From: Hypomyces perniciosus
Taxonomy: Eukaryota; Ascomycota; Sordariomycetes; Hypocreales; Hypocreaceae
Direction: 5' to 3'
DNA: 64,000 nt
NCBI GenBank assembly: GCA_008477525.1
Contig: SPDT01000001.1
Location: 186,001-250,000, forward strand
Shown: positions 1 to 64,000 of the stretch, piece after piece
How the letters are laid out: every line of letters begins with the position of its first letter
Position numbering within the stretch: the stretch's first letter is position 1
Made by a program: the position numbers and the translations under genes
The notes under the pieces: model-generated
What the model was told of the DNA's origin: nothing
Database searches by the model: none
Seen by the model: the letters and a program-made list of their open reading frames with translations, nothing else

Positions 1-999
1 AGGCAATAGTCTCGTTGATGGATGTAACACGAATCAGATATGCTGTTCAAATGTACGTATTTAACACTGAGGATTGGAAATATGCTTACATATACAAATC
101 TACCTAGGCTGCGGGAATCGGTGGTTTTGTTAATTTCCAATGTATTGGCGTTCCCGTAAATCTATAGGTGCAAGAGAGCATCCAGATGTTTTACTGGGTA
201 CAAATAATGCAAGGGCTGGCACTGATGTGGAATAAGTTATCTGTTTTTGTGTCCTTCTTTGAATCACTACATTACCACCTTATTATGTGTTCCAGCTCCT
301 ACGGCCTCTCCCCGTCGTAGTTCTTCATACTTAGTTCCTTCCTGAGCTGATCTTCAATCCTGGCTGCTGCCGTTGTGGTATTTCCACTATCAGTGTACCG
401 TACCACGAGCATACTAAGGCTAGCATAGACTTGATGACACAGCAAAATGTGTTGCACAGCTGAGCAGAATAATCCGACAGGGAAAATGGTGGGCTCCGTT
501 TTATTCTTGGGTAATTTTCGTCTCACAACGGAACCATGTGATTATAATATTGGAACTCTGGGATGCAAATGATGGAAGATGTTGAACTCAAAACAAAAGC
601 TTGGCGAGAACCCGAATTTTCCACTGCCTATGGTCATATGTGCTTGGTGATGGCTTCCATCAACTCATATCTGGAGTAATCATGGTAGTATAACAGTTTC
701 CCAAGTATGGCATGACGTTCTTTGAAGGGGTTCTAAGACAACCCCAATCTGTAGCAACCGGTTTATCTAGACTATGTTTCTCGCCGCTAGATTTTTGTGT
801 CCTTGAGATCAACTGTTGAATTCTATGCAAAAGAGCTCCTTACATGTCATGTTTCTCCACCTGGATTCCTCAATCTCTTGTTGCTCCCGCCACCCCTTGA
901 TCTGATAGCTGACAATCCGAAGACTCTCTGACCATCCATTTGAGAAGAAGTGCCTTGATTTCTCCTCCCAAGAAATGACTTTCTGTAACCTTCTCCGTG
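1..999. other. No gene recognised (left edge)
   Basis: Only short overlapping reading frames occur here, and none has a recognisable domain or paired splice sites. A 65-codon minus-strand frame at 809-1006 is unsupported. Confidence 0.5.
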
Positions 1000-1571
1000 A
1001 TCTCAATCATGTCTTCCATGTGGTCAAGAAATATGGTCGTCATGCCCTTCCTGACGAGGCTTCCTGCTACAGCTGTTAATACGGCCTACACCCTTAAGCA
1101 ATCAGAGATGATCTATACCATACTTGGATACTGTGGGCAAAGCAAACGAGCTTATTATGAAGAAAGTTGGCTGTTCCGACAAAGCATGGAACATGATTTG
1201 TCTGGATCAAACTTTGCACTCATGGTGGGGAGATGGGATGTTTGGGTTGAAACCCGTAGGGGTTTCTCCAAGCAACGACGCATCACAATCAATCCTGCAA
1301 GTCCAGTTCCACTGGATGCCAAGAAATGGCCTTAGGCCTCACGATTCCGCTGAAGTTAGTGGCGAGCATGTGCAAAATATGCCCGACACTATCCCTACCG
1401 AGGAGGAGGACGACATCGGCATTTTTGCTGATTCTAGAAAAGGATCGTTTCGAGGACTCCACACCGGCGATGTGTTTGAGATTTCCCTTGAGCATGAGGA
1501 TGAGGCATATGCCTGCAAAACTATACCTTGACGTCCTTGGGGCGGTCAAGGGGAAAAGTAAATTAACTTGA
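1000..1571 (+). pseudogene. Remnant of fungal HNH-type (HNH_2-like) protein
   Basis: An open frame of about 135 codons (1124-1531, no convincing ATG) reads like the C-terminal half of the large fungal family of HNH_2-domain proteins. It contains the stretch around the motif LHSWWGDGMFGLKPV, followed by a conserved FHWMPRN segment and an acidic linker. A stop lies just upstream in the same frame. The expected N-terminal half, with the Cys/His region, cannot be joined by clean splice sites. After 1500 the continuation appears to move into another frame (residues AKLYLDVLGAVKG, 1515-1550). I infer a frameshifted or truncated relic. The family assignment is from memory of its general pattern and is only moderately sure; a real gene with unrecognised introns is the alternative. 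Confidence 0.4.
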
Positions 1572-1874
1572 TATAGCTAACTCCAATTACCACCCATTTC
1601 TCCCGTTGCTATGGATAACTATCATTGCTGTAGATAACTCTAATTACTACCGATCACTTTTATTGCTATAGATAGGTCTTGTTAATAGATACCTCTTATT
1701 TAGCGGGTGTTTATTAACCACAGTGCTATAATACAACAATAAAAGTTCCGAATACATGATGCCTAGTGATGATCACTTCTGATATCGTAGTTGGAGAGCA
1801 TGTTGACGATCTCTTTCCTTAGCTTCCGTAGCCCGATAAAGGCCATGTAGGGAATCTCGAGATTCCACTCCGAA

Positions 1875-4392
1875 CTACAGCCGCCTCTGCTGGTTAAGGG
1901 CGAGGAGGGAAAAGACAGCACCTTGAACGGGTCTCGCCGTGAACTCAAGGCTTCTTGGATACCCACCAGTCTCGGCATCATACAGGTCGGTGAAAGCACG
2001 CCACGTGGACGTACTGTTGATCCAGTCAGCAATCTTGTCGATAAACATATCTCTCGTTTCTCTCTTTGCTACGGCTGCGGCAAACATCTCCCAGTCGAGC
2101 TTCGTAAGCGTGCCGCGTGTGTCAAGTACAACACCGAACTGCTTTTGGACCGTCAGGTAAAAGTCGCTCTGCATATCGAAGATGTACTAGGGGATAAATT
2201 TAAGACCGAGAAGCTTGTCGGAGTAGATGTTGTACAGCAGGCCTACGAGCGACATGTTTAGTAAGAGAATAACACCATCACGTCCTCTCCACCAAGCACT
2301 TTCTGAGCGGACGTACCATATGTGTCGGGGCTATCATATTGCAGCATGCTGTGCCTGGGGTTGGCATTTGAATTGATGCCATGCTGGGCCCAAAAGTGGA
2401 GATATTCTGTTGCAATTGCTGTGTGATTATCCCGCTGGTCCTGGTGACCAGTCATTTCGGCGACTTTAGACATAGCCTCTAGAGCTATTATGCCCTTAAT
2501 TGCGAGGTTGGTTTGGTTGCTGTTCAATCCCTATTCTCAGCTCCTTTCACATCAACCTTCAACACTTTAGAGCTCTGACATACCTGAGATGGCCAGCGAA
2601 ATCTTCAGTAGAAGGCTGATTCGAAGGAATCTTCGCATCTTGGATCAAATATCTGGTCCACCTTTCCAGTAAATCCCAATTATTATAGAGGTATGTACTA
2701 TCCCCTTTTTTCTGCGCATAAGCTAGCATCATAATAACCATACTTCCACATGTTTCTAGCGGCATGGGCTCATCGTCGCCTTTAGGATGACCCAGAGCCA
2801 CAGGGTATCTGCCCAAATCGTGCTATCAATCGATTTTTAGCTGTAACACTTCGAGAATCTGAGTACTCAGAGCTCACCTGGGCGTAATCATTGGGGTAGT
2901 GAGCGCGACCATTTTCAAGGAGTGGGTCAAGGGCGTAGCGGATAAGTTCAGGATTGAGGCAAAGCAGCATTGGGAGGGCCGGGAATATTATGTCGACCGT
3001 CTGGACGTCACTGTTAGAGCTGATTTCTTTGATGAATACCAAGGTCTGCTCCTGGCTACCGGTGACTACGATGGCACCGAAGACTTGGCGAATGGCGAGA
3101 CTCGTAATAGTAAGGTACTTATCGCCGGCGGCCTCCCTTGATTCATCCGCGATACGAACATCGAGTCGGTTCGAGTGCTGGGTAGCGAAGTCATAGTCGT
3201 TATAGAAGAACGTCACCAGCTCGTCCTCGCGGAACCACTCCTTCCAGAGGGAGGGGACAGAGCGTGGTTGATATTCTTTGCCTTGGAAGTGGATAGCATC
3301 CTCCTGTGTATAGCCGATAGTGAACACGGTGCTGGTCCACTCGTTTCCGACATCACTGAGATTGCGAGCGAGGGCAAAGGTAGGCCTAGGATATGTGAAC
3401 ATTCTCTATTCAGTTATATTATGCGGGGGGTTGTCGCACATTCGGTCATCAATGGCACGATACTTCTCGTCAATATCGCCAGTCAGGCCCCCTTGATTGA
3501 GAAATTGGTTTCGTACATCTGTGTCCGCTCCAATTTGAAAGCTAAGACCGGGCTGTTTGCACATCAGCATATGCTATCAGAAGGATCAAATGCTCAACCC
3601 ACCTGGTCACCAGTTGCCCAGTGCCAGTTACCCCAGGAAGCAATCTCATTTACGTCTTGAAAGACCTGCTGATCCTTTCGGAAAAACTTGTGATATCGTA
3701 CGCCATCCCGACTATTGCTCTCCCACTGGATAATAGCGCCATTATCACCTGATGCCCATTCTGTTAGAAGCTTCAAGTTAGCAATCATATCCTATAAGCC
3801 ATTCGTTGAGGGGCTCTGTACCTCCAGACACATCGCAGTAGAGTTGCACCTTATGACTCTGGCCATCGAGCGACTTAACGGAAACTTCGAGATATGATGA
3901 CGTGATTGACTGCCTCTTCATATCATCATAGTATACCGGAGAAAGGAAATTAACATTCATCTGGATCTTGCCATCAACGTTCATGGTGAACGTGGACCTA
4001 GTTGACGTATACTCCAACGATTCTTGATCCACATTTTGGAGGCTATCTGTAGCATTCCCCATCCAGTTGAATGACTTCCCGTCTACCATGATGTATCCTT
4101 GCCAACCTTGAACAGCTTGACTGGATTCGAGGTCCTAGTGTCAGCACATCTGTTAAGACATTATGACTCGGTAAACATTGGGTTTGACGGACGTCCAAAA
4201 TTGCGGCCATTGGCCAGGCAGATATCCGCTTGGCCAGTCATCAGTCCTGCCGTTGAGCCAGACATTCAGAAACGGGGACCGCACTGCAAGTGGCACCGCA
4301 GGGGGTCTCGCAGGGATAAACTTGGACTCAGCCCATACCTGCTGCCCTAGGATAGTGAGCAAAGTCACCATAGCAAACGTTATGGACACCAT
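1875..4392 (-). CDS. gtaA: Secreted glutaminase A (GtaA family)
   Basis: This encodes a predicted secreted glutaminase that hydrolyses L-glutamine to glutamate and ammonia. Eight exons can be joined: 4392-4193, 4120-3822, 3760-3603, 3552-3440, 3385-2878, 2822-2584, 2519-2317 and 2242-1875. They total 2088 nt, or 695 residues, the usual size of the family. Each of the seven introns has GT-AG ends, and each junction restores a motif I know from GtaA proteins: FWT/QAVQGWQGY, DVSG/EWASGD, YAQ/HDLGRYP, HL/SNQTNLAIKG and DTYG/LLYNIYSDKLLGL. The start at 4392 gives a signal peptide (hydrophobic core LLTILG...), followed by the family's ARPPAVPLAVRSPF segment. The C-terminus FTARPVQGAVFSLLAL is typical. 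One TACTCCGTA motif lies 136 bp upstream of the start. Some family members have been described as acting on other amides, so the exact substrate is inferred. Confidence 0.93.
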
Positions 4393-5236
4393 AGTAATGA
4401 TTCAACAAACAGAGTAGGTTACTATCATCAGAAGGGAGTTGTTATTGTACAAGGAGGAGAGGAAGGATGTGAATTGAACGAGGTTATGATTTGAAGACAG
4501 CGAGCAGTCATCTAAATACCTATAAGTTACTCCGTACTGGTTGGCGACCAAGACAACGATCTTCGTATAAGATGATTTAATCACCAATGTTTCTGCTTCG
4601 TCAATAGGGAATACTACTACTAATACTATTAGGTAGGGTAAGCTTTGAGTTAGCGGCACACAAGTATGATCTTAATGGCGCCATCACGAGCTCTTCAGCT
4701 GTACGCACCGACCCTGTTTAAGGCACAAGGGAAACAGAAATGACACCCCTGAGACTTTTCATTGAAGGCCACCATACTATGTGCATCCAGGACTCTGCCA
4801 CTCGTCCTAGTAGTTGCCTATGTTGCTGATCGCTGTCACTTACGACTGATGGTTGGTTGTGCTCGGACTTGATCTGACGATGCCCCGTGACAACAGCATA
4901 ATCTAGGTATCATAGTAAAAAAAAAGGAAACATCAAAAATACAAAAAACAGCCGGTTTTCGCCATTAGGTCACACACCCGACTATTCATCTGCTGCAGAG
5001 GCTGACTTAGGAGAGCCGGCGATTAAGGAGCAAGGATACGAGTAGAAGCCCCTGAATGTTTACTTCGTACGAAGTATTAGATACGTACTTCATACTTTAT
5101 CGATAGAGGGGCATGATAAGGATAAGATTGTAATAGCGGGGTTCTGATTGGTTGGTTAGCGTCGACTTTTCACCATCACTTCGATAGAGCTTCAACTCCT
5201 CCTTCTATCCCACACAAGCAAACAATCTCCCGATTC
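4393..5236. promoter_or_regulatory. Divergent intergenic region gtaA / MYG1
   Basis: About 840 bp separate the divergently transcribed glutaminase and MYG1 genes, so both promoters lie here. Visible items are a TACTCCGTA copy at 4528-4536, an A-rich run near 4917-4950 and a perfect 16-bp palindrome at 5061-5076. No reading frame is convincing. Confidence 0.6.
5061..5076. repeat. 16-bp perfect palindrome TACTTCGTACGAAGTA
   Basis: This is a self-complementary 16-mer about 160 bp upstream of MYG1. Its half, TACTTCGTA, recurs elsewhere in intergenic DNA of the window (8943, 24780, 43973). It may be a transcription-factor site or part of the intergenic motif family described under the TACTCCGTA repeats. 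Confidence 0.5.
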
Positions 5237-6304
5237 ATGCTCCGCCGTGTCATCGCTACCATGGCCGAATCCGCGCCCAAACGCCTCAAAGCCTCCACCG
5301 TCATCGGCACCCACAACGGCCACTTCCATGCCGACGAGGCCTTAGCCGTGCACATGCTTCGCATGCTGCCCTCCTACCGCGACGCCGCCCTCGTGCGCAG
5401 CCGCGACCCCAAAATCCTCGAGACGTGCCATACCGTCGTCGACGTCGGCGGCGAGTACGATGTCCAGCGTAATCGCTTCGATCACCACCAGCGCGGCTTC
5501 GCTACGACCTTTCCTGGCCGGCCGACCAAGCTCTCCAGCGCGGGGCTTGTCTATATGCACTTTGGCAAGGCCATCATCGCCCAGCGCCTGGGTAACGGTG
5601 CTACGGAGGAGTCGCCCGAGGTTGACCTGCTGTACAACAAGCTGTATGAGCGCTTCGTCGAGGCTCTTGACGCTCACGACAACGGCATCTCTGCCTACGA
5701 CCCGGATGCCATCGCCGCGGCGGGCATTGAGAAGCGCTTCAGCCAGTCCGGCTTTGGCCTCGGCGCCATGGTCGGCCGCTTGAACCCAAACTGGAACGAC
5801 CCTAAGCCCGCTGACCCGGCGGCTGCTCAAGAGGCCGAGAACAAGCTCTTCGAGCTCGCGAGCCAACGCATCGGCGAGGAGTTTGAGCGAGACCTCGACG
5901 GCCTTGTTGGCTCGTGGTGGCCCGCCAGGTCCATTGTCCAAAAGGCCTTTGAGGAGCGCACAAAGCACGACTCCGAGGGCAGACTGCTCGTGATAGAGGG
6001 CCAGTCGGTGCCTTGGAAGGACCACTTGTACATGCTTGAGGACGGCAAGCCCTCCGTGCTGTACGTTCTCTATGCGGAGAGCACTCAGCCCGGTGCCAAG
6101 TGGAGGATACAGTGCGTGCCAGAGACCGATGGCTCGTTTGTCAGCCGCAAGCCCCTGCCTGAGGCATGGCGAGGATATAGAGACGAGGAGCTGGATGGCA
6201 TTGCGGGTATCTCAGGGTGTGTGTTTGTCCATGCTGCGGGCTTCATTGGTGGCAATAAGACGTTTGATGGAGCTAAGGAGATGGCTATCAAGGCATTGGC
6301 ATAA
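5237..6304 (+). CDS. MYG1: MYG1 family exonuclease (UPF0160, DHH-like)
   Basis: This is an intronless gene of 355 codons. MYG1 proteins are DHH-like 3'-5' RNA exonucleases that link nuclear/nucleolar and mitochondrial RNA processing. The metal-binding signatures are intact: H26-N-G-H29-F-H31-x-D33 in the N-terminal block, D69 in VVDVGG, and D82-H83-H84 in RFDHHQRGF. Length is normal for the family. Two in-frame ATGs are close together: M1 (5237) begins MLRRVIATM, an Arg-containing, acid-free leader like a mitochondrial presequence, and M9 (5261) would give the cytosolic/nuclear form. Use of both starts is an inference. GC and codon use are strongly biased to C/G in third positions, which suggests good expression. 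The gene is divergent from the glutaminase. Confidence 0.95.
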   Translation: MLRRVIATMAESAPKRLKASTVIGTHNGHFHADEALAVHMLRMLPSYRDAALVRSRDPKILETCHTVVDVGGEYDVQRNRFDHHQRGFATTFPGRPTKLSSAGLVYMHFGKAIIAQRLGNGATEESPEVDLLYNKLYERFVEALDAHDNGISAYDPDAIAAAGIEKRFSQSGFGLGAMVGRLNPNWNDPKPADPAAAQEAENKLFELASQRIGEEFERDLDGLVGSWWPARSIVQKAFEERTKHDSEGRLLVIEGQSVPWKDHLYMLEDGKPSVLYVLYAESTQPGAKWRIQCVPETDGSFVSRKPLPEAWRGYRDEELDGIAGISGCVFVHAAGFIGGNKTFDGAKEMAIKALA

Positions 6305-6898
6305 GAGCCAAGTAGAACCACAAACAATAAAAAAAGAAGTTGAATTGTACCCCTACGTGTTTTTCCCTTGAAGAATAAGCACAGGTGAAAGCGTAGACTA
6401 GCTTTCAGGTGGAAATACATGGATAAATCTCCCCATGGGAGCCAATGAGAGTGGCGGTGGTCGTTATTGTTCCCTCTGACCAATATCACAAGAAATCAAC
6501 CACCTCTCCCTGGTGATGAAATGTAGCATGGGTAAAGCGTAGTAAATGAGGCGAATGTCTCTCTCTCTCTCTCTCAAAAAAAAAAAAAAAAAGTTCAATT
6601 CGCAAAACAAAACACACACATACGACAGGTGGGTTTCGTCCATTTCGGTTTGGTGTTTGCGCATATCGCCCGCAAGTATGCCATTTGTTTGTCCTTGCTC
6701 CGTTCCAAAAAGAAAAATAAAAGGAAAAAAACGCCAACATTCAGTTATAGTTTCGTAAAAATGCCACATAAAAAAAAGACAGCAACATCTTCGTACAGCC
6801 GCCTCTCCTCTCAGCTAGATAGTAGTAGTAGTAGTTCGTTCCCTGACCATGTGATGCTTTTGTTTTCTCTGATTATTTTCAGCAGCTTTTCCTGGTAT
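6305..6898. other. Convergent intergenic region MYG1 / Igo1
   Basis: These are the 3' flanks of two convergent genes. The stretch holds a (TC)n run of about 18 nt at 6559-6576 followed by an A17-18 tract to about 6593. No gene is seen. Confidence 0.6.
6558..6593. repeat. (TC)n followed by poly-A tract
   Basis: A simple dinucleotide run passes directly into a long adenine tract. It could be a slippage product or the tail of an old retro-insertion, but no element body or target-site duplication is visible. Confidence 0.8.
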
Positions 6899-7579
6899 TC
6901 ATTGCCGAACTGGCATGCCCTGTGCAGCAGCAGCAACAGTGACCGGCTCTCTCGCGGCGATGGCAGGCCTAACCTCCCCGTTTCCCACCACCACGTCGCC
7001 CTCCTTCTTCCGCTCGGAAATGATCGTCTCCCCCTCAGCGCTCGTCTCCCGATTCAAGAAGCTGCTCTCCTTGACGGGGCTACCAGCCTGAACACCGGGG
7101 ATAGAGCTGTGGACGTGCTTGGGGATGCCGCTGCCGTTGACGGGGTTGGCGGCGAGGTGGGGGATGTTCTCGGGAACAGGGTGCTCGGAGCCCACGGCAC
7201 CGGTGTCGACACTATCGCCTTTGCCGGCTTTGGACATGGCATAATCGCCCGAGTCGAAGTATTTGCGCTCTTTGAGATGCTTGGCGAAGTGGTCGGAGCG
7301 GGAGGGGAGTTTGCCGTAGAGGCGGAAGAGGCGTTGCTCCTCAGGGGAGAGCGACTGCGGGTGGATGGTTAGAACCAGGATAGATCATACATGGGACTCG
7401 AAGGAGGTGGCTTTGTCGTATTTGCCACCCATTGCATCGATGGGCGAGGAGGCATCGGGTAGAGGAGAGGAAGCATTTTACCCCAACCAGTTATGGAGGA
7501 GGGGTAGCAGAGATAGAGATAGATCCGGAGTCAGACGACTCACCTTGATGTCAATCTTGTTCTTCTGGAGGGGATTCAT
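6899..7579 (-). CDS. igo1: Endosulfine-family mRNA stability protein Igo1
   Basis: Two exons, 7579-7544 (12 codons) and 7354-6899, are separated by a 189-nt GTGAGT...GCAG intron and give a 163-residue protein. The family hallmark FDSGDYAMSK sits in the order SLSPEEQRLFRLYGKLP - KERKYFDSGDYAMSK. In yeast, the Ser of FDSGDY is phosphorylated by Rim15 (Greatwall kinase), after which Igo1/2 inhibit PP2A-Cdc55 and protect mRNAs at entry into quiescence. That role is carried over here by homology. The C-terminal half is long, polar and low in complexity, as in other filamentous fungi, and contains the conserved GSEHPVPENIPHL segment. The start at 7579 is the only ATG that gives the typical MNPxQKxKID leader. 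Confidence 0.93.
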
Positions 7580-10500
7580 GGCTACTACTCGGACCGCTGC
7601 TACTATTGCTCAGAGGCGGACTGCTCGTTGTTCGAATTCGCTGGGAGAGGGTCAAGTGGTGTGTGAGGTGTGTGCTGTGCCCAGGCACAGAATCTCTTTC
7701 GCTGCTTCGCTGCTATGTATGAGTACTGCGAGGGGGGCAGAATGCGGGGCCGTGACTGGTTTTCCTCGGCCAAGTGGCGTCTCTTTAGCGATTCCACGAG
7801 AATGGAAAGGCTGGTCGTTGGATGGTTTGGAAAAGAAAAAGAAGAAAAAAATAGCTGGTCCCTGGCGACAACTTTTTTTTTTCTTGCTGAAGGATACTAT
7901 CGAGTCGAGGGGACTGAGCGACTGGGCAGGTGATCTATCGAGGAGGCTTGGGCTTGGGCTTGGGTCGGGTAGTTTCCGTTTAGTGGGAGGTCCGTTGGAG
8001 TCTTAGCCTTCCATGGCACGGCATAGCACAGCTCTTATCCGCTATAAAGATGGAACCTTTCAGGCTTCTAGGTGGCCCTGTAGTGGTTTCAGCGGGGTGG
8101 GCGATGGAGTCACAGGATCAGCAATCATTGCGAAACAACAGCAATGACTACTATTCATAATCTACAGTACAGTGTCCATATCGTACGATAACTGGAGAGA
8201 TCTGAAATGAATTGACCCATTGACGCACAACTGATGGGAGTATTTTGTACTGTGCACTGTTAATGTATGGCCTTTTATCTTGCGTGACTTTCTGAAACGA
8301 GATGGTGGACAATGACACAACTGTTTCTCCAAGGGTTCTCGGACCGGCAATCGACTAGAGTCTTGGCTATGATTTGTTGATTTATTTAGATAACTTCATG
8401 TGTTATCTAGTATCTATGCATTTCGATAATAATATCTGGCTGACATGTGCCTGTTGCTGCATTTTCACCCATTCTGCCCACCAGTTGCATCTTTGACTGA
8501 TGCTGTTGCACGGTCCAGGCCAGTGACGTAATCAAGGTGCGCACACACGTCACTGGGTTCTTGAAGCATCGCGGCTCGGGTGCCAAACAACGGGAATTAG
8601 TATGTCAAACAACGGTTGCAAGATATCTCCTCCAGGCCTCAGCAAGTGGTTATTAATGCATGCCCGCGTATTCCAGTCGATAGCCCCTGCAAACCCGCAA
8701 ACCAACTCCGCATTCTCGGAGAACGAAGCCAACAAATCCGCTAACCACCTCTCGGAGATGCCAATTCTAGAACATCGCGACAGCCAGTCATTTCGTATCT
8801 CTGAGCCCTCATTCTTACCCTTGAATCACGGCGAACCATGCATGTCCAACAAGGATTCGCAGGCCCCGAATGGTTAAGTCCTCTCGCTCGCGAAATACAA
8901 ATTCACACCACCTACTTTATGCCGGCAGTTGAGCCTGTACGGAGTACTTCGTATATATGTAGTAACGCTATCTGTGGCGATGCTCCGTCTTGTCTAGATT
9001 GCGCACATGACTGGATAAACTTTCAAACTTCCCTTCCTTTCATCCCATCTTCTCCCTCCACGCCACAAGTGCTGCATTCCTTCAAGCTCCTGAACGGTTG
9101 GACCTTTTCTTCCGTTGGATTAGAAAGGCTTGTGACATCGTAATGTCGCATTGGAAGCTCAATTCTACATCGTCGTATATATACGATGCTCAGAAGCTTG
9201 GCACCTTGTGCCCACACGAATCAGCAGTTCTTCCTTGTACTCCGTACAGGTCTTTTCATTTATATGCATACACCAGTCAGCGGGGACAATGGTTTCCCCA
9301 GACCCTTCAACACGCGACAAGATCCAACGTCTCTATTGGCCTCGCCAAAGTTGGACTGTGCAGGAAGTGCCAGCCATTGCTGCACAGCGATAACGTGACA
9401 GCCGTTGGAACCACCACATGCGTTTATGTCCGTACATATACGAGTTCTGTACTCCGTATCCATGGGTTGCCTAGATAGCTTGTCATATGCCAGGCGAGGT
9501 TTGATAGATAGTAGATAGTAGTCGTAATATCTGATAATCACCTCTTCCCGAAGAGCCCTTGCTTGTTCTGAAAATAGCTCCCTTGTAGCCGAGGTTGGCT
9601 GGTCAATGCTGGAAAAGACGTCAATACATGAACGGAATTGACCGGCGGGGCAGACGGACGGACATCTCGGTGTAGCCGGTGAGACATCCGCAATGAATGA
9701 GCTGCAAGGCGTTGCGTTGCTTAAAAGCCCCAACATAAATGGACATAAGATGAGAATACTAAGACTGTTGTCATTTGTTTATCTAAATATATATATATAT
9801 TATTGTGATCCTGGATCATGCACCCTTTGTTTGAGAATAACGACAAGTCATGGTCGGCTACGGAGTAGTCTTTCTATGCACATGCACCTTCAACGTGGGG
9901 GTTTGAGATGGGATGGATGCCCTTAGTGAACTCTCAATTCAAGGGGAGAAGCGATCGCTGGGGACTGAACTACGCTACGACGGTCCGTTTTAAGCAAAAA
10001 AAATACATTTATGCAGAGCTGAATGGCAGGATATCGCATGACGCAATACACTCTTCTCATGTTGCCATTTCAGCAACAACTCGAGTTCCAGGGCCTCGAC
10101 GTTCGTCCATATCAGCTCCCCATCTCCGCTTCACCCTTTGAGGGCGACAGAAAAGCTTTCGACCGGTTATTAATCACACACATACGGAGTACTATCTGCT
10201 AAGCCCAGAGCATAATTATTATCAAATCCTACTATATTTTTAGCCCGAAACCCCGACAGGCCGAATCCAGCGCGAGGAAGCGATGGATTTCTAAGCAGTT
10301 ACTCTCCATTTTCCTATTCAAGTATGCTAGGAACGAGGCTCCACCTTTTTTGGTTGTTACATCCCGATGAGATATTAATAACATAGTAGTATTTTTTCCC
10401 TTCTCCTCGGCGACCGACCCATCGAGGGATCCAACTCCTCCCGCATTTTTCAGATCTGCGGATCCAACCAAGCCTCTTCTATTTTTTTTATATGACCAGC

Positions 10501-10854
10501 TGCTAAAAAGCTTTGGGTCGGGAGAGTCATCGCTGCTCTCACATATTCTGTACAGCAAAACAGGAATTGTCATCCGTTGCCTAGGTGGGGCTGTGAATTC
10601 CTCACGACTTTTTTTTCTTAAGAAAAAAATCTTGGCCTTTCATCGGAGTCTCGATCCCCCCCTGACAAATCCCTTCAAAAGGGATCGGTTTTAAACAGCG
10701 GGCTAGCACCTTGATTACAAACCTAAATTCTCGACAGATCAACAATTTGGATTTGAAGTGACCGCCGTATGGGCTCAACGCCTCAATCGCCTCTCACATC
10801 TCATATCTAGCAACCCACTGAGAAGCGCAAATCTTCCTCGCAGCCTTCAACTAA
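7580..10854. other. Intergenic, no gene recognised
   Basis: This 3.3 kb lies between the divergent Igo1 and glutamate-cysteine ligase genes. The reading frames seen (for example a 213-codon frame at 7365-8006 and a 158-codon minus frame at 9260-9736) have no domain or codon bias like the neighbours. Five exact TACTCCGTA/TACGGAGTA motifs lie at 8938, 9238, 9450, 9859 and 10183. An A/T palindrome with 10-nt arms lies at 10611-10630. Confidence 0.55.
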
Positions 10855-13306
10855 ATGGGTCTTTTGTACGCTACATCCCGTGAACGTTTCGCAATCACTG
10901 ATTGGCTAACATAAATGAATAAGAGCACTAGGAACGGCCCTGGAGTGGCCAGAGGCCAAGCCGCGTGCGAATCAAGTGAGAGAATGGGGTATCAAGGTTT
11001 GTCACCGCGAGCCTCGGCTTTTCCAAACTGGCGACAAAGGAGACTGACGATGGGCGTGTCTGCAGCAATTATTAGAGATCTGGAACAAAGCCAAAGGCAA
11101 AGAGCGGGATGCTATGCTATGGGGGGATGAGGTCACCAGCCCCCGTTCGCACGCCATAGTCGCCTTTTGGCATGCTAATATTTCCTCCAGGTCGAGTACC
11201 TCGTCGTGACATACTCCAAGGATGAGCAAAAAGTACTCTTGTCTCTGCGGCAGGCCGAGATTCTGAATGCTCTTGCTGCCGACAAGGAGCTTGCTGAGGC
11301 GGGTTGCGTCCCTGCGCTGCAGGATGATGTAAAACCATCCAAGAAGGCAAAGTAGGTGACTCTTCGTTTCAGAGAGGCTTATGCAAATTACTGAATGAAG
11401 AGCCAGGTCGAACCCGATCACGCTGCCAGTCTTTCATCCAGAATTTGGTCGGTTCATGTTGGAGGCAACTCCTGGGAAGCCATGGGGCATTGGATTCAGA
11501 GAGCTCCTGGGCGTCGAGCCCGACATGAAACTCCGGAGAAAGATTGCCAAAGAGCACATGCTGGCGACTGAGTACCCCATTACCTTGACAACGTTTCCAC
11601 AGATTGGCGTTCCTGGTCAGTTTACTTACCCGTTCTACCCTCCCTCCGGTCCCAAATTACGATCGCAGTTCGTCCCGGATGAAATCGCCAACCCTCATAT
11701 CCGATTCCCTACCCTGGCGGCCAACATCCGGTGGCGACGTGGGCGCAAGGTGCAGGTCAATGTGCCCATCTTCCATGACAAAAATACCTCGAATCCGTGG
11801 AAGGACCCGACGGTTAACTATGACTTACATAACTGGCCAGAGGACGATGACGTGCGAAACGGAGCCGCACCGGACAACTATATTCACATGGATGCCATGG
11901 CTTTCGGCATGGGGAGCTGTTGTCTTCAGATCACATTCCAGGCCAAGAACATCACCGAGGGGAGAGAGTTGTATGATCAGCTGAGTCCATTAGGGCCGAT
12001 CATGTTGGCTTTAACAGCTGCCACCCCCATCTACAAGGGATTCCTTGCTGGTACAGATGTACGGTGGAATCAGATTAGTCGCGCGGTCGACTGCAGAACT
12101 CGCGAAGAACTTGGCGAGGAGGTAAGAATTTGGCTCATACAAGAACCTGTGTTCTAAGTGCATCATGCTGAGCTTGAACAGCCCCTGAAGAATGACCGCT
12201 GGCGAATACCCAAGTCGCGGTATGCCTCAAATTCTACATATATCTCCACAAATCCTCGACTGCGGGAAGAGTATCTCGATCCTGACTTGGTTATTGACCC
12301 CGAAATCAAGGCCAAGCTCATCGAGGGGGGGATGGATGACAGGCTTGCAACTCACTTTGCACACCTCTTCATCCGAGATCCTATTGTCATTTTCGAGGAA
12401 GACCTACAGGAACTGGACTTGAAGAAGACAGACCACTTCGAGAACATCCAATCTACTAATTGGCAACATATGCGTTTCAAGCCTCCGCCAGCGGACAACA
12501 ATATTGGATGGAGAGTTGAGTTCCGGCCGATGGAGATTCAGGTCACTGACTTTGAGAATGCCGCTTTCTCAGTATTCATGGTCCTAGTGACGCGAGCTAT
12601 CCTCTCGTTTGACCTTAATTTCTATATTCCTATCAAAAAGGTGGACGAGAACATGGAACGGGCTCACGCCGTGGATGCCGTTCTCAAGGAGAGGTTTTAC
12701 TTCCGCAAGAACCCATGCCCAAGCCGGCCATCACGAGCAAACACTGTCTTTGGAGATGACAGCCGGCCAGGTTCGGCAATGCCTAGTCGACCAGGTTCTC
12801 CTGGCATCCCTGTGGATGAGGAGTACGAGGAGATGACGATTGACGAAATTATCAACGGCTCATCATCTGGGGATTTCCCGGGACTGGTCCCTATTGTGGA
12901 GAGCTACCTCGACAGCGTCAACGTGGACGTGCAAACACGATGCGAGTTGGCCACGTATCTTTCCCTTATTAGCAAGCGGGCGAGCGGCGAGCTTGACACA
13001 GCAGCGCGGTGGATACGCAACTTTGTCGACGCGCATCCAAACTACAATCACGACAGCGTTGTGGATGATACCATTACCCACGACCTCATCGGGGCCGTTG
13101 TGGCCATCGGCGAGCGGGAGAGTGCGGGATGCGGCTTTGCCGGCCTTGGGATTCCCGGACTCCCAAGATTACTTGGGAAATTCAGGGGCGGTTGCGGAGA
13201 AAACGGACAGAATGGACGGGCGGTAAACGGAGCCGATGAGGGCGAGAACGGAGCCGGGCCACGGAAGCGGAAGAGCGAATGGATAGACGAGCCGGTGGCG
13301 GCTTAG
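10855..13306 (+). CDS. gcs1: Glutamate-cysteine ligase catalytic subunit
   Basis: This enzyme carries out the ATP-dependent joining of glutamate and cysteine, the rate-limiting first step of glutathione synthesis in the cytosol. Six exons: 10855-10865, 10924-10996, 11066-11131, 11191-11351, 11407-12121 and 12182-13306, total 2151 nt, 716 residues. The first exon is only 11 nt. It joins to give MGLLALGTALEWPEAK, the expected family start, so I chose this ATG. Conserved blocks in order are LLWGDEVEYLVVTY, LPVFHPEFGRFMLEATPGKPWG, the TYPFYPPSGP loop, RFPTLAANIRWRRGRKV, and the GMGSCCLQITFQ signature with its paired cysteines, typical of eukaryotic GCS and likely involved in redox control. A Ser/Pro/Arg-rich low-complexity insert (near residues 530-560) and a Gly/Asn-rich tail are not conserved features I recognise. 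Introns are 55-69 nt. Confidence 0.96.
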
Positions 13307-15205
13307 TCCCGGCACCGAGACGGAAGAGCATGACGGATATTTTGAATAATACTATACCTGCGTATCTACGATGATCGGCGAGTGTTCTAGGCCCTATTTT
13401 CACTTGATATAATGCATCTTGCATATACGAAAACAAGGGTACAAAGACCGTTGTATCTCGTACGGGAGTACATTGCGATGATTGCATACATACATACAGA
13501 AACGCCACCGGACACGCGGGCCGTGTCTTGTATGTAGATGGTTGGTCCTTGTTCACAGACCCTCTCACCAGTTCGGCGAAGGTGTCAGGCCGTTACCAAA
13601 GGTCGCCGAAGAGCAAACTTGGCGCGCGGCCCCCAACACTTCGTATTATTACGGCTGCCAGTATCGAGCAAGCACAGGCCGGGCTTCGATTGATAACCCC
13701 CGAGGTGCCCGAGATGCCCGCCCGATTTTGATATGGGGCCTTACGGGGAGGCCGTTACCGAGAAAGGAAATACTACCATCCGTATTGCGTGCACTCCGAC
13801 TCTTGTGTGGAGAACGCGGGAGGGGATCCTCTGATACCGGCGATGTCTCGGCGGTGTTACTCGTACGGGCTATTGTGGATATAACGCTGTTGGCTTTAAG
13901 CTCTAATCCTTTTGCCCGAGTGGTGGGATTTCTCGACCGGCTGGCAATCCCATTCATGGCAATTCTATGCTTATTCGTTTCGGAGACACCGAGCGATAGG
14001 AGCCGGCGATCGTTGTGGAGAGGATGGATACTATAATTCTAGAAAGATATAGATACGTGGGTCGTGATGGATAGCTGTTGGTCCTATCGGAATGCAGGTA
14101 CTAATGCAAAGAAGCAGACTGTCTCTCGGCCTTGTTCATCCAAAACGGACAACATATTAGGCCCCCAAGAACCAACCGGCCCGTTTCATATGATGAAAAG
14201 TCGGTAAGGGGCGCGACTCAGGGTGCGTGTATCTTCTTCCTCACACTGCTGCTTCATGGGAATCATCGTCATAGCCTATGTAACCGCCCTCTTTGGCTCT
14301 CTGCTTGAAGGCAGACGCGCGCTTTTCTGAGGCCGTTTTTGTCATCGAGTTTCTGGAATGGGGGGAGGGGGAGCGTTGACTGTACCCGGGTGTTTCGGAG
14401 GACCCCGGATGAGTCGGGTAGCTATTGGCCAAGGCTAGAAAGAGAATGCGAGCATTCCGTGTCTGACTTGTTTTTTGCAAGTGCTTTATGTGGTCTTGTA
14501 CAATGTATATGCCCTTATGCAGGGGTGCTGAAGGAGGTTTACTTGAAGTTACCCTTTTTGGATGTCAGTATCGGGCATCAATGAGATGAAGGCGTCTTGC
14601 GATGTTGGCTGCGCATAGCTGTGACAACAAGATACATTCCTTTTGTGTATTACGGACTGCAAGTGGGCGAGAAGAGCCATCACAGGGGTGGTCTTATTGA
14701 TCCACGACGATGATGTCGTGAGAGATCGATCACACAGTCCAACAGTTAGTACGGACCATCCCCCAAGGGTCCAAGATACAATTCAAAGTTCTAGACTGAC
14801 AAACTCAGCCCTTTACCGAGATCCATATCTCTTGCATGAACATGCAATAGTGGCCCAATAACACTCAGCCTTTAACCAAGACACTATTGAGGCCCTTTTG
14901 CTGAAGGGCATACAGCAAGGGACATGCAGAGCTGAATCCAGCTCTTCCAAGTACCTCTGTACAGGTCTCACTCGAACGTCCAATCGCACAGTCCAACGTC
15001 TTTGGTACCGGTACTCCGTACTTGGGACAAGTATCTACATTCTACCTCTTTGGATATACGGAGTACATTTCTCATCTCTCCAAGACAATAGAGAAAAAGA
15101 AAAACCCCGGCAAGCCGTCACATGGGAAGGATCAGTGCCGCAACACTTGGCGGCATGCAAAAGGAAATCTCTGCACAATAAAAAGGAAAATATTGACAAA
15201 ATAAA

Positions 15206-15233
15206 TGAATTAATAAATAAATAAATAAATAAA
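15206..15233. repeat. (AAAT)n microsatellite
   Basis: About six to seven tandem AAAT units. Confidence 0.9.
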
Positions 15234-16526
15234 TGGCGAGGAGGGGGGTATTACGGGAAAACGTGCGGCCGGCAGCGATCTCACGGCACGACGAGACGCG
15301 GGAAGGGAGAGATCTGATCTGGGGCTTTGCGATTAAGGGTTTAGCGTAGGTCGAATTGTCCAGGATCAGAAGGGTGAGCGTAGTATGCGTTAGGTAGCAG
15401 GGGGGGGGGTGAGGCAGATGTTTTTCCTTGTTTCATTGTCAAGTACTCTCCGTATTAGACGGGCACAAATCACTGCCCAGTCGACGTCACTGAAACTGGA
15501 GAGGCAAGGAGAGCAACAGCCACGTGCCATATTAAGAGACTGGAACGCTGTTGGAGGGAGGATCTTATTTGCCTGTTATGTCTTGTCTCTCGGGCAGATT
15601 CGTCAGCCCAACGGTGTTGTGTGTGAGAAGTGGGATGGGCGTGTGAGTCTGCGTGGCTTCAGGCATTCAACCCTTCATTGATGATGCAGATCTTCACGTA
15701 AGAGATAGACGAAAGAAGTAAAGGTGCGCGTGGCTAAGAGATTGCATGTACTCCTCCGTACGCCCTGTCAGTTACGGGTCTGGGCTGAGAGAGGGACCCA
15801 TCGACAGACGAACGAATTGAGCTGCTCGTCCCTTACATCATGCTGAGCCACAGATAGACGAATAATATCTGCAAGCGCGTAATGGCTGACATTCAATAGC
15901 TTTCAAGGGCTGCTGTCAAGATCTCATGCACTGAACACACGATGCGGCATCTCCGTCGGATAGATAGCCCTATCCTAGTGCACCATCTGAGTCAATCTCA
16001 CTTCTCATATGCTGAGACGAGACGCAACTCGCTCTCGCTGCCCCATCCCTCCCTTTCCTGCCTCTCGCTCTTTCGTGTTTACACACTGCACTCTCTGGTG
16101 AGTTGAGACAAGACACTAGAAGCCAAGCACAAGCGACGTCAACACACATACTCGTAGACACAGCACTTAGACCTTACACCGGATCAGCGACTCACCGACC
16201 AACCGACATACTACTTGTACGCTAAGAACAGGGAGGGAGCCCATAGAAACAGTATTAAGAGACAGGTCTTGCGTAAGTGGGCTGTAGTATATGTATTATT
16301 GGAATGGATCTCTCTCTCACCGAGAAACCAAGTCTCCAATGCCGCGTGCTCCGCTTGTTAACAAGACCAACAGCAAGGGCCCCCGACCCAGTGTGAGACA
16401 CACACTACTCGTCCTTGTAGAGGATCCAAGCCTTCTGAGAATTCATATTCTGCCCGGCCTGATTGGGTATGTATACTAGTATTCCAAGCACGCAAATTAT
16501 TTCTCTTTTGGGCTCTATATCCGTAG

Positions 16527-16549
16527 TACACACACACACACACACACAC
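16527..16549. repeat. (CA)n microsatellite
   Basis: About eleven uninterrupted AC units. Confidence 0.9.
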
Positions 16550-18560
16550 CTCTCATTCATGTCTTATCTTGTCTCTAAAGACAGTACATTCTGCCCTTGC
16601 TTCAGTCATATATGGCTGGCTCTCAAGTGGGCTGGATTTGTCGCGGATTGCCCAGCCGAGTCATTATTGGTGCTAACGATAGCCATCGACACGCACTTGT
16701 TTCGGAAACTCGTGCTCCCGCGAGCCCATGACTAAGACACTTGGGCCAAGCGAGGACTAAATAAGCAACTTCATACGGAGCTGTGCCGGGCGTTTACCCA
16801 CTCGCCAATGAGATGTTGCTCTCAAGTTCTCTTCCTCTGTACTCCGTAGTGGGTGTGATGGTCTCCACGTTGTTTTGCCCTACGGGACCCAGAACTCCAC
16901 ATAGACCGGCGAATATTATCTTGTTACACGACAACGACAATGACGGGCAGTCACGAGAAGGAATTCTGTCCCTAGCCGTCGGCCAGCCCATCCATAGATG
17001 CATTCAGCCCACAGCCAACACGAGGTGGCGCGTCGGTGATAGCCGTAGAGTCCAGCGAGTTGTTGTCGATTACCGCCGCCCCTTTTCTTGTCGTAGCCAT
17101 CTCTCGAATCCTATAGGCTCTCGTTTCTTTTTCCCTTACCGGCCACTCAAGGGAGGAAGCAGAAACAATCTGGTTCACCTGCGCCTCGATAACACAATCC
17201 AAGAGACGCCCACGTGGCGGGAGGCACGGCGAACGTTGAACTTTTTGCCTCCTTGCTTACCCTTTGAACCCCCTTTGAACCCCCTTTGACTCGAAGGAAA
17301 TACTGGCAACTAGTCAAAAAGCCCGGCACAAAATGTGGATAGCAGACGCAGATTCTCCATCCGGAGGGAGTACGGAGTGTACACACTCCATGGAGAGGAA
17401 TGTAAACTTCAACACCACAGCACATGCACACACCCCCCGTCGGAACGTCAAATCTATTCAGCTTGCTTCTCCCGGCTCTTGCACTGAATCAATAGGGTAT
17501 ACGGAGTACAATGTGTATGTATGAGCGAACCTTCTTCGTATGTATGTAGGTATGCGTATGCCATGATGCCCAACGGTAACCCACCAGGTTTGTAGCCAAC
17601 GCGGATAGCCAAGCGGGTGGCGCTGCCGAGATTTGATGAGATTCGATCGAGATTAACCACATACAGCCTATCCTTGCAAAGAATCTTCCTCCTCGCGTGA
17701 CAAGCACACACATTGGGCATCTCATGGTTTGCCCATCACACACACCACCATGCACGAAAAATAAAAAATAAACCGCAACTTTGCATTCTTGGCAGATTGT
17801 TTTATCTCCGGTTGTTCAACGTTCATGCTGTGACAGACACGCCTTTCTCATTCGCCCCTTGCTCACGCATGGCGCTTGTGTGTGTATACGTTACGGTTAC
17901 ACAAGAATATCCTGATCGCTGCCAAGCTCTTACGATCGAAGAGGGTTCACTAGAACAGGGATCCATGGAGCACCCTTGCTGGCTGGTTGGTTGGGTGAGA
18001 TATACTCCGTAGTCTTAGTTGGATGGACAGACTTGTCTCTCTTTCTCCACTGTGCTCACAACGGCTCTGTCCCGTTCGTGTGTGCACCAACTCTCACCGG
18101 CGCGCGGCTAGGGAAACATCCATGGAAACCCCTTTTCTCCAGTCCCGTCTGCAGCATTCTTGCAGCAATGGTGAGAGGGAAGCCTCTTCGTAGATGGTGA
18201 TACTACAACACAAGCCTCTCGGGCAGCGGGCGAAATAAATGGAGCACGGTGTCAGTTATCATCGATCATCGGCGTCCAAGTTATGTGGCACCGAGCTTAA
18301 CGCCACCTGCCGAAGCCTCAAATGCCCCTCACATTCCGGCAACTTGCTTTGCCAAAAGAGGGGCGATCCCTGCTTTGATGCCTTGGACAGAAGAAAATAA
18401 AACAAGAGCCAGAGGTCCAAGCTCAACCGTTGGCTCTGATCAATGTTGAGATGTGACGGACATCAAGGTGAAATTCCCCCCGTATATGTATGTGTGTGAT
18501 GAAGTGAGTCTTGTTATCCACAGTTCAACGGTCTCTCTGAGTCTTGTCTGCGTCTGTGTC

Positions 18561-18634
18561 TGTCTTGTCTTGTCTTGTCTTGTCTTGTCTTGTCTTGTCT
18601 TGTCTTGTCTTGTCTTGTCTTGTCTTGTCTTGTC
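18561..18634. repeat. (TGTCT)n pentanucleotide array
   Basis: About fifteen perfect tandem copies of TGTCT. The preceding 20 nt are a degenerate version of the same unit, as expected for a growing or decaying array. Confidence 0.95.
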
Positions 18635-21109
18635 ACTGTCTTACGTTGCAGGACTGGGCTGGAGGAAAGGTCCAGTCATGACGACCCAGGCAAACTCAAT
18701 GCCATCAATCATATCAATCAAGCAATCAGTCAATTTCTTCCCCTCCCCGGCCAGTCTCGCCCCCCGTCACAGTGACACCTCACGGGGCAACACATGGCCA
18801 TAACACAGAGACAAGTTACCGTTACACATTCCTGTTCAATATAGTTTGATTCAAAAACCTTCTGAATGGGCAAAATTTCTCCAATGACCATCCCTAGACA
18901 CCATCGCACAAGGATCACGGAACCCCGTATTCCGTGTAAACGCGACTCACACGCTTTCTGCGACTTCCTGTTCTTCCCTCCCGCATCTCTTGTGTCCGAT
19001 CAACTTCAGCAGGCAGCCCGCCAACTCCGATACTATTCACCACTCATGTCCGTGACATCTGCCGCTGCTGCTCGGAATATCTAGCCTCGTATAACAAGAA
19101 AAGACCGCCTGCACTGCCATGTGTATCTTGACGCTAAACGGCGTGGGTCCCACCTCAAGCTTGCGGCTCTGCTCAGAAAAAAAAAAGTGATCAGTCTCTT
19201 CCTATGTTTCTCCTACTGCACCAGCAATCTTAACCCGTCTTTCGTATTTTCCTGCATATACTATCCCCAGTTATCACCTATGACGATCGGTGATTACCCT
19301 TTTCGGTCGTCGGCTCTTCTCAAAGCCGGGGTCCTATCAGACAGTCCGAGCCCACGGCACGGCCAGACAGACGAGATTGGCTCCAGATCAACAAAACCAA
19401 AGACAAACCAGAACAGGATAGGACGAACCAACATGAAAAACCGAAGGAGAAAAGATGCAACTGCATATCCTTAATGTCACACACACATAAGCGCTTACCC
19501 GTTCGTCTTGTTCGACATACATCCTATTCCTGCTTCGTACATACATACGCAACTGTATCCACCCGTTCCCATCACGTCTTCTTCTCTTATCGCTCTTTGT
19601 GTAAGCCGTAGATCTGCGACATTGCGGAGAGGCAAAGTTGATCACCCCGTAGTACTCTAGGATGCACAAGTAAGATCCATACGAGTTTCGAAGGGCATCA
19701 AAAAGCAACGGCAATGTTATGTACTACCACCTCCAGTAGCCATGGGGGCTCTCACTTTTCTTCCTTTTCCCTCTTTTCTTTTTCTGTTCCCTTGGCGCGT
19801 CCTAAGCCCGCTCGCTGTCAGTAAGGTCTAAAAAGAAATCATAGATGCTACCACTGTGGAGGAAAGCTGCAGATTAGGTACACACACAAGAAGCAGGGAC
19901 CAAAAAGCAGACAAGTGCTTTCATGGGTTCATGCCAATCAGCCATTTTCTTTTTTCCTTAGCCCTTCCCCTCAAAAGCCACGCCGGGGAAGATCTGTCAT
20001 CGGTCTTCCCTTTGTATACTCCGTACTCCGTAAGGCACCCTCTCATTATCATCCAGCCTCTATGGCATCCAAGTGGATAAGTTTAGAATAGCAGAACCCA
20101 TCCAAATAGTTCCTAGACAGAGGAAAAAATAGAAAAGAAAAAGTGAACAAATCCCCAGACTTCATTCTCTTCAAGGTACTTTCCTCTTCTCTTCCCCTCA
20201 TCCGCTCACTCTATCTGAGACAACGTTACCACCCCAAAACCACGACCCGTACGGAGTAAAGTACAGAGTTATCGTACACCGTGATCCAGGATTGATGTGT
20301 CCCCTGCATATTTCCATCAAGGCCTCTATCTCTGATCTACAGATCCCTGAAAAGACCTTTCAGAGATTTTCAGTGCTTCGTGCTTTATCATTCCATAGCT
20401 TTCCCAAGCCCTGAAGTCAAGCTAAGCCAACGAGAAAGTTATCGCTCAGAATAGACTGATGTGTCAATCCCGAAGCTCCACCCTACCACGAATTTAAAAC
20501 CGTCACACAACTAGTATTAGAAACATGGGCAGCAAAGTGGCGCAAAATCAGGCATCGATGATTCCAGGTCTTTTTTCATTTCTGCCTATGCCCCAGCATA
20601 GGCCCCCGTATAATAGATACAAAGTCTTTGTCTAGAGCTCCCAAACCCTTTTGCCCTGAGAGCATGCCCCTGGGAATTTCCATGAAATCCGAAGGCAGTT
20701 GTAGCCTCTTCCATGTAGTATATATCTAACGCCTTTAATGCCATGATATCTGCCGACCAAACCAAAGCAACCAACCATAATTCAAAACACATGTACAGAA
20801 ACTCTTGATGCTAGCATTCAACCAAAAGGGGTATGTTGCAAAAACGTCAAAAGAAGACGGCGGCGGAGGAGTTGCCGTCATGACGCCAAATTCATAGCTG
20901 TATTATGAAAACCGAGGTTCCGTCGGGAGCGAACCGGTCATGTAGAGAGGGAGGGTGTGAGAGAGCGTGTGCGTGTCTGTGTGGGCGCGATGAGGTGGGC
21001 ACCCCCCAGCACAGAATAGCTAGTAGAGTATTCACCACGTTGCTGAGCGAAATGCCGAAGCGTGGGTGAGATATTTGTTCAGTCGGACTTCAGGTTCGAT
21101 GAGCTTGCC

Positions 21110-22696
21110 CTAGTTTCTATCCTCCGTTTTCGGACGGAGCGACCTTGCCTCGAGTTGACGTTTCCTTTCCAACTTTGCATAATGCAATCCGCAAGCGTTG
21201 CAAAGTGTCCGGGCACCATCTGGGCCACGTCTCCACTCAGGAGTGTCAATTCGATTACAGCTATGACATCGGCCAGGCGGAGCAGCACGCTATGAACTGT
21301 GAGAAGATTGAAAAGGTATCAGGGGGACTCATTCAACACTTACGCCTCGTCGCTTCTTGACTTCAGTGATGCCATATTGTGGTTTCATCGCGTCCCCATA
21401 CATTGGGACATCTTGGTCCTCATCATATGGTCCCTTAGTTTTGGCACCCTCCCGAGCTCGCTCGCTTTGAATTGAGGCCAAGATCACCTCTCTCACTTGT
21501 TCAAGAGAGCGCTTGACGTATTCCACATTTGAAAGCATCTCGCCAACTTCCCGCTCTGTGGGTAATCTCTCAGGAATGGTCTGAGACCCATGCTGTTCCT
21601 GTGCGATTCTAATGTATGCCTCCGCAAAGTTGAACACTGTACGCGAGCACGATCCAATCTATCAATTCGTTAGAATACATCACACTTGGCTGTCTTGCTT
21701 TGCTACTAACCCTGCTAAGAGCCTCCTGATAGCTCCAGCTCTCGAACGGTCTGTGTGCTCCAGCATCGTATCGATTCCGGGCGGAATAGTCCTCGTCGAG
21801 ATGTGTAGGTGGTGCTCGGGAATCGTACTGTCCTGGAAGATGGGGAAGTGCATGTCGCGGCGAAACTTGATAGGGTGGAAGCGGCTGCTGACCCGGAGGA
21901 AGTTGACCAGGCTGGTAGGGGACTGATGTGGGCGGAGGTGGTGGTTGCTGAGGATAGCCACCATTCATCGAGCGAGGATCGGATGGCTTCTGTGGCTCGG
22001 ACATGTGATGGGGAGGAGGTATCTCGTGCTTTGTGGGAGGCGTTGGCCGGCGATCAGTCACAGGAGGTAGACCCGGTCGGCCATTGAAGGGCGGTCTGGG
22101 AGAATCGGAGAAGGCGAGAGGGCCATCCTGGCGAGGAGGAAATGCCGACGACGGGTTTAAGGACTGAGGGGAAGGGTGCTTGTCGACCTCAGAATATTGC
22201 CGTGACGATGGTGCAAAGGGCGAGGGCAGGCTGGAGCTGGGTGGCGGATACTGGCCGGGCCTCGCGCCGGAAATGACTTCTGAGATTGATGGTAGAGACT
22301 GGCGAGTTGAGGACTCGCTGTCGTCGGATGACCGTCGAGGCTCCGGAGAGATCATGCTGGCAACGCTCGCACCGGAGGGTGGATGTGGGTAGCCGGAAGG
22401 GTAGGATGGTTGAGACTGGTAATGGGCGCTGGGAGTGAGGACGGTTGCTGCCGCCATGGCAGGCTGCTCCATATACCGTCTGTCGACGGGATCTCGGTGG
22501 TGTTGGTGGGAGTGGGAGGGCGGAGGGAGAGAGGACTGTGATTGCGAATGCTCAAGTCGTGTGGAAGTAAAAGACAAACCACTGTGAGAGAGAGGGGGGA
22601 CATATGTTAATACATATCCTGGGGACAAGAGGCCGCGGGCTGAGGTTGGATATATAAGACGTACCTCTGCCGGGTTCCAGCGTCACCCGCTTCCAT
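21110..22696 (-). CDS. nsdD: NsdD-type GATA transcription factor
   Basis: This is a nuclear DNA-binding regulator. NsdD orthologues activate sexual development and repress premature asexual development in Aspergillus and Neurospora. Four exons: 22696-22665, 22581-21711, 21658-21344 and 21289-21110, total 1398 nt, 465 residues. Introns (83, 52 and 54 nt) have GTACGT/GTTAGT/GTAAGT donors. The long Pro/Ser/Gln-rich N-terminal part is followed by the conserved helix around [25 protein letters not shown] and the [15 protein letters not shown] block. The last exon (residues 407-465) carries one zinc finger, C-X2-C-X18-C-X2-C (C414, C417, C436, C439), with the basic tail [11 protein letters not shown]. 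The start at 22696 ([10 protein letters not shown]) depends on the first 83-nt intron and is the only in-frame solution I found. The gene stands alone in about 24 kb of gene-poor DNA, consistent with large regulatory flanks. Confidence 0.95.
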
Positions 22697-24798
22697 AGCG
22701 CGTGTGGCAAGACCAAGTAGGGGATCTGGCGCAATTTAGGGCCGTCGATACATCTGACTTAGCACAAAGGCTCAGGACACAACGCTGGGTCGGGTTCGGC
22801 GACTGCGGTGCGGTGCAGTGCAGTGACCACTTGGCAGGCGACTGACTGACTGACTAGTTAGATGGGGTCGTCGAACGATGATCGCAGCAAGCAGCACGGC
22901 AGTCGAGCTAGAGCTGGCTGGGGGAGGGCGGGCAGGTAAGTTAAAATAAAAAGGGAAGAAGCAAAGACAGGCCGCTCTGGTGCCAGACTCCCACAGGGCC
23001 CCGTAATGATGATGCCAAGGGTAATAATAATAATAATAAGGACCCGTTAGCGAGTTGGCGAGCAAGCTACTGGCGGACTCTGTCTTGAGGCGGACGGGGG
23101 GTCCCCCTACTCCGTACTAGCAGGCAAGAGATCTAACGCGACCTCGTGGTGGCGTTGGGGAGCTGGGCGATAGGCGTGCTGGGTGAGAGGCAGCGCTGGC
23201 GGGAGCTTTAGCCAATGGGCAGGGGTCTGGAGACGCAACTCTGTGAGATGGAGGGTCCTTGGCCCGGGCCTAGACAGAGACAGGCAAGATGGGTGCGTGT
23301 GGAGCGCAGCCCAGAATTCCGCGGTACTGGATTGCACTTGGTTCTGCGTCCGAGCTAGCGGGTTGACGGGCGGTCAGATACTCCTACAACGTGGTCGGCC
23401 TGGGCGTGAGCGTAATGCAAGGCCTTATTTCCCGGGTGGGAGTGTTGGAGACACGCCTCGTGTTGGAATGCTTGCTGGTGGAGAAAGATCTCGGTCCTCG
23501 ACGGCGGGAGGTGTGCATACGTGTACGTACGTGTGTATGTACTTGTACGCAGAGCCTGGCTGTATGTACGAGTACAATGCACGCACTCTGTAGGGCGTGC
23601 TCCGTATCGTCTCCCGAACTCGATCGTGCCTCTGCCGCCACGAGATGAAGCGTTCGTGGCCAAGAAGATTGTTTCGTTTGATCGAGCTCAACTGCCACTA
23701 TCTGATCTGGACTGGGCTGCAGCAATGATGGTACTCGTATATGCCCACGTGTGTCTGTAGTATTCCGTGCGTACTCCGTATACTCGTAAGCAAGAGGGAC
23801 GCGTAAACCGCCCGCTGCTATCGAGACGGGAAGACGACGAAGAACATGAATATTAATCAAGCCGAAGGAATAACCCGAGCAGAGATGAGGAGAAGAAGGA
23901 AAAAAGAGAGAGAGAGAGCTCCCAGGGTTAGACCCACCACAGGATGAGATCAGCAAAGATTTGGGGGGGCACGACAACGGGGAAGGAGCCAACGGCTTTG
24001 GCCTAAGCCTGTATGGGAAGCACAATTGGCAGCCCAAGCCTTCACAACGGGCACATGGCCTTGTGCATGACTTGTGGACATGAAGAAGCAAGGGATTTTG
24101 CAGAGTACCTCTACGGAGTACTCGTACGAGTATTAATAGTAATACTCCGTACTCGCAATGATCTTGAGAAAGCCCTGTTCTCCCAAGCCAATGTGCCGCT
24201 CCGCATACCTCCCCATGGCTTCATGGCTCCTTGTCCGCATCAGCTGAACATCGTGGCTCAAGGCAGGCCAAGTTGCGTGCTTTTACGGAGTACCTGCCCA
24301 TGGGTCCTCGAGATGTCTTCTACATGCTAGCAGTGCTTTGCTGGGTGGTATGCAAGATGCCTACACATGTCTTGAAGCATATGGCCACGAGGGCGGCCTG
24401 TGAGCCTGTGAGCAGGACGATGTCCAAGGACAGCGAGCAGAATTCCAACATGTTCCAATCACTCCAGCAGGAAAAGGCCCTGAGAACCGACTATCAGGAC
24501 GAACTAGTAACCTCGTGCAGTACATAGGGCTAGGAGAGCAGCCTGCAGGATCTCAAAGCGAAACAAACCTCATTTGCCTGATGCGATGCGAGGGAGAATG
24601 CTAGATTTCCGACATTGATGCCTCCCAGAATCGGACCACTGGATTCCTCATTTGTACGGGTACATGATGGCCCTCGCGCGGTTTATGCCGCATGTTGGCT
24701 TCACTTGCATAAGGCTGTTTTTCCTCCTGTCTTTTCCAATTCCCCGAGTGGAGCGGGCTCATGATCTGGCAACGTACTACTTCGTACTTCGTACTCCC

Positions 24799-24833
24799 CG
24801 TATGTATGTATGTATGTATGTATGTATGTATGT
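24799..24833. repeat. (GTAT)n microsatellite
   Basis: About eight tandem GTAT units, in a minus-strand frame that would read as a repetitive Tyr/Ile/His string. Confidence 0.9.
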
Positions 24834-27800
24834 ACATGAATCCATCCATTAATACGGAGTAATACATAATATATGTACTCGTATGTCTGAGGATCGCTTA
24901 AAAGCTAGAATAAGTGATCTGACATTGATTGATGCAAAAGTCAGCGAGTGTGCTTGACTTGATCGGTATCCAGTACAGTACCCGCCCATTTTCGGAGTAC
25001 TACCACTACTACTACTCCGTACTATCGCACACATCACATCTTGCTCAGCTTAGCGACGGCCGCAGCCCGCCGCGTCGAAACCTTGCAGCAACGAAACGAG
25101 GCCTCTTCTCCTCCTGTCAAGTCTGGGGATGCTGGAGATCCTGGGCTCGATGGACAGGCCCTGAGGGCACGGGCTCAGTGGCTAGCTACGGGAGCGGGAA
25201 GGCTGTCCTGTCCTCAACTCTCTCTTACCACTGAAGATCAACACAGTCACAGTCACACCAGAGAAAATAGCTGACCATCTTTCCTTCAGCGCGCCCGACG
25301 ACGAAGCCACTCGTTCTCTCGTTGCCCCCTTTGCCCTGTACGAGTACCAGCCAGTAATGGCGCCACGATGGGGGCGGGTGGTCCCCCGTTGCAAATTTTG
25401 CGCTTGCCAGCGATATGACCCGTCGACCTTAAATCTCACCACCCAGATTACTACTAGTCCAGATCAGATACCCTAATTGCTGTGGATCTTGATCGCTCCG
25501 GGAGCCCTGGTTGGCTCTGACTCGATACTCGTACGTACGGTTGGCGCCGTTCCATATGCCATCGCCAGTTCACAACCAACCACCCACACAACTCGCAGAG
25601 AAACAAACTCGGACAACATGAGGCATCATGGCGCGCTCTCGTTAACGTAAGGTATCTATGTAGGTACGGGTATGTGACTACTGAGTACAGTCGGCGAGCT
25701 GGAGAGTCGAGACGTTCAGATTCTCGACACGCCATCGCCATGTGACGGTTTTGGCAGCCACGCATATCTACGTATGCATGTATGCATAGGTACATACAGG
25801 GCGCATTGTGATTCTATATCGCCCACGATCTCTCCCGAATCAAGGATTGGACGTGCGATGCTAGTGGCACGGATACTACTCGTACGATTCGACCAAACAG
25901 GATCGATCACTGGTCGCCGAATGTGCTCAGGCTCTGATTAGCCCAAGCAGCCTCATACTCCGAAGTCTCTCTCGTTGCCAACGATGCTTCATATTAACGA
26001 GTGGGGGGGACTCTTCACACCATCTTCAACTTCATCAGGCGTTCATGCTGCTCTAATGCGTTCTGTAATACCTCATCCCTCTTGGCTGTGCGTGTGTACG
26101 GGCTTGCGTGCAGCATGCGTGCGACCAGCTTCAGCATTTCGACGGCTAGCTGGCCATGGTTTGTACGGAGAACAGCTTTCGACGCACGCAGACGGGACAG
26201 CCGTCATCATTTCAAGGCCGTTCAGGCTTCTCCTCCACGGCAAGTCCTCGGTCACACGTTGCCGTACGGAGTACATTGTATTATACCCTTGTCCTTCCAC
26301 CAGCCACATCCCCGTCGCCCAATCCCATTAACCAGCCCTGACCGAAGGAGATCAAGGCTCATCGTTTTAGGCGGAGACATCCGTTGGGCTGCTGGCCACG
26401 GCACCCCGTTTGAGCTCATGAGGATTTAGCCATCTTCGAGCCCATCCAGACAACTGCTAGCTCTCCGTGACCCGCGCCCGCCATTCCGCGTCAGGCAAGC
26501 AATCCTCCTTCCCAGTCGCCTGGGAACCCGGCCAGGGCTAGCAGAGTGAAAAGCCCCGGTCTATGTATAGGTATGTACTGAAATGACTGGTCCCTATTGA
26601 TCCATGTACCAGTACCTCGCGTCCACGGCATGTGGGCCAAATCCAGACGGCATTCCCCACTAGCCTCGATCTTCCGCAGTTTCGATTCACTCTGCCTGCA
26701 GACTCAAGCGGAACAGGAGGTGTGTGCGATGGGGTGCATGCAGGATGCATGCATAACAACTGGGAGATGCCATTGGCAGATTTGCGGCGCGAGGGTCCGC
26801 TAAATCTTTCCAGATCTCTTTGAGAGGACAGACTGACGGTCTTGTTGGTCTTTGCTCTTACCGTTCAGAATACGATGAGTTCTACAAGTGTGTCTTTGTG
26901 CGCCGAGCTGTAGCGGGTACGAAATCCGTACCATCTTCTATGCCACCACAAATCGATATCCTTGCGCAACTCGGAGAATTTAATATATTCAAGCATGAGG
27001 GAATCTTGTGGTCGTGTGCAATGAGCCGAATCTTGTGCGTGGCTGTACGAGTACCAACATGACATGCTGCACGAATAGGACAACCGGCTTCGGAGTGACT
27101 TGGATCATCTTTCTTATTGCTCAGCACAGCCCAGGAACTATCCACTGGCTGCCATCATTCTCCACTGCCGAAGTTTCAAGTTTAAATAGCATGTCGTGCG
27201 GCCAACTCGTATTCAATCGGCAGTGTTCATGCCTCCATTCAGATATCATTCTACGCCTGTCGGCCCGCTGCCAAGTTGACGCTACGTAATTGCTACTACC
27301 GTACTACTCGTACCGCTACTGCTGTACATAGTAGCAAAGTTCATCGTTACTGGTACATCGGACGGTTCGGAAGCGTCACCTCTTGCCGTGTTGCAGAGCT
27401 TAGGCCAGGCCATTTCTACTAATTTTGTTGCTTTTTGTTGTTTCTTCGCCGGAATGCTGAGTTGCCGAGTGTGAAGAAGTCTACTAGTATTGTGTACTAT
27501 TACTAGTATTGCAGATCTTGACAGTCAAAAAGAAAGACAGAAATTTTATTCATACTTCTGCCTGCTGTGCGAGCGGATTGTTGGTTGGCAGTGAACCAAC
27601 TTCTTCTTTGCCTCATTTGTTTCGCTTATCGTTGGAGCTGGGAAAATCGATATTATTACCGGCACACCCGCGGAGGGATTTCTTCGTCAAAAACCCACCT
27701 ACAAGATGTTGAGCTGCAAGGCACCTGGAGTGGCAAGATTCTACCAAGCGCCTCGTTGAATCTTCGTCAAGCTATCTAAATCTAAATCGACACATGGCTT

Positions 27801-30028
27801 GACTATCTATGCGTCAATCAACAGGGAGGCCTTGGCACCCTCCGAGGAATCCGCCCCTCGATTTAGAATTGCGCTTCTAACGGGTCTCCTGACCCTATAG
27901 CAGATAGTTTGACCAATATCACCGGTCAACGGGCCCCTCACGGATACTACCGCCTTTTTGTGTGGTAGTTGTAGTGGGCCCGTACGACAGAGATTGATGA
28001 ATCTCACGAGACGGGTGCAACTTCGTGTCGGGGTATTCTTCCAATGTGTACGCATCCACAGGCGTTCTTTGTTGCCTTACAGGCTGGCCAAGACCTGCTT
28101 GTTCGTGATGTGGCCAAGGATTGGTACATACAACACCGGTCAGCCGTTGTCCACACGCGATTGGTGATCCTTTGTCATTTCTCAACTACCACATAGCAGC
28201 AGGGTCAATAGTCCCCGTTGTAGTTGCTTCCATGGCAAACGGTCAGCCGTACGAGTAACACCTGGAGGCTGAATTTTGATGGACCACATGACTACCCTAC
28301 CGGTGAAGTGAACAAAGTCTATTCCTCGTAGTTGGCGGGTTTTCACGCATCAGTGAGTCTGATGACTGCTGTACATATGTCGCCTACAGCGGCATTTCCT
28401 GTTCTGGCTTGCAGTTGTGACCAACAGTAACCCTCTGCGATCATACCTCGCTTGTCCGATATGGTACAGCGCACACAGCCCCCCGATGCATATGCCTGCT
28501 GCGTACCTATGAATAGGCCAGAGAGGGAAAGCTCTGGATGTACTCCGTATATGATCCTGGTACAATATGCGTTTTCAGTCTGACTCCCTCTGGAGATCTC
28601 GATACCTCGCCAAGACAATGCATGCAAGTTACTCGTCACTTTAGGCATACGAGTCCATACAATAGAGGAAAGTGGCGTTTTATTAATGCACATTTTTAGG
28701 GTCTAGAACGGGGAAGAAAAGGGGAAAAAATCTCTCAATGCTCAGGCCATTTCTTTCCAATTTTCCTTCCTTCGTCGTTCGAAGCGAAGGGGGGATCAAA
28801 CGGGGAATATTACTCGTAAAAAAGTGTCCGTCTTGGATAAAACCGCCCCACTATCATCACTTGGACTCGCACGTGGCGCCTCCTTTGATGGAATCTTAGG
28901 ATCTTAGGTGGCAATAATTCAAGAAAACGTACGATACATTCACATAAGTTGTTCGGGCTGAGCTTTTGTGCCCAATATTATATTGAACTTGTACTTCTTG
29001 AAAGATGATATGCAGCATGAATCATGAGGGGTGTCGATTACTCGCTTTCACGGAATCTTGCCCCAGTTGAGAGGTTTGGCTCACGATAAATCTCGGCATC
29101 AATGGTGGGCGAGATTTACTGCGGAGGACTCTCCCGATCCATAGCTTCGGTACGCTGATAAATACTACTAATTGGCCGCAGAATCTGCTGATGTTTACTT
29201 GGTAACAACAAGGGTTCACGCCCGATTTGGCTGTTTCTTGGCTTAAGCGAGGCCAGGTCTAAATGTCCTTACTCTCCCATCGGGTGATCCCGTATAACAT
29301 ACGGGTTAGGTAGAAAGGAGAAAGGATTACATAGCTTATTTGCAGGAAAACACCTGTCGTCGATGGACGAGCTGTTACTCGTAAGCAATACCGATGCGGG
29401 CTTGTTCCAGCTTGATGCAGCCCTAAGGATGACGATACATACATTTCGTGTCTGTGCTGCGATGACGGGCGATCTGACAAGCACCTTCCTTCGATCTGGT
29501 GCTGTATAATCGCTCTGGGGCCTCTCCACTTGAAACGCCCTGAACTGACCATGGCTACGCGATCTCGGGCGTTTAGAGACGTTCTTGGGGTGGTTGGCAA
29601 TTTACCAGCACACCCCTTCCAAAAGGATTCTTTCCTGGCTAGGCAGCTATCTCCGACCATCGGCCAATTCTTGATCCTTGACCCCAGGGAGGGTCTCCGA
29701 ATAAGGGGACAGGACCCGATCGCGTTGGGCTGTGAGATCATGCCAGCACCAACTTGTGCATTACCACCAACCACGATCTTCACCTAACCGACGTTTTCCA
29801 GAACCATGTGGTCCACAGATTGCTTTGGCAAAGTGGTTAAGGCATGACGTTTCTGTCGTCTCCGTACAAGACAGGGTTTGAACAGTTCGTCAACACCACC
29901 ATCACCCATTGGCCCCCATATGTGGCCCGCTTTAGGAAGTCGGTCACGATCACCAAGAGACGATCTAGGGTAGGGAACCAAATGAAACCCCAGGAGGACA
30001 CGCCAAGAGTGTCTGTTTCGTGAAGATT

Positions 30029-30057
30029 TACGGAGTACTCTCATCCAGTACTCCGTA
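30029..30057. repeat. Inverted pair of TACGGAGTA / TACTCCGTA
   Basis: TACGGAGTA at 30029-30037 and TACTCCGTA at 30049-30057 face each other across 11 nt. Similar facing or overlapping pairs occur at 31194/31204 and 44496/44503. They represent the intergenic motif family seen at about 40 places. Confidence 0.8.
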
Positions 30058-33000
30058 CTAGTACCTGTTGATGTGAACGGGCGATCAAAACTTCACGGAC
30101 CGCCGTCGGATACCACCCACCCCAGCCAATGCACTAAATTATCCCAGGAGAGGCGCCCCCATCTGATGTTGAGGCGTTTAAGCGCTCTGAAGATGGCTGG
30201 AACTTCTCTGAACGAAACCCTCCAACTCTCCGAGTGCATACGGACTTCTCCGTCTCCTGCCTATTAAGGATGTATCGACGAGTTTTATCCTGCGAGCCGC
30301 CACATGTTAACAATGCAGCTCAATCTGATATGGTTGCGGTTGATGTGTCGATTTCTTGGCGACATCCTTTCGTGCTAAAAGCCTTTGCAAAGGTTTGGCG
30401 GTGTTCATACAATACTACATACATATGCATATTACATTGTACGCCGTGTGTTGCAGAATGCAGAAGTGCAATTCTTGCATCCATAGCGCCAGCACGAGCA
30501 CAACTCAAAGAACAATCAATGCACACCAGAGTATAAAAAAAAAGAATTGGGGGCCGTTTTAGGGGGGTTGACAGCCTGTTCTGCATGCGCCACTAACCTA
30601 TTGAATGACAGGAGTTCTTCGCATGCTGACGGTCATTTTCAGCAGCAGTAGTATCTAACACTAGAAGCTATTTTTGACAATTTTTTGCTGCTAGCAGCGG
30701 CCGTTTTGAGCCATGTCAGCATTTAGGGAACGGCAGTCCGTATGGCAGTTTGGGTTTGAAAATCATGAAAAAGGAGATCCATGAATTGCCAGCCATCCTG
30801 CTGGTTAAATCGAGGCACTCTGCTTGTAATACGGAGGAGCAGTACTTCTATCATGGTTGGTTGACAGCAACTTGGTCATCGTTTCAAAGGTGCGGTAGCA
30901 CGTGGAGACCATGGGATCTTGATCACCCCATTATCTTGCAGGAAATCATGGGGAACAAGACGCCTCTCTTGCCATCGTGAGCCAAAAGGGCTACATCAAC
31001 CTATTGTAGACTTCAAGCACACATAGGGGTTGGAGCACACGTTCTAGGAATGTCCTAGTGGCACTATTACTGCTATTGCTCTGTAGTACAAGCCACGATA
31101 GCGATGTACTAGTATTTGTATTAGCCATGACTACGCGTACCAATCTGTCTCGCCATGACGGCTGCTAAGGATAGTTTGCAAAACTGCTCATCGTACGGAG
31201 TACTACTCCGTAGTATTAAATTAAACGAGGCTAGTAGGGCACTAATATCTTTCATTCAACATGGTGTTGCACTAGTAAGAGGCCCAAAGGCTCCGAGAAA
31301 ACCCGTTGGGATCTTGTGTTGATGAAGGGGGGGTGGAGCATCATCCGATCGTCTGATCTGGGCCCGATGACAGATCGAACCGTTGTCAGAACGGGCCACA
31401 CACCACGTTTCTGCTAGGCCGATTTGGAGGCAATGGACATGGCTATTGTTTGATTAGTAAATACGAGTTTATTTATTAGTAGCAGTACGTAGTAGTATCA
31501 GAGGAAGTACTATACTAGTAGTATGGCGATGCTTGCTCTCGTTTAACGAACTGTGAGGATTTTAGGCGGCAACTGCTGCATGGAGTATTCAGGACCTCGT
31601 ACGAGTACTACCTAATGGGGGGAAGTGAGTGCGAAGCAGGAGAGCCAACCCCCAAGCAGGGAGAAGAGGGTGAGTGAGACGTTGGATCTACTCTCTGGGC
31701 GGCGAGCCTTGTCCTATCGTTGGATCGAAGCCACCCAGAAATATGACGACGAACAGGGTGTCCAAACGGAGGGGGGTGGCGCGATGGCGCAAGCCTGCGT
31801 CAGAGATGATGCTGAATGACTGGTCAGTAATGACATCTATGAATGAATTATGACGGGTGATAGTGCTGCTGTTCGGTGTGAATTACCTAGAACATGATGC
31901 CGTTCAGGGGACCGCTAGTGTGAGGAGTAGTAGTACCTAGTAGTATTTGGTTTACAAGTAGTTGTAGTACTACTAATAATACCTATGTACTTGTACTCGT
32001 ACTCCGTTAAAAGCGAGAATTGGGGTTAATAATAAATATGGAATAGACCAGTTTCTTAAATGGGCAATATTTGGCAGTAGTACCACTAAATAGTGTAATA
32101 AAACCATTATGTGCAGCACCCTCTCCGATCGCGTGACGAGGCGCCCCACTGTCATTATGCATGGGGGCCACGATGAATTGTTCCTCCAACCAGCCCGCTT
32201 TGTTGCCCACACACACCACTCAATCCTTTCAACGCCCTTCGCCCTTCGACCTTGAGAGCCTGCCCTGCAGAAGAGGCCTGCGAGATTCGCGATGCTCGAC
32301 CGAGTATGCATCTGCAAGCATGAGCGCCACCCAATATTTGATACTGACCGAATTACTAATGCTGCGAGGATGGATTCATAGATCCTGGCCCTGCGCTTGA
32401 GCCGCGCGCGAGCCAGCCAGCCAGCCAGGTCAATGGTCTTGGGGCCCACCGCACGCACGCACGCTGGTGATGACGATTCTTCCTCTCTGAGCTTGAGCCG
32501 CTCTCGATCTACTACTTGTCTGCATTCATCAAGTCTAGCTGCCATGGGCCAACTGCGGGCGCGCGATATCATATCAAATGATGACGCACACACCCTTTCG
32601 CACACGTTATCGCCCTGTCTACAAGTACTACTAGTACTAGCCATACTACGGAGCTTTCGCCATGCCATCGCTGCAAGACTTGCACTTTGGCTCAGCTGCT
32701 TGATACATTTAAGGAGGCAAAGATGGAGAAGGGGCCTCGATATCCGCGCCGTTGACTCCGGCTGACGGTTTTCGCGTGGACGGACTAGGTTTATCGACGC
32801 CATCTCCGACTTTGGGTCGATCCATGTAGATATGCTTCGTCCTTTTATGGAGACTCATTGGCCCCAGCGGAAATTCGATTTCCGACTCGCTGACGGTGCA
32901 CTAGAGAGCTGACCAAACCAATTCTGTGACTAGTGTTCTCGACGCCATGAGCACTGGTTTCTCCTGAACCGGGATCGGCGGGAGACGATATCGACACACG

Positions 33001-36000
33001 TCAACCTCGGCCCATGTCGTTACAGCGGCCCCCAACTTTGAGTCTCGCAGCTTTGGCCTAGCGCCACATTGTTGAGCAGGAGACAAATCAAATACGAATG
33101 ATTCCTTTAGCACTGCAACTACAGAATTCGACTCCGTTCTTTCAAATTGGCGCACAGGAGCGAAGGAAGACAGCGCCGACCAGTTGGGATTGGCGTCTAT
33201 GAGGCGGGATAATCTGTCTCGTTTCTCATCCCCACCGATCCTACTATGGAATACATCATACCATTATTCTAATGTGGTCCCAGTCTGCCGGAGCACAACA
33301 AACAGAGCCGGACCATCTCCTTCAACCCCCCGGTGTGTACTCTCCCCGGGGATCTGTCGCCGGCTTCCCGCCAGCCGCTCAGCCTTACAAGTACGAGTAC
33401 TGCGAGATGAACCCCAGCCGTTCGATGCGACGATGTGGCCCGAGACCCCTTTCATTTTCCATGTTCATTTGCGTCCCCTGTACTCCGTACGGACCTGAGT
33501 CAAAATCCCGTCTCTCTGGTTTGTCTTGGGCCCGGATCATCGTGCACTCATAAAAAAAAAAAAAAAAAAACACCCACCTGCTTAAGTTGCTCGTCAGGCT
33601 CCAAACAAGGTAGAAAGTGGTTCGCTGCCCTGGGAAATTCTCGTTTCCACAACACACCCCTGGCAGCGTCCCAGTTCCTTTTCTTCTCCACTCTACGGAG
33701 TACTATATCGCATCTCCGCTTCATCTTTTTCTGCGGGTCTGCAATCGTGCAGATGAAAGCGGCACCTCCCTCTAGAGTACAGGGTCAACGAAGCGACTCA
33801 TGTATGTATTCGTCTATTTGGGCTTAGTACTGGTGACTCAAACCTCGTGTTGGTCTTTCTGGAGATGGGTCGCTTTTACACATGTCTCCATGAGTTTCAC
33901 CACTATTATTATCTCAAGACAGACAGTTCATTGCCTCCTAATGTCGATACTCTGTCGTTGCTGCCCAACGCACAATAAGCGCTGGGGAGAACAGCAGTAT
34001 CCATCCAGCCCCCCCTTACACAACATTGCAACGGGTGGATGACAGAGGGTTACTTCGTGCCTGTTTTAGGCCTCTGGACAGAGGCAAGCCACATTTGTTT
34101 GGGATGGGAGAGCGAGCCCTCTGGGCGAGTTATTCGGGATTGGAAATTATGAAAGCGCATTGGTTCCTGGATCCCGAATGAGAAGACAGATCTCGATCCT
34201 TCGACAAGGACAAGGATTCCTCAGACATCGTATGTACGAGAATGTACGGAGTACGAGTACATGTTACGACTGCCATGGACGATGGGGCCGGCGAAGGACC
34301 GGCGTTGGGCGCGGCTCCAAGGACCAGCCCGGAGTGGGGAAGCGCTGTGTCCTGCAGACGGCCCAGACATCGGCGCCAGATCCCTGGATCCTATCGGCCA
34401 ACTGCAATCGTCTAGGGTCTGTTAGCCGCGTTTGCCCATTAGTTGGCCGAAGGGGTGTGCAGGTATGAAAGTCCCTCCAATAAGCTGTGCCTTTGCAATA
34501 TGACATCTGAGCTCATGTGTGATGATGCACTGGCGTGCATACATAATATGTATGCATGCAGTATGTAAGTTATCCTGGATCGATCACACTCCTCCTGGGA
34601 ATAGCAAATTGGCTCAGATCCTATTGAGGCATACATGTTCCCCAGCCTTGCACACCCGATATTTTGATCCATGCAAGTTTCCTGTGGGCTTGCTCAAAGG
34701 ACCACAGAAGATATGAGTCTCTTGCATTGCATCGAGAGAAGAGGGGAAAGGGTGGTTATGTATGATCAACAGCGCTAAATCAAGGATCTTTGTTGGGTTT
34801 TATGGACCATTTCACAAAACCTCACTTGGCAAAAGATATACGAAGTACATGCATACATTCGTCAACATGGCACGTTCATGAAAAGGAACATTGCGCCTTT
34901 CTGCTGCATCATGTTCTGAAACCCGATATCCTCACTCATCGCTGTCATGATGCGTCAGCTTCACAGCTACTGATGGATCACAGGCCGACTCCGCTCAAAA
35001 CGCTGCGTCACCAAGCCGTATATCACATTCTCTTTACGGAGTGTCCTGGCCCCAACATCACAACTGTGAACTCCTGTCTGTCAGCACCATTGTGTGATGG
35101 AACGAAGGTGGCTGTCTTCTCACAGCACAGTGAAGCGCCCTGGGATACCAATCATTTCTCCTAAGAAGACAATCCCTGGCTCGTTGGAAGCCTATGCGTC
35201 TGGGCCAAGCACCCCAGACTTCTGTCAGATTTTTTTCTTTCTTCCTTTACCTACCCCACCCCTAGTTTCAGCATTGCTAACTGCCGGCTTTCCCACCCGC
35301 GCAGCCACATCACGTCGATGCAACGGTTTCCTACGGAGTAGTGTGTCATCTAGCAAAATTATATCACATCTCACCGATTTCCTAGAGATGTCCGAGCCAG
35401 GAATCTAATGGTCGGCCGATTGAACCTTGCGGCTTTGCACCGTTCACGCACCCTTGGTCATCTCGACATGTCTGTTCTTCGTGACCCTCACATCAATTGT
35501 CTAGTGAGAAATACACTCACTGAATACGGAGCACTAGTAATCCTGAATTTGACTTGATGGCTGCCATCGGCATGTTCCACAATCATCAGACCGCCGGCTC
35601 TCGCTCGCCATTTGCCTAATAAGCTGACGGTTTTGTTGATGGACATCGACACCCAGGATGGAGCCATAAGATTAATCTGGCGGAATTATTGATCCCGAGA
35701 CATGAACTCCAATGGAACGGCCCCAGGCACACGCACGACGCGAGGACATGAGTCGCCAATCTGTAGATCGCAGGTAATACGAGTGCCTAACTATTAATCG
35801 CCAGGGGTTTGGAGAGGAAACATACGGTGATGGTTTTTCCGAGGAGATTTTATTTCCCGTATGCCTGTCACTCATCACCCTTTCATTAGCCTGTGCATCG
35901 GAATCTGTTCGCCTATCCTTGGAAAACCCCGGCCACGCCGATAGACCTGCTTTCAGGGATCTGGAGGTCAGGGGGCAGTAATGAGATTTGGCTTCCAGAC

Positions 36001-37449
36001 GATTTCCTTTCTCTCTTCTCTGGCAACGGTGTCGATTGCTTAAGATTTGATGGCGTTTTTTTTTCCCATGGGCAAGTTTCCGACGGTGGCGATTAGGATT
36101 AGGACTAAACATGGGTGGCACGAAACCCTCGCGCGATCTTAGATCGGTCAACGGTCCGCTTTTTGTCAAACCACGTCGTTGGGACATTGGAGTAAGCCAC
36201 CACCAACACACGCGTTGCTGTTGTTCGATACCCCGTAAATACTCGTACTCCAGAGCAATAAATGTTTACTAATCATATATCTCGTACGGAGTACGAGTAG
36301 GAGCTGGTTGATCTAGTTTACTCCGTGAGCAATTATCTATCCATCCGGCACCCGGCTGTTGGGCCGGTTGGTCGGTCATGTAAGGGGTTTAGATCATTTT
36401 ATCTCGACAAAGCCGAAAGAGCACTACCATCGAGTCTTACATAGAAGCTGCATAACATAGAACCCTCTTCGTATTCCCACTATCTCCGGAGTCGACGGTG
36501 ATTCCTGGGAAAACAAAGATTTAGCCATCTTGGGGCTGAAGTCTTCTTAATGGTTGCAGACAGGGGGGCCCTTTCAAAAGTTTCACGATAATTCCTCCGA
36601 GCCATTGTAATGGTGAGGCAGTCCTCGGGAGTCGCTTGGCTTCTGCTTCTGAGAGGTCGCCTAAGCATTACATGCATGCATTATCATTCAATACGAGTAC
36701 TAGTACTCCGTAGTATATGCGAAGTATGCTGCGGATAAGCACCCGAGGCAAACCTATTCGATTCATAAGTCCCTATCTATCTTAGGCCCCATGTAGATGA
36801 TTACTCACTTTGCCTAGAAAAGGCTAGAAATGTGAATTACGGGAGATAACACTATTGCTGAGAAATAATTGAATGCGGGAAGTAATAGGAGAACCTTTGA
36901 TGAAAGGAAGAATCCTGTCCGTACGTGGCCTATATTTAAACACCATCATGACCATTCCTGTCGGTGTGAGGCAAGTGCTTAAGGAGCTTAATCGCCTAGG
37001 TTCGTCTTCTCAAGACATTGAACTAACTCTTAGGATACAGGGGGAGAGAGAGCCAGCAACGCAAAACTGGGTTGTCTTCATGAGCTGCCATCAGTTTCCC
37101 GTTTCTCTGGAATAAACAAGTGTCTTTTTAAAAGGGCCCTAGCCTAAAACACCGACGGCTTATTCATTTCTTTTTAACCCTTGGTTCCCTCAATGCCCCT
37201 TGTGTCCTTGTAAGTCAGCATGGAGTCGAGTCCATGAAAGATAAGAGAGGCCTTTGGGGGAGCAGTACTGTTTCCACCATTTCCCACTTTAGTATAAACC
37301 CAAAATGGTCCGTCTTCCCCTTAATGAGTGTGTGAATGACAGAGTTGTCAATGGGATCAACATCAACCTTATTCACCACACATCTCCCGTCAAACATAGC
37401 CATAACCATTAATGTATTCTCGTGACTTAGTGCTACAAACCTAATGTAA

Positions 37450-40199
37450 TTAGAGGTTCAAGGTGACCTGAAGAGGGAGTTGTCTGCTGCTATTCCCAAC
37501 ATAAAACTTGTACTCTCCACCCTGTAGCTGCCACTTTTGGGCTTCCACGCTCCAAACACTCAAATCTCTCCTTGTGAGGTGGAATGTCACCATCCTCGAT
37601 TCACCAGGCTGCAAGAAAGGCTTCTCGAATCCACGGAGCTGCTTGGCAGGGGCCCCAGGGATGCCGATGTAAAGCTGAGCCACCTCGGCTCCCGCAACCT
37701 CACCAGTGTTCTGAACATAGACACTGACAGTTGCAATGGCGTCCCAGAGATCGGCCTGTCCGCCGCTGATTATGGGACCGCCTGGCCACTCGTATGTGTT
37801 GGCTCCATCAATTCGATTAATCACAATGTCGGAGAACGTAAACGTTGTGTAACTGAGACCAAAGCCAAACTCAAATCGAGGCGTGATATTCTCTTTGTCA
37901 AAGTAACGATAGTCGAGATACACTCCTTCATCAAAGTCGGACTGAGGGAAGTACTTGAACTTGTCTTCTGCCTGTGATGGAGCAAGGACTTTGCCATAAT
38001 CAGACTCATTCTTCGCAACAGTGTAGGTTAGTTTCCCAGAAGGATTCGATTCTCCGTAGAGAAGTGAGACGAGCGCTGGACCACTTTCTTGACCAGGTAA
38101 GTGCGCAAAAATAATGGCCGTGACATTGGGGTGGTCAACGAAACCGTCGACAAGCCTAGGGCCTGCGTTATGAAGTACAACGATTGTCTTGTTACAATGA
38201 TCCGCGACAGTGTTGATCATAGCATCTGTGTAGTTGTCCTGGAGAGCAGGACGGTCGTATCCCTCACAGCCCCATGCGTTACCAAAGACGATGCAGGCAT
38301 TGGAAGCGGGATCGACGACTGGCTTGCTCGAAACAAAATCGTTGAATACAGCTGTGCCATCTTGGGAAGCTCTCATCTTCAGGGCCTCGAAAGGCGCAAT
38401 TGCAAGAGCAGGTGTTGTAGCACCAGAACCACAGCCACTAAACAGGGTGCCGTTCCCGCCAATTGCAGATAGTGTGTTCACAGGAATCATCGCTTCTCCG
38501 CCATATGTCCAAGCTGAGCCAAAAAGATCAGAAGAAGATGGTGCAAACGCGTCCGGAGTCTTGGCGGAGTAGCCAAATAGAGAGATCATGCGAGGCGATT
38601 TCAGGGGCAAGGTGTTCTTGGTGTTCTTGACGAGAACATGACCCTCGATGGCTCCATTAACAAGCACAGGTCTAGCAGCGGGATCCCGTCCATCTACAAT
38701 ATTGTGAGGAAAGACAACGTTCAAGGGCATACCGATTCCTGGCTTTGGAAAATCTGAATCTTGGTTCAGCTGGTACCACGATGCCACAATTCTGTAGTTT
38801 GCTTAGCCAGTATTCATCTTAACGTGGGAGTTGCTTACCTAGTGGCCATGTCTGTTACACGGGATTCGGGCAGTGAACCATTTCTGATAGCCTTGATGAG
38901 ATTGTCGCCCCAAAAGTCACCAGCACCTGGCATGGCCACATCCAAGCCTGCTTTTGCGGTGTCTATTCCAGCGTGTTGGGCTCCCCAGTCGGATACCACG
39001 AATCCCTTTTCACCCCATTATTACCAAGTTATAGCGTAGCTGATAGCACTTTGACATACCTGGAAACCGAGTTCTGTCTTCAAGAGGCCATTCAAAGTTT
39101 TGCTGTTGGCGCAGCCGTACGAGTTGTTGATTCTCTGGTAGGAACACATGATGTTTCCAGTTCCCGCCTTTACCGCATCCTGAAATGGCCTATTCAGAAC
39201 GACAAAGTGTGAGAATTCGACTAATTATTCTGTTTAGGAACACCTTGGTTCTCACCATAGATACAGTTCGTGCATTGTCTTGTCATCTATGTTAGAAGAC
39301 ACCGGGGAAATATTTCCTTCCGGATTTCGGTTGGTTTCCTGCTCGTTGGCGATGTAATGCTAGTTGATGGGGAAATGTCAGCTGGGATATACTGGTTCTG
39401 CTGTCAATCACGTACGTGCCTTGGTGCTTGTGATGACCCCTTGGCCTTGGATGCCAGTAACGGTTTGGGCGACCAACACTCCAGCCAGATAGGGGTCGAC
39501 AGAGATGCCTTCCCAGTTTCTGCCTCCTCGGACAACTCGCCATGCAGGACCAACGACCGGACCCAGAAGAATGTTGACGCCTTTTTTCTTGAACTCGCCG
39601 CCCATGGCAGCACCCCTTCTGAAAGTCAGGTCTTTGTTCCAGCTGCATCATTGTATATTTAGCAATGGTTAGGCACTTAAGACTAATGGAATTCTCACCT
39701 GGCACCAACAGAAATACCGCTTGGGAAGGAGCTGACGAAGTCTGTGTTGCGAAGACCGTTACCAGCATCGCTTAGGCACATGCCAGGGAATCCTAGACGT
39801 TCGATGGCCGGTATGTTTCCAGAGCAGCCATTGCCTGTAGAAACGCCGGCTGTCAAGTTCACCTGACATATCACAAAACTCATCAGTATGGAGTCTTCTG
39901 CCCATTGTCAACAATGCCAATTCCTCACCTTCTCCTCCAATGTCATTTGGCTGACCATGACTTTTGCCTTTTCAACTGCAGCAGCCCACTCAGTGCCGCC
40001 AACCATTTCAGCTGTCACAGTAGATATTTGTGAGCCATTGATTGCTGACCGGACACACCAGGTTAGATGGCATTGACTTACGCGACGGATAAACTGGTGG
40101 TGATTGTCCATAGAAATGAGAGTCTTCGGTGATGACATCTGTGGAAGCTGCTAAGCCCACCAAACCCGAGAAAAGGGCGAGGCATCGAGTAGCAACCAT
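37450..40199 (-). CDS. Secreted GH3 beta-glucosidase
   Basis: This encodes a predicted extracellular enzyme releasing glucose from beta-linked oligosaccharides such as cellobiose. Eight exons: 40199-40082, 40011-39929, 39862-39699, 39642-39420, 39359-39256, 39189-39060, 39005-38839 and 38791-37450, total 2331 nt, 776 residues. M1 at 40199 starts a signal peptide ([14 protein letters not shown]). An in-frame ATG 20 codons upstream would bury it, so I prefer the shorter start. GH3 landmarks in order are [48 protein letters not shown], and [11 protein letters not shown] with nucleophile Asp280, then the second alpha/beta domain and a C-terminal fibronectin-III-like domain ([17 protein letters not shown]...). 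The intron after KTST-K fits only with a GC donor (39419-39360, GC-AG), because conserved KHYI is then restored. Seven introns are many for this family. A TACTCCGTA copy is absent from its promoter. Confidence 0.93.
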
Positions 40200-41293
40200 G
40201 ATGGAGGTGCGCAGCTCAGCGCGTTGTTTCAAGAAACAAGGACTGGTAATGAACGACAAGCTCAGCAGTCTAAATCTTCATTATATATGTACACAGCGCC
40301 CTTTGAGGATAAAAGCGTAGTGGTTATTAACAATGATTCCTCTGTTGTTTGTTCATCTCCTGAAGAGAGGTGGATGAAGGAGACGAGCCTTGACTGACCC
40401 TTATGGTCGCCTGAGGCAAACCGTTGGGCTCCTCTAATGCAACTACTCGTAGAAGCCGTAAAGAGCAACAGCTCCCAAGTACCAGCAGCTCCTTCTGCAG
40501 GGCGTGCCCGATGTTGTTGACTTTCCCCGCAAAGGGGAAGGAGCTACGGTAGGGGGAAGCCACTGACGGAAAACGACTGGCCAATCGCGACTTTGGACGG
40601 AAAGTGGGGCTTCCATGACGCCTATGACGATATAATGAAGATGAGATGGAAGTATGTGGCTTTGAAGTTGATTGGGATATGAATTGCCCAAACATTGATT
40701 AGATCTCGGGTTATCCAAGATTGCTTCCTCGGTTGAAGAAATTGTATTTCGACTATGTTCGCATGCCATGTGCTGTCGTAGCGTCGTGCCCTGTTGATCA
40801 GGGGCGCATTCCGGAATGCCCATCCTCAAACTACAGACAAATGAGTTCGATAACCAAAAACACTAAGGTATCATCTGACAAAAATCAATCGCTCCAGCCG
40901 CCTCATATCTCTCCACCTCCCCCCTCTCCCGGTGCCGTAAGAGAGCCGAAACTCGGGCAGCCGACCTCCCTTCCCCATAAATCAATTCCCTGAACATGCT
41001 TCGCGGCCGTGAAATGAGAAATCAGTGTTGCCACAGCCATAAACATCGACACAAGGAAAAGAACAAACCCCAACCCAAATGCTATATAATCATACATAAA
41101 AAAAGTTCGTTATATGACTTCCACAATACTGGCCGTCCTCGTGTCAGAAGTTATCCGCAGATGGCCCAATATGAAACGGGCCTTCGGGGATGTGAATGGC
41201 GAAACTGCTCCAAAAATACCATCCACATGACATAAAGAAATAACGAAATGCGACCGGTACAGTGATAAAAGATCACGTTGCTCCTATGGGTCC
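40200..41293. promoter_or_regulatory. Promoter of GH3 gene and 3' flank of G-alpha gene
   Basis: About 1.1 kb lie between the start of the beta-glucosidase and the stop of the G-alpha gene, both on the minus strand. The 128-codon frame at 40443-40829 is not supported by any domain. No cellulase-regulator site was assigned with confidence. Confidence 0.5.
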
Positions 41294-42762
41294 TTATAGT
41301 ATTAACTTTTTGAGGTTGCGTTGTATAATCATGTCTTGTACAGAAGACATGGTAATTTTGAGCAGATTCGTGTCCGTGGCATTGGTAAAATGGCCGTAGA
41401 TTTCTTTTTCGGGATTCCTGCTTAGAGCACGGAATTTGTCGAGGAAGTACTTGCTGGCTAACTTCCAGTCATCCGGGGGTCCGTGATAATCGGTGAATCC
41501 GTACTTGGCGATGGGACTCTTGGGTAGTTTTTCCTTGAATAGATCCATTTTGTTCAGGAAGATGATCAATGAGGACTTGGTGAACCAGTGGGAATTGGCA
41601 ATCGACTCCCACAGCATCAAAGCCTCGTTCATTTGGTTCTGCAATGTCCCGTCAGTTCCATACGCTCCAAGTACTACAGAATGCTCCTGCACTTACCCCA
41701 TCCTTGTCTTCTACGAGGCACTGGTCGTAACCACTGATGGCCACCAAAAACAGCAGACAGTTAACATTTTCGAAGCAATGAATCCACTTCTTTCGCTCGG
41801 ATCTTTGACCACCAACATCGAACATGCGATACGTTAGTTGGCCAAGGTCGAAGATCGTCTCGGTAATACCGGTCGTTCTTAATCGAGAACGGAGGAGATC
41901 TTGGTCGTCTGGGATATAGCCGTCAGACCATATTCTGTCGATATCGGTGACAAAGCTGTTCAAGAGTGAGAACTCATTTCATCGCACCCGAAACTGCGGG
42001 AGTGGACGGGAGACCAACTATGTGAGGTTGTCGTGCAACGCGTATTCATTGCCCTTAGCAATCGCCGCCTTCACGCCGCCATCCTGCCATAATGCTTTGA
42101 TAGGCTCTAAATAATCTTCCGGTAGTTTCCCATCCGGGCTAATCTCATGTTCAATCAGAATGTGCGCCATGTTTTTCTGTATGTATCCGTGTTAGCATGT
42201 TGGTGCTCATGTCTCACCCAACAGTCCACAACCCCACAAGCCGCGGTACAAGCGTCTGACAACAGGCGACACGAACTCGCAGGAACAGGATGTTGTGAAG
42301 AGCTTGACGGGAATTTTCCGGTGTAGTGTGATAAAACTGACCTCATTATCTGGGTTATCGAACTCGTATCCCAATTCCTTCATAGCCTCGAAGATGGCTC
42401 GGAAGGATTGGACAATGTTGCTGAAGACGACAGGCTTCCAGTCGAGTCTCTCGTTCTTAGTGAAGCCCTGGGTATAGATGAGCCTCATCTGTTTCAGAAT
42501 GGTAGATTTTCCCGATTCTCCAGCTCCTATTTGGGGCACGGCATGTTAGCCAGCTGTCGTTGTACGGTTGATTTTCTTCAATCGTCGTAGATTCTTCCTC
42601 GGGATGCAGGAGCGATGACATGGGAGACTTGTGCGAGAGCTTACCCAGCAACAGTAGCTTGACTTCCTTGGATAGACGCTTCTCATCTTGGCGGATCATC
42701 CTATCCAGATCCCGCGAACGGGTAGCTCCCTCTTCGTCATTCCCTCGTTTTCCGAAGCACAT
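41294..42762 (-). CDS. Heterotrimeric G-protein alpha subunit, group II (GNA-2/MagC type)
   Basis: This is a GTP-binding signalling subunit at the inner face of the plasma membrane. Five exons: 42762-42645, 42526-42342, 42176-42019, 41955-41697 and 41638-41294, total 1065 nt, 354 residues. All guanine-nucleotide motifs are present: GAGESGKST, switch I RLRTTGITE, switch II DVGGQRSERKKW, FLNKMD and the ATDT loop. The protein starts MCFGKRG, with Cys2 for palmitoylation but no Gly2, so it cannot be N-myristoylated. It ends NLKKLIL without a pertussis-toxin cysteine. That combination marks fungal group II rather than group I (GNA-1) or III (GNA-3). Group II subunits usually have accessory roles in nutrient sensing and growth. 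The introns of 118 and 165 nt are longer than average here. Confidence 0.95.
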
Positions 42763-45700
42763 TGCGACACCGTATGGCCAGAATTGGCCCTTCTTCCTAG
42801 TGGCGCGTGGTAGGTAGTATGCAAAGTGAGGTCGTCGGTCGAGGGCGGAGGCGAATCAGGGTTCGACTACGGTAGGACTAATGCCGGATAATAGCAGCAG
42901 CAGCAGGCCGCGTTGAGATCGCGCAAGCGGGCGTCTTCAGGACTAACAGTTAAGAGACGGGCGCGGTGAATCGAGCCCCTTTGACGATGAGGACACGATC
43001 GTAGACTCTGTCGGATTGCGCGCTCGTAGAATGTCGTGTTTCTGTACAGCTTTGCAATGTTCTCTGCCCGCAGTCGGATGTCGTCAATGATGATGATCAG
43101 GTTAGGTAGGGAACCTGACAGCTTAGCTCGAGGACCATTTGTGGAAGCACATCTGGAGTACGGAGTATGTATGCATGCATGCGGCAACGAGAAAGAAGAG
43201 GGAAAACCCAATATTTTCCTCCCCTCCACGAAGAAATCGGACCAAAGCAGCTGGGGGATTTCTTACAGAATCGTTTTGGTCCTGCCATATGCATGCATGG
43301 GTTTGGGCGGATGCATGACAAGGGGGTTGATGACGGTGGCTGCTAGCAAAAAGACGAGGGACAGGATAGGTGATCGAAGAGGGCGGGGGCTGGATTGCTA
43401 GTGCCTCAGAGCCCTGGAGTGCAGACAAGACAGCTGCCACCCTGCTATCCCTGCTATCAGACGGAGTGTCTTTGGGCGGCCTTTAACGCCTTTTAGCCCG
43501 GCTAGGTGGGGCGGAGACTATGTACGTGTATGTAATAGCACTACCAAGGTACTATTACTCACCAACCTGTATTATCCGTATTCCGTACGAGTACTCCATC
43601 ACCCACCGCGTGGAGAACGCCCCTGTGGTTTGTCTCCCATGTTGGTCCCGTCAAGGTAGCTTCTCACAGGGACGTCTACGACAAAGTACTTGCAATTGAC
43701 CCGATCCAGATAATGCCGTCCCTCGGCGCCCTCTTCGCTTCCAGCAATTCCATTCCTCTGGCACACCTGTGATGCCATGATGACACGCCAAACGAAGAGC
43801 AACCTAGTCATGTACACGGAACGGCAGATCGGGTCGCACGTGGAGAGAACGCCACTGATGGTTGGGGAATATCAGAGAGTATTATCATCCATGGATAAAG
43901 GTAGGGGATTCATGCAGAGCGGCAACATCGCCATCATGAGATACGTGTGTTTTGCTGGAGGACAGCTCTAATACTTCGTACCTCGGACTCTAGGTATTAT
44001 AGTAATGCAAATTAGTACCTCGTGGCTGCACTGACTGTGGATTCGTGGAATCCGCGATGCATAAGCTCGGTTGACCTTGGCGCTAAGAAATATCATCGTT
44101 TTGGATATTTTCCTAGTTCACGATTTGTGCACGCGAAGACACAGCTGTGTGGTTGCATAAGCCATTCTCTTCCAAGTCTGGTCTCCGACATGACTCGTAT
44201 GCGAGTTCTCATAATTGATGGCGTGGAATGATTGTGGTGGCTGCATTGCTGTTGTGCAACATGACTGAATCATGAATTGCATACGCTGGCTTGTTCTTTG
44301 GAAGAAAAGCTGCTCTTGATGATCCCAGCAAGACAAAACTCAGGCCGAGACACGGCCGACTCCATTACCAGCCGGGGTCTTGGACCAAAGAAATGCCGCC
44401 TCTCGCATTGAAATCGTCGGAACAGCACAGAGCGCCAAGGCGTGGCTCGGGGATTTCATCTGCTCATGTGTCTTAGAGTATCATTCAATATTTCATACGG
44501 AGTACTCCGTATTCAATGCTAAGATCCTAATGTCTACCTACCTCTACCATGCTGGTAGCGAGGCGGGCCGTGCCTGGTTGAGCTCGTCGCGTGCGGACGT
44601 GTTTAAGACATCTTCGACCGACCACGACGGACTTGGCTAAAACAGACCGGTCCCTAACAAGAATCGATCGGCCCAATATCGCACTAGATTCTCGGTGACT
44701 TATTAAAACAAGAACAAGAAGAACTTATGTAGTATCTATTTTCTACTACCACTAGTAAGTAGTAATTCATACTTGTGCGACAAGCTCCGGCCATTCGAGT
44801 AATACTAAGACTATTATCGACGCATCCGGAGTACTCGCGCACTAATTAACGAGGCCCGCTGCCCGTCTTCAACGGCAAGGCCGTGCGGGGGAGGTATCTG
44901 CAGGTAAGATGATCTACCAAGCACTCCATAGTCTTGAGGCCAGACATATGCTGTTGGTCCGGAGTAAGATGGTCATATGCATAATGGCGGTTTGTGGAAG
45001 AGAACATACAGTAGTAATACCTAGTACTAGTAGTACTACCTACTACTCGTATGTACTCGTAGTAACCCTTGGCACCCAACAACTGCGATAAACGAACCGA
45101 GCCCTGTCGAGTTCCTGGATTGTCCCAGTCAGGACATACGAGTACTCCGTAGGGGCCTGCAGAGAGATCCATGTCCCCCATCCATGGGTGTCAAAAAGGG
45201 GTCAGAGCACATGGCAGCCACCGAGGTAACATATCCATGCTACGGAGTACTCTGTGCAAGGTGACACATCAACCACAAATGTCAATACGAATAATATATA
45301 CTCGTACGAGTACCTACCACAGTTGACGACGCCACAGAGCCGGCAGTTCGCTCATACTATTGGTGTTTAGCCGTCAAAAAAGGCTCAATTTCTCAAACAG
45401 CCATCTCTCCCCGGAGCCGGAAGAGACATAGGCAATAGACTAGCTAACACCCTTGTTGTTTACTGTTTACTATATGAAAAACGGCGGAGCGAGGACAGGG
45501 GTAGATTGTTTCGCCAGGACCCGTAACACGAGCTCCACGATGGCGATTTTCAGTCGTATCTCACGCGAGCTTGAAGGAGCCGAGCCTGAAGAAATGAAGT
45601 TTCTCCTTATGCATGTGTTGATCATGCATGCTACTAGTTGTAAAAGGCATCAATTTCCGAAGTCTTCCGATGGTTGTCTAATAGTATTACTGACATGAGC

Positions 45701-46770
45701 CCTCCCAGAAGCCATGCTTCGCATAGGCTTTCTGCCATGGGCTTATTCGATGAACCGCCAGTCGATGCCGAAGCGAAATGCTTCTCGTCGGTTTCGGGCT
45801 GAAAATTAGTCCGTGTGTATTCTAAGATCCCGCACATACGATTCCAGGGATCCTGTCATCACATTTCCCAAAAGCGTTTTGTTGAAATTGAGCTTGACTT
45901 GAGTACTTGGTACTCTATTCATAGAAGCTCGTGCTAGTTCTTCTGAGACGCGGTGATTGGGTGGCATGTCACACAGCTTATAAAGCTGTGTGACGTTTGC
46001 TGGGAATCTCGGATGTGATGTACTTCGTGATGTTGCTCTGCTTTGTTGAGATAACGATGCTTGTGATTAGTGATCCCGTTGACCTAACCTACTCGTAGAG
46101 ATCCTAGATATCTCCAATTCGATCGGCTCTCAAAGCTCTATCTATACTCCGTACTACTAATAATAATACTAGTACTACTATTACTAGTAGTATGTTTAAG
46201 GCTATGGATGATTGCTTGGCTAGATTAATTAGTAGTTCCCTCGTACACAGCTTAGCCGCTAGAAACGGCAGTTCAACTTCATGCCATGCTTCAATGACAT
46301 ATTCTTGCATTCTGCGATGCCATTCTTTCTTCCAATTGTATGGTCGCGCCGCGTTTCTCCGCCCCTGTCCGCTCTTCGGTACCAATCCGATAGGTAGAAG
46401 AATCCATTCCAACGGCAACTTCAGTAAAAAAGTACCCATCAATAGCATCAATAGCATATGCAATCCATAGCTTGGCACCTTGGCCACTGAGGCTCAGCCC
46501 AGCATGAACCGCTGTGCTTCAAGGCATTTCCTGGCGTGGTGGCAGAAGCACCAGAAACAGCAATTTTCGGGGAAAAGCGCGCCAAAAATTTTCACCCCAC
46601 CAACTGCAGGCGCAAACGCCAACAATAATAACACTGCCAGTGCAAAACTTCAGGCTTTTCTTAGACCTTGCACCAACTTTCGACCACCACCACCTTTGCT
46701 TTCTTCCTTCGTGATACCCCATTTACGCACGAATAATCAGCCCTCGAGGTTCTTCTTTCACACACGCACA
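42763..46770. other. 4-kb gene-poor stretch upstream of G-alpha and spermidine synthase
   Basis: This stretch holds the promoters of the G-alpha gene (left) and spermidine synthase (right). No other gene is supported. A 127-codon minus frame at 46104-46487 partly encodes a trinucleotide run and is doubtful. Exact TACTCCGTA-type motifs lie at 43159, 44496, 44503, 45143, 45241 and 46145. A perfect 12-bp inverted repeat lies at 45968-45994. Confidence 0.55.
45968..45994. repeat. Perfect 12-bp inverted repeat with 3-nt spacer
   Basis: GTCACACAGCTT and its exact reverse complement flank the trinucleotide ATA. The strand would fold into a 12-bp hairpin. No T-run follows it, so a transcription terminator role is not suggested. 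It could be a binding site for a dimeric regulator. Confidence 0.85.
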
Positions 46771-48340
<1,570 letters not shown>

Positions 48341-48695
48341 AAAAAGGATTTCGTCAACTGGATGAAATCGGGGAGGTGAAGAAAGAGAGAGAGAGATGGT
48401 CTATCCGTGGCTAACGAGCGATGAATATGGAAAGACATGATGCAAGTTGATGCGCTCATGATTATGCACAGCTGCTCCGGGATCGGGATATGGGAATAGA
48501 CAAATTCTTCTAGAAAAGAAGACAAAAGAACTCTGACGTGAATGTCACGGTCATCCAAGCAATGTTATTTGAATCGGTACCAGTGGCGTGTATCTGAGGT
48601 CTATAGAGTAGTATGTGGTGAGGCGATGTCCCAAATCGAGATCGATATTATTCCATGCATCTAGTATTTATTCCGTCTTTTGTCGTTTCTACCCC

Positions 48696-49778
48696 TTACA
48701 GCTCAAGCGATACCTTGCCCTGACTTACATCAGGGTACACATCAAATCTCCGCTGCGTGTTCAACGGGATGTTCTTCCTCGACTCCGTAATTTCCTCCCC
48801 AACCAACTCCGCCTCGACAATCGTCTCATTCTCATCCGCCTCAGCCAACACCTTCGCCATCGGATCAACAATCAAGCTATGGCCCCAAGCATTATACGAA
48901 GCGCTCATATCCCTTGCCGGACTGCACATGGCCACGTAAATCTGGTTGTCCACCGCGCGCGCCCTCGCTAGCAATTGCCAGTGCAGATTCCCCGTCGTCA
49001 GGTTGAACGCGCCGGGGTATACGAGCGCAAAGGCGCCCTTGCGAGCAGCAATAGTGGCGAGTTCGGGGAAGCGCACGTCGTAGCAGATGGCGACGGCGAT
49101 GGTGCCGTATTCGGGGAGATCGACGAGGGTGACCTTGTTGCCCGGGCTGAGGACGTCTGACTCGCGGAATGCGATCTTGCCTGGGATGTCAATGTCGAAG
49201 AGGTGCACCTTGCGATGCGTGGCGAGCAGCTTCCCATCAGGACCGAATACCAGACTCGTGTTGTAGTATTTCTTCGTCTCGGGGCTGAATTCGGGGATGG
49301 AGCCGCCGACGAGGTATATCTTGTTCTCGGCGGCCATGGCTGCGAGCGCGTGATATGAGGGAGCCTGCTCCTTGCTGGGAGGAGAGGGGAGAAGCGTCTC
49401 GGCGTAGTCGGGGAAGTAACTGCATCCGTATGGAGAGTTGAAGCACTCTGGTAGGACGACAATCTTGGAGCCGTTTTGCGCCGCGAGCGCGACTTTCTCA
49501 GCGGCATGTTGGAGGTTGGCGGCCTTGTCGGCGCCAGAGGCGAGTTGTATGCATGCGAGCTTGACGGGCTTCTTGAGGACCGGAGAGGGAGTTGCTGCGG
49601 AGGCCATTTTGCGGAAGGGGTTCGAGTTCGAGCGAAAGACGGGTGCGAGAGCGTATTGAGGCTTTGTGAAGAACGATCTGGGACTGCGGAGGAAGATTCG
49701 ACCGAGGGACATTCGCATGGCGGGCGAAGAGACGGGAGAGGGATTCGTATTTAAACAAAAAAGAGGTCTCAAGGCCAA
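48696..49778 (-). CDS. nit3: Omega-amidase / Nit3-type nitrilase-superfamily hydrolase
   Basis: This is an intronless gene of 360 codons. Nit2/Nit3 enzymes are omega-amidases that hydrolyse alpha-ketoglutaramate and alpha-ketosuccinamate, and they also remove deaminated glutathione. The Glu-Lys-Cys triad is intact: E111 in LPECFNSPYG, K190 in HRKVHLFDID, C232 in AICYDVRFPE. The first 58 residues before MASAATP are rich in Arg, Ser and Pro with almost no acid residues, and look like a mitochondrial targeting leader. Internal ATGs at M21, M23 and M58 could give a shorter cytosolic form. The gene is convergent with spermidine synthase; 355 bp separate the two stop codons. Confidence 0.94.
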   Translation of the reverse strand: MALRPLFCLNTNPSPVSSPAMRMSLGRIFLRSPRSFFTKPQYALAPVFRSNSNPFRKMASAATPSPVLKKPVKLACIQLASGADKAANLQHAAEKVALAAQNGSKIVVLPECFNSPYGCSYFPDYAETLLPSPPSKEQAPSYHALAAMAAENKIYLVGGSIPEFSPETKKYYNTSLVFGPDGKLLATHRKVHLFDIDIPGKIAFRESDVLSPGNKVTLVDLPEYGTIAVAICYDVRFPELATIAARKGAFALVYPGAFNLTTGNLHWQLLARARAVDNQIYVAMCSPARDMSASYNAWGHSLIVDPMAKVLAEADENETIVEAELVGEEITESRKNIPLNTQRRFDVYPDVSQGKVSLEL

Positions 49779-50469
49779 GATGCCCCTCGGAGCTGTTATG
49801 TATACATGAAGTGGATAAGATGAGATAATGAAATATAGAAAAATAATATTTTACATATTTTATTACTCTCTTGGAAGTAAGCCATCCATTTTTACCTCCT
49901 AATTACGTTAGAATGGGCTAGACGGGCCGCCAAAGCGCGGTTATCCGAGGTGCCGTAAACGGATGTTTGTCGTGCCTTTTGCACCTTCGGCGGTTTATGG
50001 ATAATAGGACCCACACTTGATAAGAGAAGAGCAAACAGTAGGAAATAGATCAACAATAGCTAGTATACGGTTGTTTGTACGAGTAGAAAAAGAATCGGGA
50101 GGTTTGAGCCGATGAATTCCAGGTGGTGTTGCGATGCCGCAGGTTGGCGGGGTAAGAAAAGGTGGGAGGGCGGGGTTCGGGAGAGTTGGAGACGGACTGC
50201 TTTCTTTATATAATGACAGTACTAGTACTTAAATAGTGTGTTAATATTTACCAGCAATAGGTACGAGGAATTGCTGAAGCATGTCGAATATAGACGATAA
50301 TTTTCAATGTGATTCAGGCTGAGCAACTAACACTTCCAATCTCATAAATTTAGGTCAATGAAGTTCATGGCAGGCCTTGGTTCATGTATCACGGGCTCAA
50401 CTACTACGTACTCTATGGAAGGTTGTGTTTTAGCCAAAAATAAATGCATAGATAATTGTCAAAAATGTC
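49779..50469. other. Intergenic between nit3 start and tRNA terminator
   Basis: This is nit3 promoter DNA. It is AT-rich near 49830-49870 and 50210-50260. No gene is seen. Confidence 0.6.
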
Positions 50470-50476
50470 AAAAAAA
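50470..50476 (-). terminator. Pol III T7 terminator after the initiator tRNA
   Basis: Seven consecutive T on the minus strand begin six nucleotides after A73; a second run of five T follows at 50465-50461. This is the normal Pol III stop arrangement for a tRNA gene. Confidence 0.85.
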
Positions 50477-50508
50477 GAGAGTAGCAATTGCACGTTTCGA
50501 TCGTGCGA

Positions 50509-50562
50509 CTGTGTAATTGTTAGATTGTGTCGTTGTAAACTGAGGACCTAGGAGGTGCTTAC
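50509..50562 (-). other. tRNA intron 2 (54 nt, spliceosomal type)
   Basis: It starts GTAAGC, has a TCTAAC branch match (CTAAC at 50523-50519) and ends ACACAG. It interrupts the variable loop between its third and fourth nucleotides (AGG and TC). Confidence 0.85.
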
Positions 50563-50582
50563 CCTCCGGGTTATGAGCCCGG

Positions 50583-50637
50583 CTGGAGCAAGTTAGCATT
50601 GGGATTCGAACTTGTGAGCAACTGTAGTCAAACATAC
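50583..50637 (-). other. tRNA intron 1 (55 nt, spliceosomal type)
   Basis: It starts GTATGT, has a GCTAAC branch-site match (CTAAC at 50596-50592) and ends CAG. The branch A to AG distance is about ten nucleotides. Size and signals match introns of the protein genes in this window (for example 54 nt in nsdD, 55 nt in gtaA). It separates the D arm from the anticodon arm. No bulge-helix-bulge substrate for the tRNA endonuclease is apparent around it. Confidence 0.85.
50602..50612 (-). promoter_or_regulatory. Near-consensus B box inside tRNA intron 1
   Basis: AGTTCGAATCC differs from the B-box consensus GGTTCGANTCC only at the first base. It lies 32 nt downstream of the A box, close to normal A-B spacing. 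The gene's own T-arm copy (CGATCGAAACG, 50505-50495) deviates at both outer positions, so the intron could supply the TFIIIC site. That use is inferred. Confidence 0.5.
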
Positions 50638-50644
50638 CGCGCTT

Positions 50645-50655
50645 CCACTGCGCCA
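50645..50655 (-). promoter_or_regulatory. Internal Pol III A box of the initiator tRNA gene
   Basis: TGGCGCAGTGG at tRNA positions 8-19 matches the A-box pattern TRGYNNANNNG. It lies wholly in exon 1. Confidence 0.8.
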
Positions 50656-50662
50656 AATTGCT

Positions 50663-51372
50663 TTTTGGGTTCTTGGTGACAGTGGCAGCTGTAATGATAA
50701 TTATATTCGATGTGTGTGTGCAGCCGCTGACAAGTGACTGTGGGTCTAAGCCCTGTTTGTGTGGAGAGTTAAGGAGTGGAGGCCCTCTGACATGCAGGTC
50801 TCTACGAAACCACCCTGTAACATCTTTAGTAATTGACGTCTTATCGCAACGGTCATATCTACGCACATAGGACTCTTTCAGGAAATACTATAATATATAT
50901 AATTCATATTAATGTATGGAATTTTAATACGACAATTTATTTTGACCATGGTGATAATTAGCGACAGAGGTTGATAATGAGCAAAGTCCACGTGTCTTTC
51001 AAGCAGGGATATCATCGGATTTCAAGTCGTGGGGTAGCAGCAAGAGAGACATAACGGAGGAAGGAAATGGCCCGTAAAACTCAATATACTATCGGGAAAG
51101 GATGTGAGGGATCAACGTCATACGTATCACAAACGCGAAAAATATTAAAACAGTCGTGATCGCGTCCGTTGTAATGTGGCGGATCTAAGCCAGGAAGGGA
51201 GTGGCGACAGCTATGATATCAATCTGCACTGCCTCCCACCAGGCAGCCTCGTCTTTCCACTAATACTATTACTCGTATTCCATCGTGCAATTTACCACCT
51301 GTCCTCTCTTCTTGAATCCGAAACTTTGCCCCCAAGAATCGCCTGCGCAGTGTCCTCTGTTTTAGTAGAGCC
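50663..51372. other. Divergent upstream region, tRNA / membrane-protein gene
   Basis: An AT-rich TATAAT-like string lies about 40 bp upstream of the tRNA 5' end (near 50700-50708), a place where some fungi keep a Pol III TATA box. A pyrimidine-rich segment precedes the start codon at 51373. No gene is seen. Confidence 0.5.
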
Positions 51373-52160
51373 ATGACCCGTGTCTCCGTCTACTCAGCGG
51401 CCCTGGTGGCCTTTGTAGCCGGTACGTCATCACCCGTCGCACGTTTTGCCCACGCGCGTCGTCGCACAATGACGTCGTTGCAATGGTCAACACAAGCGGC
51501 GATGCCATCACAACCCACGACGAGAACAACAAAGTAACAAATAACTGATTGCTTGCAGCAACGTCGATGATTGTTGCCTCGATGCTAGAGCCTCATTGGG
51601 TTTCCTACTCCGTGACGACCGCAAAAGGCGAGACATTCGAGAAGCATATTGGCCTGCACAAGAGCTGTTCCAGTCTCGACGACCCGCAATGCCGCGCCTA
51701 TCCTTCTAAACAGCTCTGCGAGTACGATGAGCGGTACTTTTGCTCCATGTGGAGGACGGTTGGGTTCATGGCCTCGTTTGCCCTCATTCTGTGCCTGGCA
51801 AGTCTCGTGTCCTTTGCGCTCACCATGGGTGGCGGGAAGTATAAGCGGGAGTCGGGGTGGCCGTTTGTTGGGGCTATGTTAACATTGGTGGCCATCGTGG
51901 AGTTTGGCATCATATCTATTGTGGTGAGTGGAGCGCTTGCCCTGAAGTTTGACACTGCTGATGAATCCCCTCCGTAGGCATATCTGTACGACAACGACGA
52001 CCAGTTTACGGTTCCCGGATGGCATCTCGATATTTCGTGGTATCTTAGCACCATTAGTGCTGCGATTTGTCTCGTCACGGCTGCTGGTCTAGCTGCCTCA
52101 GCATACCTTCTTTCTCCAGAGGAAGGCTATGAGTTCTTGAACGACCCACTCGATGCATGA
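51373..52160 (+). CDS. Four-helix membrane protein, SUR7/PalI- or claudin-like
   Basis: Three exons, 51373-51421, 51559-51923 and 51978-52160 (introns 137 and 54 nt), give 198 residues. Four hydrophobic segments are visible: the N-terminal helix through AALVAFVAATSMIVASML, one around MASFALILCLASLVSFAL, one around VGAMLTLVAIVEFGIISIVAYL, and one around ISAAICLVTAAGLAASAYLL. The first extracellular loop contains HWVSY and four cysteines (CSS, CRAY, CEYDERYFC). That layout resembles the SUR7/PalI and claudin-like families of plasma-membrane organisers, but I cannot name an orthologue. The start is chosen because the first exon is short, ends in a GTACGT donor and rebuilds the first helix. Function is unknown. 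Confidence 0.8.
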
Positions 52161-52722
52161 TTTGGGTCTGAAAGATCATATACACGTGTATTTTTAACCA
52201 CATTCTTCTTTCTTCTGGCTTGGGATTTGTAGCATGTATTTAGCATACGTGGTATACGGTTTGGCGTTACTTCATGGACATTATTAGGCGTGTGTCATAT
52301 CATTCACAACTAAGGTATTGGTAGGAAATAAGCGGCGTATGATGCTCAGATGGCATAATGATCAACTAAAATGAACAATAATACCACAATAATTCAACGT
52401 CAGAAAATGAGAAATCAGAGCACAACTCCCCAGGCGAGTCCGTTGGTAAGAGAAATGATTGTCTCCGACAACTCTCTCTTACATCGGTAGAGTCCGATTC
52501 AACTCGGGCGGCACAAGACGGCATCCGGCGGGGTTGCAGCGGCAAACCCCCCACTTCACTTTCATCGCACACGACATCATATGTAAATAACAGCCGTCCA
52601 TAATAACCGACTCTGTATCAGTCCGGTTTTTTCTCTTCTCTCATCTCAAACAAGCAAAGAAAAGACTTACTATTAACTTCGGAACATCGCACTACCGGTG
52701 AATATCGAGTCAATCTGCCAAC
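52161..52722. promoter_or_regulatory. Intergenic, promoter of dioxygenase gene
   Basis: About 560 bp between two tandem genes. A pyrimidine-rich leader at 52625-52660 precedes the next start codon. No gene is seen. Confidence 0.55.
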
Positions 52723-53652
52723 ATGGCCGCCGGATCAACCACCACGCTCACCCCCGAGCAGCTCTCGGCCTTCCAGAAAGACGGCTACCTTATTATCAGA
52801 AACGCCCTCTCACCAGAAACTGTGTCCACCTTGCTCTCCGAGACACATCAGATGCTTGAGGATTTCTCCCTAAAGGACCACCCTCTCACGCGCTTCTCAA
52901 CAGGCGAGAAATCAGACCACGTGGGCGACGACTACTTCCTCACCTCTGGCGACAAGATCCGCTTCTTCTTCGAAGAGGACGCTTTTGACGAGCAGGGAAA
53001 CCTGACGAAACCAAAAGAGAAGGCAATCAACAAGATCGGGCACTACTTACACGCCCTGTCCCCGCCCTTTGCGCGCCTCATCAACGAGGAAGCTACACGT
53101 TCAGCTGGAGAAGTCAGTCCCGCTGCGGTAGCACGAGACCTAGGGTTCCATGATCCGCGGTGTTTGCAGAGCATGGTGATTTGCAAACAGCCCGAGATAG
53201 GTGGCGCGGTACCTCCACACCAGGACTCTACCTTCTTGTACACCGATCCGCCCTCCGCCGTGGGGTTTTGGTACGCTCTTGAGGATGCGACGCTGGAGAA
53301 TGGGTGTTTGAGTTTCTTGCCTGGATCGCACCGCTGGGCGGCCGTGGAGAAGCGGTTGGTGCGCAAGGCAGACGATTTAGGGACCGAGATGGTGGATAAT
53401 GATGGGCCCAAGTTCCCCCCTGGCGAGGAGTATGGAGGAGAGGAGCAGGGAGATGAGTATGTGCCGGGTGAAGTCAAGGCTGGGGATTTGGTGTTGATTC
53501 ACGGGAATTTGCTGCACAAGAGCGAGAGGAATACGAGTCAGAAGGGGAGGATTATTTATACGTTTCACATTATTGAGGCGGAGGGGACCAAGTATGATGA
53601 ACGGAATTGGCTGCAGCCGCCAAAGGAGGGATTCACTCAGCTGTATGCATGA
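52723..53652 (+). CDS. Phytanoyl-CoA dioxygenase family protein (PHYHD1-like)
   Basis: This is an intronless gene of 309 codons. PhyH-fold proteins are Fe(II)/2-oxoglutarate-dependent oxygenases. Iron ligands are visible: H166 and D168 in VPPHQDSTF, and the distal His (H265) in IHGNLLHKSERN. The Arg in KGRIIYTFHIIE is the likely 2-oxoglutarate anchor. The closest layout I know is human PHYHD1, including the C-terminal ..NWLQP segment. PHYHD1 has no proven CoA-ester substrate, so the natural substrate here is unknown. The N-terminus is preceded by a normal leader and the start is the first ATG. An acidic insert (near residues 235-250) is the least conserved part. Confidence 0.93.
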   Translation: MAAGSTTTLTPEQLSAFQKDGYLIIRNALSPETVSTLLSETHQMLEDFSLKDHPLTRFSTGEKSDHVGDDYFLTSGDKIRFFFEEDAFDEQGNLTKPKEKAINKIGHYLHALSPPFARLINEEATRSAGEVSPAAVARDLGFHDPRCLQSMVICKQPEIGGAVPPHQDSTFLYTDPPSAVGFWYALEDATLENGCLSFLPGSHRWAAVEKRLVRKADDLGTEMVDNDGPKFPPGEEYGGEEQGDEYVPGEVKAGDLVLIHGNLLHKSERNTSQKGRIIYTFHIIEAEGTKYDERNWLQPPKEGFTQLYA

Positions 53653-53906
53653 ATTGGTGGCAGGAAGAAGCGCAATGACAATCGAGTTTCTATTATTCCC
53701 CTTCAATAACTCGAGATTATTCTGTTTTTACACACAGTGCCAAAGACCCTTATCTATCATCACATTCTTTTCGTCGTGTTCCAATGCACATACTTATGAC
53801 AGGCTATATATCGGGCGGTCAGTCCTTCCCCGGGTATCAAAAGATCCAGATGTTGTGTGGTCACATGGTACAGTCTATAAGCATCCACGAAATAATGAAA
53901 TCTCCA

Positions 53907-55094
53907 TCAAGCATCATCCGCGCTTTCGTCTTCTGAATCCTCATCGTCTTCGTCAGATGATGAGGATGAAGATGAGGACGACGAAGACTCGCTGCTGGAG
54001 GACTCGTTACCATCTTCTGCCTCCTTCTCGTCATCGTCATCATCATCATCATCAGAGTCGTCTGAGGAGCCGCTGCTGCTGGTGTCCGAATCACTCTCTG
54101 ACTCTGAGGAGCTGCTGCTCTCATCCACGTTCGTACGCAATTTTCGTCGTCGCTTGCCGGTTCCATCGTTCAGCTTCACTCTCTTGTCGCCATCGGTGGT
54201 TTTCGTCGTGTCGCTATCCGCCAAGCTCATTGTTCCAGAAGAGGCTGTGGTCGTGCTGGTATCGGTTTCCTCACCGTCCGATAATTGGCCCAATACCATT
54301 TCCGCCCGCATGCGCTTGACCACACGCCGGATGATGTCATCGACATCTTCGGTCGACCGCCGATATTCCACCTCATTGAAGACCTTTCGTTTCTTCCCTG
54401 ATTGGGTGTGCAGAAGTTGTGCCAGCAGGGCCTCGTACGCCATCTGCTTCTCCCCGAGGTTTACTGTGCCCTCGGGGAAACCAGATGCCCCTTGCATGCT
54501 ATCTTTTGTTCTGAATTCCATGGCAGTCTCTGAGAGTCTCGTGCGTACAAATCCCTTGATATCTTGAATGTAGGCGTAGAAGAGATCAACCTCGGTGGCG
54601 GGGAAAAGATCCGGATCGAAAATGTACTTGATGAGAGCTGATTGGTGGTTCTTGTTGAACTTCCAGGAGTCTCGCGCCGAATGCCACTGCTTTAGATATT
54701 CCAGCGCAGGCTTGATGTCGGTCGAAGGAGCTTGAGCCTGCTTCTTCGCGGGACTTTTGCTCTTTTTTGGCTGTGGTTGCTTGGCGGGTCCGTTCTTGGT
54801 CGGAGTATCGCCAAAAGTAACCGACTTCTTCTTCTTTATTAATTGAGTGTTCTTGTCCACGGATTGGTTTTCGATTCGTGGTTTTTTCGCAACGGAGGAA
54901 GAGTCTCCCGCTGGCGGGGCTTCAAGTTTTCGCTTGGACGGTGTCTGGCTCTGCTGGGTCCTGCTGCTTGGATGCCCAACGGCGGGCAGGGTTTCATCTG
55001 CGGGTTCGGGCGCTGCACCGGACTGCTTGAGCTTCAAGCCCAATCTTTTCCAGGCGGGTACACGCGCCGTCGCGGTCTCAGCCGAATAACCCAT
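53907..55094 (-). CDS. WKF-domain protein (C7orf50 homologue)
   Basis: This is an intronless gene of 395 codons. The WKF domain begins near residue 140 (SWKFNKNHQSALIKYIFDPDLFP) and spans about 70 residues. Human C7orf50 is nucleolar and linked to ribosome biogenesis by interaction data, so a nucleolar role is plausible but inferred. The N-terminal third is basic and rich in Lys/Pro/Gln, with several potential nuclear localisation signals. The C-terminal about 80 residues are almost purely Ser/Asp/Glu, like the acidic casein-kinase-II-type tails of nucleolar proteins. The repetitive codons of this tail create long false reading frames on the opposite strand. The stop lies 255 bp from the stop of the convergent dioxygenase gene. 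Confidence 0.9.
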   Translation of the reverse strand: MGYSAETATARVPAWKRLGLKLKQSGAAPEPADETLPAVGHPSSRTQQSQTPSKRKLEAPPAGDSSSVAKKPRIENQSVDKNTQLIKKKKSVTFGDTPTKNGPAKQPQPKKSKSPAKKQAQAPSTDIKPALEYLKQWHSARDSWKFNKNHQSALIKYIFDPDLFPATEVDLFYAYIQDIKGFVRTRLSETAMEFRTKDSMQGASGFPEGTVNLGEKQMAYEALLAQLLHTQSGKKRKVFNEVEYRRSTEDVDDIIRRVVKRMRAEMVLGQLSDGEETDTSTTTASSGTMSLADSDTTKTTDGDKRVKLNDGTGKRRRKLRTNVDESSSSSESESDSDTSSSGSSDDSDDDDDDDDEKEAEDGNESSSSESSSSSSSSSSSDEDDEDSEDESADDA

Positions 55095-55744
55095 GTTGGG
55101 TAGGTAGAGAAGGGTGATGTGATTGAAGATCGGGGTGCAAAATGCGAATTGCTAGCTGGGCTGCTTCGATTTTGATGGACAGTTGGGCTTTGGTTGCGGA
55201 AAACGACTGCTTGTCGTCAACGAGTGGAGATTCGCTGCAGGCAACGGCCGCAAGGTGCGATTGATGACTCGAGATTGGTCAATTCATGCGTTGATCACCT
55301 GCTAGAATCGCGGGTAAGGCTTGGATGGATTTCTTCGAGAAGCTATCTGCGCGCGCGACCTTTTATTTGATTCAGTCTGCTGGAGCTCACGATGGATATG
55401 CCCCTCCGGAATTTTTTTTGAGCTCCACTGAGAAGACGGCGGACCCGTTCAAGCGTTTTGCTCTTGTGTCGTACCATTGTACCTGCGGAGTAGTGCCTCA
55501 GGCCACAACATGCATTACATAAGGCATCAACTCAGCCTTCCTACCGAAGCTCAGTTGCCTTGTGTGCTCTAGGCAAGCTGTGCTAACGCGTCGATTTGGT
55601 AGAGCTATCCCACCGAAACTCCAGCACCGAACTCCAACGACTTACTACACCTCGCCTTTCCTCACTCTGCACCCGTGCCTCTTCTGAGGTTACCATAACC
55701 AAGTTTCTTGCATTTGCCCTCAAGGGGGCCAACAGATTGTCAAC
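55095..55744. promoter_or_regulatory. Bidirectional promoter, WKF protein / proteasome alpha1
   Basis: A 650-bp divergent intergenic region. No gene and no proteasome-associated control element could be assigned by eye. Confidence 0.55.
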
Positions 55745-56763
55745 ATGTCTGGTAAGACGGACTATATCATAGCCCATGCCACCGATATCATGCATGCTAA
55801 CTCGAGATGCTTCCACAGCCAGCGCATACGACCGACATATCACCATCTTCGCCGACAATGGCCGGCTGTACCAAGTCGGTACGTGTATTCCTAACCACAG
55901 ACCTTTCGATCGATATCCCGCAGCGAATCCGTTCGAATCGACCACCACTGACGTATTTGACTAGAATATGCCTTCAAGGCAATCACAGCCGCCAACATCA
56001 TGTCTGTAGGCATCCGGGGCAAGAACTGTGCCGTGGTTTTGTCACAAAAGAAAGTACCGGTACGTCAGCCTTGCTGGTGAGGAATGCAAAATGGCGGCAG
56101 CTTATAAGGAGCACAGGACAAGCTCATCGACCCCTCATCTGTCTCCCACATCTTCCAGATCTCCCCCTCCGTGGGATGTGTCATAACGGGATCGATCGCC
56201 GATGCCCGAGCGTTTTCCCAGCGAGCTCAAGGAGAGGCTGCCGACTTCCGATACAAGTACGGTTATGAGATGCCCGCCGATGTCTTGGCAAAGCGACTTG
56301 CCAACATCAGCCAAGTGTATACTCAGAGAGTAAGGAGACAGAGTCTGATATGCGAGAGGTGGCTAACCCTTTGCAGGCCTACATGCGACCCTATGGTGTT
56401 GCTACCACTATCATTGGCTTGGATGAAGAGCTCGGATCGCAGCTCTTCAAGTGCGACCCTGCCGGATATTTCATCGGCTATAAGGGCACTGCCGCAGGTC
56501 CCAAGCAGCAAGAAGCCATGAACCACCTGGAGAAGAAGCTCCGTAACAAAGAGCACGCTGATGGATCATGGGAGGACGTTGTTGAGTTGGCCATTACCAC
56601 CTTGAGCACCGTTCTCAGCATGGACTTCAAGAAGGGCGAGATTGAGATTGGCATTGTCGGCGGGCCGCGGGCAGATGGGAAAGAAGGCACGGAACCGGGC
56701 TTCCGGAAGCTCACTGAGGATGAGATTGAGGAGAGGTTACAAGCCATCGCGGAGAAGGATTAA
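55745..56763 (+). CDS. scl1: 20S proteasome subunit alpha1 (Scl1/PSMA6)
   Basis: This is an outer-ring alpha subunit of the 20S core particle. Five exons: 55745-55751, 55819-55878, 55965-56059, 56117-56329 and 56377-56763, total 762 nt, 253 residues. The first exon has only 7 nt. It joins to give [29 protein letters not shown], the alpha-subunit N-terminal signature with YDR and the Q-V-E-Y-A helix. Alpha1 identity rests on [46 protein letters not shown] and [17 protein letters not shown]. Introns are 47-86 nt with GTAAG/GTACGT donors. Confidence 0.95.
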
Positions 56764-58191
56764 TGAGGTAGATGATCAACACTGTGCGATAGAAGTGGCC
56801 TTTTTGAGCTGTATATGAGCATTACGACCCAATGCAGAATTCTTGCACCGAGACATGTTGAACACCATGACGAACATAGTTCTTCCTTATAATACCCATG
56901 CCGTATTGATATCGTAGGTCGAGATCGGTCTTGATATAGGCTCCCTGGAAGCTACCTAAACATCAAGTTTCGGTGGCGATCTTGGCCCAATGATAACTGT
57001 GTTGTTCGGGGGGAGTATTGGCAGACAACGGTTGAATGCGTCACTTTCAACTTGAGATTTAGCTGAGCTGATCTTAACCGTTCGCCCCTCTTCCATGAGC
57101 TAGCAGAATATTTTGCGAACCGGATATCCGTATGGAAATGAGGGAGCCATGATTCTATTCCAACGGTTTCTTTCATGTATTGCACTCGCACTGTCCCATT
57201 CTCGTTCGTGTTCCATCTTTCTAATATGAAGCCGTGTTTAACCGGGAATTTACCCAACAGCTATATTTCCCCAAGGCCTTGGGCCCCAAGATCAAACAGC
57301 GAGGCTCATCGTAGAAAACCCACACAGACACGATATCGCGCCTTAGCATTCATCATGTGTTTACATCATCGCCGCCTACTTGTTGGGAAACTGTTGCCAA
57401 ACCATAGCCCCATGCCCAATTAAATAGGCAATTTCATGTCTCTGGAGCCTGTCGGTGGTCTGGTGTGTTTGATGGCTGCGCGCGAATAGGAAGTTGACAC
57501 TAGAATTGGGAACCGATCCAAGGCCCACTAATGACCATCGCGCCGGGATTCCGGACAGGGGCACCGTGGAATTGTCAGCACATCAGGCGCCAATAAGGCC
57601 GTGTTTTGGGAGCCTTGATAGGCACCATAACGACTCCCAAAGACAATGGCCACGTTGGTTGGGCATGCTTGGGTCGGTAAATCAGTAGGACGTAATGAAT
57701 GTGATGGCCATCAGCCGCTATAACGCCCTGCAACGGTTCTATGTAGGTGTGTTTCTGATGCATGTGAAAACAGCAATATGCACAAATCTCGTTGAAGATG
57801 TCGGATGACGAATGAAAAAAAAATTGAGAAAAAAGGAAAATACAGGATACAATAAAAATACAGGTCCCCTGTTCGTGCCTCCAGGCCCCTAAAAACTCAC
57901 CTGAAAACATGGCCTACCAGGCTGGGGGTCGTCTTGGTAAGGGCTCAATTTGTACTAGGGCCGCCACCGTCACCAGCAGCCTGTCACCGTCTTTACGGGT
58001 TTTTGTTGCTTCTGCGACTGCCTGCCACCTTCTCGACCGACTTTTTCATCTCCTCTCACTCCTCCTTTTTACAACCTTCACTTCCACACTCCTCTTCTCC
58101 TGTCGTGCTGCGCAACTCAGTCCGACTTCATCCAACTTCTTCGCCCTCCACTACCAGTCGTCTATCCTAGCTTCGGCACCCATCCATCAAA
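56764..58191. promoter_or_regulatory. Beta-tubulin promoter region
   Basis: This is a 1.4-kb intergenic stretch. The last 230 bp before the beta-tubulin start are strongly CT-rich, typical of highly expressed filamentous-fungal genes. Short overlapping reading frames at 57575-57910 and 57909-58199 are not supported. Confidence 0.6.
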
Positions 58192-60019
58192 ATGCGTGAG
58201 ATTGTGAGTTTGTTGTGCCGCCTCCCCAATGCCAGCGCGGGATAGCTTCTAGAGCGCGCTCATCGCGATCCACATGGGCATTGAATGCCAACATTGGCAT
58301 CCAGTCGGCCAACACATGGGGCGCAATTGCTGTCAACCTTTATTCGAACATCGGCTAACGTGATCCTTTCTTCCGCTTTATAGGTTCACCTCCAGACCGG
58401 CCAGTGTGTAAGTTCCCCTGAGAGCCCCTCCTTGGGCATTCCGCCCCGCCGCCTCAACGCGATATCACGATCTGACATTTTTCATTAGGGTAACCAAGTT
58501 GGTTCTGCTTTCTGGTACGCATCCTCCCACGAGGCTTCCTACGAGCTAGATTCGCGACTTTTGGATAGAACACATACTTAGACCTCCTACAGGCAGACCA
58601 TCTCTGGCGAGCACGGCCTCGATGCCAGCGGTGTTTATAGCGGAACCTCCGATCAGCAGCTCGAGCGCCTGAACGTCTACTTCAACGAGGTATGCGACTC
58701 ATTCGATATGCACAATTTCCAGATCAGACATATGGATTTCGGGTAACTGACAACCAATAAAAGGCCTCTGGTAACAAGTATGTTCCCCGTGCTGTCCTGA
58801 TCGACTTGGAGCCTGGCACCATGGATGCCGTCCGCTCCGGTCCTTTCGGACAGCTGTTCCGCCCCGACAACTTCGTCTTTGGCCAGTCCGGTGCTGGTAA
58901 CAACTGGGCGAAGGGTCACTACACTGAGGGTGCTGAGCTGGTCGACCAGGTCCTGGACGTTGTTCGTCGCGAAGCCGAGAACTGCGAGTGCCTCCAGGGC
59001 TTCCAGATCACCCACTCCCTGGGTGGTGGTACCGGTTCCGGTATGGGTACCCTGTTGATCTCCAAGATCCGTGAGGAGTTCCCCGACCGAATGATGGCCA
59101 CCTTCTCCGTTGTGCCATCTCCCAAGGTTTCCGATACCGTCGTCGAACCTTACAACGCCACCCTGTCTATGCACCAGCTGGTCGAGAACTCCGACGAGAC
59201 CTTCTGCATCGACAACGAGGCCCTGTACGACATCTGCATGAGGACACTGAAGCTGTCCAACCCATCCTACGGCGACCTGAACCACCTGGTTTCTGCTGTC
59301 ATGTCCGGCGTCTCGACCTCTTTCCGTTTCCCTGGCCAGCTCAACTCGGATCTGCGTAAGCTGGCTGTTAACATGGTGCCTTTCCCTCGTCTGCACTTCT
59401 TCATGGTCGGCTTTGCGCCGCTGACCAGCCCTGGCGCCCACTCCTTCCGCGCCGTTTCCGTTCCCGAGTTGACCCAGCAGATGCTGGATCCTAAGAACAT
59501 GATGGCTGCCTCTGACTTCCGCAATGGTCGTTACCTGACCTGCTCCACCATCTTGTAAGTCCCCCTCGCGTATTGCTGAGTGAAATTTCCAACTCAAGAT
59601 GTTTGAATGTCATGCTAATCATTCCCCCTAGCCGTGGTAAGGTTGCCATGAAGGAGGTTGAGGACCAGATGCGCAGTGTCCAGAACAAGAACTCCACTTA
59701 CTTCGTTGAGTGGATCCCCAACAACATCCAGACCGCCCTCTGCTCAATTCCTCCCAAGGGTCTCAAGATCTCGTCTACCTTCGTCGGCAACTCGACTGCC
59801 ATCCAGGAGATCTTCCGCCGTGTTGGCGAGCAGTTCACTGCTATGTTCCGTCGCAAGGCTTTCTTGCATTGGTACACTAGCGAGGGTATGGACGAGATGG
59901 AGTTCACTGAGGCCGAGTCCAACATGAACGATCTCGTCTCCGAGTACCAGCAGTACCAGGATGCTAGTGCTGAGGATGGTGATGAGTACGAGGAGGAGGC
60001 CCCTGCTGAGGAGGAGTGA
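58192..60019 (+). CDS. tub: Beta-tubulin, divergent at residues 239, 240 and 276
   Basis: This is the GTP-binding beta subunit of microtubules. Six exons: 58192-58203, 58384-58407, 58489-58514, 58593-58689, 58764-59554 and 59632-60019, total 1338 nt, 445 residues. The MREI autoregulatory start, the QTGQCGNQ and [12 protein letters not shown] motifs, and the acidic tail are present. Introns cut after MREI, QTGQC and AFW, as in other filamentous ascomycetes. F167, E198 and F200, the common benzimidazole sites, are wild type. Residue 240 is Phe where Leu is usual (STSFRFPGQ), 239 is Ser where Cys is usual, and 276 in the M loop is Pro where Arg is usual (PLTSPGAHS). It may be the second, divergent beta-tubulin that many Sordariomycetes carry. 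The CT-rich leader suggests strong expression. Confidence 0.95.
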
Positions 60020-62982
60020 ATACTTGTCTAATTCCTATTCACATCTTCACATCAACGTCTTGTTGTTGTTGTTGTTGTGAAACGACATTATGTTGACTTC
60101 ACTTGGGTTAATGGCTGGAGGCAGGCCCCCTTTTTGTGCATAAATGTTTAAATAAGCTCAATAAATTTCCGAGCCAAATCCTTTTCATGCTGGCGAATTG
60201 ATGCTTCAACAAGGTATACGAGTGACTTTGGAATTTCCGAGTATCTTGGATTTTACAGTACTTTGTAATATCTGTTGATATGGATCTCTGATACATGAAA
60301 AATGATATCAACGCATAGCTCAAATCCGTCTAATCCCCAGTGGTGTCCGAACATGGCACTCCTGCTCTATGAAATGATCGCCGATATGATGACTTTGACC
60401 GGTTGGATTTGTTAGCATTCAACACGCAACTGCCAACAGTATAGGTAGTATTCGCAAAAATATTTATTTTTTCAAGAGGAACCTAGCGATATCCGCCGGC
60501 CTCCCAGGGACCTGCAAAATGCATGACACAGCCCCAGTGGCTGCGACTCGGTGAGCCCCTTGAAATCCATCATAGGTTATAACCGGTGTTCTCAATGATT
60601 CTTGGCAAGCAACTAACCAGTCCTACCTATGTATGCACCATGAGACGACAAAAATAAAGTGGCAAGTCAGATCTTGTGCGAGGCAATTCAGGGTTCCTTA
60701 CTCCAATTCCAAGGGAGAGCAGAGCATCTCGATCATAGCACTATTAATCGGTCCGCTTTGTTCAGTGAATTTCCAATCAATGGGTTGTCTAATAACTGTC
60801 TCTGGTCATCAATGCGTCTGGTAGATGTAACTGGCTGGCCTCTTGATGAATGACATGCTTTTGCGGGCCGTAAACGGGACGGATGGCTGCATCTGGACGG
60901 GACTGCATCAAAGCGAGGTTCTTAATTGTGATACAGGCGTCGGGGGAGGGGGCCTGAATTGTAACAGTGAGACTTCATGTTCGTAGCTTCGGGGTGCAAC
61001 CTCCATCTTGCCTTGGCAGAATGTGCCAAGGGTAGAATCTGTCCTCGTGAGGGCACAGCAGCAATATGCAACCCTCCCAGTTCCCATATCCACGGCGTCG
61101 GCTTTGAGACATTTTGTACTCCGTATGGTGGTTGCCATGAGCCCAGACAGCGTGATAGGGTTGATGAGGAAAGTGGCAAGAAAGTGGCTGGCTTGACGGC
61201 AAGTATTTTTTTGACTTGGCTTACGAGGCAGGCTTGCTCGGTAATCCAAGGGACTTTGCAATGTCGTGTTCTTGTCTCCCCGTTGTTCTTGTCTCTTCCC
61301 AATTATAAATGCCAGACATGGAAGAAGCTGTTTGAGTGGAGATGAAAAGCATCAATCAAGATGCCAAACCCAATGCAACGGGTGTGCTCATAGGGTGACG
61401 ATGTATGGCTGTTGTTGACTGATGCATGATTGAAGGTGACTGGCTGTTTGATACAGGATGATGGCAAGAGATCATTTTGATGTCTAGAACCTGTCGTCAA
61501 GTTTGAAACCAGGAACACCTACCACAGACGACTAGGTCTCAAGTTAATTTTTGGCGATGATTAAAAGCAAAGAAACGGGCCGTTGACAGCAGTCGCTCTA
61601 TTAAATGAGCCGGATGACGATGACTTGCTGGCATCGGACGAATGGCAAGGCGGAGCGGCGGCCTCTCGCGATTGAAGGCTGCGCACCGGGTTCTTGGCTC
61701 TGGTGGGAAGCAATTCAACTCGCCGGGCCAATGCAGTCTCGCCATTGGTTCCGGAACTGTCTCCTCGCTCCCTGGCGCACGGAGCCCATGCAAGGCCCGT
61801 CTCTGCGCCTCTGTTTGGCAAGGCGGCTGCGTGTCGAGCGCTAGCTGAGTCTTTGACTTGAGCAACCACACAATTCTCGCCCATAGGCCCAGGATTCCAA
61901 CGCCTCCCCCACCAGTGTGGGCTCTCGGAACGACTAGACGGATACGATATTCGCCTTCTTCCTTCTTCTTCTGCCCCTTGCTTTGCCCGATGTTGCTGCT
62001 TGTGTACGAGTAGTATGACGAAGGGGAGCCTGCCTGCAAGGTACACACAGCCCCTTTGTCTTTGCGCTTTTCCCTGGTTCATGGGTTGAAGGAAGGACTC
62101 CATACACATGGCCACGCCATGGGGCGTCGTGTGTACCCGCAGAGGACCGGCCCACGAAACGGGGATGGGACGGCGCCCCCTGATGGCCAAGACCTTTTCT
62201 CTCTCAATCCGTCTAGCCTCGTCCATCTCTGTTTGGCTGCTTGATAATGAGATCGATGCATCCGGCCCTCGCAAGTCGCTCACGGCACTGGTTCCCCTAG
62301 CGTCTATGTGGGGTGACCACACAGATGTCAGCCTCGGAGCCCAGGCTGGCTGGTCTAAGAGGCACCAAGGGGTTAGAGTAGGGCTGAAGTATCTGGTTGG
62401 ACGGCTACCTCGATCCAGCTTGCCTGGGATGTCAAGTTTTGAGCTTCCCAAGGGTTTCTACGAGTGGAGGCAGCGAAGAGAGCTCTCGTTGGTGCTCAGG
62501 GGAGGCTTCGTGGTAGCTGATGGTTCAGCCTGCTATCCTCTAAGATTCTCGAGCTTGTTCTCGTCCACGAGAATTTTCCACCGTAGCTTCGTAAGGCGGA
62601 GATGGAAACGAGAATCCCGAACTGTGTTTTGTTGGGAACCTCCCACAACTCCGGACGGGTCGATCATGGAGGAATTGTACAAAAGCTTCGAGCCTCTCGC
62701 GACGTAGTGCTCAAGGCCATCGATCAAGCCTTGCGAGTCACAGTCATATTCGAGAAAGGGAGCTTCGAGAACTCGATTCGTCTGTTTTTGATTCCACTTG
62801 TGTTCTTTGAGTTCTCTCTCTTTAGAGTCTTCGCAATCCATCCTGCAGAGAAAGGTGTCACTTTGGGAGGGGAAGCCTGTCAGCAAGAGGCATCGTCGAA
62901 CGAAACCGAACCCCTGCCTTCTCACTTATCACTCCTTCCTATTTCCCGGGGACCAGTACTTAATACCCACCATACCTTAATC
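60020..62982. other. Intergenic, no gene supported
   Basis: This 3-kb region contains many overlapping frames, the longest a 296-codon minus frame at 61561-62451 that has no domain I recognise and is matched by frames on the plus strand. One TACTCCGTA lies at 61117. The (GTT)n run at 60061-60076 is in the beta-tubulin 3' flank. Confidence 0.5.
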
Positions 62983-63921
62983 ATGGATGGATGTAAGTTC
63001 ATCATATCTGCGCCTATTCTTTCTCTCCTCCTTTCTCTCCTCCTTTCTCTCTTCCTTACCGCATCGCCCAACACCAAGAAAACCACATACACGCATTGCA
63101 CTCCCAGCACGCGCAGGCGAATAGTCTGAATATGGCCAAACTCCACGCTACGAGCATGGAAGCTGATGAAGGATGCTTTAACAAGTGAACGAATGCCGCA
63201 CTGCACGAGTTGCTGAGGTCCTCTCCGACTTCCGGACACTACAGTACTACATTGCCGCCGGTCCCGTCGATCCCGAGAACGTCGAGGACTACTACACGGA
63301 GGGATGGGCTGTTCTGCGCCAATGTACGATTGATGGGCAGCACATCCTGGAGTGCGCAGCCGACACCACTGTGCCTGCCGCCCGGGGCGGCGAGGAAGAG
63401 CAGGCCAAGGCGGAGTTGAAGCAGTTGGTGCCACTGAGAAACTTTCTATAGAACCTGGAACTAATCTTTCTTCCTGGGAAAAGGGTTCTCCTAGATGCTT
63501 ATTCGAGACGACACGAAGGACAGAAGATTCTCTTGCGGCAAGGAGCAGCACAAAGATGGGTCAAATATCGAGAGCAGGTCTTGCAGGGCGAACGACCTCA
63601 CCCCGGCAACCACGCCCAGCTACAGGCTCTTGATGATCAACTCCGAGCGGTAAGCGTTGGAATTTCACATGCACCGGCTTTGCTCGGTCATTGTTGCTGC
63701 AAATCCGAGTCAGAGATTGACAGCACATCCCCGCACGCCCACGCATTTACGCACAAAAGCGAGTCGGAGACCCAGCTAATTTCTGCTTCTAGGAATTTGC
63801 CGCCGTCACCGACGAGTACGTCTACACAGAACTGCTGGCAGGAGACCAATCCCAGGGCCGCTGGACGGTGGAGGATCCTAGTTTAAGAAGCATCCAGCGC
63901 TGGCTGCGGTCTCGTCGATGA
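62983..63921 (+). CDS. Unrecognised small conserved-looking protein, 180 residues
   Basis: Four exons join in frame: 62983-62992, 63186-63423, 63484-63649 and 63793-63921 (543 nt). Introns of 193, 60 and 143 nt have GTAAGT, GTTGGT and GTAAGC donors. The predicted protein begins MDGLNECRTARVAEVLSDF and is predicted helical, with charged segments DPENVEDYYTEGWAVLRQC, GQKILLRQGAAQRWVKYREQ and a C-terminal GRWTVEDPSLRSIQRWLRSRR. There is no signal peptide or membrane segment. I do not recognise the family. The first intron contains a short CT-rich tandem. The exon-2 donor (GTTGGT) is the weakest junction, so the middle boundary could differ slightly. Confidence 0.65.
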
Positions 63922-64000
63922 TGTGATGACGGGGAAAAACAGATGGCGGCACAACATAATGGGTTAACGATTGCGAGTGTCGCCCTGGGGCGATAACGAA

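Follow-up and report, generated by a model that had tools for sequence, protein, structure and literature searches.

Putative spliceosomal introns in the initiator and some serine tRNA genes of Hypomyces perniciosus

Background

Textbook and review accounts separate tRNA splicing from the spliceosome. Canonical nuclear tRNA introns lie at position 37/38 and are removed by the SEN endonuclease and ligase, and the word "spliceosome" is absent from the tRNA-intron review PMC4090602. A locus in the fungus Hypomyces perniciosus raises the question of whether this separation holds throughout. In a stretch of 64,000 nt, called the window here (G000:C3:186001-250000, in a genome of 44.0 Mb and 23 contigs), an initiator tRNA gene is interrupted twice by segments that look like mRNA introns, neither of them at 37/38. 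By which machinery would such a gene be matured, and is it alone in its genome?

Results

A split initiator tRNA gene in the window

The initiator tRNA gene lies on the minus strand, from 50662 to 50482 exactly, and consists of three exons and two introns, listed here in the order of the transcript.

50638..50662, minus strand: exon 1, 25 nt, nucleotides 1-26 in standard numbering (ending with G26), identical in all five genomic copies
50645-50655, minus strand: A-box-like motif TGGCGCAGTGG, inside exon 1
50583..50637, minus strand: intron 1, 55 nt, GTATGT..TGCTAAC..CAG, predicted branch A at 50593, carried by two of the five paralogues
50563..50582, minus strand: exon 2, 20 nt, nucleotides 27-46, with the anticodon CAU and the initiator GGG/CCC pairs
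50509..50562, minus strand: intron 2, 54 nt, GTAAGC..ATCTAAC..CAG, predicted branch A at 50520, carried by all five paralogues
50482..50508, minus strand: exon 3, 27 nt, nucleotides 47-73, with the T arm (A54/A60) and the 3′ acceptor strand
50494-50502, minus strand: B-box-like motif GATCGAAAC, inside exon 3
50470..50476, minus strand: T7 run just downstream of the tRNA, likely Pol III terminator

The labels of TGGCGCAGTGG and GATCGAAAC follow the A-box and B-box consensus. Joining the exons produces a 72-nt molecule in which the acceptor (7/7), D (4/4), anticodon (5/5) and T (5/5) stems are fully paired. Eukaryotic initiator tRNAs are recognised by a set of hallmarks, and these (CAU, A1:U72, A54/A60 and the GGG/CCC pairs) are all present in the spliced form of each of the five copies. 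The initial annotation had proposed that the removal of GT..CTAAC..CAG segments of 55 and 54 nt would leave a fully paired 72-nt initiator tRNA(CAU), without naming a strand, and every hallmark was confirmed on the minus strand. It had also placed the insertions after nucleotides 26 and 46 and not at 37/38, which was borne out here and again by four paralogues elsewhere in the genome that repeat the architecture.

ARAGORN returned tRNA-Met(cat) from this locus only after the removal of both introns. It read the unspliced sequence as a spurious Ser(tga), found nothing when intron 1 alone was taken out, and called a spurious Pyl when only intron 2 was. When none, one or two GT..YTRAY..AG segments were removed, a single variant out of 14 yielded a tRNA, and this was the version of the initial annotation; the same procedure on 400 first-order Markov shuffles of the locus (12,217 variants) gave a tRNA with one or two such removals in none of the 400. 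Scans of the whole window reported no tRNA, either with ARAGORN or with Rfam at the gathering threshold. Standard tRNA finders had been expected to miss the gene. This does not hold for every tool and every member of the family, since two of the three initiator copies with one intron are detected by the Rfam tRNA model in scans of their short loci.

Free folding of the unmodified spliced 72-mer gave a minimum-energy form with acceptor and T arms, other D and anticodon pairings and no full cloverleaf, and the fold of the initiator precursor was not unusual (z -0.68). The middle exon of the two-intron gene is just 20 nt long, which we count, like these folding results and the spacing of 2 nt between the two introns of Ser(GCU) described below, against the spliceosomal reading. 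As a separate observation, intron 1 (window 50583-50637) contains the T-loop/B-box-like word AGTTCGAATCC, and intron 2 of three paralogues (L010, L012 and L013) contains the similar type of word TTCGAAACG; both look as if copied from a tRNA T arm, or kept for TFIIIC.

Five initiator genes with identical exons and diverged introns

The 13-nt initiator anticodon arm GGGCTCATAACCC was matched five times genome-wide, compared with one match for the reversed control pattern, and all five matches were split initiator genes with differing flanks (L009, which is the window gene, and L010-L013, on contigs C3, C3, C4, C5 and C23). The initial annotation had held that an uninterrupted functional initiator gene elsewhere would speak against it, and this anticodon-arm search of the 44-Mb genome found none. 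A DNA search of the genome with the 72-mer returned exon pieces only, from three of the five loci, and missed the two-intron copies at first look.

The spliced 72-nt exons are identical in all five genes. Intron 2, after nucleotide 46, is present in every one of them with copies 71-98% identical, and intron 1, after nucleotide 26, is present in two (L009 and L012) with copies 89% identical. Exon 1 and exon 2 are joined without intron 1 in L010, L011 and L013, and because of these three intron-1-free copies the limits of intron 1 are known to within 1 nt (one equivalent shift); no copy is free of intron 2, and its boundaries are therefore drawn from the pairing of the tRNA and from the splice signals. 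A T run directly follows each of the five genes. The locus had been described as a single gene with two introns, a description that fits the window but gives way, for the genome, to a gene family joined by serine tRNAs, with intron 1 in only two of the five initiator copies.

Three other accounts of these copies were rejected. An intron at the ordinary place, as ARAGORN would have it, leads to bogus and differing readings of the five copies (Ser, none, none, Val and Arg). A lone pseudogene is at odds with the finding of five genes whose exons are identical. The spread of intron 1 by an introner family was discarded because the 24-nt 3′ part of the intron, searched with up to three mismatches, occurs only in the two initiator copies.

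Similar introns in serine tRNA genes

A Ser T-arm pattern gave 17 matches, comprising six Ser(GCU), four Ser(AGA) and one Ser(UGA) gene, three repeat-family pieces and three matches on organelle-like stretches. GT-AG-type introns were present in six of the 11 serine tRNA genes found: 4/6 Ser(GCU), 1/4 Ser(AGA) and 1/1 Ser(UGA). In the four Ser(GCU) genes concerned (L029, L030, L142 and L333), a GTANGT..CACTAAC..YAG intron of 53-56 nt separates nucleotides 35 and 36 of the anticodon; the remaining two copies, both in L027, are without it. The six 5′ halves were confirmed by a second pattern. All six have identical exons and an ordinary 14-15-nt intron at 37/38, from which the GT-AG intron is separated by 2 nt. 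Two of the six copies are free of the GT-AG intron, and comparison with them allows no shift of its limits. The four GT-AG introns are 61-86% alike, yet GTANGT, CACTAAC and YAG are retained in all of them, and such invariant exons with kept signals form the pattern expected if the tRNA and the splice signals were both under selection. With the GT-AG intron removed in silico, ARAGORN called L030 and L333 Ser(gct), each with the usual intron of 15 nt, but gave Asp(atc) for L029 and L142, which were assigned to Ser(GCU) via their family-identical exons.

The Ser(AGA) gene L071 has a 55-nt GTGAGT..CTAAT..CAG intron, likewise at 35/36, and is read as Ser(aga) by ARAGORN when spliced; because the other three of the four Ser(AGA) genes are without a GT-AG intron, its limits are known up to shifts of 2 nt. 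In L128, a 57-nt GTTAGT..CACTAAC..CAG segment lies in the D arm of a gene that, by eye, has paired acceptor (7/7), D (3/3), anticodon (5/5) and T (5/5, one G:U) stems as well as a further intron of some 15 nt at 37/38. ARAGORN read this locus as Arg(ccg) both before and after splicing and there is no intron-free paralogue, so that its reading as Ser(UGA), made by eye, is the least certain of the eleven genes. The case for the initiator genes does not depend on the three serine genes that ARAGORN misreads (L029, L142 and L128). A GT-AG intron and a 37/38 intron thus occur together in five genes, namely the four Ser(GCU) genes and, as read by eye, L128.

Intron signals compared with mRNA introns of the same genome

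The 13 introns in the 11 tRNA genes are all 53-57 nt long and lie at 26/27, 46/47, 35/36 or in the D arm, none of them at 37/38. Each begins with GTNNGY, the branch motif is CTAAC in 12 and CTAAT in one, its branch A lying 10-14 nt upstream of the 3′ end, which is CAG in eight and TAG in five. Intron-free paralogues place seven of the 13 within 0-2 nt. For comparison, homologues were used to place introns in two protein genes of the window, and the five of GT-AG type measure 47-70 nt and have the form GTAAG/GTGAG...YAG; a sixth, apparently GC-AG, in a GH3 gene was left out of this set. By 5′ site, branch point and 3′ end, the tRNA introns have the features of U2-type introns, and their length is like that of the organism's own mRNA introns. 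Against this, the branch sites of the five protein-gene introns are looser than those of the tRNA introns (CTCAC, CTAAA, CTAAG or CTGAG near the end). When mRNA introns of the window were sought by joining open frames, four candidates were obtained.

A strict GTANGT..RCTAAC..YAG scan gave 13 matches, of which eight were 50-69 nt long, compared with about 0.6 in Markov controls, and five of these eight were tRNA introns; the scan covered 282,623 bases of window and fetched loci, overlaps included, and this set is enriched for tRNA loci. In the window itself, a loose GT..CTAAY..AG scan showed no excess (12 matches against 12.9 in controls), and the strict form gave one match against 0.5. TTTT is absent from all 13 tRNA introns (about 710 nt, including related copies), which is weakly consistent with Pol III transcripts, TTTT being a Pol III stop.

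The GC-AG candidate (GCACGT...CAACTAG) lies at about 39460-39390 of the window, on the minus strand, in a GH3 glucosidase gene beside four GT-AG introns. Among the 120 matches listed per protein, the first named relatives of three window proteins belong to the Hypocreales: for this GH3 protein Trichoderma (76%), for MYG1 Trichoderma, Pochonia and Fusarium (77-78%), and for the glutamate-cysteine ligase Ophiocordyceps (76%), with an 89% match in Stylonectria that spans 68% of the query and one of 78% in Colletotrichum, which belongs to another order. The fungus is accordingly likely to be of the Hypocreales, with no close named relative among these matches.

tRNA surveys

A survey with the B-box-like pattern GGTTCGANTCC, covering T-loop families other than Ile, Trp and elongator Met, gave 164 matches, of which 158 were listed and two more recovered as L118 and L333; of the 153 distinct sequences examined, 106 have every T-arm pair in place. 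It was this survey, together with the Ser T-arm pattern, that revealed the serine introns. Genes for Ile, Trp or elongator Met are absent from this partial census. Beyond the 11 split loci, ARAGORN made 130 distinct calls, not all of them correct, and 82 of these had an intron of 8-51 nt. A GGTTCAATYCC survey gave 45 matches, 22 of which fell within 20 stretches and some of the others in stretches already covered, with seven ordinary tRNA genes in five of the 20, and a GGTTCGATCCC survey, covering all 11 of its matches, gave three ordinary tRNA genes. In viral and prokaryote contigs, intron-2 junction patterns had no match; the serine junction pattern matched seven viral contigs, and the plain initiator arm was common in viral contigs among the matches listed, which were taken for putative prokaryotic-type initiator tRNAs.

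Several loci seen in these surveys are of interest in their own right. A tRNA-Lys(CTT)-like gene is repeated every ~2.9 kb in L122 (G000:C2:1-10000, on a contig of 15,331 bases). Within the first 17 kb of the nuclear-sized contig G000:C8 stands a cluster of organelle-type tRNA genes resembling the one on C17 (145 kb), either because organelle DNA was copied into the nucleus or because of a misjoin in the assembly. The three repeat-family pieces, L039 (C4:744493), L103 (C8:2982041) and L134 (C16:170654), come from a single family and have in common a tRNA-like start (GGGGCTGTRTRGCGCAGTRGTCAAGCTCACAGG), a T arm like that of Ser tRNAs and a CCTACAAATAGACCAATAA tail; this family resembles tRNA-derived short interspersed elements. 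The tRNA-Ala(AGC) gene L099 (G000:C8:947542, minus strand) has a 51-nt ordinary-place intron, compared with 29-37 nt in the other Ala(AGC) genes seen.

Discussion

The anatomy of these genes, its recurrence in 11 of them and the identity of the initiator exons beside diverged introns are evident at the level of sequence. Given these genes and the signals that they carry, the initiator and some serine tRNA genes of this fungus very probably contain spliceosomal introns, with precursors that would be matured by the spliceosome. The initial annotation had written that the tRNA "must" be matured in this way; the signals in 13 introns and the failed bulge-helix-bulge test favour its view, and we strongly infer spliceosomal removal of all 13, but "must" overstates a strong argument from sequence.

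One alternative is removal by the tRNA splicing endonuclease and a ligase at ectopic sites. Ectopic introns, several per gene and outside 37/38, are described in PMC4090602 for archaea, a red alga (Cyanidioschyzon merolae) and nucleomorphs, and the introns reported here resemble them in both respects; 25/26 and 45/46 are even among the insertion points given there for archaeal ectopic introns. The enzyme is also very likely present in this fungus, considering that 82 of the 130 ARAGORN calls outside the split loci have introns at the ordinary place. According to PMC4090602, however, the archaeal and C. merolae introns depend on a bulge-helix-bulge and the tRNA endonuclease, the nucleomorph mechanism being called unknown, whereas here the full 4-bp central helix of that motif was found at none of the 13 introns (rigid test; best 3/4 pairs), so that bulge-helix-bulge sites were rejected. 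Furthermore, GTNNGY, CTAAY and YAG are present in 13 of 13 introns and an endonuclease system needs none of them. We consider removal by the endonuclease very unlikely.

It is extremely unlikely that the split initiator genes have decayed or lost their activity while a normal gene escaped notice, hidden by a gap in the assembly or by an anticodon arm of unusual sequence. The serine genes lend this some colour, since their GT-AG introns occur only in some copies (4/6 and 1/4) and insertions in single copies are, according to PMC4090602, usually taken as marks of pseudogenes. Decay is nevertheless hard to reconcile with initiator exons that stay identical in five of five copies with different flanks while their introns are only 71-98% (intron 2) and 89% (intron 1) alike, and an uninterrupted copy was found neither by the anticodon arm nor by the 72-nt sequence. 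Just as improbable is the proposal that the loci belong to Pol II transcripts, the normal home of spliceosomal introns, with introns there by chance and the tRNA a passenger: the loci are eleven separate ones, the introns fall within the tRNA boundaries, and T runs come right after all five initiator genes.

For two of the serine families alone, Ser(GCU) and Ser(AGA), one could suppose that the insert is part of one long ordinary intron, with the anticodon changed or read differently, as in the unspliced ARAGORN readings of L029 (tRNA-Arg(gcg), 68-nt intron), L030 (Ser(gct), 71-nt intron) and L071 (Ser(aga), 55-nt intron), but this is barely conceivable: a Ser tRNA with GCG would insert serine at arginine codons, the reading changes from copy to copy within a family and with the intron limits that are set (Asp, Trp), GT..AG removal leaves family exons and a 14-15-nt intron in four of four, and the initiator genes would be left unaccounted for. 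Self-splicing introns have a catalytic core and are usually longer than 200 nt; introns of just 53-57 nt do not fit group I or II, and the Rfam gathering matches at the 11 split loci were to the tRNA family only.

With the spliceosome as the preferred machinery, the following course may be envisaged. Pol III, whose involvement is suggested by the T runs and the internal box-like motifs, would make a core precursor, 181-182 nt long where there are two introns and 126-127 nt where there is one. U1 and U2 would recognise the strong signals through intron definition, and the introns would leave as branched lariats via the spliceosome, splicing preceding or accompanying end trimming; the spliced tRNA would then fold and pass through trimming, modification and export. 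In the five serine genes with both a GT-AG and a 37/38 intron, the spliceosome would act first and the ordinary tRNA endonuclease second, because removal of the GT-AG intron restores the anticodon loop or the D arm. In Ser(GCU), where the GT-AG intron lies 2 nt before the 37/38 intron, the precursor would become an endonuclease substrate only after spliceosomal splicing.

Ordinary 37/38 introns and those described here both occur in this genome. Like canonical nuclear tRNA introns, those described here interrupt nuclear tRNA genes, yet they differ from the 37/38 introns (here 8-37 nt, one of 51) in position, length and signals. They also differ from the ectopic introns of archaea and C. merolae in having spliceosomal signals and no matching bulge-helix-bulge. 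mRNA-type introns are known in U6 of other fungi as well as in that of fission yeast. The latter, cited in PMC10484740, is the nearest precedent: there, too, spliceosomal-type introns sit in a short noncoding Pol III RNA, but the host RNA here is a tRNA. In this genome, U6 matches its family model unbroken in both copies found. In our assessment, a spliceosomal intron in a Pol III RNA is known, and tRNA as the host class was not expected. The earlier statement that no described case was known agrees with our search, in which no report of spliceosomal introns in tRNA genes was found in the titles and abstract starts of the open-access literature, a scope that takes in few subscription journals and preprints.

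Conclusions

Since five of five initiator genes are split, translation initiation would depend directly on splicing. Quite probably, then, this fungus has no translation start without the spliceosome, every initiator gene needing one or two spliceosomal events; its tRNA genes would have been invaded several times, with even the anticodon split, and some serine pre-tRNAs would pass through the spliceosome and then the endonuclease. These would then form a new class of tRNA intron and might couple translation to the capacity for splicing. The cell's most essential tRNA appears to be spliceosome-dependent, with an intron-free backup not found. Such genes would offer a route for spliceosomal introns into Pol III genes, multi-copy genes with and without the intron make intron gain datable, and the serine precursors would be a natural substrate for two splicing systems in one 150-nt RNA. 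For fungal genomes at large, the finding would mean that initiator tRNAs can go missing from annotations for a simple reason.
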